A stretch of 41,693 nucleotides of DNA from Candidatus Methylopumilus sp. (GTDB lineage Bacteria > Pseudomonadota > Gammaproteobacteria > Burkholderiales > Methylophilaceae), in contig SHXT01000012.1 of assembly GCA_009693175.1 (NCBI GenBank), forward strand, positions 1 to 41,693, in the 5' to 3' direction. This document shows positions 1-41,693 of the stretch, in pieces. A program made the position numbers and the translations under genes. Within the stretch, counting starts at the first letter, position 1. Each line of letters opens with the position of its first letter. The notes below the pieces were generated by a model. It saw only the letters and a program-made list of their open reading frames with translations, did not search any database and was not told the origin of the DNA.

Positions 1-103
1 GCGCATTAAAGCTTCGATGTGTTAAAGCCATAATCATGAGCGATGGATCATTAAACGTGTAATAAATGATCCTACTTAATGAGGCTTGGCGCTCTTTATC
101 CAT
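1..103 (-). CDS. rnc: Ribonuclease III, N-terminal fragment (cut by window edge)
   Basis: RNase III cleaves double-stranded RNA in rRNA precursors and some mRNAs. Only the first 34 codons lie in the window. The translation begins [20 protein letters not shown] and continues with LTHRSFN, the typical N terminus of the endonuclease domain, just before the acidic signature motif that lies outside. The ATG shares one base with the lepB stop codon, so the two are translationally coupled. The lepA-lepB-rnc order is the usual one in Proteobacteria. The short fragment is recognised from the LTHRS motif together with the gene order. Confidence 0.88.
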   Translation of the reverse strand, partial: MDKERQASLSRIIYYTFNDPSLMIMALTHRSFNA

Positions 104-846
104 TAATGAATGAATGTACCAATGCGTTTAAATTTACCAAAATTCCACCAGATAAAAAATGCACGTCCCACAAGGTTATGTTCGGGTACAAATCCCCACA
201 CACGGCTATCGGCACTATTATCACGATTGTCGCCGAATGCCAAATAATGGCCTTGAGGCACTTCAAATTTAAAATCAGGCATTGGTAAATCATGAATCAA
301 AATAGAGTGATTAACATCGCCTAAAGCCTCTTTAAATTCTTTTGCTTCAATGTGATGAATTTCATTCATGAGATAAGGATACTTATCAATAAATGTTTGT
401 TCCATTTTTTTGCCATTAATAAAAAGTGTTTTACTTTTATATTCGATCACGTCTCCTGGAAGGCCTACCACACGCTTAATATAATCAATCGATGGTTTAG
501 GTGGATAATAAAACACGAACACATCGCCACGATGCGGTTCCGCCACGCTTATCATAGTGTTATTTAAAATAGGTACACGAATGCCATAACTAAATTTATT
601 TACTAAAATAAAATCGCCTGCAAGAAGTGTTGGCATCATTGAACCTGAAGGAATTTTGAAAGGTTCAGCAATAAATGAACGGATAAAGAACACCAAAAAA
701 ATGACTGGGAAAAAACTTTTTGAATATTCAACCAAAATAGGATCTTTAGCGTTTGCTTTTCTTTTTTTGCTTAATACAAAAATATCAAGGAGCCAAATGG
801 AGCCTGTAATAGACAAAACAATAACCATGATTAAAGCAAATATCAT
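103..846 (-). CDS. lepB: Signal peptidase I
   Basis: This inner-membrane serine protease removes signal peptides from exported preproteins. The protein has 247 residues with two N-terminal hydrophobic segments (about 3-25 and 45-60). The periplasmic catalytic domain follows. The catalytic serine is Ser69 in the PSGSMMPT box and the general base is Lys124 in [11 protein letters not shown]. The conserved [11 protein letters not shown] box follows near residue 207. Length and motif order match the family. The start overlaps the lepA stop by four bases (ATGA), which indicates coupled translation. It is the second-to-last gene seen of the rpoE-to-rnc block. Substrates predicted in this window include PstS, the phosphate porin, RseB and MucD. 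Confidence 0.96.
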
Positions 847-2636
847 TTCTCTTCTACCCTTAAAATTGCAAGGAACGCTTCTTGAGGAATTTCAACATTG
901 CCTACTTGCTTCATGCGCTTCTTACCCTCTTTTTGTTTTTCTAATAATTTTTTCTTACGCGTAATATCACCACCATAACATTTTGCTAACACATTCTTTC
1001 GCAGTGCTTTCACTGTTTCTCTTGCAATAATATTAGCCCCAATAGACGCCTGGATGGCAACATCAAACATTTGTCTTGGAATGAGTTCGCGCATTTTAGC
1101 TGCGACTTCACGTCCACGATAAACACTGTTAGATCGATGCACAATTAAAGACAACGCGTCAACACGATCACCATTGACCATGATATCAAGCTTCACGAGA
1201 TCAGCCGCTCTAAATTCTAAAAATTCATAGTCCATCGAAGCGTAACCTTTAGAGATCGATTTTAATCGATCAAAGAAATCGAGCACCACTTCATTTAACG
1301 GCATCTCATAAGTCAACATGACTTGACGGCCTAGATATTGCATATTTTTTTGAATGCCGCGCTTACCATTACATAAGGTCATAACAGGGCCAACATAATC
1401 CTGTGGCATCAATAAATTAATTTGAATAATTGGTTCACGAATTTCTTCAACACGCGAAGGTTCTGGAAGTTTAGATGGGTTTTCAATTTGTACTACTTCA
1501 CCATCTTTTTTTAAAAGTTCATACACAACAGTTGGCGCTGTGGTAATAAGATCCATATCGTATTCGCGCTCTAAACGCTCTTGCACAATATCCATATGAA
1601 GAAGACCTAGGAAGCCACAGCGGAAGCCAAAACCTAAAGCTGTAGAATTTTCAGGTTCAAAACGTAATGACGAATCATTTAAACTTAATTTTTCTAGTGC
1701 AGTTCGTAAAGCTTCAAATTGATTTGATTCAACAGGATAAAGTCCTGCAAACACTTGTGGTTGCACTTCTTTAAAGCCACCCAAGGGCTCAGAAGCAGGT
1801 CGATCTGTGGTGGTCACCGTATCCCCCACTTTTGCACTTGCTAATTCTTTAATGCCGGCAATGATAAAGCCTACCTCGCCTGCGGAGAGCGATTCTTTAC
1901 TTCTCGACTTTGGCGTAAATACACCGACTTGTTCACATAAGTATTGATCAGCGGTGGCCATCAGTTTAATTTTGTCTTTAGGTTTTAGAATTCCATCAAC
2001 CACACGCACTAAAATCACTACACCCATGTAGTTATCAAACCATGCATCAATGATGAGCGCCTTTAATGGTTTTGTTGCATCGCCTCTTGGCGGCGGCACT
2101 TTTGATACGATCATTTCTAAAACATCACGCACACCCTCACCTGTTTTGGCTGAACAACGAATTGCATCCGTTGCATCAATACCAATCACATCGCCAATTT
2201 CCTCAATCACACGATCGGGATCAGCTGAAGGTAAATCAATTTTATTTAATACAGGCGTGACTTCAACGCCTTGATCAATCGCGGTGTAACAATTAGCAAC
2301 CGTTTGTGCTTCAACACCTTGACTTGCATCGACAACAAGAAGTGCGCCCTCACATGCAGCAAGTGATCGACTTACTTCATAAGTGAAGTCAACATGTCCT
2401 GGCGTATCAATAAGGTTTAAGTTGTAAATTTCTCCATCTAGGGCTTTGTATTGAAGTGCTGCGGTTTGTGCTTTGATGGTAATACCACGTTCACGTTCAA
2501 GGTCCATCGAATCTAAAACTTGCGCTTCCATCTCACGATCGGATAAGCCACCACAGAATTGAATAATACGGTCTGCCAAGGTCGACTTGCCGTGATCAAT
2601 ATGAGCAATGATTGAAAAGTTTCTAATGTTATTCAT
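843..2636 (-). CDS. lepA: Elongation factor 4 (LepA), ribosome-associated GTPase
   Basis: EF4 is a translational GTPase that binds ribosomes and is thought to assist stalled or stressed translation and 30S assembly. The 597-residue length equals the family norm. G-domain motifs are clear: [10 protein letters not shown] (P loop), RERGITIK (switch I), DTPGHVDF and NKIDLPSAD. The C-terminal LepA-specific domain ends with basic stretches ([18 protein letters not shown]). The gene sits between mucD, 57 bases upstream, and lepB, with which it overlaps by four bases. The linkage to lepB is almost universal. No anomaly was seen. Confidence 0.97.
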
Positions 2637-2693
2637 TGAATAAAATAAGGATGCCTTTAGAGCGTAATAACAAAGCTTTTAAACTAGCTGATT

Positions 2694-4112
2694 TTATCGA
2701 TCACTCGAGATCTTGACGGGCACATAGAGTGTCTCGTCATTTCTTAAAATAAGTACGGCCACGGTCTTTCCATTAGGAATTGTTGCAACATCTTTTGCAA
2801 AAGCTTCTGCACTTTCAACTTCGCTATTATTGAGCGCTAATATAATATCGCCTCGTCGAATACCTGCTGTTGCTGCAGAGCCTTGAGCATCTATAACAAG
2901 CAGTCCTTTTTTACCGTTTAATTTTTTCCGTTGTTGTGGAGGTGCTTCTTTTAAAACAAGTCCCATACGATTTACTTCCGCTTTTTCAGGTGACTTACTT
3001 GCAACCACTTCAGCTTGATCAGATGGCATTTCACCTACTGTTAAGCTAAGTGTTTTTATGCTGCCCTTTCTAAAAACTTCAGCTACTACGGTTTTACCTG
3101 GCTTAGTATTCCCAACTGCCTTGGGCAAATCAGCGGAGACTTCAATCGATTTACCATCAAATTTGGTAATGACATCTCCGGGAAGAAGCCCACCTTTTTC
3201 TGCAGGTGCACCTTTTTCAATGCCTGCCACCAAAGCACCATTGGTATGCTTCATGCCAAAAGATTCAGATAGTTCTTTAGTGACTTCTTGAATCGCAATA
3301 CCTAGCCAACCACGGATCACTTTACCATTTGTTTTAAGTTGATTCACAACATCCATCGCTACATTAATCGGGATTGCAAATGACAAGCCCATATAGCCAC
3401 CCGTACGGCTATAAATTTGTGAATTGATACCAATCACCTCACCTTTTAAATTAAATAAGGGTCCGCCGGAATTGCCTGGATTAATTGCAACATCCGTTTG
3501 AATAAAAGGCACAAAATTTTCTTGGGGTAGTGCGCGACCTTTAGCGCTCACAATACCTACTGTCATAGTATTTTCTAAACCAAATGGCGCACCAATGGCT
3601 GCTACCCATTCACCTACCTTAATAATCTCAGGGTTACCCACGGTTACCTTCGGCAAATTATTCGCATTCACTTTTAAAAGTGCAACGTCTGTTCTTAAAT
3701 CAAAGCCTACAACTTTTGCTTTAAATTCACGCTTATCATTGAGCTTGACGTCCACCTCATCCGCATCTTTCACAACATGCGCATTAGTTAAAATATAACC
3801 ATCGGCTGCAATGATAAAACCCGATCCTGTGGCATACACTTGTTTATCAGGCGCTTGTGGCTGACCTCGGTTATTGTTAGGTGGCATATTAGGCATAGGA
3901 ATACCAAAACGCCTAAAGAATTCTTGCATCTGCTCATCCTCAGGCGACATTTGCGCCATCGTGTTAGCACGATTTTTTTGAACCGAAGTGATATTGACGA
4001 CCATTGGACTTTGTTTTTCAGCTAAGTCTGTAAAGTCAGGAAGTTCCTTTGCAATTAATCCAGTTAGTAAAAGTAGCTGAAATATACACACATAAAAAAG
4101 ACGTCTTAACAT
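2694..4112 (-). CDS. mucD: Periplasmic serine endoprotease, DegP/MucD type
   Basis: An HtrA-family protease and chaperone that degrades misfolded envelope proteins and dampens the sigmaE response. The 472-residue protein starts with a hydrophobic signal sequence (about 1-21). The trypsin-like domain carries the triad His112 (ILTNAHVV), Asp142 (RTDVALL) and Ser215 (GNSGGPL). Two PDZ domains follow (about 260-360 and 380-465). A methionine- and proline-rich loop at about 52-80 precedes the catalytic core. An AGGGA ribosome site lies nine bases before the ATG. Its position directly after rpoE-rseA-rseB-rseC is the classic place for mucD in Pseudomonas and in betaproteobacteria, which is why I use mucD rather than degP. 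Confidence 0.94.
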   Translation of the reverse strand: MLRRLFYVCIFQLLLLTGLIAKELPDFTDLAEKQSPMVVNITSVQKNRANTMAQMSPEDEQMQEFFRRFGIPMPNMPPNNNRGQPQAPDKQVYATGSGFIIAADGYILTNAHVVKDADEVDVKLNDKREFKAKVVGFDLRTDVALLKVNANNLPKVTVGNPEIIKVGEWVAAIGAPFGLENTMTVGIVSAKGRALPQENFVPFIQTDVAINPGNSGGPLFNLKGEVIGINSQIYSRTGGYMGLSFAIPINVAMDVVNQLKTNGKVIRGWLGIAIQEVTKELSESFGMKHTNGALVAGIEKGAPAEKGGLLPGDVITKFDGKSIEVSADLPKAVGNTKPGKTVVAEVFRKGSIKTLSLTVGEMPSDQAEVVASKSPEKAEVNRMGLVLKEAPPQQRKKLNGKKGLLVIDAQGSAATAGIRRGDIILALNNSEVESAEAFAKDVATIPNGKTVAVLILRNDETLYVPVKISSDR

Positions 4113-4132
4113 AACTAATATTCCCTTAATGA

Positions 4133-4567
4133 TTATTTAAAACGAATGAGTTGTGCTTTATTGTAAAACATTTGCATCTTCTCATTCACAACACGCTTGA
4201 TCAAGAAAACACCTAAACATAAACCTATCATCGCACCCATGAATACATAAAATTCACTTGTTGCTTGACTTATGTAACCAGCAATCAGCATGCCAATAAA
4301 CATTGTCAATAATGGCACGCCATAAAGCATGAGAGAGCCCTTTAGTATCAGTGTTTCATCAATCCCTAAGATGACCATATCACCTAATTTTGCATTCAAA
4401 TTATTTCTCGTTTCAATTTGTCCTGATTGATGTGAAAAAATTTTTCCCCAGATAGAGTTGCCACAACCTCTCACTTGGCCACATAATCCGCATGGCTTGC
4501 TTCTGACCACTTCAAGTGTGACAAGTTTTTTTGAAGCTTTAATGACAATCGCTTGCTCCTCAATCAT
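4133..4567 (-). CDS. rseC: SoxR-reducing / sigmaE regulatory protein RseC (MucC)
   Basis: RseC/MucC is a small inner-membrane protein encoded in sigmaE operons. In E. coli it also belongs to the SoxR-reducing system. The protein has 144 residues with a cysteine cluster near residues 26-36 (KPCGLCGQVRGCGNS), which could bind an iron-sulfur cluster. Two membrane segments follow (about 77-95 and 102-122). The start overlaps the rseB stop by four bases (ATGA). Identification rests on the cysteine pattern, the two central helices and the operon position. Its exact biochemical role is unsettled in the family. Confidence 0.88.
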   Translation of the reverse strand: MIEEQAIVIKASKKLVTLEVVRSKPCGLCGQVRGCGNSIWGKIFSHQSGQIETRNNLNAKLGDMVILGIDETLILKGSLMLYGVPLLTMFIGMLIAGYISQATSEFYVFMGAMIGLCLGVFLIKRVVNEKMQMFYNKAQLIRFK

Positions 4568-5523
4568 TGATGTTCCTTAAGATCATGAATCGAATTTGAA
4601 ATTTTTTGAATGGTGACTAGCGGCACTTCGCCTACCACCATAACTTGATGACCCTTCAATACTTTTGCATAAATATTAGATGAGCCCACTTGCGTCTGTC
4701 CTACTTTAGATTTCTGTCCTTTAGAAATCGGATTAATAAATAACGATACAAAAGAAAGTCCATCTGAAAACACCCATTGATGAACAAGCTGGGGTTGATT
4801 TCCTATGGTGCGCGTCACATGACTTACTTCCTTATAGCCTGAAGGTAAATTAGTCAGCGTGCAATATTTTTCATTGGATACTTTGTCATTAGGCTCTTCG
4901 TCCATAATATATTTTTTATGTGTGTCGACGTTTGGCTTAAACCAATTAAGATCTTGCGTATTCAGGAGTGAAACTTGATTAAAGCTTGCCTGCTCAATCA
5001 CTTTTTGATTTTGATCGAAGATCATCATCTTTAATACCAAACTAAATTCTTTATCAAGCCATAACTTATAAAAATAACGATATTCATCACGTGGATCAAG
5101 GTAAACAATCTGTGCTCCACGTCCACCAATCCGATCCTGATCACCAAATCTTAATCTGTACGAAAGTTTCACGCTCTCAATATTCATTGGCAAAATTGCT
5201 GGGAAAAGATTCCGCCCATGTCTTTTTTGAATGAGCACATTTTCATGGTTCGAATTAAATTGCACCACATTGTTGCCGCGTGAAAGAAATTCACGAGGTG
5301 GTCCATCTAAAGTGATGATACGGGCAAACTCTTCCGAGCCATTATTAAAATGTGTGATTTCAATTGAACGAACGTCGTGATAGTTTTGGTATAAAAAAAT
5401 ACCTTTATAATTTAATTTTCGTGCGGCTTGCGATGCCTTATCAATTTGTAACCAAGGGTCATCTAGGGCATAAGCACTTAAACTTAAAGAAACATATAAG
5501 AGACTAATCAGCAATCGATACAT
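4564..5523 (-). CDS. rseB: Periplasmic sigmaE regulator RseB (MucB)
   Basis: RseB/MucB binds the periplasmic part of the anti-sigma factor RseA and protects it from proteolysis until mislocalised lipopolysaccharide or lipoprotein is sensed. I place the start at the ATG giving MYRLLISLLYVSLSLSAYA, a clean signal peptide with a likely AYA cleavage site, ten bases after the rseA stop. The frame stays open 14 codons further upstream, but that start would overlap rseA and spoil the signal peptide. The mature protein is about 300 residues: an N-terminal lipoprotein-fold domain (LNYKGIFLYQ, RIITLDGPPREF) and a C-terminal domain (LPSGYKEVSHVTR, HQWVFSDGLSFVSLFI). It overlaps rseC by four bases. Confidence 0.92.
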   Translation of the reverse strand: MYRLLISLLYVSLSLSAYALDDPWLQIDKASQAARKLNYKGIFLYQNYHDVRSIEITHFNNGSEEFARIITLDGPPREFLSRGNNVVQFNSNHENVLIQKRHGRNLFPAILPMNIESVKLSYRLRFGDQDRIGGRGAQIVYLDPRDEYRYFYKLWLDKEFSLVLKMMIFDQNQKVIEQASFNQVSLLNTQDLNWFKPNVDTHKKYIMDEEPNDKVSNEKYCTLTNLPSGYKEVSHVTRTIGNQPQLVHQWVFSDGLSFVSLFINPISKGQKSKVGQTQVGSSNIYAKVLKGHQVMVVGEVPLVTIQKISNSIHDLKEHQ

Positions 5524-5533
5524 AAAATAAAAC

Positions 5534-5989
5534 TTAACGCTGATCTGCCTCGGAGTAATAAGCAATATTTGAAGGGGCTAACAGTTGGTGTGCTTTGATG
5601 AAGTCCGCTGGAATCTCTTCTGCAATCTCCACTGAATCAGATGGCTTTAGATAGTTGTGATTCATAGTGACCGTTGCGATTAAAATAATTGCAATAAAAG
5701 ATGCTGCCATCGGCCATGATATGAAGGGTATATATGGAAGCGCCATCGTGGACGCAGCTTTTGATGGCTTAATAAACTGAAGTTGGATTGGCTCTTTATC
5801 GATCGCATCTAAAATAGATTTTGATGAGAATGTCGCATCGGAGAGTTCGTTGCGCATGGAGTCGCGAATGAGCTGATATGTTTCAAAGCGCGCGCGCAAA
5901 CCCCTATCTCTTGTAATCGCTGACACCGTCTGATCCATGCTCTGTAGATCAAGTTCATCATCAAGTAGAGTTGAAATTTTTTCTGTCAT
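5534..5989 (-). CDS. rseA: Anti-sigmaE factor RseA (MucA)
   Basis: RseA/MucA is a single-pass inner-membrane protein that holds RpoE inactive until it is cut by regulated proteolysis. The protein has 151 residues. The cytoplasmic N terminus begins MTEKISTLLDDELD, the usual opening of this family, with the FETYQLIRDSMRNE helix near residue 35. One membrane segment lies at about 91-110 (SWPMAASFIAIILIATVTM). A short periplasmic tail of about 40 residues follows. It lies 21 bases after rpoE and just before rseB, as in other proteobacteria. The proteases that would cut it (DegS, RseP) are not in this window. Confidence 0.92.
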   Translation of the reverse strand: MTEKISTLLDDELDLQSMDQTVSAITRDRGLRARFETYQLIRDSMRNELSDATFSSKSILDAIDKEPIQLQFIKPSKAASTMALPYIPFISWPMAASFIAIILIATVTMNHNYLKPSDSVEIAEEIPADFIKAHQLLAPSNIAYYSEADQR

Positions 5990-6010
5990 ATTCTTTTCCT
6001 TAAGTAAAAT

Positions 6011-6730
6011 TTACCAACGTTTATTATTATGTTTTGACAAAAGCGGTTTTAATTTTTCTGCAATCGTTTCACGAGCTCTAAATATGCGAGAACGCACAGT
6101 ACCAATAGGGCATTCCATCATCTCTGCAATCTCTTCATAGCTTAAGCCTTCAATTTCTCGAAGCGTGATAGCCACTTTTAATTCTTCTGGTAAGGATTCA
6201 ATCGCTGCATTCACAGTCTCACCAATTTCTTTAGTAAGTAATGTCGTCTCTGGATTTTCAACCTCAATGACTTGGTGCGTTTGCTCGAACTCACCATCTT
6301 CATTTTCAAATTCAGTCATCGTACGCGGGCGTTTACTCATCGCGACCAAATGATTTTTTGCTGTATTAATGCCGATACGATAAAGCCAGGTATAAAAGGC
6401 GCTGTCTCCTCTAAAGTTAGGAAGTGCGCGATAAGCTTTAATAAAGGTCTCTTGCACAATATCTTCAATTTCGGTTTGATCACGCACCATGCGCGTTAAG
6501 ATGCGGCCAAGTTTACGGTGGTATTTTTCAACTAAAAGGCCAAATGCTTTTTTGTCACCTTGCTGCGCACTTTCAACCAAAACTTGATCAAGCGCACGAT
6601 TTGGATTTTCTATTTTTTCACTCACAACGGTTGCCAGTGTAGGTTCAACATGCTTCGAAGTATACACGGCGAACTTATCTTCAACGAGTGATAATTTGGT
6701 TTGTTCTATGTTATTGTTTAGTCTTGGCAT
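6011..6730 (-). CDS. rpoE: RNA polymerase sigma factor RpoE (AlgU), extracytoplasmic stress
   Basis: This ECF sigma factor directs the envelope-stress regulon. Region 2 is seen at about residues 60-125 (GDKKAFGLLVEKYHRKLGRI, DIVQETFIKAYRAL, FYTWLYRIGINTAKNH). Region 4 is at about 175-230 (LREIEGLSYEEIAEMM, GTVRSRIFRARE). From the first ATG the protein has 239 residues, about 45 more than typical RpoE. The usual opening, DQVLVE-x-AQQGDKKAF, starts only at residue 48. A GTG at 6625 would give a 204-residue protein starting (M)SEKIENPNRALDQVLVE, very like E. coli RpoE. Neither start has a strong ribosome site, so the start is unresolved. The operon continues with rseA, rseB, rseC and mucD. Confidence 0.94.
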   Translation of the reverse strand: MPRLNNNIEQTKLSLVEDKFAVYTSKHVEPTLATVVSEKIENPNRALDQVLVESAQQGDKKAFGLLVEKYHRKLGRILTRMVRDQTEIEDIVQETFIKAYRALPNFRGDSAFYTWLYRIGINTAKNHLVAMSKRPRTMTEFENEDGEFEQTHQVIEVENPETTLLTKEIGETVNAAIESLPEELKVAITLREIEGLSYEEIAEMMECPIGTVRSRIFRARETIAEKLKPLLSKHNNKRW

Positions 6731-6786
6731 CGTTTTTTTATTTTAAATTCATTCTTTAAAAAAAACATAAACATACTTTATATAGT

Positions 6787-6814
6787 TCTAGACGTATTCG
6801 ATCTTAATTAGTTC
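6787..6814 (-). promoter_or_regulatory. Predicted sigmaE-type promoter of the rpoE operon
   Basis: Reading the minus strand, GAACTA (6814-6809) is followed after 16 bases by TCTAGA (6792-6787). This fits the known RpoE promoter pattern GAACTT, about 16 bases, TCTGA/TCTAA. It lies 57 bases upstream of the rpoE ATG, inside the 100-base region shared with the divergent gene nadB. It would make the operon autoregulated, as in E. coli and Pseudomonas. This is pattern recognition only. Confidence 0.6.
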
Positions 6815-6830
6815 ATGAAAAATACCAAAA

Positions 6831-8459
6831 ATGCTACGTTGTGATGTCCTCATTATTGGAAGCGGACTTGCGGGGCTCACCTCAGCTTTAAGGCTTGCCG
6901 ATCTCAGGAAGGTGCTCATTGTAAGTAAGCGAGAGCTCTTAGATAGTTCAAGCCAATGGGCGCAAGGTGGAATTGCTGCTGTCATGTCGGATGAAGACTC
7001 TGTTGAGAGTCATGTGAAAGATACCGAGTTCGTCGGTGGTGGTTTGTGTGACCATGAGGTAGCCACTTTTGTAGCTTCCCATAGTCGAGATGCCATTCAG
7101 TGGTTAATCGATTTAGATGTGCCGTTTAGCCGAGATGAAAAATCTAAGGCATTCCATCTTACAAAAGAAGGTGGGCACAGTCATCGTCGTGTTGTCCATG
7201 CAAAAGATGCAACAGGACAAGCCATTCAAAAAAATTTAAGTGAGCGTGTCAAATCTCATCCCAATATTACTCTTTTAGAAAATCATATCGCGGTCGATCT
7301 CATCACTGAAAAAAAGTCACTTAAAGTAGAGAAGATTAAATCTAATCGATGCTTAGGCGCTTATGTACTGAACAATCAAACTGGTAAAGTGATCACCATC
7401 GAGTCTCAAGAAACTATTCTGGCCGCAGGTGGTGTAAGTAAAGTTTATCTCTACACAACCAATCCTGATGTGAGCACAGGTGATGGTGTTGCGATGGCAT
7501 GGCGCGCGGGTTGTCGAGTAGCCAACATGGAATTTATTCAGTTTCATCCGACCTGTCTTTATCACCCTAAAGCGAAATCTTTTTTAATTTCAGAAATTGT
7601 GCGTGGTGAAGGAGGTCTTTTAAAATTACCAGATGGCACACGCTTTATGGATCAGTATGATCCTAGAGCAGAATTAGCCTCACGCGATATTGTGGCGCGC
7701 GCCATTGACTTTGAAATGAAGAAACGTGGTATTGATTGTGTGTACTTAGATATTTCACATAAACCCTCTCAGTTTATTCAATCGCAATTCCCTAACATCT
7801 TTGCTCGCTGTTTAGAGCTTGGTATTGATATGACTAAAGAACCCATTCCTGTCGTGCCTGCAGCCCACTATAGTTGTGGGGGTGTCATGACTAATTTATC
7901 TGGTCAAACTGATTTAGCACATCTTTATGCAGTTGGCGAAAATGCTTACACAGGACTTCACGGCGCAAACCGTTTAGCGAGTAACTCTCTCCTTGAGTGT
8001 TTAGTCTTTGGTGATGCTGTAGCGCATCATATACTTCAATCGCCTTTAGATAAAAAAACATTTGATCTCCCTCGCTGGGATGAGAGTCGTGTTACAGACG
8101 CCGATGAAGAAATTTTAATTACGCACACATGGAATGAATTAAGACGCTTTATGTGGAACTACGTTGGTATTGTTCGCACCAATAAACGTTTATCACGCGC
8201 GCTCCATCGTATTCATATGCTTCGTGATGAGGTGCATGAGTTTTATACTAACTTTAAAGTGAGCCATAACTTAATTGAGCTACGTAATCTTTTACAAGTG
8301 GCGGAATTGATTGTAGCGTCTGCAATCCATAGACATGAAAGCCGTGGACTTCATTTTAGTCGCGACTATCCAAAGCAACTTAAAACGGCAGAGCCTACAA
8401 TACTCACACCGTCTAATTTTTACAGTCTCCTCGATCATGATCACGGTCATACAAAATAA
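6831..8459 (+). CDS. nadB: L-aspartate oxidase
   Basis: NadB oxidises L-aspartate to iminoaspartate with FAD, the first step of de novo NAD synthesis in the cytoplasm. The 542 residues match the family length. Seen motifs are the FAD-binding GSGLAGLTSA (residues 10-19), SSQWAQGGIAA, GGHSHRRVVHAKDATG, FHPTCLYHP, SEIVRGEGG, the substrate region PAAHYSCGGV, and GLHGANRLASNSLLE. The helical C terminus is present. The gene is divergent from rpoE, an arrangement also found in E. coli. nadA and nadC are not in the window. Confidence 0.96.
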   Translation: MLRCDVLIIGSGLAGLTSALRLADLRKVLIVSKRELLDSSSQWAQGGIAAVMSDEDSVESHVKDTEFVGGGLCDHEVATFVASHSRDAIQWLIDLDVPFSRDEKSKAFHLTKEGGHSHRRVVHAKDATGQAIQKNLSERVKSHPNITLLENHIAVDLITEKKSLKVEKIKSNRCLGAYVLNNQTGKVITIESQETILAAGGVSKVYLYTTNPDVSTGDGVAMAWRAGCRVANMEFIQFHPTCLYHPKAKSFLISEIVRGEGGLLKLPDGTRFMDQYDPRAELASRDIVARAIDFEMKKRGIDCVYLDISHKPSQFIQSQFPNIFARCLELGIDMTKEPIPVVPAAHYSCGGVMTNLSGQTDLAHLYAVGENAYTGLHGANRLASNSLLECLVFGDAVAHHILQSPLDKKTFDLPRWDESRVTDADEEILITHTWNELRRFMWNYVGIVRTNKRLSRALHRIHMLRDEVHEFYTNFKVSHNLIELRNLLQVAELIVASAIHRHESRGLHFSRDYPKQLKTAEPTILTPSNFYSLLDHDHGHTK

Positions 8460-8536
8460 TTAAAAAATACTTAGCGTATGACTTTTATTCTCTATAAAAT
8501 ATTTCAAACTAAAATTTATACAAAAAGGATATATAC

Positions 8537-9016
8537 ATGCAAGTCTCCATGAACAGTGTGGTCACCATGGCCTACGAGCTTAAAGATGCTGACGGCGTCG
8601 TTCTTGAGTCAAGTGATCAACCTGTGGCCTACCTTCATGGTGGCTATGACAATATTTTTCCAAAGGTAGAAGAAGCTATGCACGGAAAAAATATTGGTGA
8701 CACGATTGAGATCGCATTAGAACCTGCAGATGCTTTTGGCGAATACGATGCGGAATTAGTACAAATTGAACCAGCGTCTGCATTCCCTAAAGAAAATTTA
8801 AAAGAGGGTGCGCAGTTTGAAGGTGAAGATGAAACCGGTGAAGTTATTTTATATACCGTCACGAATGTCGCTGACGGAAAAGTAGTTGTGGATGGGAATC
8901 ATCCATGGGCAGGTCAACGTATTATCTTTAAAGCTATGATTAAAAACGTACGCTCTGCAAATCAAGAAGAGATGACACATCAACACGTTCACGGTGAAGG
9001 TGGTCACCACCACTAA
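8537..9016 (+). CDS. slyD: FKBP-type peptidyl-prolyl isomerase, SlyD-like
   Basis: SlyD proteins are two-domain cytoplasmic FKBP prolyl isomerases and chaperones. Many deliver nickel through a histidine-rich tail. This 159-residue protein has the split FKBP domain (VTMAYELKDADGVVLESS, YLHGGYDNIFPKVEEAM) with the insert-in-flap chaperone domain between about 70 and 125. A short tail ends HQHVHGEGGHHH, which could bind metal but is shorter and lacks the cysteines of E. coli SlyD. A strong AAGGA site lies seven bases before the ATG. It ends three bases before the convergent suhB stop. Confidence 0.9.
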   Translation: MQVSMNSVVTMAYELKDADGVVLESSDQPVAYLHGGYDNIFPKVEEAMHGKNIGDTIEIALEPADAFGEYDAELVQIEPASAFPKENLKEGAQFEGEDETGEVILYTVTNVADGKVVVDGNHPWAGQRIIFKAMIKNVRSANQEEMTHQHVHGEGGHHH

Positions 9017-9019
9017 GCA

Positions 9020-9820
9020 TTAACGCTTAATATCGTCTGTAAGATGAGGTGCTAGCGTTTCTAACATCGCATCAAAAATTTTAGGTGAGGACGCTAATAC
9101 GTTACCTGATGTTAGCCAGCCTTGTTTACCGTTAAGGTTTGAGATGATACCGCCTGCTTCTTGAACAAGTAATCCACCTGCTGCAATATCCCATGGAGAT
9201 AAACCAATCTCCCAAAATGCATCCAATGCACCGTTCGCCACATAAGCTAAATCGAGCGCTGCAGAACCTGGGCGTCTAATGCCGGAAGTTTTTTGTAGCA
9301 TCGATTTAAACATAGCCATATACGTATCCAAATGTTTGAAATCACGAAATGGAAAACCTGTGCCAATAAGTGACTCTTGTAACTTGTCACATTTTGAAAC
9401 GCGTATGCGCTTGTCATTTAAAAATGCACCACGTCCTTTAGTTGCTGTGTAGAGTTCATTTCGATTCGGTTCATAAATCACGGCCTGTGTAATTTCACCT
9501 TTATGTTGTAACGCGATCGAGACACAGTACTGCGGAAAGCTATGTAAAAAATTGGTTGTGCCATCTAAGGGATCAATAATCCAAATATAATCGCTATCAT
9601 GTGAAGAGGCACCTGACTCCTCACCTAAAAATCCGTGTGTAGGGTAAGTAGCTTTTAAAGTATCGATAATGGCACGCTCTGCTACAACATCCACTTCACT
9701 CACAAAGTCATTAAAATTTTTACTCTTCACCGTTAGAGTCCCGATGTCTTGAGATGCCCGATTAATAATGGCACCTGCGCGTCTTGCCGCTTTCACTGCA
9801 ATGTTTAACATCGGATGCAT
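9020..9820 (-). CDS. suhB: Inositol-1-monophosphatase family protein SuhB
   Basis: SuhB is a Mg-dependent inositol monophosphatase. In E. coli it is also part of the rRNA antitermination complex. The 266-residue protein has the family metal sites: Glu67-Glu68 in FLGEESG, the box WIIDPLDGTTNF (Asp83, Asp86) and the C-terminal SPWDIAAGGLLVQEAGG. Length matches E. coli SuhB (267). It is divergent from trmJ with 96 bases between the starts, and convergent with slyD. suhB next to trmJ is a common proteobacterial neighbourhood. Confidence 0.94.
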   Translation of the reverse strand: MHPMLNIAVKAARRAGAIINRASQDIGTLTVKSKNFNDFVSEVDVVAERAIIDTLKATYPTHGFLGEESGASSHDSDYIWIIDPLDGTTNFLHSFPQYCVSIALQHKGEITQAVIYEPNRNELYTATKGRGAFLNDKRIRVSKCDKLQESLIGTGFPFRDFKHLDTYMAMFKSMLQKTSGIRRPGSAALDLAYVANGALDAFWEIGLSPWDIAAGGLLVQEAGGIISNLNGKQGWLTSGNVLASSPKIFDAMLETLAPHLTDDIKR

Positions 9821-9916
9821 ATACTTAAGATTTACTTTCTTTTTAATAAACGAGTGTATTTAAACCATCGTTCTTTTATGGACTTGATAAAATGCTATTT
9901 TACATGAAGGAACTCC

Positions 9917-10669
9917 ATGGTCACCACCTCTCGGCCACTAAGCCGTATCCGTATCGTGCTGTGTCAAACCAGTCACCCGGGAAACATTGGTGCGACAGCG
10001 CGCGCGATGAAGACGATGGGTATCACACAACTTTATTTAGTGACACCAAAAAAATTTCCCCATCCAGAAGCTACCGCTTTAGCTTCTGGTGCAGATGATA
10101 TTTTAAATGGCGCACATGTTGTAAATACATTAGAAGAAGCACTTCACGGAGTGAAGCTTGCCATAGGACTCTCAGCACGTCGTCGAGAACTCACACAACC
10201 CTATCTCGATATTAAAAAAGCGGCACAGGAAATGATTCATCTTGCGCATGATGCAGAAGTAGCTTGCGTATTTGGAACTGAGATGAGCGGACTCTCAAAC
10301 CAAGAGACACATCTTTGTCAGCTCTTAAGCTTCATTGATGCGAATCCAGATTACTCATCACTCAACTTGGCACAAGCGGTACAAGTGGTATGTCATGAAT
10401 TAAGACAGGCGAGTATCCATCCTGAAGGAGCGAGTATCTATACTAAGGACTTAAGTCTTTTAGCCGATCATGATAGCTTAATGGGATTCTTGTCGCACTT
10501 AGAAATAGTGTTAGATAAGATTGAATTTTTAGACAAGGTGCAAGGTGAGCGTCTCATGCAACGGTTACATATTCTCTTTGCACGCGCTCAACTTGAAACG
10601 GACGAAGTGAATATCTTGCGCGGCATCTTAACGCAAGTGCAAAAGAAGTTAGCGCATTCATCCTCTTAG
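9917..10669 (+). CDS. trmJ: tRNA (cytidine/uridine-2'-O-)-methyltransferase TrmJ
   Basis: TrmJ methylates the 2'-O of nucleotide 32 in the tRNA anticodon loop using S-adenosylmethionine. The 250-residue protein has the SPOUT trefoil-knot pattern: IVLCQTSHPGNIGATARAMK near the N terminus, FGTEMSGLSNQE around residue 118, and the knot loop SLNLAQAVQVVCHELRQ around 152. A C-terminal helical extension (about 180-250) is typical of TrmJ rather than TrmL. The ATG has AAGGA five bases upstream. It precedes cysE and iscR; trmJ-iscR linkage is also found in E. coli. Confidence 0.94.
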   Translation: MVTTSRPLSRIRIVLCQTSHPGNIGATARAMKTMGITQLYLVTPKKFPHPEATALASGADDILNGAHVVNTLEEALHGVKLAIGLSARRRELTQPYLDIKKAAQEMIHLAHDAEVACVFGTEMSGLSNQETHLCQLLSFIDANPDYSSLNLAQAVQVVCHELRQASIHPEGASIYTKDLSLLADHDSLMGFLSHLEIVLDKIEFLDKVQGERLMQRLHILFARAQLETDEVNILRGILTQVQKKLAHSSS

Positions 10670-10722
10670 CCATTAACCTAGTAATTTAGTCAAGTTATAA
10701 GTTTCATGAGATAATTATCACT

Positions 10723-11469
10723 ATGTTTAAGAAAATTAGAGAAGATATTGCAATTGTGTTTGAACGCGATCCGGCCGCGAGGTCGACGCTCGAGGTCTTA
10801 ACAACTTATCCCGGTGTACACGCACTACTCATACACCGCTTGGCGCATGCGTTCTGGCAAATCAAGCTCTACTGGCTTGGCCGAGTCATCTCTCACATAG
10901 GCCGATGGTTAACAGGCGTTGAAATTCATCCCGGTGCCACCATAGGAAGACGTGTTTTTATCGATCACGGCATGGGCGTCGTGATTGGCGAGACGGCGGT
11001 CATTGAAGATGATTGCACGCTCTATCACGGTGTGACCTTAGGTGGCACCTCTTGGAATAAGGGAAAACGTCATCCCACTTTAAAACAGGGTGTGGTGATT
11101 GGTGCGGGCGCTAAAATTCTAGGCCCTATCACGATTGGACGAGGCGCTAAAATTGGATCCAATGCGGTGGTGGTGAAAGATGTCCCCGCAAAAGCGACAG
11201 CTGTAGGTATTCCTGCGCGCATTGTGGATGAAGACCATAAAGTTAAACAAAAGAGTGTGGCAAAAGAGCCCGTCTTCAACGCCTATGCAGTGGGTCGAGA
11301 TGAGCCCGATCCCATACACAAAAACCTTGACACACTTCTCCAGGCCATCAAAAAACAGAACCAAACGATTGAACGCTTAGAGTTAAAAATTAAAGCCTTA
11401 CAACCCCAAGCGCGCGAGGATTTAAAGCTCGCCAAAGCCTTTGCAGCCAAGAAAAAGACGTCTAGATAA
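10723..11469 (+). CDS. cysE: Serine O-acetyltransferase
   Basis: CysE transfers acetyl from acetyl-CoA to L-serine to give O-acetylserine, the acceptor for sulfide in cysteine synthesis. The N-terminal helical domain (about 1-65) is followed by a left-handed beta-helix of hexapeptide repeats (about 65-170; [56 protein letters not shown]). Length is 248. A C-terminal tail of about 70 charged residues extends past the usual end and may form a short coiled coil near 205-225. Its stop codon touches the IscR operator of the following isc operon, so cysteine supply and Fe-S assembly are adjacent but have separate promoters. Confidence 0.95.
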
Positions 11470-11501
11470 TACTTGACTAAATTAATGGGTTATTCTATAC
11501 T
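11469..11501 (+). promoter_or_regulatory. iscR promoter with overlapping IscR type 1 operator
   Basis: A sigma70 promoter is seen: TTGACT at 11473-11478, a 17-base spacer and TATACT at 11496-11501. The 25 bases 11469-11493 match 22 of 25 positions of the E. coli IscR type 1 (cluster-dependent) site consensus as I recall it. The first 16 positions all fit, and the mismatches are at positions 17, 19 and 22. Holo-IscR bound here would cover the -35 box and repress the operon, the standard feedback on Fe-S supply. Confidence 0.72.
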
Positions 11502-11541
11502 TTAACAATCTGAAACTTAAGTTTTACTAAGGATTTTAATT

Positions 11542-12027
11542 ATGCGTTTAACCACCAAAGGTCGTTTTGCTGTCACCGCTATCTTAGATCTCGCGTTAAA
11601 CGAGAAAGAAAACCCTGTTACCTTAGCCGAGATTAGTGAACGACAATCTATCTCTCTGTCCTATCTTGAGCAACTTTTTAGCCATATGCGTCGTGAAGGC
11701 ATTGTCAAAAGTGTACGCGGGCCAGGCGGCGGTTATCACATTGCAAAAAAACATCAAGACATTACGGTCAAAGCAATTATTACAGCCGTCGATGAAGAGA
11801 TTGATGCCACACAATGCAACGGCAAAGAGAACTGTCATGAAGGCGGTCGCTGTATTACGCATGATTTATGGGCATCGATTAATCTGAAAATTCTTGATTT
11901 CCTAGAAAGCCTAACCTTGGCCCACCTTGTTGAGGCGCAAGCTAAAGAAAGTAAGAACGATCGCGAGACCGCAATCTTTTTCTTAAACGACAAGCTCAAC
12001 CAAGGAAACGTTGCGAAAGCGGTGTAA
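11542..12027 (+). CDS. iscR: Fe-S cluster-sensing transcription regulator IscR
   Basis: IscR is an Rrf2-family regulator that represses the isc operon when it carries a [2Fe-2S] cluster. The 161-residue protein has a winged-helix N terminus ([19 protein letters not shown], recognition region [20 protein letters not shown], wing GPGGGYHI). The cluster ligands are Cys92, Cys98, Cys104 and His107, at the same positions as in E. coli IscR. AAGGA lies eight bases before the ATG. It leads the isc operon and has an IscR-like operator over its own promoter. Confidence 0.97.
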
Positions 12028-12037
12028 TTTAAAAAAC

Positions 12038-13183
12038 ATGCACAAAGTTTACTTAGACCATAACGCCACCACAGCCATAGAACCTAAGGTGCTCGCTGTG
12101 ATGATGCCTTACTTAGAGACACAGCAAGGCAACCCTACGAGCCAACATAGTTTTGGAAGGCACGCTAGAACTGCAATAGAAGAAGCACGCGAACAGGTAG
12201 CGCTCGCTATTCACGCACAACCTACTGAAGTGATTTTCACATCAGGAGGCACTGAGGCGAACAATATGATTGTGCATGGTGCCGCGATCAAAAGACCAGG
12301 TAGTGTATTAATCAGAAGCAATATCGAACATCCGTGTGTAGCCCGTCCCATCGACGCCTTAACACATCAAGGCTGGCAAAAAGAATTGTTAGCAGTGAAT
12401 GAAGAAGGTGTCCTAACAAAAGAAGCTTACACAAAAATAAAGAGTAACGATATCAGTCTTGTCTCGGTGATGCTTGCTAACAACGAAACAGGTGCAATTC
12501 AGGATGTATCACTTTTTAAAGACTTTGCTAAAGAAAAAAAAGCACTCTCGCATACCGACGCGGTACAAGCATTCGGAAAAATAGATGTACGCTTTGATGC
12601 ATTAGGTATCGACGCCATGACACTCTCAAGCCATAAAATATATGGCCCTCAAGGTGTGGGAGCACTTATTCTAAATAAGCGCATGGATATCGAGCCCTTC
12701 ATTTACGGTGGCGGACAGGAAAAGAATTTAAGAAGTGGTACCGAAAACATTGCTGCGATTGTAGGTTTCGGTAAGGCGTGTGAGTTAATTTCTGAGTCGA
12801 TGAAACAAACTTCAATAAACTCACTCGTGCTACAAAAAACATTAGAGCTCGGTTTAAAAGAGTTAGGTGCAATTATTTTTTCTGAAAACATAAACCGCTT
12901 AACTAACACTACGTTTTTTGCATTTAAAAATATTGAGGGTTCAACACTTCTCACAGCCCTCGATAAAAAAGGATTTGCAATCGCGAGTGGTTCTGCCTGC
13001 TCAAGTGTTAACAAAGAACCGAGTCATGTGCTTCTATCCATGGGCGTCGATGAAGACCTTGCACGCGGCGCATTAAGAATTAGCTTTGGCACGAAGAACA
13101 CGATGGATGAAGTGAAGTTAATACTAGAAGCTATCAAGAAAGAACTACACACATTAAAACAACTAACAGCGATCGCGGCATAA
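12038..13183 (+). CDS. NifS-like cysteine desulfurase (second desulfurase of the isc operon)
   Basis: A PLP enzyme of the class V aminotransferase family that should mobilise sulfur from cysteine as a persulfide. I start at the ATG giving MHKVYLDHNATTAIEP, ten bases after iscR; the frame is open upstream only via a TTG inside iscR. Length is 381. Seen are NIEHP (active-site His region), DAVQAFGK, the PLP lysine in LSSHKIYGPQGVGAL and the catalytic cysteine loop SGSACSSVNKEPSHVLLSMG. It is related to but clearly different from the following IscS and lacks the extended IscS C terminus (ending [12 protein letters not shown]...). Its division of labour with IscS is unknown. Confidence 0.88.
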   Translation: MHKVYLDHNATTAIEPKVLAVMMPYLETQQGNPTSQHSFGRHARTAIEEAREQVALAIHAQPTEVIFTSGGTEANNMIVHGAAIKRPGSVLIRSNIEHPCVARPIDALTHQGWQKELLAVNEEGVLTKEAYTKIKSNDISLVSVMLANNETGAIQDVSLFKDFAKEKKALSHTDAVQAFGKIDVRFDALGIDAMTLSSHKIYGPQGVGALILNKRMDIEPFIYGGGQEKNLRSGTENIAAIVGFGKACELISESMKQTSINSLVLQKTLELGLKELGAIIFSENINRLTNTTFFAFKNIEGSTLLTALDKKGFAIASGSACSSVNKEPSHVLLSMGVDEDLARGALRISFGTKNTMDEVKLILEAIKKELHTLKQLTAIAA

Positions 13184-13186
13184 AAT

Positions 13187-14410
13187 ATGACACAAACTAC
13201 ACAACGTAAACCCATTTATTTAGATTACTCTGCAACGACACCGATTGATCAATGTGTCGCCGACAAAATGATTCCTTTCATGACAGAACATTTCGGTAAT
13301 CCTGCATCACGTAGCCATAGCTTTGGATGGACTGCAGAGAAAGCAGTTGAAGAAGCGCGTGAAGAAGTTGCAAAATTAGTTGGTGCAGATTCAAAAGAAA
13401 TTGTATGGACATCTGGCGCGACAGAATCAAATAACTTAGCCATTAAAGGTGCGAGTCATTTTTATAACGCTAAAGGTAAACACATTTTAACGATTGCAAC
13501 CGAACATAAGGCGGTGATTGATGCTGTGCGTGAACTCGAACGCGAAGGCTACACTGCAACTTATTTAGAACCCGAGCCTAATGGTTTAGTGGATCTTGAA
13601 AAATTTAAAGCGGCGATTCGTCCAGATACTGTTTTAGCCTCTGTGATGTTTGTGAATAACGAGATTGGTGTCATTCAAGATATCGTAGCGTTAGGTAATA
13701 TATGCCGAGAAAATAAAGTGATCTTCCATGTCGATGCTGCACAAGCTACAGGCAAGGTAGAAATTAATTTAGAAAATTTACCTGTCGACCTCATGAGCTT
13801 CTCAGCACATAAAACTTACGGTCCTAAAGGTATCGGTGCGCTTTATGTAAGACGTAAACCACGCATTCGTATCGAAGCACAGATGCATGGTGGTGGTCAC
13901 GAACGAGGCATGCGCTCAGGTACATTAGCAACACATCAAATTGTCGGCATGGGTGAAGCATTTAGAATTGCGCGCGAAGAAATGAAAGAAGAAAATGATC
14001 GCATCAGAAAACTACGCGATAAATTACTCACAGGACTTCAAAAGATTGAGGAAGTGTACGTGAATGGTGACTTAAAGCATCGTATCCCACATAACCTTAA
14101 CATCAGCTTTAACTACGTCGAGGGTGAGTCACTCATCATGGCGGTAAAAGACATTGCGGTATCAAGTGGTTCTGCATGTACCTCAGCGAGCTTAGAACCA
14201 AGTTATGTTTTGCGTGCGCTCGGTCGCTCGGATGAATTAGCTCATAGCTCCATCCGATTTTCCATTGGACGCTTTACGACAGAAGCAGATGTTGATTTCA
14301 CGATTCAATTATTAAAAGACAAGATTCATAAATTAAGAGAGCTCTCACCTTTGTGGGAGATGTTTAAAGATGGTATTGATATTAGTAAAGTTGAGTGGGC
14401 TGCCCACTAA
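13187..14410 (+). CDS. iscS: Cysteine desulfurase IscS
   Basis: IscS takes sulfur from L-cysteine and passes it as persulfide to IscU and to tRNA thiolation. The 407 residues match E. coli IscS (404). Seen are [19 protein letters not shown] (active-site His), [11 protein letters not shown], the PLP lysine in [20 protein letters not shown], and the catalytic cysteine in [21 protein letters not shown]. The IscU-docking C terminus [19 protein letters not shown] is present. It follows the NifS-like gene by three bases and precedes iscU by 18 bases with an AAGGA ribosome site. Confidence 0.98.
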
Positions 14411-14428
14411 AATTTTAAAAGGAAATAT

Positions 14429-14812
14429 ATGGCATACAGCGAAAAAGTATTAGATCACTACGAAAACCCAAGAAATGTGGGCTCACTCGATAAAGATGAT
14501 CCACATGTGGGTACCGGCATGGTCGGCGCACCGGCTTGTGGTGACGTCATGAAATTACAAATCAAGGTTAGCGATGACGGCGTCATCGAGGATGCAAAAT
14601 TTAAAACCTACGGCTGTGGTTCTGCGATTGCATCAAGCTCGCTTGTGACTGAATGGTTAAAAGGTAAAACATTAAATGAAGCAGCTCAAATTAAAAACTC
14701 TGCGATCGCTGAAGAGTTAGCGTTGCCACCGGTTAAAATACACTGTTCGGTATTAGCTGAAGATGCAATTAAGGCAGCTGTCGCCGACTTTAAAAGTAAA
14801 CAAGGGCATTAA
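14429..14812 (+). CDS. iscU: Fe-S cluster assembly scaffold IscU
   Basis: IscU is the scaffold on which [2Fe-2S] clusters are built before handover. The 127 residues carry the three conserved cysteines ([31 protein letters not shown]), the conserved aspartate after the first cysteine, and the LPPVK motif that HscA recognises. Opening [19 protein letters not shown] is typical. The position between iscS and iscA and the strong upstream AAGGA leave no doubt. Confidence 0.98.
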
Positions 14813-14817
14813 AAAAT

Positions 14818-15141
14818 ATGGCGATTTCAATCACTCAAAAAGCTGCTGAGCGTGTAGAAAAATATCTTAAGCACCGAGGTAAGGGCATTGGTTTGCGCTT
14901 AGGCGTAAAAACTACAGGCTGCTCAGGTATGGCATACACATTAGAGTTCGTCGATGAAACATTACCTGAAGATCAAATCTTTGAAAGTCATGGCGTTAAG
15001 ATCATGATCGACCCAAAGAGCTTGGTCTATATCGATGGCACAGAGCTGGATTTTGAGAAGGAAGGCCTTAACGAGGGATTTAAGTTTAACAATCCTAACG
15101 TCAAGGCAGAATGTGGCTGTGGCGAAAGCTTTACAGTGTGA
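14818..15141 (+). CDS. iscA: A-type Fe-S carrier IscA
   Basis: IscA binds iron or [Fe-S] clusters and helps [4Fe-4S] delivery. The 107 residues show the family cysteines: [16 protein letters not shown] near residue 35 and ECGCGESF at the C terminus. It starts six bases after iscU and its stop overlaps the GTG start of hscB by four bases (GTGA). Confidence 0.97.
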
Positions 15142-15650
15142 CCACAAATTTTTTTAACTTACTCAATATCCCCGAGCAGTTCGTCATTGATTTAGAAAAA
15201 CTTAATCAACACTACCAAACCATTCAAAAAGAAATTCATCCTGATCGCTTTGCTTCGACAAATAAAAATGATCAACTACAGTCTGTTAAGAAAACAGCTG
15301 AGTTGAATGTTGCTTATCAAACATTAAAGTCGCCATTAAGGCGCGCTGAATACTTATTGCACATTCATGGTCTAGATATGATGCATGAAAAAAATACAGC
15401 TGTGTCACAAGATTTCTTAATGCAGCAGATGGAATGGCGCGAGGAGCTTGAAACACATAAAAAAAATAAAGCATCGCTTGAAGCCTTATCACTCAACATT
15501 CAAAAAGAAAAAAAAGAGATCCTCCATTTACTGCCAGAGTGTTTTAAAAAAAAGAATGATCTCCACGAAGCCATCGAGATGACACGTAAACTTAATTTTA
15601 TTGAAAAGATTGAGCAGCACATCAGTGATGCCTTAATCGAAATTGAATAA
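15138..15650 (+). CDS. hscB: Co-chaperone HscB (J-protein for Fe-S assembly)
   Basis: HscB is the J-domain partner of HscA and brings IscU to it. I choose the GTG at 15138, which overlaps the iscA stop as GTGA and gives 170 residues ((M)[17 protein letters not shown]), equal to E. coli HscB (171). An ATG 27 bases upstream lies inside iscA and adds residues unlike the family. The J domain carries HPDRFAS (His-Pro-Asp) near residue 34. The C-terminal three-helix IscU-binding domain follows (about 85-170). Confidence 0.94.
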
Positions 15651-15652
15651 AT

Positions 15653-17518
15653 ATGGCGCTTCTTCAAATCGCCGAACCAGGTCAAAGCACATTACCTCAT
15701 CAGCATAAGCTCTCGGTAGGTATTGACTTAGGCACGACAAATTCACTTGTGGCGTCTGTACAAAGTGGCACGCCTACAGTCTTAAAAGATAGTGATGGTA
15801 AAACACTCATCCCATCTATCGTGTTCTATGGCAAAGACGAAATAAAAGTAGGTCACGAAGCAGTGAGCCACTTAAAAGATGATGCAAAAAATACCATTGT
15901 TTCAGTCAAACGTTTTATGGGTCATGTATTAAAAGATTTGCAACATCGCGATGCCCTTCCCTACGAGTTCGATGAAAGCAATACAGATATCCAACTTAAA
16001 ACTCATCAAGGACTAAAACATCCAATTGAAGTCTCTTCTGATATCTTAAAAAAGTTAAAGACACTTGCTGAAGTTTCTTTATGTGGAGAAATTATAGGTG
16101 CCGTCATTACGGTGCCTGCATATTTTGATGATGCACAAAGACAAGCCACAAAAGATGCAGCAAAACTTGCAGGGCTTAATGTTTTACGTCTCATAAATGA
16201 ACCAACAGCAGCAGCTGTTGCTTATGGTCTCGATCAAAAGAAAGAAGGTATCTTTGCCATTTATGATTTGGGTGGTGGTACGTTTGATATTTCTATTCTA
16301 AGGCTCTCAAAAGGTGTCTTTGAAGTCTTAGCTACAAACGGTCATGCGCACTTAGGCGGTGATGACTTTGATCAAGTGATTGTTGAGATGATGAAATCAA
16401 AACATCAACTCGTAGAACTCACCCATGAAGATAAGCGATCCTTAATTACACATGCTAAGTACCTTAAAGAATCCTTAACAACACTAAAGCTCGCAGAAAC
16501 TTCATTCACACTCCATGGTGGGAAGAAGATTTTATTTGCATTAGATCGAGACACGTTCAAAGAAAAAACAATGCCACTTGTTCAAAAAACAATTCAGCCT
16601 ATCCGCAAGGCATTAAGTGATGCAAAGTTATCAATTGAATCAATTGATGGGGTTGTTATGGTCGGTGGAGCAACGCGTATGCTTCATGTGCAATCAGAAA
16701 TTAAGGATTTCTTTCACCAAGCTTTACTTAACAATCTTAACCCTGATGAGATCGTTGCATTAGGAGCCGCAAGGCAAGCACACACACTCGCCGGCAATAA
16801 ATCAAGTGAGGATTTACTTTTACTCGACGTAACGCCATTGTCACTAGGTATTGAAACAATGGGTGGTCTTGTTGAAAAAATTATTCAAAGAAACTCCGCT
16901 ATCCCAATTGCAAAGGCGCAGGAATTTACCACTTTTAAAGACGGTCAAACCGCTATGTCAATTCACGTATTGCAAGGAGAGCGTGAGCGTGTATCTGATT
17001 GTAGATCACTTGCAAACTTTACACTCACCGGCATTCCTCCTATGGTGGCTGGATCTGCAAAAATACGTGTGACATTTCAGATTGACGCAGACGGTTTGCT
17101 ATCTGTATCGGCAAAAGAACTTTCTCAAAATAAAGAATCAAGCATTACCGTCAAACCATCTTACGGTTTATCGGAAGAGCAAATTACAAATATGCTAAAA
17201 CAGTCTTTCGAAAAAGCAGGTGAAGATAAAAAGATTCGAGCGCTTAGCGAAGCTAAAGTGGAAGGTGAACAACTTGTTACAGCGGTTAAAAATGCATTGA
17301 CGGAAGATAGTAGCAATCTATTAGATCAAGATGAAATAAAAATAATTCAAGAGGCATTAGAAGCTCTTATAGCAGCACTTAAAAATGAAGATGCTGATTT
17401 AATTATAGAGCATACAAAACATTTAAATCATTTAACAGAACCTTTTGCGGCAAGACGTATGGATCAATCTGTAGGTAATGCACTTAAAGGTAAATCAATA
17501 GATAAGGTAAACTTGTAA
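15653..17518 (+). CDS. hscA: Fe-S assembly chaperone HscA (Hsp70 family)
   Basis: HscA is the specialised Hsp70 that uses ATP to release clusters from IscU by binding its LPPVK motif. Length is 621 (E. coli 616). ATPase-domain motifs are [13 protein letters not shown] (about 23-35), [26 protein letters not shown] and VMVGGATRM. The substrate domain begins near [14 protein letters not shown]. It starts three bases after hscB and is followed one base later by fdx. DnaK is excluded by the operon and by the shorter C terminus. Confidence 0.97.
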
Positions 17519-17519
17519 C

Positions 17520-17855
17520 ATGCCAAAAATCATTATCTTGCCTCATATAGAAATTTGTCCGAATGGTGAAGTAATTGATGCTAAACCAGGTATATCTATT
17601 TGTGAAAACTTATTACAAAACCATATTGATATTGAGCATGCTTGTGATCAAGTCTGTGCATGTACAACCTGCCATGTGATTGTGCGTGAAGGTTTTGAAA
17701 CTTTAAATAAGGCCGATGATTTAGAAGAGGATCTCCTTGATAAAGCTTGGGGCTTAGAACCAAAATCACGCTTATCTTGTCAGGCAATTGTAGATAAGCA
17801 TGATCTCACAATTGAAATTCCGCGCTATACAATTAATATGGCGAAAGAGGGTTAA
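17520..17855 (+). CDS. fdx: ISC-type [2Fe-2S] ferredoxin
   Basis: Supplies electrons for cluster assembly on IscU. The 111-residue protein has the adrenodoxin-type ligand set Cys42, Cys48, Cys51 and Cys87, at the same positions as E. coli Fdx, with one extra cysteine at 46 (ACDQVCACTTCH). It is the last gene of the isc operon; no iscX follows. A stem-loop terminator overlaps its 3' end. Confidence 0.96.
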   Translation: MPKIIILPHIEICPNGEVIDAKPGISICENLLQNHIDIEHACDQVCACTTCHVIVREGFETLNKADDLEEDLLDKAWGLEPKSRLSCQAIVDKHDLTIEIPRYTINMAKEG

Positions 17856-17872
17856 GGGTTCACTCTTTTTTT
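17843..17872 (+). terminator. Probable terminator of the isc operon
   Basis: AAAGAG (17843-17848) pairs with CTCTTT (17863-17868), followed by a run of T. The six-base stem is AT-rich and the 14-base loop is long, so it is a weak candidate. It overlaps the last codons of fdx and lies where the operon must end. Confidence 0.4.
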
Positions 17873-18114
17873 AGATATATTTGCCGCGGGGCTATATTTA
17901 AGCTTTAATTGTTGCTGGCTCGATAGTTTTAATTTTGTAGCAACGCTACTCAATTGTTTATAGAGTCCATGTGCATTCATAATCCAGCTGTACTTTTAAT
18001 ATTTGCTTTTTTTGTATCTAAGTATCTTACTAAAGAAGTTTTTTGATTAATCATACCCTTATAAAACTTCAAAACTTTTTTCGCTAATGTCTCGGCACGC
18101 CAACTAGTCGGTAT
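17852..18114 (-). pseudogene. Two-frame coding remnant, perhaps of a phage small-terminase-like gene
   Basis: On the minus strand, one frame is open from 18114 to a TGA at 17977. It reads SWRAETLAKKVLKFYKGM and onward, with no start near its beginning. A second frame starts at the ATG 17980, overlapping that TGA as ATGA, and runs 42 codons to 17852 (opening MNAHGLYKQLSSVATKLKLS). Read end to end, the two segments look like a helical C-terminal part broken by one frameshift. The spacing (helix, short loop, LYKQLSSVATKLKLSSQQQ) faintly recalls the C-terminal half of P27-type phage terminase small subunits. That is a guess from memory. The overlap with the 3' end of fdx and the neighbouring ORF argues for decayed DNA. 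Confidence 0.25.
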
Positions 18115-18269
18115 TCATTTTTACCAATAGGTTCACCCACATTTAATAAGGATTTTAGTTTCCATCCTTCTTGTGTTGATTCGATCCATTGACTTTGACT
18201 TTGATTTTGATCAAGTGCATGAAACGAAAAAGAAATGGTCAAAAAGAAAGTTAGCAAAAAAATTTTCAA
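18084..18269 (-). CDS. Small predicted secreted protein, possibly the truncated N terminus of a phosphatase
   Basis: 61 codons from a TTG start with a good AGGA site eight bases upstream. Residues 1-18 (MKIFLLTFFLTISFSFHA) form a clear signal peptide. The rest includes WKLKSLLNVGEPIGKNEYRL followed by VGVP and then a stop after two more codons. The pattern LLxVGE...YRLVGVP resembles the start of large secreted PhoX-like or PEP-CTERM phosphatases, whose sequence goes on with DGLGA. Here it is cut at that point. The next gene on the same strand upstream is the phosphate porin, which fits a lost phosphatase of the Pho regulon. The function and even the expression of the fragment are uncertain. 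Confidence 0.4.
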   Translation of the reverse strand: MKIFLLTFFLTISFSFHALDQNQSQSQWIESTQEGWKLKSLLNVGEPIGKNEYRLVGVPRH

Positions 18270-18327
18270 TATATTTCCTATAAATAATTTTGATTAGCAC
18301 ATCATCTATTTTAATGTTAAATGCAAT

Positions 18328-18359
18328 AAAAAACCCTCACATTGCTGCGAGGGTTTTTT
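18328..18359 (-). terminator. Rho-independent terminator of the porin gene
   Basis: AAAAAACCCTC (18328-18338) and GAGGGTTTTTT (18349-18359) form an 11-base stem around a ten-base loop. The symmetric A and T runs make it work in both directions. It lies 38 bases after the porin stop codon on the minus strand. Confidence 0.85.
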
Positions 18360-18396
18360 AATTTAACCCTTATGTAACTTTTGACTAACTTAGGAC

Positions 18397-19818
18397 TTAG
18401 AAATCGTACTGAGCTCTAAACATCAAACCTTTTTCCTTGCTAACAGTTTTTCCTGTAGCTATTAACACAGGCGTATCATAATCTGTGCTGACATAGTTTA
18501 TTAGGAAACGTGCATTAGCATCTGGAATCCACTTTAAACCAACCGTATAAGCATCAGCTTTATTTGTCCGTGTTTGTGTAACTGTTGCTGCTGCCAATAC
18601 TGGTGTGTTAGCAACGCCCCCATTAGCCGCAGTGATAAAATCACCAGCATCAAACTCGCTATAGCGGATACCCACTTCAATTGCGCCCAGACTTGAAAAA
18701 TCTGGATTAAATTGATTCTTAGGAGTGATGCGATCAAATTTACCACCTTTGTATGAGTCAGCATATTTCTCGCCTGTAACTAACCATAAAGCCTCAGCGT
18801 AATAAGCATCTAATCCTTTATCATAAGAAACTCCTGAGCCGTTAGTACCTTCAAAGTTTGCATGCCCATATTCACCTTGAATTTTTACTGGGCCATTTGC
18901 AGCAACAGCCTCTATGTTATAACGTGTTCTTTCCATTGTTGTTCCAGTTGGAGCGGTAGTAGTAAAAAAATCATTTCCGCGAGCTTCTGTGCGTTGTGCA
19001 CCTACCACTGCAGGAGCTAAATCTCCTCTGCCATAAGATCCGCCTACATGATATATAGCTTCTTTATTTCCCATAATTTCTGCTAAGTTAGTATCTAAAT
19101 GAAGAATGATATCTTTGCCGTCTTCACGTTGATCTGCATCATTGGTGTTCTTTCCTTGTCCAGTTGAAAAAGCAACCGCATAGTTAACGCCAGTCATTGG
19201 AGTGCCGTGAATCATAATGCCACGCTCTTTGCCTGGAGTTAAGCTTGTGTTATTAACAAATGAACGTTCTTGGAAGTCAATGAAGCGTGAACTTGTTCTT
19301 TCTTCCAAACTGTATGGCATTTTAAATTGGCCAAATTGAAACATGGCTTTCTTATCCCAATAATTAACGTTGAAATAAGCTACGTCAAGATGTGATGTAT
19401 TTGATTGCGCAGCAAAATCTGCAGTTACTTCCCAGTCGTAATATTTCTTAAATGTGCCTTTTGCACCAATATATGCTCGTCGAACGTCGAAAGTATCGGC
19501 AATGTTTGCATTTGCCGTTGTAGCTTCGCCAGTGCTCATGTATTGTCTTGAATCCAACATAATGCGACCATTTACTGAGAAACTACTCTGACCATCACCG
19601 CTATTAATCTTGAAGCCGTTATTAAAGCCCACTGTACCCTCAGCTTTTTTCTTAGATTCGTGTCCTTTGGTAATTAACTTACCTTCTTCTTCCGTTAAGA
19701 CACCTTTACCAACTAAAGCGTCAACGATATCTGAGGTGCTATCTGCTAAGGCGATGTGGCCTGCCATAAGCAAAACAGCACCTGATACTGCAGCCGCTAA
19801 TTTTTTATTGAATTTCAT
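18397..19818 (-). CDS. Phosphate-selective porin, OprO/OprP family
   Basis: Outer-membrane porin expected to pass phosphate or polyphosphate. The 473-residue precursor has a signal peptide (about 1-25, ending GHIALA). A beta-barrel follows with the family blocks INSGDGQSSFSVNGRIMLD, FDVRRAYIGAKGTFKKYYDW, FQFGQFKMPYSLEERTSS and a C-terminal aromatic residue (RAQYDF), the barrel-assembly signal. Residues about 30-60 (DALVGKGVLTEEEGKLI) form the usual periplasmic N-terminal helix. GGGAG lies seven bases before the ATG. A Pho box upstream and the pst operon nearby support a phosphate role. Selectivity itself cannot be read from sequence. Confidence 0.87.
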   Translation of the reverse strand: MKFNKKLAAAVSGAVLLMAGHIALADSTSDIVDALVGKGVLTEEEGKLITKGHESKKKAEGTVGFNNGFKINSGDGQSSFSVNGRIMLDSRQYMSTGEATTANANIADTFDVRRAYIGAKGTFKKYYDWEVTADFAAQSNTSHLDVAYFNVNYWDKKAMFQFGQFKMPYSLEERTSSRFIDFQERSFVNNTSLTPGKERGIMIHGTPMTGVNYAVAFSTGQGKNTNDADQREDGKDIILHLDTNLAEIMGNKEAIYHVGGSYGRGDLAPAVVGAQRTEARGNDFFTTTAPTGTTMERTRYNIEAVAANGPVKIQGEYGHANFEGTNGSGVSYDKGLDAYYAEALWLVTGEKYADSYKGGKFDRITPKNQFNPDFSSLGAIEVGIRYSEFDAGDFITAANGGVANTPVLAAATVTQTRTNKADAYTVGLKWIPDANARFLINYVSTDYDTPVLIATGKTVSKEKGLMFRAQYDF

Positions 19819-19895
19819 TTGTTGCTCCCTTTGGGTTTACTTTAAGTTTATTAAATTCGAATTTAGTCAAACTTTTAAACTTTTGACATGGTTGA

Positions 19896-19929
19896 ATACT
19901 ACGCAGGGAATATGACACTTATGTGACAA
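19896..19929 (-). promoter_or_regulatory. PhoB-dependent promoter of the phosphate porin
   Basis: Reading the minus strand, TTGTCACATAAGTGTCAT (19929-19912) matches the Pho box consensus CTGTCATAWAWCTGTCAY at 15 of 18 positions. Ten bases later comes TAGTAT (19901-19896), a -10 box at the spacing typical of PhoB-activated promoters, which lack a -35 box. The start would fall near 19889, about 70 bases before the ATG. Confidence 0.7.
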
Positions 19930-19967
19930 ACAAATATTACATGTGGTTTTTATGAAAATATTTTTAT

Positions 19968-19989
19968 TTTGTTGTAAAAAAACAACAAA
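19968..19989. repeat. Perfect inverted repeat upstream of the porin
   Basis: TTTGTTGT and ACAACAAA form an eight-base perfect inverted repeat around AAAAAA. It lies 87 bases after the carbonic anhydrase stop and 39 bases before the porin Pho box. It could be a weak terminator for prfB-lysS-can or a protein site. No T run follows directly on the minus strand. The rest of 19990-20075 shows nothing I recognise. Confidence 0.35.
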
Positions 19990-20075
19990 TCTTCTATCTA
20001 CCGCCTACAAAAGCGTATTCAAGGCGTACAGGATTAAGAAATGTAGATAAAAACTAAAATACTATTGAGTGATAC

Positions 20076-20714
20076 CTACATATGAATGTGACTCTGATTG
20101 AACTCAACTTCGCCGGTCACTAGGTTATATAACGCGCCCACGAGACCGATTTCTTTTTTCTCAATCATCTCGATTAGGAGCGGGCTTCTTTTTAAGATGC
20201 GTTCCATCTGTACTTCAACGTTATGGAAACACACTTTTTCAACAAATGCATTGTTACTCGAATCACGCTGACCGGAAATTGTTTTTTCTAAATGAACTGC
20301 GGGATCGATCAACTCAATAATTTCCCCGATGTTTCCACCCTTGTAATGATCACACGCGGCTTTAATGGCACCACAGTTTGAGTGGCCCATCACCACGACA
20401 AGTTTTGATCCTAGATATTTACAAGAAAATTCCAAACTACCAATCGCTTTGATCGATGCGATATTACCTGCAAGACGTACGCTAAAGATGTCACCTAAGT
20501 TCTGATCGAAAATAAGTTCAACCGTTGTACGTGAATCACTACAACCCAATACAGAAGCGAATGGATGTTGTTTCTCTTTAATGACGTCACGCACGCTTAA
20601 CATATCATGCTCACGTTGTAAGTTATTTTTAAAACGCTTATTGCCCTCAATTAAAATATCGAGCGCTTCTTTTGGAGTAACTTTATCCCGATCAATTAAA
20701 GGGTGACGATACAT
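20076..20714 (-). CDS. Beta-class carbonic anhydrase
   Basis: Zinc enzyme interconverting CO2 and bicarbonate. I start at the ATG giving MYRHPLIDRDKVTPKEALD, 16 bases after the lysS stop; an ATG 60 bases upstream lies inside lysS. The protein has 212 residues. Zinc-site residues are Cys58 and Asp60-Arg62 (GCSDSRTTVELIF) and the later His-x2-Cys (MGHSNCGAIKAA). The region GDIFSVRLAGNIA between them is conserved. It is the last gene of prfB-lysS-can. The product feeds bicarbonate to carboxylases such as CarAB, also in this window, but that link is only metabolic. Confidence 0.92.
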   Translation of the reverse strand: MYRHPLIDRDKVTPKEALDILIEGNKRFKNNLQREHDMLSVRDVIKEKQHPFASVLGCSDSRTTVELIFDQNLGDIFSVRLAGNIASIKAIGSLEFSCKYLGSKLVVVMGHSNCGAIKAACDHYKGGNIGEIIELIDPAVHLEKTISGQRDSSNNAFVEKVCFHNVEVQMERILKRSPLLIEMIEKKEIGLVGALYNLVTGEVEFNQSHIHM

Positions 20715-20730
20715 TATTATGCTTTCTTTT

Positions 20731-22251
20731 TTAATTAACTTCTGTACGCATGTGTGGAAATAAAATGACATCACGAATACTTGCGCTGTTTGTGAGTAAC
20801 ATCACAAGTCGGTCGATACCAATACCACATCCACCTGTAGGTGGCATACCATACTCTAACGCTCTAATAAAATCTGCGTCATAAAACATCGCCTCATGAT
20901 CGCCTGCCTCTTTTGCCTTTGCTTGTGCATGGAAACGTTGCGCCTGATCTTCTGCGTCATTCAATTCAGAAAATCCATTTGCAATCTCTCGTCCTGCGAT
21001 AAAGAGTTCAAAACGTTCTGTGATATCTTTATTTTTGTCTGACGCACGTGCGAGTGGAGACACTTCAACGGGATAGTCAATAATATAAGTGGGATCCCAA
21101 AGCTCACTCTCAGCAGTGCATTCAAAGAGTGCTAGCTGCAATGCACCCAAGCCCGCATGATCAAACGCCTTGTGATCATATTTTAAAAGTTCTTCGCGTA
21201 AAAATTTTTCATCGTTAAGTTGTGTGTCAGTATATTGCGGTGCATATTTTTTAATAGCCCCGATAATTGTGAGTCGCTCAAATGGTTTCTCGAAATTAAT
21301 TTCTTTTCCTTGATATTCAATGATCGTTTTACTTAAAGCAATCATTGCGGCATCACGAATACAGTCTTCAGTGAATTGCATCAGCCAATGGTAGTCGGTA
21401 TAAGCCGCATAAAATTCCATCATCGTAAATTCAGGATTGTGTTTTACGCTTAATCCTTCATTTCTAAAGTTACGATTAATTTCAAATACACGATCAAATC
21501 CACCTACAACTAATCTTTTTAAATAAAGCTCAGGTGCAATACGCATATACATTTGCATATCGAGTGCGTTGTGATGGGTGATAAATGGTTTGGCTACAGC
21601 ACCGCCAGGAATTGGATGCAGCATGGGTGTCTCAACTTCATTAAAAGAATTTTTGACCATGAAGGCACGGATACCACTCATGATTTTACTGCGTGTAATA
21701 AAGGTTTGTTTTGTTTCATCGCTCATGATGAGATCAACGTAACGTTGACGATATTTGACTTCTTGATCAGAGAGGCCATGAAATTTTTCAGGTAGTGGTC
21801 GAATTGATTTTGTAAGAAGTCTTAAGTGATTGACGCGAATAGATAGCTCACCTGTTTTTGTTTTAAAGAGAATGCCAGTCGCACCTAAGATGTCACCTAG
21901 ATCCCAGTGCTTAAAGTTTTCATAAATGATATCGCTATTCTCATCTTGAATATTTTCTTTTGAAATAAAAAGTTGAATACGCCCTGATCCGTCTTGTAAT
22001 GTTGAGAAGCTTGCTTTACCCATCACACGTTTTAACATCATGCGACCCGCGACTGTGACTTCAATCGCTTTAGGTTCAAGCGTATCGTTTTCTAATGTGC
22101 CATATTCGTTATGTATATGTTGCGCAAAATGCTTTGGCCTAAAGTCGTTTGGGAATGCAACGCCAGCTTCTCTTAATTTTTTTAATTTTTCACGACGCTC
22201 TAATATGACGTGATTTTCATTTTGCTCGTTCATTTGATTTTCTTCAGACAA
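20731..22251 (-). CDS. lysS: Lysyl-tRNA synthetase, class II
   Basis: Charges tRNA-Lys with lysine. The 506 residues match the family (E. coli 505). The N-terminal OB-fold anticodon domain (about 55-160) includes [20 protein letters not shown]. Class II motifs are seen in [20 protein letters not shown] (motif 1), [20 protein letters not shown] (motif 2) and [14 protein letters not shown] (motif 3). It starts four bases after the prfB stop; prfB-lysS is a conserved pair. A second ATG six codons in (MNEQNENH) is an alternative start. Confidence 0.97.
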
Positions 22252-22255
22252 CTTT

Positions 22256-23360
22256 TTAAACCCCCTGCTTTAAGCTTTCACTAATAAATGGATCAAGGTC
22301 GCCATCAAGAACACCTTGTGTATTGCCAACTTCAACACTCGTACGTAAATCTTTAATGCGTGATTGATCAAGTACATAACTTCTAATTTGATGTCCCCAG
22401 CCAATATCTGTTTTTGCATCTTCAAGCGCCTGCTTCTCTTCATTACGTTTATTTAACTCTAACGCATAAAGTTGAGCGCGTAACATATTCATTGCCTCTG
22501 CTTTGTTACGATGTTGCGATCGATCGTCCTGGCACTGCACCACAGTATTCGTGGGAATATGTGTAATACGAACTGCTGAGTCAGTCTTATTAATATGTTG
22601 ACCACCCGCGCCTGATGCTCTGTAAGTATCAATCCTTAAATCAGCAGAATTAATATCAACCTCAATAGAGTCATCCACTTCAGGATAAACCTGCACACTT
22701 GCAAACGAAGTGTGTCGTCTATTACCTGAATCAAAAGGTGATTTTCTCACTAAACGATGTACGCCTGTTTCAGTTCTTAAATGTCCAAACGCGTAGTCGC
22801 CAGAAATCTTAAGTGTGGCACTTTTTATTCCTGCGATATCACCATCGGAAATATCGAGCACCTCAACTTTAAATCCTTTTCGTTCTCCATACCTTATATA
22901 CATCCGAAGAAGCATGTTCGCCCAATCTTGAGCTTCAGTCCCCCCACTGCCCGACTGAAAGTTAATAAAACAATTATTCGCATCCATCGGATGGGAGAAC
23001 ATGCGACGAAATTCCATCGCCTCTACATTTTTTTCTAAAACTAAACTTTCTTCTAAAATCACCTGAAGCGTTTGATCGTCATTTTCTTCTCTTGCTAAAT
23101 CGAATAACTCACACTGATCCTTCAGTTTTCCGCTAAGGTCGGTTAATCCATTTACAATAAAATCAAGCTCACGCTTTTCTTTGCCTAATGTCTGACTTTT
23201 ACCCTGGTCATTCCAAATGGAAGGGTCTTCAAGCGTCTTTGAAATCTCCCCCAAACGTAACAATTTGCTATCAAAGTCAAAGGTACCCCCTAAGTGCTTG
23301 ATGACGCTCATTTAATCCTTGAAGTCGGTGCTGAATTAGGTTGAGAGTTTCTGCGTCCAT
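22256..23360 (-). CDS. prfB: Peptide chain release factor 2, with programmed +1 frameshift
   Basis: RF2 releases peptides at UGA and UAA codons. The gene is in two frames. From the ATG at 23360, 27 codons ([15 protein letters not shown]...LRGYL) run to an in-frame TGA at 23279-23277. Reading then shifts forward by one base to [20 protein letters not shown] and on to the stop at 22256. The joined protein has 367 residues (E. coli 365). The tripeptide SPF for stop-codon recognition ([10 protein letters not shown]) and the GGQ loop ([20 protein letters not shown]) are present. A -10 TATAAT (23393-23388) lies upstream. Annotating only the downstream frame from the ATG at 23311 would give a false N terminus. 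Confidence 0.96.
23276..23291 (-). promoter_or_regulatory. RF2 autoregulatory frameshift signal
   Basis: On the minus strand AGGGGGTACCTTTGAC (23291-23276) contains the internal Shine-Dalgarno-like AGGGGG three bases before the slippery CTT, followed by TGA and C. It differs from the E. coli signal only by C for T in the third position of the tyrosine codon (TAC for TAT). Low RF2 favours the slip past TGA, so RF2 controls its own level. Confidence 0.96.
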
Positions 23361-23416
23361 AAGCTTTTTTATCTATTAAAACAATGAATTATACATTTAA
23401 ATCGCTAGTTAAATTT

Positions 23417-23450
23417 CTGTCATATATCTGTCACAATTAATGCATAGACT
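23417..23450 (+). promoter_or_regulatory. PhoB-dependent promoter of the pst operon
   Basis: CTGTCATATATCTGTCAC at 23417-23434 matches the Pho box consensus CTGTCATAWAWCTGTCAY at all 18 positions. Ten bases later TAGACT (23445-23450) can serve as -10 box. The transcript would start near 23457, before the AGGAG ribosome site of pstS at 23483-23487. The same spacing occurs at the porin promoter. Confidence 0.85.
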
Positions 23451-23493
23451 AACGATCAGTTTCAATCATTTAAATAAAATCCAGGAGCGCTTA

Positions 23494-24489
23494 ATGAATT
23501 CTAATAAAATCAAAAGCTTAGGTTTGGTAGCATTGGTTGCATCGACCTTTACTTTTACCTCAAACATCAATGCTGAAGTTAAAACGATTACTATCGACGG
23601 CTCAAGTACAGTTTACCCAATCACTGAAGCAGTTGCTGAAGACTTTCAAAAGAAGACAGGCACTAAAGTAACCGTAGGTATCTCAGGTACAGGTGGTGGC
23701 TTTAAAAAATTCTGCCGCGGTGAAACTTTAATCTCAGATGCTTCACGTCCAATTCTCAAAAAAGAAATCGATATGTGTGCTGAGAACGGTATTACATACA
23801 TCGAACTACCTATCGCTTATGACGCACTTACAGTGGTAACGAACAAAGGCAATGACTGGGCTAAAACAATGACCGTCGCTGAGCTTAAAAAAATGTGGGA
23901 ATCAGGCAGCTCAGTTAAAAACTGGAAAGATGTAAACCCAGCATGGCCAAACCAACCGCTTAAGTTATATGGTCCAGGTGCTGACTCAGGTACATTCGAC
24001 TACTTTACAGAAGCTATTAACGGTAAAGCTAAATCATCACGAGGTGACTATACAGCTTCAGAAGATGACAATGTCTTAGTCACAGGTGTGTCAGGTGATA
24101 AAGGTGGCCTAGGTTACTTTGGCCTTGCTTATTACTTGGAAAATAAAGATAAGTTAAATGCGGTAGGGATTATTGCTAAAGACAAAACAACCGCTGTATT
24201 GCCATCAGAGCAAACAGTCATGGATGGCACTTACCAACCACTCGCACGACCACTTTTCATTTATGTGAATGCAGCTAAAGGAGCGTTTGATAAAGATGTG
24301 AAAGCGTTCGTAGAATACTACATTGCTAATGCGCCTAAATTAGTTAAAGAAGTTAAATATGTACCGCTTAACTCTAGTGAATATACAGCCGTATCAGCTC
24401 ACTGGAAGTCACTTAAATCAGGCTCAGGCTTTGGTGGTACACCAGAAGTCGGTGTCAAGATTGAAGAGTTAATTAAACGTATCAAGTAA
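23494..24489 (+). CDS. pstS: Periplasmic phosphate-binding protein PstS
   Basis: Captures phosphate in the periplasm for the Pst ABC transporter. I start at the ATG six bases after AGGAG, giving [19 protein letters not shown] and a signal peptide ending NINA at about residue 27. An open frame 18 codons upstream begins inside the promoter. The protein has 331 residues. Phosphate-contact regions are seen in [15 protein letters not shown] and [17 protein letters not shown], with [16 protein letters not shown] between. It is a long-type PstS like those in marine and cyanobacterial groups. A terminator separates it from pstC, as is usual for giving excess binding protein. Confidence 0.96.
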
Positions 24490-24500
24490 GCTTTTATCAC

Positions 24501-24531
24501 AAAAAAGGGCAGTCGAAAGACTGCCTTTTTT
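24501..24531 (+). terminator. Intra-operon terminator between pstS and pstC
   Basis: GGCAGTC (24508-24514), a GAAA tetraloop and GACTGCC (24519-24525), flanked by A6 and T6. This is a strong Rho-independent terminator 12 bases after pstS. Partial read-through would express pstCAB at a lower level than pstS. The stretch 24532-24590 is AT-rich (TATAAA, TATATT) and could hold a weak extra promoter. Confidence 0.9.
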
Positions 24532-24590
24532 ACTTAAGTTAAGCTATAAATGTTATATATTCTTAATGAGTCTTTTTAAGCTACCAATTA

Positions 24591-25523
24591 ATGTCAAAAG
24601 TTCAATCACAAGATCCGCCTATTAGTAAAAGGCTTGCAAAAAATATTCGTAGGAATTTTTTTGAGCGCTTGATTGAAATGATTCTGATATGCTCAGCCCT
24701 AACGGCTGTTTTTATTACCATCGCGATTGTCTATATCTTAGTGACTGAGGCTTCATCATTTTTTATAGACATTAGTCTATTTGAATTCTTTACAGGTAAG
24801 GAGTGGAGTCCTCTTTTTGAAAATCCACATTACGGCATTATGCCGCTTGTTGCAGGCACCTTAACCACTTCATTTGTAGCGCTAGCTCTAGCGATTCCAG
24901 TGGGGACGATTGCAGCGATTTATTTATCCGAATTCGCATCACATAAAGCACGTGAAACGATTAAGCCTACCCTTGAACTTCTTGTAGGTGTACCTACTGT
25001 TGTCTTTGGCTATTTTGCACTTCTCTTTGTAACACCACTTTTGCAAAAAGTGATGCCTAATTTACCTACCTTTAATATGTTGGGTGCAGGCCTTGTGATG
25101 GGTATCATGATTATTCCTTACATTGCATCTGTGGCTGAAGATGCCATGCGCGCAGTCCCTATGAATATGCGTGAGGGCTCTTATGCTATGGGTGCTACTA
25201 AATTTCAAACAGCTATTCGTGTTGTGACGCCGGCAGCTACATCAGGCATCATTGCCGCCTATATTCTAGCAATCAGTCGTGCAGTGGGTGAAACAATGGT
25301 AGTCGCCATCGCAGCAGGTCAACAACCCAATCTCACATTTAATCCCACAGAAGGTGCTGCGACTATTACAGCCTACATTGTTCAAGTAGCTATGGGCGAC
25401 TTGCCACACGGAAGTGTTGGCTATCAAAGTATTTTTGCAGCAGGTATGGTGCTCATGGTTATCACACTTATCTTTAATATTTTAGGCCACATGACGCGCA
25501 AAAAATTTGCGGAACGCTACTAA
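24591..25523 (+). CDS. pstC: Phosphate ABC transporter permease PstC
   Basis: Inner-membrane subunit of the Pst transporter. The 310 residues have about six membrane helices (first at about 31-55). The permease EAA loop is seen at EDAMRAVPMNMREGSYAMG around residues 185-200. The preceding block LLVGVPTVVFGYFALLFVTP is typical. The stop of pstC is directly followed by the ATG of pstA with no gap. Confidence 0.95.
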   Translation: MSKVQSQDPPISKRLAKNIRRNFFERLIEMILICSALTAVFITIAIVYILVTEASSFFIDISLFEFFTGKEWSPLFENPHYGIMPLVAGTLTTSFVALALAIPVGTIAAIYLSEFASHKARETIKPTLELLVGVPTVVFGYFALLFVTPLLQKVMPNLPTFNMLGAGLVMGIMIIPYIASVAEDAMRAVPMNMREGSYAMGATKFQTAIRVVTPAATSGIIAAYILAISRAVGETMVVAIAAGQQPNLTFNPTEGAATITAYIVQVAMGDLPHGSVGYQSIFAAGMVLMVITLIFNILGHMTRKKFAERY

Positions 25524-26486
25524 ATGGAAAAAATAAATCAAGAGAATTTAAACGCGCAATCGACTTCAAGTAAAACACTTGAAGAAGTCAGATCAATGAT
25601 TAAAGCGCATAAAAGAAATGATCTTATCTTTGCAAGCGTCGGCTTTGTGGTTATTACATTGATACTTCTAACGCTCCTCACTTTATTTATTGATCTTGTG
25701 ATCGATGGTTATCCTAAAATTACCTATGATTTTTTCACGAGCTTCCCATCAAGACGAGCAGCGAATGCCGGCATCTTTTCTGCCTGGGTAGGCTCTTCAC
25801 TTGTTTTACTTATTACTTTTTTATCTGCGGTGCCTTTAGGAGTTGCCTCAGGTATATATCTAGAAGAGTACGCACCTAAAAATTGGTTTTCTGATTTGAT
25901 TGAAGTAAATGTCAGTAACTTAGCAGGTGTGCCTTCGATCATTTATGGCTTATTAGCACTAGGTCTTTTTGTCTACGGACTCAAACTTGGTCATACCATT
26001 GTCACTGCAGGATTGACGTTAGGTCTTCTCATGTTACCCATTGTGATTGTTTCTACGCGCGAGGCAATTCGTTCGATTCCTATAGCGATTAGGGAAGCAG
26101 CTTATGCGGTAGGTGCCACCAAATGGCAAGTGGTTCTTCACCACGTCGTACAATATTCATTTGGTGGAATTTTAACCGGTGTCATTATTGGTATGGCGCG
26201 AGCGATTGGTGAAACAGCGCCCGTTATTACTATCGGTGCGCTTACCTTTATTGCATTCTTACCACCTCCACCCATTTCGCTTTCATATCCATTCATTAGC
26301 TTTGAGTGGTTGCAATCGAGCTTTACCGTTTTACCTATTCAAATGTTTAACTGGCTTTCACGTCCCGATCATGCATTTCATATTAATGCCGCAGCAACAG
26401 GTGCCGTGATTATTGTGTTAACACTTATCATGAATGGCACGGCAATTTGGTTACGTTACAAGATTCGTAAAAATATTAAGTGGTAA
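25524..26486 (+). CDS. pstA: Phosphate ABC transporter permease PstA
   Basis: Second permease subunit. The 320 residues begin with a charged cytoplasmic leader of about 35 residues, then about six membrane helices (first at 37-60). Typical blocks are NLAGVPSIIYGLLALGLFVY, the EAA loop TREAIRSIPIAIREAAYAVG and GMARAIGETAPVITIGA. A periplasmic loop near 240-275 (FLPPPPISLSYPFISFEWLQ) is proline-rich. It is adjacent to pstC without a gap and 18 bases before pstB. Confidence 0.95.
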   Translation: MEKINQENLNAQSTSSKTLEEVRSMIKAHKRNDLIFASVGFVVITLILLTLLTLFIDLVIDGYPKITYDFFTSFPSRRAANAGIFSAWVGSSLVLLITFLSAVPLGVASGIYLEEYAPKNWFSDLIEVNVSNLAGVPSIIYGLLALGLFVYGLKLGHTIVTAGLTLGLLMLPIVIVSTREAIRSIPIAIREAAYAVGATKWQVVLHHVVQYSFGGILTGVIIGMARAIGETAPVITIGALTFIAFLPPPPISLSYPFISFEWLQSSFTVLPIQMFNWLSRPDHAFHINAAATGAVIIVLTLIMNGTAIWLRYKIRKNIKW

Positions 26487-26504
26487 TTTATTCTAGGACA
26501 AAAC

Positions 26505-27284
26505 ATGGCACAAAATAACTTAGGTATAAAAGCAGAAGCTAAAGACCTTAACTTTTACTATGCAAATGGTACCCAAGCTTTGAAGAATGTGAGTTTGCCT
26601 GTGCATGAAAATAAAATTACTGCGTTGATTGGTCCCTCAGGTTGTGGCAAGTCAACATTCTTAAGATGCTTTAACCGCATGCACGATCTCTATCCTGGCA
26701 ATCGATATGAAGGTCAAATTCTTTTATACCCGGATAACACTAATGTGTTGTCTAAAGGTGTAGACCCTATTGAAGTTCGTATGCGTATTAGCATGGTATT
26801 TCAAAAACCTAATCCATTTCCAAAATCAATTTATGAAAACGTCGCCTACGGCTTAAGAGTACGAGGTGAAAAATCGAAAGTAAAAATTGATGAGAAGGTT
26901 GAAGAAGCGCTTAAAGGTGCATCACTCTGGAATGAAGTTAAAACAAGGCTGAATGATTTGGCATTTAATTTATCAGGCGGACAACAACAAAGACTTTGTA
27001 TTGCACGAGCGCTCGCAACCGATCCTGAGATTATGTTGTTTGATGAGCCGACTTCTGCATTAGATCCAATTGCAACAGTCAATATTGAGGAATTGATGTC
27101 AACACTTAAAAATAAGTTATCTATTTTAGTGGTAACACATAACATGCAACAGGCTGCGCGTATTTCAGATTACACAGCTTATATGTATCTAGGTGAGATG
27201 ATTGAGTTTGATGCAACGGATAAGATCTTCACAAATCCAAGCAAGAAAGAAACTGAAGATTATATTACGGGTAAATTTGGTTAA
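26505..27284 (+). CDS. pstB: Phosphate ABC transporter ATP-binding protein PstB
   Basis: ATPase of the Pst complex. The 259 residues show Walker [10 protein letters not shown] (about 43-51), the Q loop [20 protein letters not shown], the signature [16 protein letters not shown], Walker [14 protein letters not shown] and the switch histidine in VVTHNMQQA. No phoU or phoBR follows. Its stop overlaps that of glmM on the other strand by four bases, so the two genes are tail to tail with no room for a dedicated terminator. Confidence 0.97.
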
Positions 27285-28639
27285 GCCTCTGTCTCTGCCT
27301 CTACTACTTTAGCAATAAATTCTGCGGAAGTTCTGACCTCTTTCAAATCCTCTCCTTCAACCATCACCCTGATCTTAGGTTCTGTACCAGAAGCTCTTAA
27401 AAGTACTCTTCCTTTGTTATTAAGTTTAGATTCCACATTTTTGACAGCATCTTGAATTGATTTATTTTTTTCTAAATCAATTTTTTTATGTGTCTTTACA
27501 TTAATAAGCACCTGTGGATAGAGTGGTGAATCTTTTGTCGCATCATGTAGTGATTGGTTAAGTAGCCTTAATGATTTCAGTACTTGCAAGGAAGCAATGA
27601 TGGCATCCCCTGTCGAGTGCTTATCAAGCGTTAATATATGGCCTGAATTTTCAGCTCCGATATACCAACCCTTTTCAAGTAAAGTTTCAAGTACGTAACG
27701 ATCGCCGACATATGTTCTTGTGAATTCTATATTAAGTTGAGCAAAAGCTTTTTCAATTGCCATGTTCGTCATCAATGTGCCAACGACGCCACCCTTAAGT
27801 TGATTTTTTTCTTTTAGCACTCTTGCGATAACCAATACAAGCTGATCACCATCAATGATATTACCTAAATGATCAATCATGACGACACGATCACCGTCAC
27901 CATCAAAGGCGATACCTAAATCTGCTTTATGTTTTAAAGTGGCTTCTTTAATAGTTTTTGGATGAGTGGAGCCCACATCAAGATTAATATTAAATCCATC
28001 TGGCTCATTACCAATTGCAATAATCTCAGCGCCAAGTTCAGAAAATATTTTAGGGGCAACATGGTAAGTTGCACCATGCGCGCAATCAAGCACAATTTTA
28101 AGTCCTCGAAGATTAAGTTTTTCTGGGAATGTACTTTTACAAAATTCAACGTAACGCCCTTCTGCATCATCAACACGCTTTGCTTTACCAAGCTCATGAG
28201 GGGCAACTGTGTGAATGGGTTGACTTAATGCCAATTCAACCTCAGTCTCAAATGTATCTGATAATTTCTCGCCTTGTTCAGAAAAAATTTTAATACCGTT
28301 ATCAGGAAATGGATTGTGCGATGCAGAGATCACGATACCTGCTTGTGATCTTAAAGCTTTTGTAAGGTAAGCAATGGCAGGTGTTGGCATGGGGCCTGTT
28401 AAATAGACATCAACACCTGCTGCAATAAAACCAGCTTCAAGTGCTGATTCCAACATATAACCAGAGACTCTTGTATCTTTACCAATCACCACACTCGGAT
28501 GTTTAATTTTTTTATCAGTATTATTCTTAGTTAAGATAGAACCAATCGCAAACCCTAGACGAACAAAAAAATCAGGGGTAATTGGACTTTGTCCAACCAC
28601 ACCTCGAATACCGTCTGTACCAAAAAACTGTCTTATCAT
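27281..28639 (-). CDS. glmM: Phosphoglucosamine mutase
   Basis: Converts glucosamine-6-phosphate to glucosamine-1-phosphate for peptidoglycan and lipopolysaccharide precursors. The 452 residues have the N-terminal [20 protein letters not shown], the phosphoserine loop [19 protein letters not shown] (about 100-118), the metal loop [13 protein letters not shown] (about 245) and the phosphate-binding C terminus [15 protein letters not shown]. It starts one base after folP ends; folP-glmM downstream of ftsH is a conserved order. Confidence 0.97.
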
Positions 28640-28640
28640 A

Positions 28641-29468
28641 TTAAGAGTTACCTTGAATGACCTGCATTATTTTGAGCCCGCTTTTAGTTTCTTTAACGTC
28701 GTGAACTCTCACTATTTTAGCGCCTTTTGAGATAGAAAGGACAGCCGCTGAAAGACTGCCAGATAAATGATCATCATGTTTGCCGTCGAGTATTTTTCGA
28801 ATAAATGATTTTCTAGAGAGTCCTACAAGCATTGGTAGCTTCAATGATTGGAATGATTCTAAATTTCTTAGAAGCGTCATATTATGTTCAAAAGTTTTTC
28901 CAAAACCAAATCCAGGATCTACAATCACACGAGAAATATCCACACCTTCTTTTAATAAAAGACTCACGCGATCTTCTAGAAATAATTTTACCTCGCTCAC
29001 AACATCTTTATATATTGGATTGATTTGCATAGTCTTAGGTGTACCCTGCATATGCATTAAACAAACACCTACTTTACTTTTTTTAATCACATCGATTGCG
29101 CCAGGTTGCTGAAGTGCGTAGATATCATTAATCATAGCAATCCCCATATCGATTACCTCTTCCATCACTTGAGGTTTATACGTATCCACAGAGATGGGAA
29201 TATTAGAATTTTTTGTAATGGCTTTAATGAAAGGTGTAATACGCTTTAACTCCTCATCACTACTTACAGGATCAGATCCTGGGCGTGTCGACTCGCCACC
29301 GACATCAATAATGTCTACACCTTCTTCGATCATTTTTTCTGCACGAATTATCGCCTGATTAAGATCGAGATAATTACCTCCATCTGAAAATGAATCGGGA
29401 GTGATATTTAAGATACCCATCACAAGAGGACGTTTTAAATCGAATGAGTGTTGTTGAAGTTTTAACAT
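28641..29468 (-). CDS. folP: Dihydropteroate synthase
   Basis: Joins p-aminobenzoate to dihydropterin pyrophosphate in folate synthesis; the target class of sulfonamides. I start at the ATG giving MLKLQQHSFDLKRPLVMGIL; a TTG four codons upstream is possible. The protein has 275 residues. Seen are NITPDSFSDGG, DVGGESTRPGSDPVS, CLMHMQGTPKTMQ, DPGFGFGKTFEHN and GLSRKSFI. A terminator-like hairpin ends only three bases before the ATG and there is no clear ribosome site. Confidence 0.96.
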   Translation of the reverse strand: MLKLQQHSFDLKRPLVMGILNITPDSFSDGGNYLDLNQAIIRAEKMIEEGVDIIDVGGESTRPGSDPVSSDEELKRITPFIKAITKNSNIPISVDTYKPQVMEEVIDMGIAMINDIYALQQPGAIDVIKKSKVGVCLMHMQGTPKTMQINPIYKDVVSEVKLFLEDRVSLLLKEGVDISRVIVDPGFGFGKTFEHNMTLLRNLESFQSLKLPMLVGLSRKSFIRKILDGKHDDHLSGSLSAAVLSISKGAKIVRVHDVKETKSGLKIMQVIQGNS

Positions 29469-29471
29469 AGT

Positions 29472-29499
29472 AAAAAACAAAGGCTAGATAAACTAGCCT
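29472..29499 (-). terminator. Terminator-like hairpin between ftsH and folP
   Basis: On the minus strand AGGCTAG (29499-29493), loop TTTAT and CTAGCCT (29487-29481) form a perfect seven-base stem, followed by TTGTTTTTT. It lies ten bases after the ftsH stop and ends just before the folP ATG. It should uncouple folP-glmM from ftsH transcription, in part or fully. Confidence 0.75.
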
Positions 29500-29508
29500 C
29501 TGTTTGAT

Positions 29509-31404
29509 TTAGCTTTTTGCGGTTGGCTGCGGAACGACAGCTACTTTTGTTTCTTTCGAGCCCTTACCACCTGTCGGTGGGTTAGGAGTCTGAGTCGGTT
29601 TTGGCGGTCTTACTTTTTTACCTGCCATGATGTCATTAATTTGATCTGCATCAATGGTTTCGAACTCTAGCAATGCTTTCACCATCGCTTCAACCTTGCG
29701 ACGATTTTTTTCAATTAATTTTCTAGCAACAGTATATTGCTCATCAAGAATACGTCTAATTTCAGCATCCACTTTTTGCTGTGTTGCTTCAGAAATTGTT
29801 TTAGAAGACATACTACCAAAGAACGAGTCTTGGTCTTGACCCACATAAACCATCGTACCTAATTTATCTGACATACCGTAACGCGTTACCATATCACGCG
29901 CTAATTTCGTAGCACGATCAAAATCATTTGATGCGCCGGTTGACATTTGTTTCATGAATACTTCTTCTGCGATACGACCACCAAAAAGAATTGAAATTTC
30001 TTCCAACATTTTATTTTTATAATTGCTGATGCGATCAAACTCTGGAAGCTGCCATGTCAGACCTAACGCCCAGCCTCTTGGCATGATTGTTACCTTATGC
30101 ACAGGATCTGCATGTGGTAATAATTTTGCAACTACCGCATGACCTGATTCATGATAAGCCGTATTCATACGCTCTTCTTCGCGCATCACAAGTGACTTTC
30201 TTTCCGGTCCCATAAAGATTTTATCTTTAGCATCTTCAAAGTCCTGCATGTCAACAGTGCGTTTATTTCTTCTTGCTGCAAACAACGCAGACTCATTCAC
30301 AAGATTAGCTAAGTCAGCACCTGAAAACCCCGGTGTGCCTCTCGCGATGATGCTTGCCTTCACATCAGGATCTGCTGGAATTTTTCTCATGTGCACAAGA
30401 AGAATTTGTTCACGACCTTTAATGTCAGGAAGTGACACAACCACTTGTCGGTCAAAACGTCCTGGGCGTAATAGTGCTTTATCAAGTACATCTGCACGAT
30501 TTGTTGCCGCAATCACAATAACACCTGAGTTAGGTTCAAAACCATCAAGCTCAACGAGAAGTTGATTGAGTGTTTGTTCGCGCTCATCATTGCCGCCACC
30601 TAACCCTTGACCGCGATGACGACCTACCGCATCAAGCTCATCAATAAAAATGATGCAAGGTGCACTCTTTTTAGCTTGCTCAAACATGTCACGCACGCGC
30701 GCAGCGCCTACACCCACAAACATCTCTACGAAGTCTGAACCTGAGATCGTATAGAAAGGCACTTTGGCTTCCCCTGCGATAGCACGCGCTAATAAAGTTT
30801 TACCTGTGCCTGGAGCTCCCACCATAAGAACACCTCTTGGTATGCGACCACCTAGCTTATGAAACTTGCTTGGATCTTTTAAGAACTCAACAATTTCTGT
30901 GACTTCTTCTTTAGCTTCATCACATCCTGCAACATCAGCGAATGTGGTTTGGTTATTTGCTTGATCAAGCTGTCTTGCTTTACTCTTACCAAATGAAAAT
31001 GGACCGCCACCTTTGGAGCCGCCTTGCATCTGACGCATAAAAAATATCCAAACACCTACTAAAAGAATCATAGGGAACCATGAAATAAAAATACTCATGA
31101 GCACGGACTGATGCTCTTCAGGTTTAGCTTCAACGACTACATTATTTTTAAGAAGGTCGGAGACTAGCCAAGGATCAGTTGGAGCGTAAGTACTAAATTT
31201 CTTACCCTCACTCGTAACACCTTTAATTCTGTGATTATCGATTTCAACTTTTGAAATTTTTCCTTCTTTGACCTGCTCCATAAATTGTGAGTAGACTAAA
31301 GATGTATCAGTTTTCGTAGAATCTGAAAACTGATTAAAAATTGTCATGAGAATGAGTGCGATCGCAACCCAGATGGCAATGCTTTTTAGTGTGCTGTTAT
31401 TCAA
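29509..31404 (-). CDS. ftsH: ATP-dependent zinc metalloprotease FtsH
   Basis: Membrane-anchored AAA protease that removes misassembled membrane proteins and some regulators. Length is 631. Membrane helices lie at about 7-24 and 105-123, around a periplasmic domain. The AAA module has Walker [14 protein letters not shown], Walker [13 protein letters not shown] and the second region of homology [19 protein letters not shown]. The zinc site is HESGH (about 414-418). The last 35 residues are rich in proline, threonine and lysine. It follows rlmE, as in most proteobacteria. Confidence 0.97.
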
Positions 31405-31476
31405 TTGATGGATGACCTCGTATCATTTTATTTTAATCGTTTTATTTTAAACCTAATTACGCTGAAGCTTGTATGT

Positions 31477-32109
31477 TTAATTGTTTCTTTTTACACCTTT
31501 TGCAAAGCCTAATAAATAAACTTCGCTACTTCGGTCTCGAGATGCCTTAGGCTTTATCGTGACCACTTTTTCAAATTCAGGACGCATCTTTTTAACCAGC
31601 GCATCAAAGTCAGCACCAATAAAGGTTTTGACTAGAAAATGTCCGCCTGGTTTCAACCATTCCAAAGAAAAATCTAAAGCGACCTCAGTTAAGTACATTA
31701 CCCCTGGCTGGTCGACCGTCTTGATACCTGTAATATTGGGGGCCATATCTGAAATTACAAGGTCTATCGGTGAATTATTTAACTTAGTTTCAAGCTCACG
31801 AAGAGACTGAGCCTCTTTAAAGTCGCCTTGGATAAAATCAACTCCAGCGATAGGGTCCATAGGCAATAAATCCATAGCAATGATATGGCCTTTACGTTGA
31901 AGTAATTTTGAGACAACCTGAGACCAACTTCCTGGGGTTGAGCCTAAATCAACCACATTTATACCAGGCTTAATCAAGTGATATTTTTCATTAATTTCCA
32001 TGAGCTTATAAGCCGCTCTTGATCGAAAACCATCCTTTTGCGCTTGCTTTACAAAAGCATCATTCACATGCTCTTGCATCCAGGCCTTGCTAGTTCTTGT
32101 TCTTTTCAT
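31477..32109 (-). CDS. rlmE: 23S rRNA (uridine-2'-O)-methyltransferase RlmE
   Basis: RlmE (FtsJ, RrmJ) methylates U2552 of 23S rRNA late in 50S assembly. The 210 residues (E. coli 209) open with SKAWMQEHVNDAFVKQAQKD and FRSRAAYKLMEI. The SAM site is VVDLGSTPGSWSQV, followed by VISDMAPNITG and VKTFIGADFDALV, which hold the catalytic Lys-Asp-Lys-Glu set. It is divergent from yhbY with 40 bases between and upstream of ftsH, the conserved yhbY/rlmE-ftsH arrangement. Confidence 0.97.
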   Translation of the reverse strand: MKRTRTSKAWMQEHVNDAFVKQAQKDGFRSRAAYKLMEINEKYHLIKPGINVVDLGSTPGSWSQVVSKLLQRKGHIIAMDLLPMDPIAGVDFIQGDFKEAQSLRELETKLNNSPIDLVISDMAPNITGIKTVDQPGVMYLTEVALDFSLEWLKPGGHFLVKTFIGADFDALVKKMRPEFEKVVTIKPKASRDRSSEVYLLGFAKGVKRNN

Positions 32110-32149
32110 CTGTTAAAATCAATTCATTCTATTAAAGAAATTCTTTACC

Positions 32150-32437
32150 TTGAATTCAAAAGCCATTGCATACCTTAGAAGCTTAGCGCATACATTAAAT
32201 CCGGTGGTAAGAATTGGCAATAAGGGATTAACGGAGTCTGTTTTAAAAGAGATTGATCTTAATCTCCAAGCACACGAGCTGATAAAAATTAAAGTTCAAA
32301 ATGATGATAAGTCGGTTAGAGGATCTATGTTAACCCAGATTTGTGAAACACTTGAAGCGACAGCAGTGCACCACATTGGTTATCAAATTATTATTTACCG
32401 TGCCCTACATCAACCTAAAATTATCCTATCTAAGTAG
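32150..32437 (+). CDS. yhbY: Ribosome assembly RNA-binding protein YhbY (CRM domain)
   Basis: Single CRM-domain protein that binds pre-50S particles. The 95 residues from a TTG start ((M)NSKAIAYLRSLAHTLNPVV) align well with E. coli YhbY (97). The motif RIGNKGLTESVLKEID and the later HELIKIKVQ are typical. No strong ribosome site is seen. It ends directly against the stop of the convergent DUF4149 gene. The region before it (32110-32149) is the shared promoter with rlmE. Confidence 0.93.
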   Translation: MNSKAIAYLRSLAHTLNPVVRIGNKGLTESVLKEIDLNLQAHELIKIKVQNDDKSVRGSMLTQICETLEATAVHHIGYQIIIYRALHQPKIILSK

Positions 32438-32884
32438 TTATCTAATTTTTAGGATCGCAAAGACCCCTAAGAAACATTCAAGCAAATAAGCAATACTTGC
32501 AATACCATGCCATGTTGAAAATCGGTCTGCAAAAACACTTTCCATGACGTCTTTGGGAAGCGCTTCTAATTTAAATCTTTCTAACAAGGGGTCGATTCCT
32601 AAATGACCGATCAAAATCAAAATGAGCATCAACACAACGAGCCAGAAGAATCCTTGTTTTAATGCATTGGTACCATTTTGATAGACTCTTTGCACAAGGA
32701 GATAGATGCTGCTTGCCATGCCAACATAGGACATCATTTTAAAAAGAAGCCCCGCCACATTACCTGCAAGCTGTGCGTCAGGAATAATTTTAAATAATTC
32801 ATAAGCCACGATGCCAATGACCCATAAGCCACCTATCCAAAAGGTTGCTATGATCACCGCAAAATTTTCTAACCATTGCTTCAT
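32438..32884 (-). CDS. DUF4149 family integral membrane protein
   Basis: 148 residues with four hydrophobic segments (about 7-28, 46-64, 77-96 and 124-145). The first, FAVIIATFWIGGLWVIGIVA, with the WIGG pattern, and the HGIASIAYLLE segment near the end resemble DUF4149 proteins that often sit by greA and carB in betaproteobacteria. No catalytic motif is visible and the role is unknown. It lies 30 bases downstream of greA on the same strand and may share its transcript. Confidence 0.75.
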   Translation of the reverse strand: MKQWLENFAVIIATFWIGGLWVIGIVAYELFKIIPDAQLAGNVAGLLFKMMSYVGMASSIYLLVQRVYQNGTNALKQGFFWLVVLMLILILIGHLGIDPLLERFKLEALPKDVMESVFADRFSTWHGIASIAYLLECFLGVFAILKIR

Positions 32885-32914
32885 ATTGATTTTAAGTATA
32901 AATCTTAATTTAAT

Positions 32915-33394
32915 TTATAGGTATTTTACATCCAATATTTCGTAAGATTTAGCGCCACCCGGTGTATTCACCTCAGCTACATCACCTACCGCTTTACCAA
33001 TAAATGCTTTTGCAATCGGGGAGTTAATTGAAATCTTTTTATTTTTAATGTCCGCCTCATCGTCACCTACAATTTGATAGATAAAGATATCTTCCGTATC
33101 AAGGTCTTGCGCTTCGACTGTTGAACCGAATACACATTGGTTTTCGCCTACAATGCTTGACGGGTCAATGATCATCGCATTCGATAATTTAGCTTCAATT
33201 TCAGCAATACGGCCTTCAATAAAACTTTGTCGTTCTTTCGCGGCTTCGTACTCTGCGTTCTCAGATAAGTCGCCTTGCGCACGCGCTTCAGAAATTGCCT
33301 GAATAACTTTTGGGCGATCAACGCTTTTTAAGCATTGTAGCTCTTCTTTAAGAAGGTCCGCACCTTTAATGGTCATGGGTATTTGTTTGAGCAT
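32915..33394 (-). CDS. greA: Transcription elongation factor GreA
   Basis: Stimulates cleavage of backtracked RNA in stalled RNA polymerase. I start at the ATG that has AGGA six bases upstream, giving [19 protein letters not shown] and 159 residues (E. coli 158). An ATG two codons earlier abuts AGGA directly. The coiled coil (about 10-75) carries the acidic tip [16 protein letters not shown]. The C-terminal FKBP-like domain has [20 protein letters not shown]. It follows carB with a terminator between. Confidence 0.95.
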
Positions 33395-33410
33395 ATTCAT
33401 TCCTATTAAA

Positions 33411-33445
33411 ACAAAAACCACGCTCTTTTAAGTCGAGTGTGGTTT
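33411..33445 (-). terminator. Probable terminator between carB and greA
   Basis: On the minus strand AAACCACACTC (33445-33435) pairs with GAGCGTGGTTT (33425-33415) with one A-C mismatch and a nine-base loop, followed by TTGTTTT. It lies 19 bases after the carB stop. Confidence 0.65.
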
Positions 33446-33463
33446 GTAAAAATTGAGTGTATT

Positions 33464-36400
33464 TTAAGTGAGTTCTTTATGCAAGCTTTGGATGGAGTTA
33501 ACTGTAATCTCTTCCATAAAATTCATACCAATACAGGCGGCTTTAGCACCTGCGATCGTTGTGTAATACGTCACTTTATTTTGTAATGCATATCTTCGAA
33601 TCTCGTATGAGTCAGTGATAGCGCGTTTATCTTCAGTGACATTCACAATAAATGAGATTTCATTATTTTTAATCATGTCGACAATGTGTGGTCTACCTTC
33701 TGCGACCTTGTTGACAGGTTGCACATTAAGACCGGCATCTGTCAATGCTTTTGCGGTACCCTTAGTCGCTACAAGATGAAACCCTAATTGATCTAAAGAT
33801 TTTGCAATCCCAACTGCTTTTTGATGGTCCTCACGACGCACACTAATAAAAGCTTTACCATCTTTAGGTAATTTTGTTGATGAACCAAGTTGCGATTTAA
33901 TAAATGCTTCCGCAAATGTTTTTCCTAAACCCATCACCTCACCTGTTGATTTCATCTCAGGCCCTAAAATCGTATCGACGCCTGGAAATTTAATGAATGG
34001 GAACACAGCTTCTTTAACCGAAAAGAATGTAGGCACAATTTCTTTAGTTATTTTTTGTGAGGGTAAACTTATACCTACCATAGCGCGTGCCGCTATTTTC
34101 GCTAACTGAAGTCCACATGCTTTAGATACAAAGGGCACTGTACGAGAAGCTCTTGGATTTACTTCTAACACATAAATCACATCATTTTGGATTGCAAACT
34201 GCACATTCATAAGACCCACAACGTTGAGCGCTTTAGCCATCTGAACCGTTTGTTTTCTTAGTTGATCTTGTATGGATTTAGATAAGCTATAGGGTGGTAA
34301 TGAGCAAGCAGAGTCGCCTGAGTGCACGCCTGCTTGTTCGATATGTTCCATAATGCCGCCGATGATGACATTCTTACCATCGGATAAAGCATCAACATCT
34401 ACCTCAAGCGCATCATTTAAAAAGCGATCAAGAAGGACAGGTGACTGATGCGAAACTTTAACAGCCTCTCGCATATAACGCTCAAGCTGAGATTGTTCAT
34501 GCACAATCTCCATCGCACGACCGCCTAAAACATAACTTGGTCTTACCACAAGCGGGTAACCAATTTCTTCTGCTAAACGTATTGCGTCTTCGGGTGTTCT
34601 TGCTGTGCGATTAGGTGGCTGTTTAAGTCCAATCGATTGGAGCATTTTTTGAAAACGTTCACGGTCTTCTGCCATATCGATGGCATCAGGCGTAGTACCA
34701 ATAATAGGCACGCCTGCTTTTTCTAAATCTTTTGCTAACTTCAAAGGCGTCTGTCCGCCATATTGCACAATGACACCTAATGGTTTTTCAATCGCTACAA
34801 TTTCTAAAACATCTTCAAGTGTTACAGGTTCAAAATAAAGTCGGTCTGAAGTATCGTAATCCGTCGAAACAGTTTCTGGATTGCAGTTCACCATAATGGT
34901 TTCGTAACCATCCTCGCGTAATGCTAAAGCTGCATGAACACAACAATAATCAAACTCAATACCTTGTCCAATACGATTAGGTCCGCCACCTAATACAATA
35001 ATTTTTTTATTATTGGTGGGCTGAGCTTCGCATTCTTCTTCGTAAGTTGAATACATATAAGCAGTGTTAGTTGAAAACTCAGCAGCACAAGTATCAACAC
35101 GTTTATATACCGGTCTCACATGATGTTTATGACGATACTTTCTAACATCTGCTTGTGTCACATTTAAAATAGTTGCAAGTCTATGATCTGAAAAACCTTT
35201 TTGTTTTAAATGGAATAACGCTTCTTTAGATAAGTCATAGAGCGATGTACCCAATAAATTTTTTTCAACATCAATAATATTTTTAATCTGATAAAGAAAC
35301 CATGGATCGATATTAGAGTGTCCAAACACATCTTCGATGGTCATGCCTAATCTAAATGCATCACCGACATACCAGATGCGTTCAGGTCCAGGTTCTCTTA
35401 GCTCTTTGATAATAAGATCTTGATCTGTTGTTTTTTCATCCAAACCATCTACACCAATTTCGAGCCCTCTTAATGCTTTTTGGAATGATTCTTGAAAGGT
35501 TCGTCCAATCGCCATCACTTCACCGACAGATTTCATTTGTGTAGTGAGCCTTGAATCAGCTTGCGGAAATTTCTCAAATGCAAAGCGCGGAACTTTAGTC
35601 ACAACATAATCAATACTAGGTTCAAACGATGCAGGTGTAGCGCCTCCTGTGATTTCGTTTTTAAGTTCATCAAGCGTAAAACCAACAGCTAATTTCGCTG
35701 CAATTTTTGCAATAGGAAAGCCAGTCGCTTTCGAGGCTAATGCAGATGAGCGTGATACACGAGGATTCATTTCAATAACAATCATGCGTCCATCTTGTGG
35801 GTTGATCGCAAACTGAACATTTGAACCACCTGTATCTACGCCAATTTCACGCAACACCGCGATCGATGCATTACGCATGATTTGATACTCTTTATCTGTT
35901 AATGTTTGTGCAGGGGCTACTGTAATCGAATCGCCTGTATGAACACCCATTGGATCTAAGTTTTCAATCGAACAAATAATAATACAATTATCTTTACAGT
36001 CGCGCACGACCTCCATCTCAAATTCTTTCCAACCAAGTAAAGATTCTTCAATGAGAAGTTCTTTAGTGGGCGATGCATCAAGTCCTCTTTCACAGATTGC
36101 AATAAACTCTTCTCGGTTATATGCAATACCACCACCACTTCCTCCCATCGTAAACGATGGGCGAATGATAGCTGGATAACCGATACCAGCTTGCACTTGG
36201 ACGGCCTCTTCAAGACTATGTGCAATGGCTGACTTGGCTGAACCCAATCCAATTTTATTCATGGCTTCTTTAAATTTTTGTCGATCTTCTGCTTTATCAA
36301 TCGCCTCTTTAGATGCGCCAATTAATTCAACTTTGTATTTTTTTAAGACGCCATGTTTGTCTAAATCAAGCGTGCAATTAAGTGCGGTCTGACCACCCAT

Positions 36401-36667
36401 GGTGGGTAGGAGCGCATCTGGTTTTTCTTTGGCAATAATTTTTTCAATGATCTGCCAATTAATCGGTTCAATATAAGTTGCATCAGCCATTTCAGGATCT
36501 GTCATGATCGTAGCTGGATTCGAGTTAACAAGAATGATGCGATAACCTTCCTCTCTTAGTGCCTTACAAGCTTGCGCACCAGAATAATCAAATTCACATG
36601 CCTGACCAATCACAATAGGACCTGCACCAATAATCAGTATGGATTTAATATCTTTACGCTTTGGCAT
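33464..36667 (-). CDS. carB: Carbamoyl-phosphate synthase large subunit
   Basis: Makes carbamoyl phosphate from bicarbonate, ammonia from CarA, and two ATP, for arginine and pyrimidine synthesis. The 1067 residues have two homologous ATP-grasp halves (about 1-400 and 550-935), each opening with an ADP-loop such as [20 protein letters not shown] and [19 protein letters not shown]. An oligomerisation region lies between. The C-terminal MGS-like allosteric domain (about 936-1067) includes LHKELT at the end. The ATG overlaps the end of carA by 14 bases, so translation is coupled. Confidence 0.97.
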
Positions 36668-37802
36668 GCTGAGCCTTTTTCTCTTTTATCAAATCAATAA
36701 AGTGATCAAATAAATAACTCATTTCATTCGGGCCTGGGCTCGCTTCAGGATGCCCCTGAAAACTAAATGCTGGCTTATCTGATCTTGCTATGCCTTGTAA
36801 ACTGCCATCAAAAAGAGATTGATGTGTTGCATGTAAATGCTTAGGTAATGATTTTTCATCTACCGTGAAGCCATGATTCTGGCTGGTGATAAAAACACGT
36901 TTCGTTTTTAAATCTTGCACGGGATGGTTAGCGCCATGATGACCAAATTTCATTTTAGATGTTTTAGCACCGCTAGCCAAAGCTAAAAGTTGATGGCCTA
37001 GACATATACCGAATGTTGGATAGCCCTTTTCAACCAATTGCTTGATGGCATGAATAGCGTAATCGCATGGCTCCGGGTCACCTGGTCCATTTGATAAAAA
37101 GACACCATCTGGTTTTAATCGCACCACTTCTTCATAAGTTGTTTGTGCTGGCACAATAGTGACCTTACATCGTCTTGAAACCAACATCCTTAAAATATTC
37201 TTTTTAATACCGTAATCAAATGCCACGACGTGATGATCAAATTCTTTGTACTGCGCATAACCTTCAGATAAGGACCACTCGCCTTGATCAAAGTGATAAG
37301 GTTTTTTGCAGCTTACAACTTTCGCAAGATCCATTCCAGCAAGCCCTGGGAAAGCCTTGGCCTCTGCATGGGCTTTTTTCTCATCTTCAGATTCGGCGAT
37401 GATACATCCTGCTTGAGAACCTTTTTCTCTTAAGTGTCTTGTGAGTTTTCGCGTATCAATATTAGCAATCGCAACAATATGATTTGCTTTTAAATATTCG
37501 GAAAGTGTTTGTTCACTCCTGAAACTGCTATCGACCATGGCTAAATCACGAATGATTAAACCGCTTGCATACACCTTGTCGGATTCAACGTCTTCTTTGT
37601 TGACACCTACATTACCAATATGAGAGTAAGTAAGTGTAACGATTTGTTTTGTGTAGGATGGATCGGTCAGAATTTCTTGGTAACCTGTCATCGAAGTATT
37701 AAAAACAACCTCGCCTGTGGTTAAACCTGGAGCCCCAATTGAAATACCTCGAAACTTAGTTCCGTCTGCGAGCACTAACACTGCCGACATATTTCGCGAC
37801 AA
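36654..37802 (-). CDS. carA: Carbamoyl-phosphate synthase small subunit (glutaminase)
   Basis: Hydrolyses glutamine and channels ammonia to CarB. The N-terminal domain opens [20 protein letters not shown]. The C-terminal class I amidotransferase has [14 protein letters not shown] (nucleophile Cys) and [15 protein letters not shown] (His-Glu). Two starts compete. The TTG at 37802 has GGAGAG five bases upstream and gives 382 residues; the ATG at 37790 gives 378 residues but has no ribosome site at a useful distance. I give the TTG because of the ribosome site. A promoter and hairpin leader lie upstream. Confidence 0.96.
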
Positions 37803-37851
37803 AATAACTCTCCAGTATTTGCGAATTCAAAGTTATGACTACTGGATATAC

Positions 37852-37883
37852 AAAACGGGAGAAGTTTTTAGCAGCTCCCGTTT
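37852..37883 (-). promoter_or_regulatory. Hairpin in the carA leader, possible attenuator
   Basis: On the minus strand AAACGGGAG (37883-37875) and CTCCCGTTT (37861-37853) form a nine-base perfect stem with a 13-base loop, followed by TGTATAT. It begins about eight bases after the predicted carAB start point. The T run is short, so it may be an RNA-stabilising 5' hairpin, an attenuator for pyrimidine or arginine control, or the terminator of dapB. The sequence does not decide between these. Confidence 0.5.
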
Positions 37884-37897
37884 CAAATATCGTAGGT

Positions 37898-37926
37898 ATT
37901 ATAGTCGATTTAGTGCCTTATTTCAA
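37898..37926 (-). promoter_or_regulatory. sigma70 promoter of carAB
   Basis: On the minus strand TTGAAA (37926-37921), a 17-base spacer and a perfect TATAAT (37903-37898). It lies between the dapB stop at 37950 and carA, so carAB can be transcribed apart from bamE-dapB. The start would be near 37891, giving a leader of about 90 bases. Confidence 0.75.
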
Positions 37927-37949
37927 CACACTAAAGATGATTAGATGTA

Positions 37950-38762
37950 CTAGCTAACGTCGAGTCCTAAGACCTTTTGCATATCAAAAAGACCGGTTTT
38001 TTGATGCATTAGAAACTTGGCCGCACGTAATGCGCCTTTAGCAAAGGTTGCTCGACTCGAAGCCTTGTGAGTTAATTCAATGCGCTCTCCTGTGCCTGCA
38101 TACAAGACCGTATGGTCACCTACAATATCACCGCCTCGAATGGTCGAAAAGCCTATGGTTGTTTGCTTTCGCTCACCTGTATTTCCGAAGCGTTCATACT
38201 GGGCGTCTTTTTTAAGATCTCTTCCACTTGCTTTAGCAACAGCTTCACCTAATCTTAATGCGGTACCTGAAGGTGCATCAATCTTATGGCGATGGTGCGC
38301 CTCAATAATTTCAATATCAAAATCATCTTTAAGTAATTGTGTTGCTTTTTCAACAAGTGAAATCAACAAATTCATACCCACACTCATGTTAGGTGCAAAT
38401 ACAATAGGTATCTTTTTTGAAGCATCAAGAATCATTCTTTTTTCTTGATCTGAGAATCCAGTGGTGCCAATCACATACTTCACTTGATGTGTTTCACAAA
38501 GCTTTAAATAGCGCATACTCGCTTCGGGTCTCGTGAAATCAATTAAGACATCTGCAGACGAAATAGCGCGCTCAATATCATGATCAATTTTAATGTTTGC
38601 GACTAAACCTATTGCTTCACCTGCATCTCGCCCTAATTGATGGCTCGCCTTATGATCAATCGCAGCAGTAAGTTTAAAATCTTTATCTAAAAGCACTTCA
38701 TGAATAAGGCCCTGGCCCATGCGACCTGATGCACCTACGATGAGAACATTAATTTTACTCAT
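37950..38762 (-). CDS. dapB: 4-hydroxy-tetrahydrodipicolinate reductase
   Basis: Reduces 4-hydroxy-tetrahydrodipicolinate with NAD(P)H in lysine and diaminopimelate synthesis. The 270 residues begin with the nucleotide-binding loop VLIVGASGRMGQGLI (residues 6-20). The signature EAHHRHKIDAPSGTALRLGE holds the catalytic His and Lys. VIGTTGF and FAPNMSVGMN are also conserved. AGGA lies ten bases upstream. It follows bamE by four bases and precedes carAB. Confidence 0.97.
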   Translation of the reverse strand: MSKINVLIVGASGRMGQGLIHEVLLDKDFKLTAAIDHKASHQLGRDAGEAIGLVANIKIDHDIERAISSADVLIDFTRPEASMRYLKLCETHQVKYVIGTTGFSDQEKRMILDASKKIPIVFAPNMSVGMNLLISLVEKATQLLKDDFDIEIIEAHHRHKIDAPSGTALRLGEAVAKASGRDLKKDAQYERFGNTGERKQTTIGFSTIRGGDIVGDHTVLYAGTGERIELTHKASSRATFAKGALRAAKFLMHQKTGLFDMQKVLGLDVS

Positions 38763-38766
38763 ATGA

Positions 38767-39468
38767 TTAAAATCCTATTTTTTCTAACATTAAATCAAAA
38801 TAACTTGGATCAGTTTTTACGGGCAATGGCTTAGCACTTTCCGCTTTTGGAGGCTCAGATTTAACGGCCTCAGGTTCTTTTTTTATTTCAGTTACTGGTT
38901 TAACTTCAGTAGTCGGCTTCGTTGTTTCTTGTTGGGGCTTCAATGGCTCTTCAAGTTTTTTTTCTTCCACAGGCACTTCTTTCATAGAAGGCATGACTTT
39001 TTGTATTGGTTTTTCATCATCATCTTCCCAAAATTTCAATCGATCAAGCATGCTTTTTTCTTTTTCAGGTGATTTTTTATCGGCTTCATTATTTTTTGGA
39101 ACAACTGTTTCTTGCCGCATCTCATTCGCATTATCAATATTTGCGCTTGCCGGTACAACATCTCCCTTAACTTTTGCAAGTAAATCTTTTTCAAAAGTGA
39201 AGATCACCCTTCTTTGCTCAATAATGACGCCATCTTTCTGCATCTGATAAAAATAATCCCACTGATCTTTGTGAAAGCTATCATTAATCAAGGGGGTGCC
39301 CATCACAAAACGAACTTGTGTTTTTGTCATGCCAGGTTTAAGTTGCATCATCATCTTTGATGTCACAAAATTACCTTGCTGAATCGGCATTCTATAAAGC
39401 TTAATTGATGGCAGTGTCGATGAACAAGCGGAGAGTAAAAGAGTGATGATAAGCAAGAAAATACGCAT
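38767..39468 (-). CDS. bamE: Outer-membrane assembly lipoprotein BamE, with long C-terminal extension
   Basis: BamE is a lipoprotein of the BAM complex that inserts outer-membrane proteins. I start at the ATG giving MRIFLLIITLLLSACSS, a lipobox with Cys15 as the lipidated residue; six codons upstream are open but unlikely. The BamE domain covers about 20-105 (MMMQLKPGMTKTQVRFVMGT, DQWDYFYQMQKDG). Residues about 110-220 are a low-complexity tail rich in Pro, Glu and Lys. The protein ends with a more ordered SYFDLMLEKIGF. Full length is 233, twice E. coli BamE (113). It is divergent from fur, a conserved pair. Confidence 0.92.
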   Translation of the reverse strand: MRIFLLIITLLLSACSSTLPSIKLYRMPIQQGNFVTSKMMMQLKPGMTKTQVRFVMGTPLINDSFHKDQWDYFYQMQKDGVIIEQRRVIFTFEKDLLAKVKGDVVPASANIDNANEMRQETVVPKNNEADKKSPEKEKSMLDRLKFWEDDDEKPIQKVMPSMKEVPVEEKKLEEPLKPQQETTKPTTEVKPVTEIKKEPEAVKSEPPKAESAKPLPVKTDPSYFDLMLEKIGF

Positions 39469-39559
39469 TTTTATAACTTTAAACATAATGGATATTAATA
39501 TAACATGCTAGATAACATTCAAAATGCTTCGTGATGTAATTTTTAAGGTGATTTAAGTG

Positions 39560-39985
39560 ATGCAAGATCATAAAGATTTAAAAAAATCAGGCCTTAAGGC
39601 AACGCTCCCTAGGCTTAAAATTTTAAATCTTTTTGAGCATAGTGAAGCTAAGCATCTTTCGGCTGAAGAGATCTATAAAATCTTAATTAAATCAGGCGAA
39701 GAGGTTGGGCTCGCAACTGTCTATCGTGTACTCACACAGTTTGAACAAGCGGGTCTTTTAATTCGACATCATTTTGAAAGTGATAAAGCTGTTTTTGAAT
39801 TAAGCGATCCTCAGCATCATGACCATATCGTATGTTTACAATGCGGACATGTAGAAGAGTTTTGTGATGACGAGATTGAGAAAAGACAAAAAATTATTGC
39901 AACTAAAAAAGGATTTACAATTCAAGATCATTCGCTTTATATCTACGCTGAATGTAATAAAAAACCGTGTCCTAATAAAACCTAA
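39560..39985 (+). CDS. fur: Ferric uptake regulator Fur
   Basis: Iron-dependent repressor. I use the ATG at 39560 (MQDHKDLKKSGLKATLPRLK, 141 residues); a GTG directly before it is equally close to the AAGGTG site. The winged helix has EEVGLATVYRVLTQFEQAGL as recognition region (about 50-70). Metal sites are seen in HHDHIVCLQCGHVEEF (about 86-101), and the second cysteine pair is in ECNKKPC. These features fit Fur rather than Zur. Its stop overlaps that of recN on the other strand by four bases. Confidence 0.95.
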   Translation: MQDHKDLKKSGLKATLPRLKILNLFEHSEAKHLSAEEIYKILIKSGEEVGLATVYRVLTQFEQAGLLIRHHFESDKAVFELSDPQHHDHIVCLQCGHVEEFCDDEIEKRQKIIATKKGFTIQDHSLYIYAECNKKPCPNKT

Positions 39986-41640
39986 ACTTGTAACATTTCT
40001 TTCGCGTGCTCTCTTGTCGTATCAGTAATTGAAATACCACCTAACATTCGTGCAATTTCATCAACGCGCATTTTTTCATTTATCAAATAAATATGACTGA
40101 GCGTTTGATTATTTTCCTGTGTCTTAGATACTTTATAATGATGCACGGCGAGAGAGGCTACTTGAGGCAAGTGCGTAATCACTAAAACTTGTCTTTGATC
40201 ATGATTGCCTAATTCTTTTAACAGCTTGCCTACAATTTCTGCAATACTCCCACCAATCCCCACATCAACCTCATCAAAAATCATACAAGGTACATTAGCT
40301 TTTGAAATGGAGGCAACTCGAATCGCAAGACTTAATCGGGAAAGCTCGCCTCCTGATGCTGCTTTATGAATGTGTCTAAGTTCAGCGCCTAAATGTGCCG
40401 CCACCAAAAACTCAATCTGTTCTAATCCATGAGGAGAAGGCTCTTGAGGTGTTAACTTAACTTCAAAGCAGCCGTGATTAAAAGATAAATTTTGCATGGC
40501 ATCGGTAATATTTTGACTTAAAACTAGTGACGTTTTTTTCCTAGCTTCGGTTAATGTTTTAGCGCTTTCGTTAAACGCATGAAGTGCCGCAGTTTCTTTT
40601 GCATTAATCCCTACGTCGGATTGAAATGACTCGAGCTCATCCATTCTCGCTTGCCAAGTAGTAAGTGTTGCTTCAAAATCTTCAGGTTTAATACGATACT
40701 TTCTACCAAAGTTATAAATTGCTTGAATCCGCGCTTCAATATCTTTAAGTCTTTCGGGATCTAAATCTACCTTCTGCAAGTAGCGATTTAAACCTCTTAT
40801 CAGTTCTTCTGTTTGAATTGCAATGGAGTCCATGAGATCAAAAGACTCTTTTAATTTTTCATCAAGAGCGAATGATTGAGAGATTTTTTGTTGCACCAAA
40901 TGAAGTCTATTAAAAATAGAAGCTTCATCTTTTTCTAAAGCTTCGATACAAAAGTTAATATTCTCAATAAGCTTATTTCCATGTGACATCATTGAGTGAT
41001 TTTGCTGTAATGTTACCCAATCATCTAAAGTGAATGAAAGTTGTTTTAATTCTCTTAACTTATCTCGCAATTCTGCAAGTTCATCGCTATAGATCTGTGC
41101 ATTTTTTTCATACTCAATTTTTTGAATATGAAGCTTATGCCATGCTTGATAAAGTGCATAAGTTTTTGCAGAAAGATCTGAGTATCCGCCAAAATCATCA
41201 AGAATCTGCCTTTGTGAACTTAACTTTAAAAGCGAGTGGTGAGAGTTCTGACTATAGATATCGACCAAAGATTCACCTAGATCTTTAAGCTGTTGCAATG
41301 TTGCTACTTTACCATTAACAAACGCTCTGGATTTTCCATCCGCATGAATCACTCGTCTCAGAATAAGCTCTGCATTCTCAGACTCAAGCTCGTTATGTTG
41401 TAACCAGTCGATAGCTTCTTTATTATTTTGAATATCAAAAATAGCACTGATATCTGCTTTATCTTGATTAAGCCTGACAACGCCGCCTTCATTTCTCTGT
41501 CCTAGCGCCAAAGAAAGTGCGTCAATAAGAATAGATTTTCCAGCGCCTGTCTCACCTGTGAGCGCTGAAAATCCTGATTGAAAATCTAAACTCATTTTAT
41601 CAACAATGACAAAATCAAGGATAGATAAGTTAAGTAACAT
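39982..41640 (-). CDS. recN: DNA repair protein RecN (SMC-like ATPase)
   Basis: RecN is an SMC-family ATPase acting at DNA double-strand breaks. The 552 residues (E. coli 553) have Walker A LTGETGAGKSILIDALSLAL (about 28-47), a broken central coiled coil (about 150-365), the ABC signature ASGGELSRLSLAIRVAS (about 420) and Walker B PCMIFDEVDVGIGG. It follows nadK by nine bases on the same strand, a conserved pairing. Confidence 0.96.
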   Translation of the reverse strand: MLLNLSILDFVIVDKMSLDFQSGFSALTGETGAGKSILIDALSLALGQRNEGGVVRLNQDKADISAIFDIQNNKEAIDWLQHNELESENAELILRRVIHADGKSRAFVNGKVATLQQLKDLGESLVDIYSQNSHHSLLKLSSQRQILDDFGGYSDLSAKTYALYQAWHKLHIQKIEYEKNAQIYSDELAELRDKLRELKQLSFTLDDWVTLQQNHSMMSHGNKLIENINFCIEALEKDEASIFNRLHLVQQKISQSFALDEKLKESFDLMDSIAIQTEELIRGLNRYLQKVDLDPERLKDIEARIQAIYNFGRKYRIKPEDFEATLTTWQARMDELESFQSDVGINAKETAALHAFNESAKTLTEARKKTSLVLSQNITDAMQNLSFNHGCFEVKLTPQEPSPHGLEQIEFLVAAHLGAELRHIHKAASGGELSRLSLAIRVASISKANVPCMIFDEVDVGIGGSIAEIVGKLLKELGNHDQRQVLVITHLPQVASLAVHHYKVSKTQENNQTLSHIYLINEKMRVDEIARMLGGISITDTTREHAKEMLQV

Positions 41641-41649
41641 AGCTCTAAA

Positions 41650-41693
41650 TTAACCCCAGTTTAATTTTTTTCTAAGCATCTCAAAGTAGCAAT
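41650..41693 (-). CDS. nadK: NAD kinase, C-terminal fragment (cut by window edge)
   Basis: Only the last 13 codons and the stop are present. They read CYFEMLRKKLNWG, the typical end of proteobacterial NAD kinases (tyrosine/phenylalanine, then LR-x-KL-x-WG). The stop lies nine bases before the recN start, and nadK-recN is a common gene pair. The assignment depends on this short tail and its context. Confidence 0.8.
   Translation of the reverse strand, partial: CYFEMLRKKLNWG

Follow-up and report, generated by a model that had tools for sequence, protein, structure and literature searches.

The isc operon of Candidatus Methylopumilus sp. carries, between iscR and iscS, the gene of a second class I cysteine desulfurase (NifS-like, 381 amino acids; hereafter X), and the X-IscS tandem is found repeatedly in Beta- and Gammaproteobacteria as well as in Pseudomonadota outside the class Gammaproteobacteria. 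X belongs to a known enzyme class, in which it forms a subfamily of its own, and its operon is likewise a known one; it is best explained as an ancient, mainly vertically inherited class I desulfurase distinct from IscS. As to its task, we lean somewhat towards an IscR-controlled, IscU-independent sulfur donor working beside IscS, with MnmA as the likeliest acceptor. The understanding of cysteine desulfurases is built on E. coli, with its single IscS for many acceptors. If the division of labour proposed here is true, many proteobacteria separate the flow of sulfur to iron-sulfur clusters from other sulfur uses. Among the full-text literature matches listed, none described an isc operon with a tandem of class I desulfurases.

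The window, i.e., the whole stretch of DNA analysed (41,693 nucleotides, contig SHXT01000012.1), has on its forward strand the gene order cysE-iscR-X-iscS-iscU-iscA-hscB-hscA-fdx. X (12038 to 13183) was assigned from its open reading frame (ORF), profiles and the tree, and its start was placed at the ATG at 12038; the mechanical ORF begins upstream at a TTG (12011). The stop of X and the start of iscS (13187 to 14410; 407 amino acids; TIGR02006, 734.7 bits, cut-off 643.2) are separated by 3 bases, and the stop of iscR and X by 10. The iscR gene (11542 to 12027) has a C-x5-C-x5-C motif in its translation and scored 206.1 bits with TIGR02010, slightly below the cut-off of 207.55; iscU (14429 to 14812) scored above its cut-off (TIGR01999, 231.4 bits). 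The cysE-like serine acetyltransferase gene (10723 to 11469), which is a conserved neighbour upstream, iscA (14818 to 15141), hscB (15111 to 15650; start uncertain, as the listed ORF overlaps iscA), hscA (15653 to 17518) and the ferredoxin gene fdx (17520 to 17855) were identified from their ORFs and synteny and named by recognition. Rfam and tRNA scans of the window gave no matches. The genome to which the window belongs consists of 1,171,301 bases in 35 contigs (97% complete). It contains 10 matches to PF00266, of which the two desulfurases of the window are the top ones (296 and 256 bits); the third (L003, 169 bits) resembles phosphoserine aminotransferase by eye, and the remaining seven score 27 bits or less.

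An earlier note on this DNA had described two desulfurases in tandem in the isc operon, the NifS-like one between iscR and iscS and with intact catalytic residues, and had set them against an E. coli operon with iscS alone. All three statements were confirmed: both ORFs lie there, and in E. coli K-12 iscS follows iscR with no gene in between. The PLP lysine and the catalytic cysteine are Lys200 (codon 12635-12637) and Cys321 (12998-13000, within SGSACSSVNKEPS) in X, and Lys209 (13811-13813) and Cys331 (14177-14179) in IscS. Arg41 of X (codon 12158) occupies the place of Trp45 of E. coli IscS. In the IscS of the window, Trp48 (13328) is present and the IscU-docking tail begins with SPLWEM at codon 387 (14345). 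Thus X resembles E. coli IscS (TIGR02006) in the class I fold, the PLP lysine, the long SGSAC loop and the IscR-controlled isc operon, but differs from it in having neither the IscU-docking tail nor Trp45 and in forming a separate clade, with 35% identity to the IscS of the window.

That both genes are under IscR control, as the earlier note held, is predicted from a conserved IscR box that precedes iscR. The box (11469 to 11493, forward strand) is type-1-like, agrees with the consensus at 22 of 25 positions, and was the only match in a DNA search of the window, against 0.02 expected for the 25-base consensus. It overlaps a sigma-70-like promoter (TTGACT-17-TATACT; 11473 to 11501, forward strand; 10 of 12 in a consensus scan), a kind of match that is common by chance in this region (17 found versus 15.7 expected). 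With the same consensus, 67 of 74 iscR starts at related loci had an upstream match of at least 18/25. The box is also kept at loci with X but without IscS (L040, with 25/25, L041, L057, L060, L072, L083 and L084); values below 18 were obtained for L056 (16) and L062 (17).

The family assignment of X was examined with profiles. The top NCBIfam equivalog was TIGR03402 (NifS, 395.4 bits); TIGR03235 (DndA, 327.8 bits), TIGR02006 (IscS, 313.4 bits) and TIGR01979 (SufS, 148.2 bits) also matched, all four below the respective cut-offs (530.75, 480, the curated 643.2, and 475.1). In addition to the scores, X was rejected as an IscS equivalog by the absence of the C-terminal IscU-docking tail and its position outside the IscS clade; as nitrogenase-associated NifS by two plasmid NifS references lying outside the X clade; as class II SufS/CsdA by the absence of a SufE-family match in the genome of the window; and as DndA/SspA of DNA phosphorothioation by its isc neighbours. 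The matches of the PADLOC SspA and DndA models to X (409.1 and 397.1 bits) are read as general homology. The residues of class I desulfurases (K206, C328, H104, D180, Q183 and H205 in E. coli numbering) were present in 56 of 56 X rows. The structure model of X (mean pLDDT 90.1) matched Nfs1 and IscS with Z of 49-50 and rmsd of 1.9-2.1 over 371-376 residues. Judging from these residues and the fold, X should be a desulfurase that takes sulfur from cysteine with PLP on Lys200 and carries it as persulfide on Cys321.

In the quick tree (102 rows, 57 labelled X by score), 56 of the 57 X rows formed one clade (SH-aLRT 99). The exception, L154, a frame of 1137 amino acids from G429, fell outside both the X and IscS clades and was excluded from the residue alignment and the careful tree. 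Desulfurase-like domains in frames of about 1140-1200 amino acids, possibly fusions, were seen in G280, G386, G288, G429 and G435. Support for the IscS branch in the quick tree was only 86, with DndA beside it. The careful tree (79 of the 102 rows, DndA and SufS rows being among those omitted) had an X clade of 41 rows (bootstrap/SH-aLRT, 100/99) and, separate from it, an IscS clade of 16 rows (100/100). The X subclades broadly track taxonomy, with branches for the named alphaproteobacterial (L111 and L143) and zetaproteobacterial (L144) rows, and inspection of the tree gave no sign of horizontal transfer into Methylophilaceae. Since X and IscS form separate clades and the X branches run along taxonomy, the pair appears to be old and may date back to the origin of Pseudomonadota; E. 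coli would then have lost X, as far as a tree without a safe root allows. The phylogeny that the earlier note had proposed as a check thus placed X and IscS in separate, supported clades; a recent duplication was not seen and is ruled out by these clades together with the 35% identity.

The family survey covered 150 genomes, that of the window included. Matches at E ≤ 1e-30, those to IscS included, occurred in 138 of them, and 134 reached the X level (E ≤ 3.3e-85; the best IscS match listed has 3.3e-77); four had weaker matches alone (G064, G143, G146 and G147). The other 12 had no match to the X query, nor an IscS match with that query; as IscS would have matched it, the locus is absent from those assemblies or genomes. 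X lies directly 5' of IscS in all of the 29 best-scoring family loci (L010-L038). Among the 29 best loci at the class level (L039-L067), 19 have X-IscS, seven have X-iscA without IscS, and three have neither (L044, and L051 and L065 at contig edges); most of the genomes in the class draw yielded no X. The scan of named genomes with query A1 gave 80 loci, of which 35 beta- and gammaproteobacterial ones (L068-L101 and L129) were counted, the rest being mostly other desulfurases; L111, L143 and L144 among the uncounted loci are X. The 35 comprise 21 tandems (including Accumulibacter, Dechloromonas, Aromatoleum, Azoarcus and Sulfuricella), nine X-iscA loci and five in which X stands alone (four of nitrosomonads, the fifth being L092 at a contig edge). 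Methylotenera and Methylophilaceae MAGs are the closest among the named records, their X being 80-81% identical. A scan of the named genomes with a single X protein found nothing. In the phylum draw (150 genomes), at least 27 genomes outside the class Gammaproteobacteria have an adjacent desulfurase pair, by eye and among the matches listed. X is followed by IscS at 15 loci outside the class (L155-L161, L164-L169, L175 and L176); the 11 of these that were included in the quick tree were all placed in the X clade. The arrangement is thus widespread and appears old, rather than an oddity of one operon, and the retention of both genes in a compact genome, to which the earlier note pointed, agrees with two intact, long-separated paralogues in this 1.17-Mb genome and in its relatives.

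The surfaces by which IscS docks its partners differ between the two enzymes. The residue alignment contained 56 X rows and 20 IscS rows from the tree (the IscS row of L169 was left out). Residues 394-399 (E. coli IscS numbering), the end of the IscU tail, are gaps in every X row, and the place of Trp45 has Trp in 18 of 20 IscS and 0 of 56 X rows, with Arg in 52 of the latter; the IscS of the window retains both tail and Trp45 equivalent. The C-terminal difference noticed earlier between the paralogues is therefore real and conserved. For E. coli IscS, it was reported that the protein with residues 376-404 deleted does not bind IscU and that W45R reduces mnm5s2U and s4U to about 5% (PMC2854127, in the excerpt available). 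Note that Archaeoglobus IscS (382 amino acids), which is tail-less, has a solved complex with IscU (PDB 4eb5/4eb7, among the structure matches listed), so that a missing tail is compatible with IscU binding.

The persistence of X was then counted in 68 X-bearing genomes, picked by eye from a class draw of 276 (275 plus the genome of the window) by score and identity rather than from a tree of all genomes, frames above 1100 amino acids being left out. IscS at E ≤ 1e-130 was present in 45 of the 68 (46 of 69 with the genome of the window), leaving 23 with no strong IscS match. IscU above the cut-off was found in none of these 23 (weaker matches of 128-132 bits occur in G386 and G300), and SufB was present in 21; in two of them (G269 and G359), X lies at a contig edge and genes may be missing from the assembly. 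Seven further genomes have weak IscS matches that end at 382-391 of 402 positions (L054 in G185, L048 in G245, and L183-L187 in G225, G161, G176, G249 and G368, respectively). IscU above the cut-off is found in none of the seven (a weaker match occurs in G368), SufB in all seven, and the usual SPLWEM...WAH end is absent from all seven IscS relatives, six being shortened or diverged and L048 having a long unrelated extension. IscS thus drops its own tail where IscU is gone. The tail ends of L096 and L097 resemble this weak-IscS group; in G336, an IscS match slightly under the cut-off contains an in-frame stop, and its end is shortened.

The retention of X in genomes without IscS and IscU indicates that its job needs no IscU, and we consider it probable that X is independent of IscU in Candidatus Methylopumilus sp. 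also. IscS, with its docking surfaces for IscU and TusA/ThiI kept, would feed iron-sulfur assembly, and X, without both surfaces, would pass sulfur to other acceptors. The idea of the earlier note that one of the two enzymes serves another acceptor fits the missing IscU tail, the missing Trp45 and the persistence of X without IscS and IscU; the SufE/CsdE-like partner that it named is not supported. Of its reading as a whole, the parts on intact, long-separated paralogues, both kept behind a conserved IscR box and with low dN/dS on X, and on another acceptor are supported.

The alternative that survives best has X as a second sulfur donor for iron-sulfur assembly (to IscU, IscA or, elsewhere, SUF), which would add capacity under iron limitation or oxidative stress, conditions that derepress IscR. 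Gene context speaks for it: X is usually tied to iscR and the conserved IscR box, most loci have iscS or iscA, X lies directly 5' of iscA in seven of the 29 class loci and nine of the 35 named loci, and cysE-iscR-X-iscA-suf clusters exist, such as L083 (cysE-iscR-X-iscA, then sufB, sufD, sufS and sufU). The archaeal complex shows, moreover, that a tail-less IscS can bind IscU. However, the proteobacterial IscU-docking tail is missing from all 56 X rows, X persists without IscU above the cut-off, X stands in L083 beside sufS and sufU, and the genome of the window has neither a SufB nor a SufE match. We regard this alternative as unlikely, although it has to be taken seriously.

For the IscU-independent donor, several acceptors were weighed. 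A SufE/CsdE partner was rejected, as the SufE family was absent from all nine family genomes examined; the co-occurrence with SufE/CsdE-like acceptors that the earlier note had proposed to look for is thus not seen there. MnmA and TusA were present in all nine genomes and TusE/DsrC in none. The E. coli relay to MnmA is therefore incomplete in them, and MnmA must be fed without TusE. MnmA was also found in 20 of 21 X-only genomes. TusE/DsrC was independent of X, with 13 positives among 26 genomes that have both desulfurases, 13 among 24 assumed to have IscS only (picked by eye by score and identity) and 5 among 21 X-only ones, where the PF04358 count for TusE also takes in DsrC of sulfur oxidisers; TusE co-occurrence was accordingly discarded as a sign of direct MnmA feeding. 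With 72 of 80 genomes positive, spread over all groups, TusA was uninformative, and no X beside mnmA was seen in the loci read (most of 4 kb). YrvO of Bacillus subtilis hands sulfur directly to MnmA (PMC11784392, in part), and iscS of M. tuberculosis shares an operon with trmU and, in the passage that describes it, has no isc genes around (PMC10848736). MnmA without TusE, the direct feeding by YrvO and the iscS-trmU operon together make MnmA the leading candidate; X might hand sulfur directly to MnmA for tRNA 2-thiouridine, as reported for YrvO. Taken singly, this assignment, drawn by analogy, is possible but doubtful. The closest known systems include YrvO and M. tuberculosis IscS, desulfurases that work with no isc gene set around them; M. 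tuberculosis iscS adjoins trmU, and X lies in isc operons.

That X works for a single thio-cofactor pathway, such as that of the molybdenum cofactor, of formate dehydrogenase or of thiamine, in place of tRNA is improbable. Desulfurases with a cofactor partner of their own are known: NifS4 of R. capsulatus sulfurates Moco on XdhC, and both nifS3 and nifS4 are apparently essential (PMC2997495, in the excerpt available), but NifS4 is stimulated by SufE (PMC6239281, likewise) and so resembles SufS rather than X. NifS4 was hence set aside as a characterised X orthologue, and nifS3 rather than nifS4 may be the R. capsulatus orthologue of X.

Two further explanations have very little in their favour. 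The tight tandem in one operon would suit a mixed dimer of X and IscS, or a regulation of IscS by X, and both enzyme families are known to form homodimers; of the 68 X-bearing genomes, however, 23 have no strong IscS match, and E. coli and, judged by score, many class-draw genomes have IscS but no X, so that we hold this highly improbable. Equally hard to credit is a decaying spare copy, for, although X evolves faster than IscS (mean dN versus 11 genus members: X, 0.129; IscS, 0.059; IscR, 0.083; CysE, 0.093) and was not found in most class-draw genomes, all 56 X rows keep the catalytic residues, so that the loss of key residues considered in the earlier note is not seen, its dN/dS is 0.04-0.08 in nine of 11 comparisons with computable dS (dS being saturated), and the 12 family genomes without an X match, against 134 of 150 with an X-level one, show no IscS match with the X query either.

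The naming of alphaproteobacterial enzymes also comes into question. The isc-suf operons of Rhodobacter (PMC6956336) and Caulobacter (PMC11475020) are described, in the parts of these papers available, as containing IscS and SufS; the name of the Caulobacter 'IscS' (CCNA_01941) rests on a reciprocal best hit, and its identity to the E. coli protein is 34.9% (PMC11475020). This 'IscS', as that of Rhodobacter sphaeroides, sits after iscR like X; unlike in the operon of the window, suf genes replace iscSUA-hscBA-fdx. L170, a locus outside the class, reads X-sufB-sufC-sufD, and its X joins the named alphaproteobacterial X (L111 and L143) in one branch of the X clade with a support of 99. This order and placement make it probable that the alphaproteobacterial isc-suf operons carry X under the name 'IscS'. 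If so, best-hit orthology put the name IscS on a different enzyme in Alphaproteobacteria. More tentatively, the early isc operon of Pseudomonadota may have contained a pair with divided tasks, IscS supplying IscU and TusA while X was the dedicated supplier of acceptors independent of IscU, MnmA for example; E. coli, with IscS as its only hub, would then be the derived case, and the alphaproteobacterial isc-suf 'IscS' a misnamed X.

The X clade likely has a solved structure, 4ixo (Rickettsia africae NifS-like), for which the PDB evidence is mixed. It was the sole PDB match below 1e-70 to one X-clade protein (252.8 bits), that query being from a 0.9-Mb genome outside the class. It resembles X in having Arg at the Trp45 place, the SGSACSSG...SHVL loop and no tail. 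It matched the X of the window with 240.8 bits and its model with Z of 45.9 and rmsd of 1.8, whereas a search at 1e-50 with the IscS of the window did not list it. When a profile built from 35 beta- and gammaproteobacterial X proteins was used, it ranked 22 of 27, under IscS and archaeal chains.

Two observations on iscU were made in passing. In G218 (C1:2490953; L180) and G197 (C1:35128; L181), iscU is located outside the isc operon, where, judged by eye, it immediately follows a second iscR-like gene. The genome of the window (G000) has a second iscU (C9:41759-42127; L179:4254-4664; 227 bits, above the cut-off) near an erpA-like gene (by eye), with 82% DNA identity to iscU of the window; among 15 family genomes, two copies occur in this genome only, and the second is either a recent acquisition or a MAG chimera.
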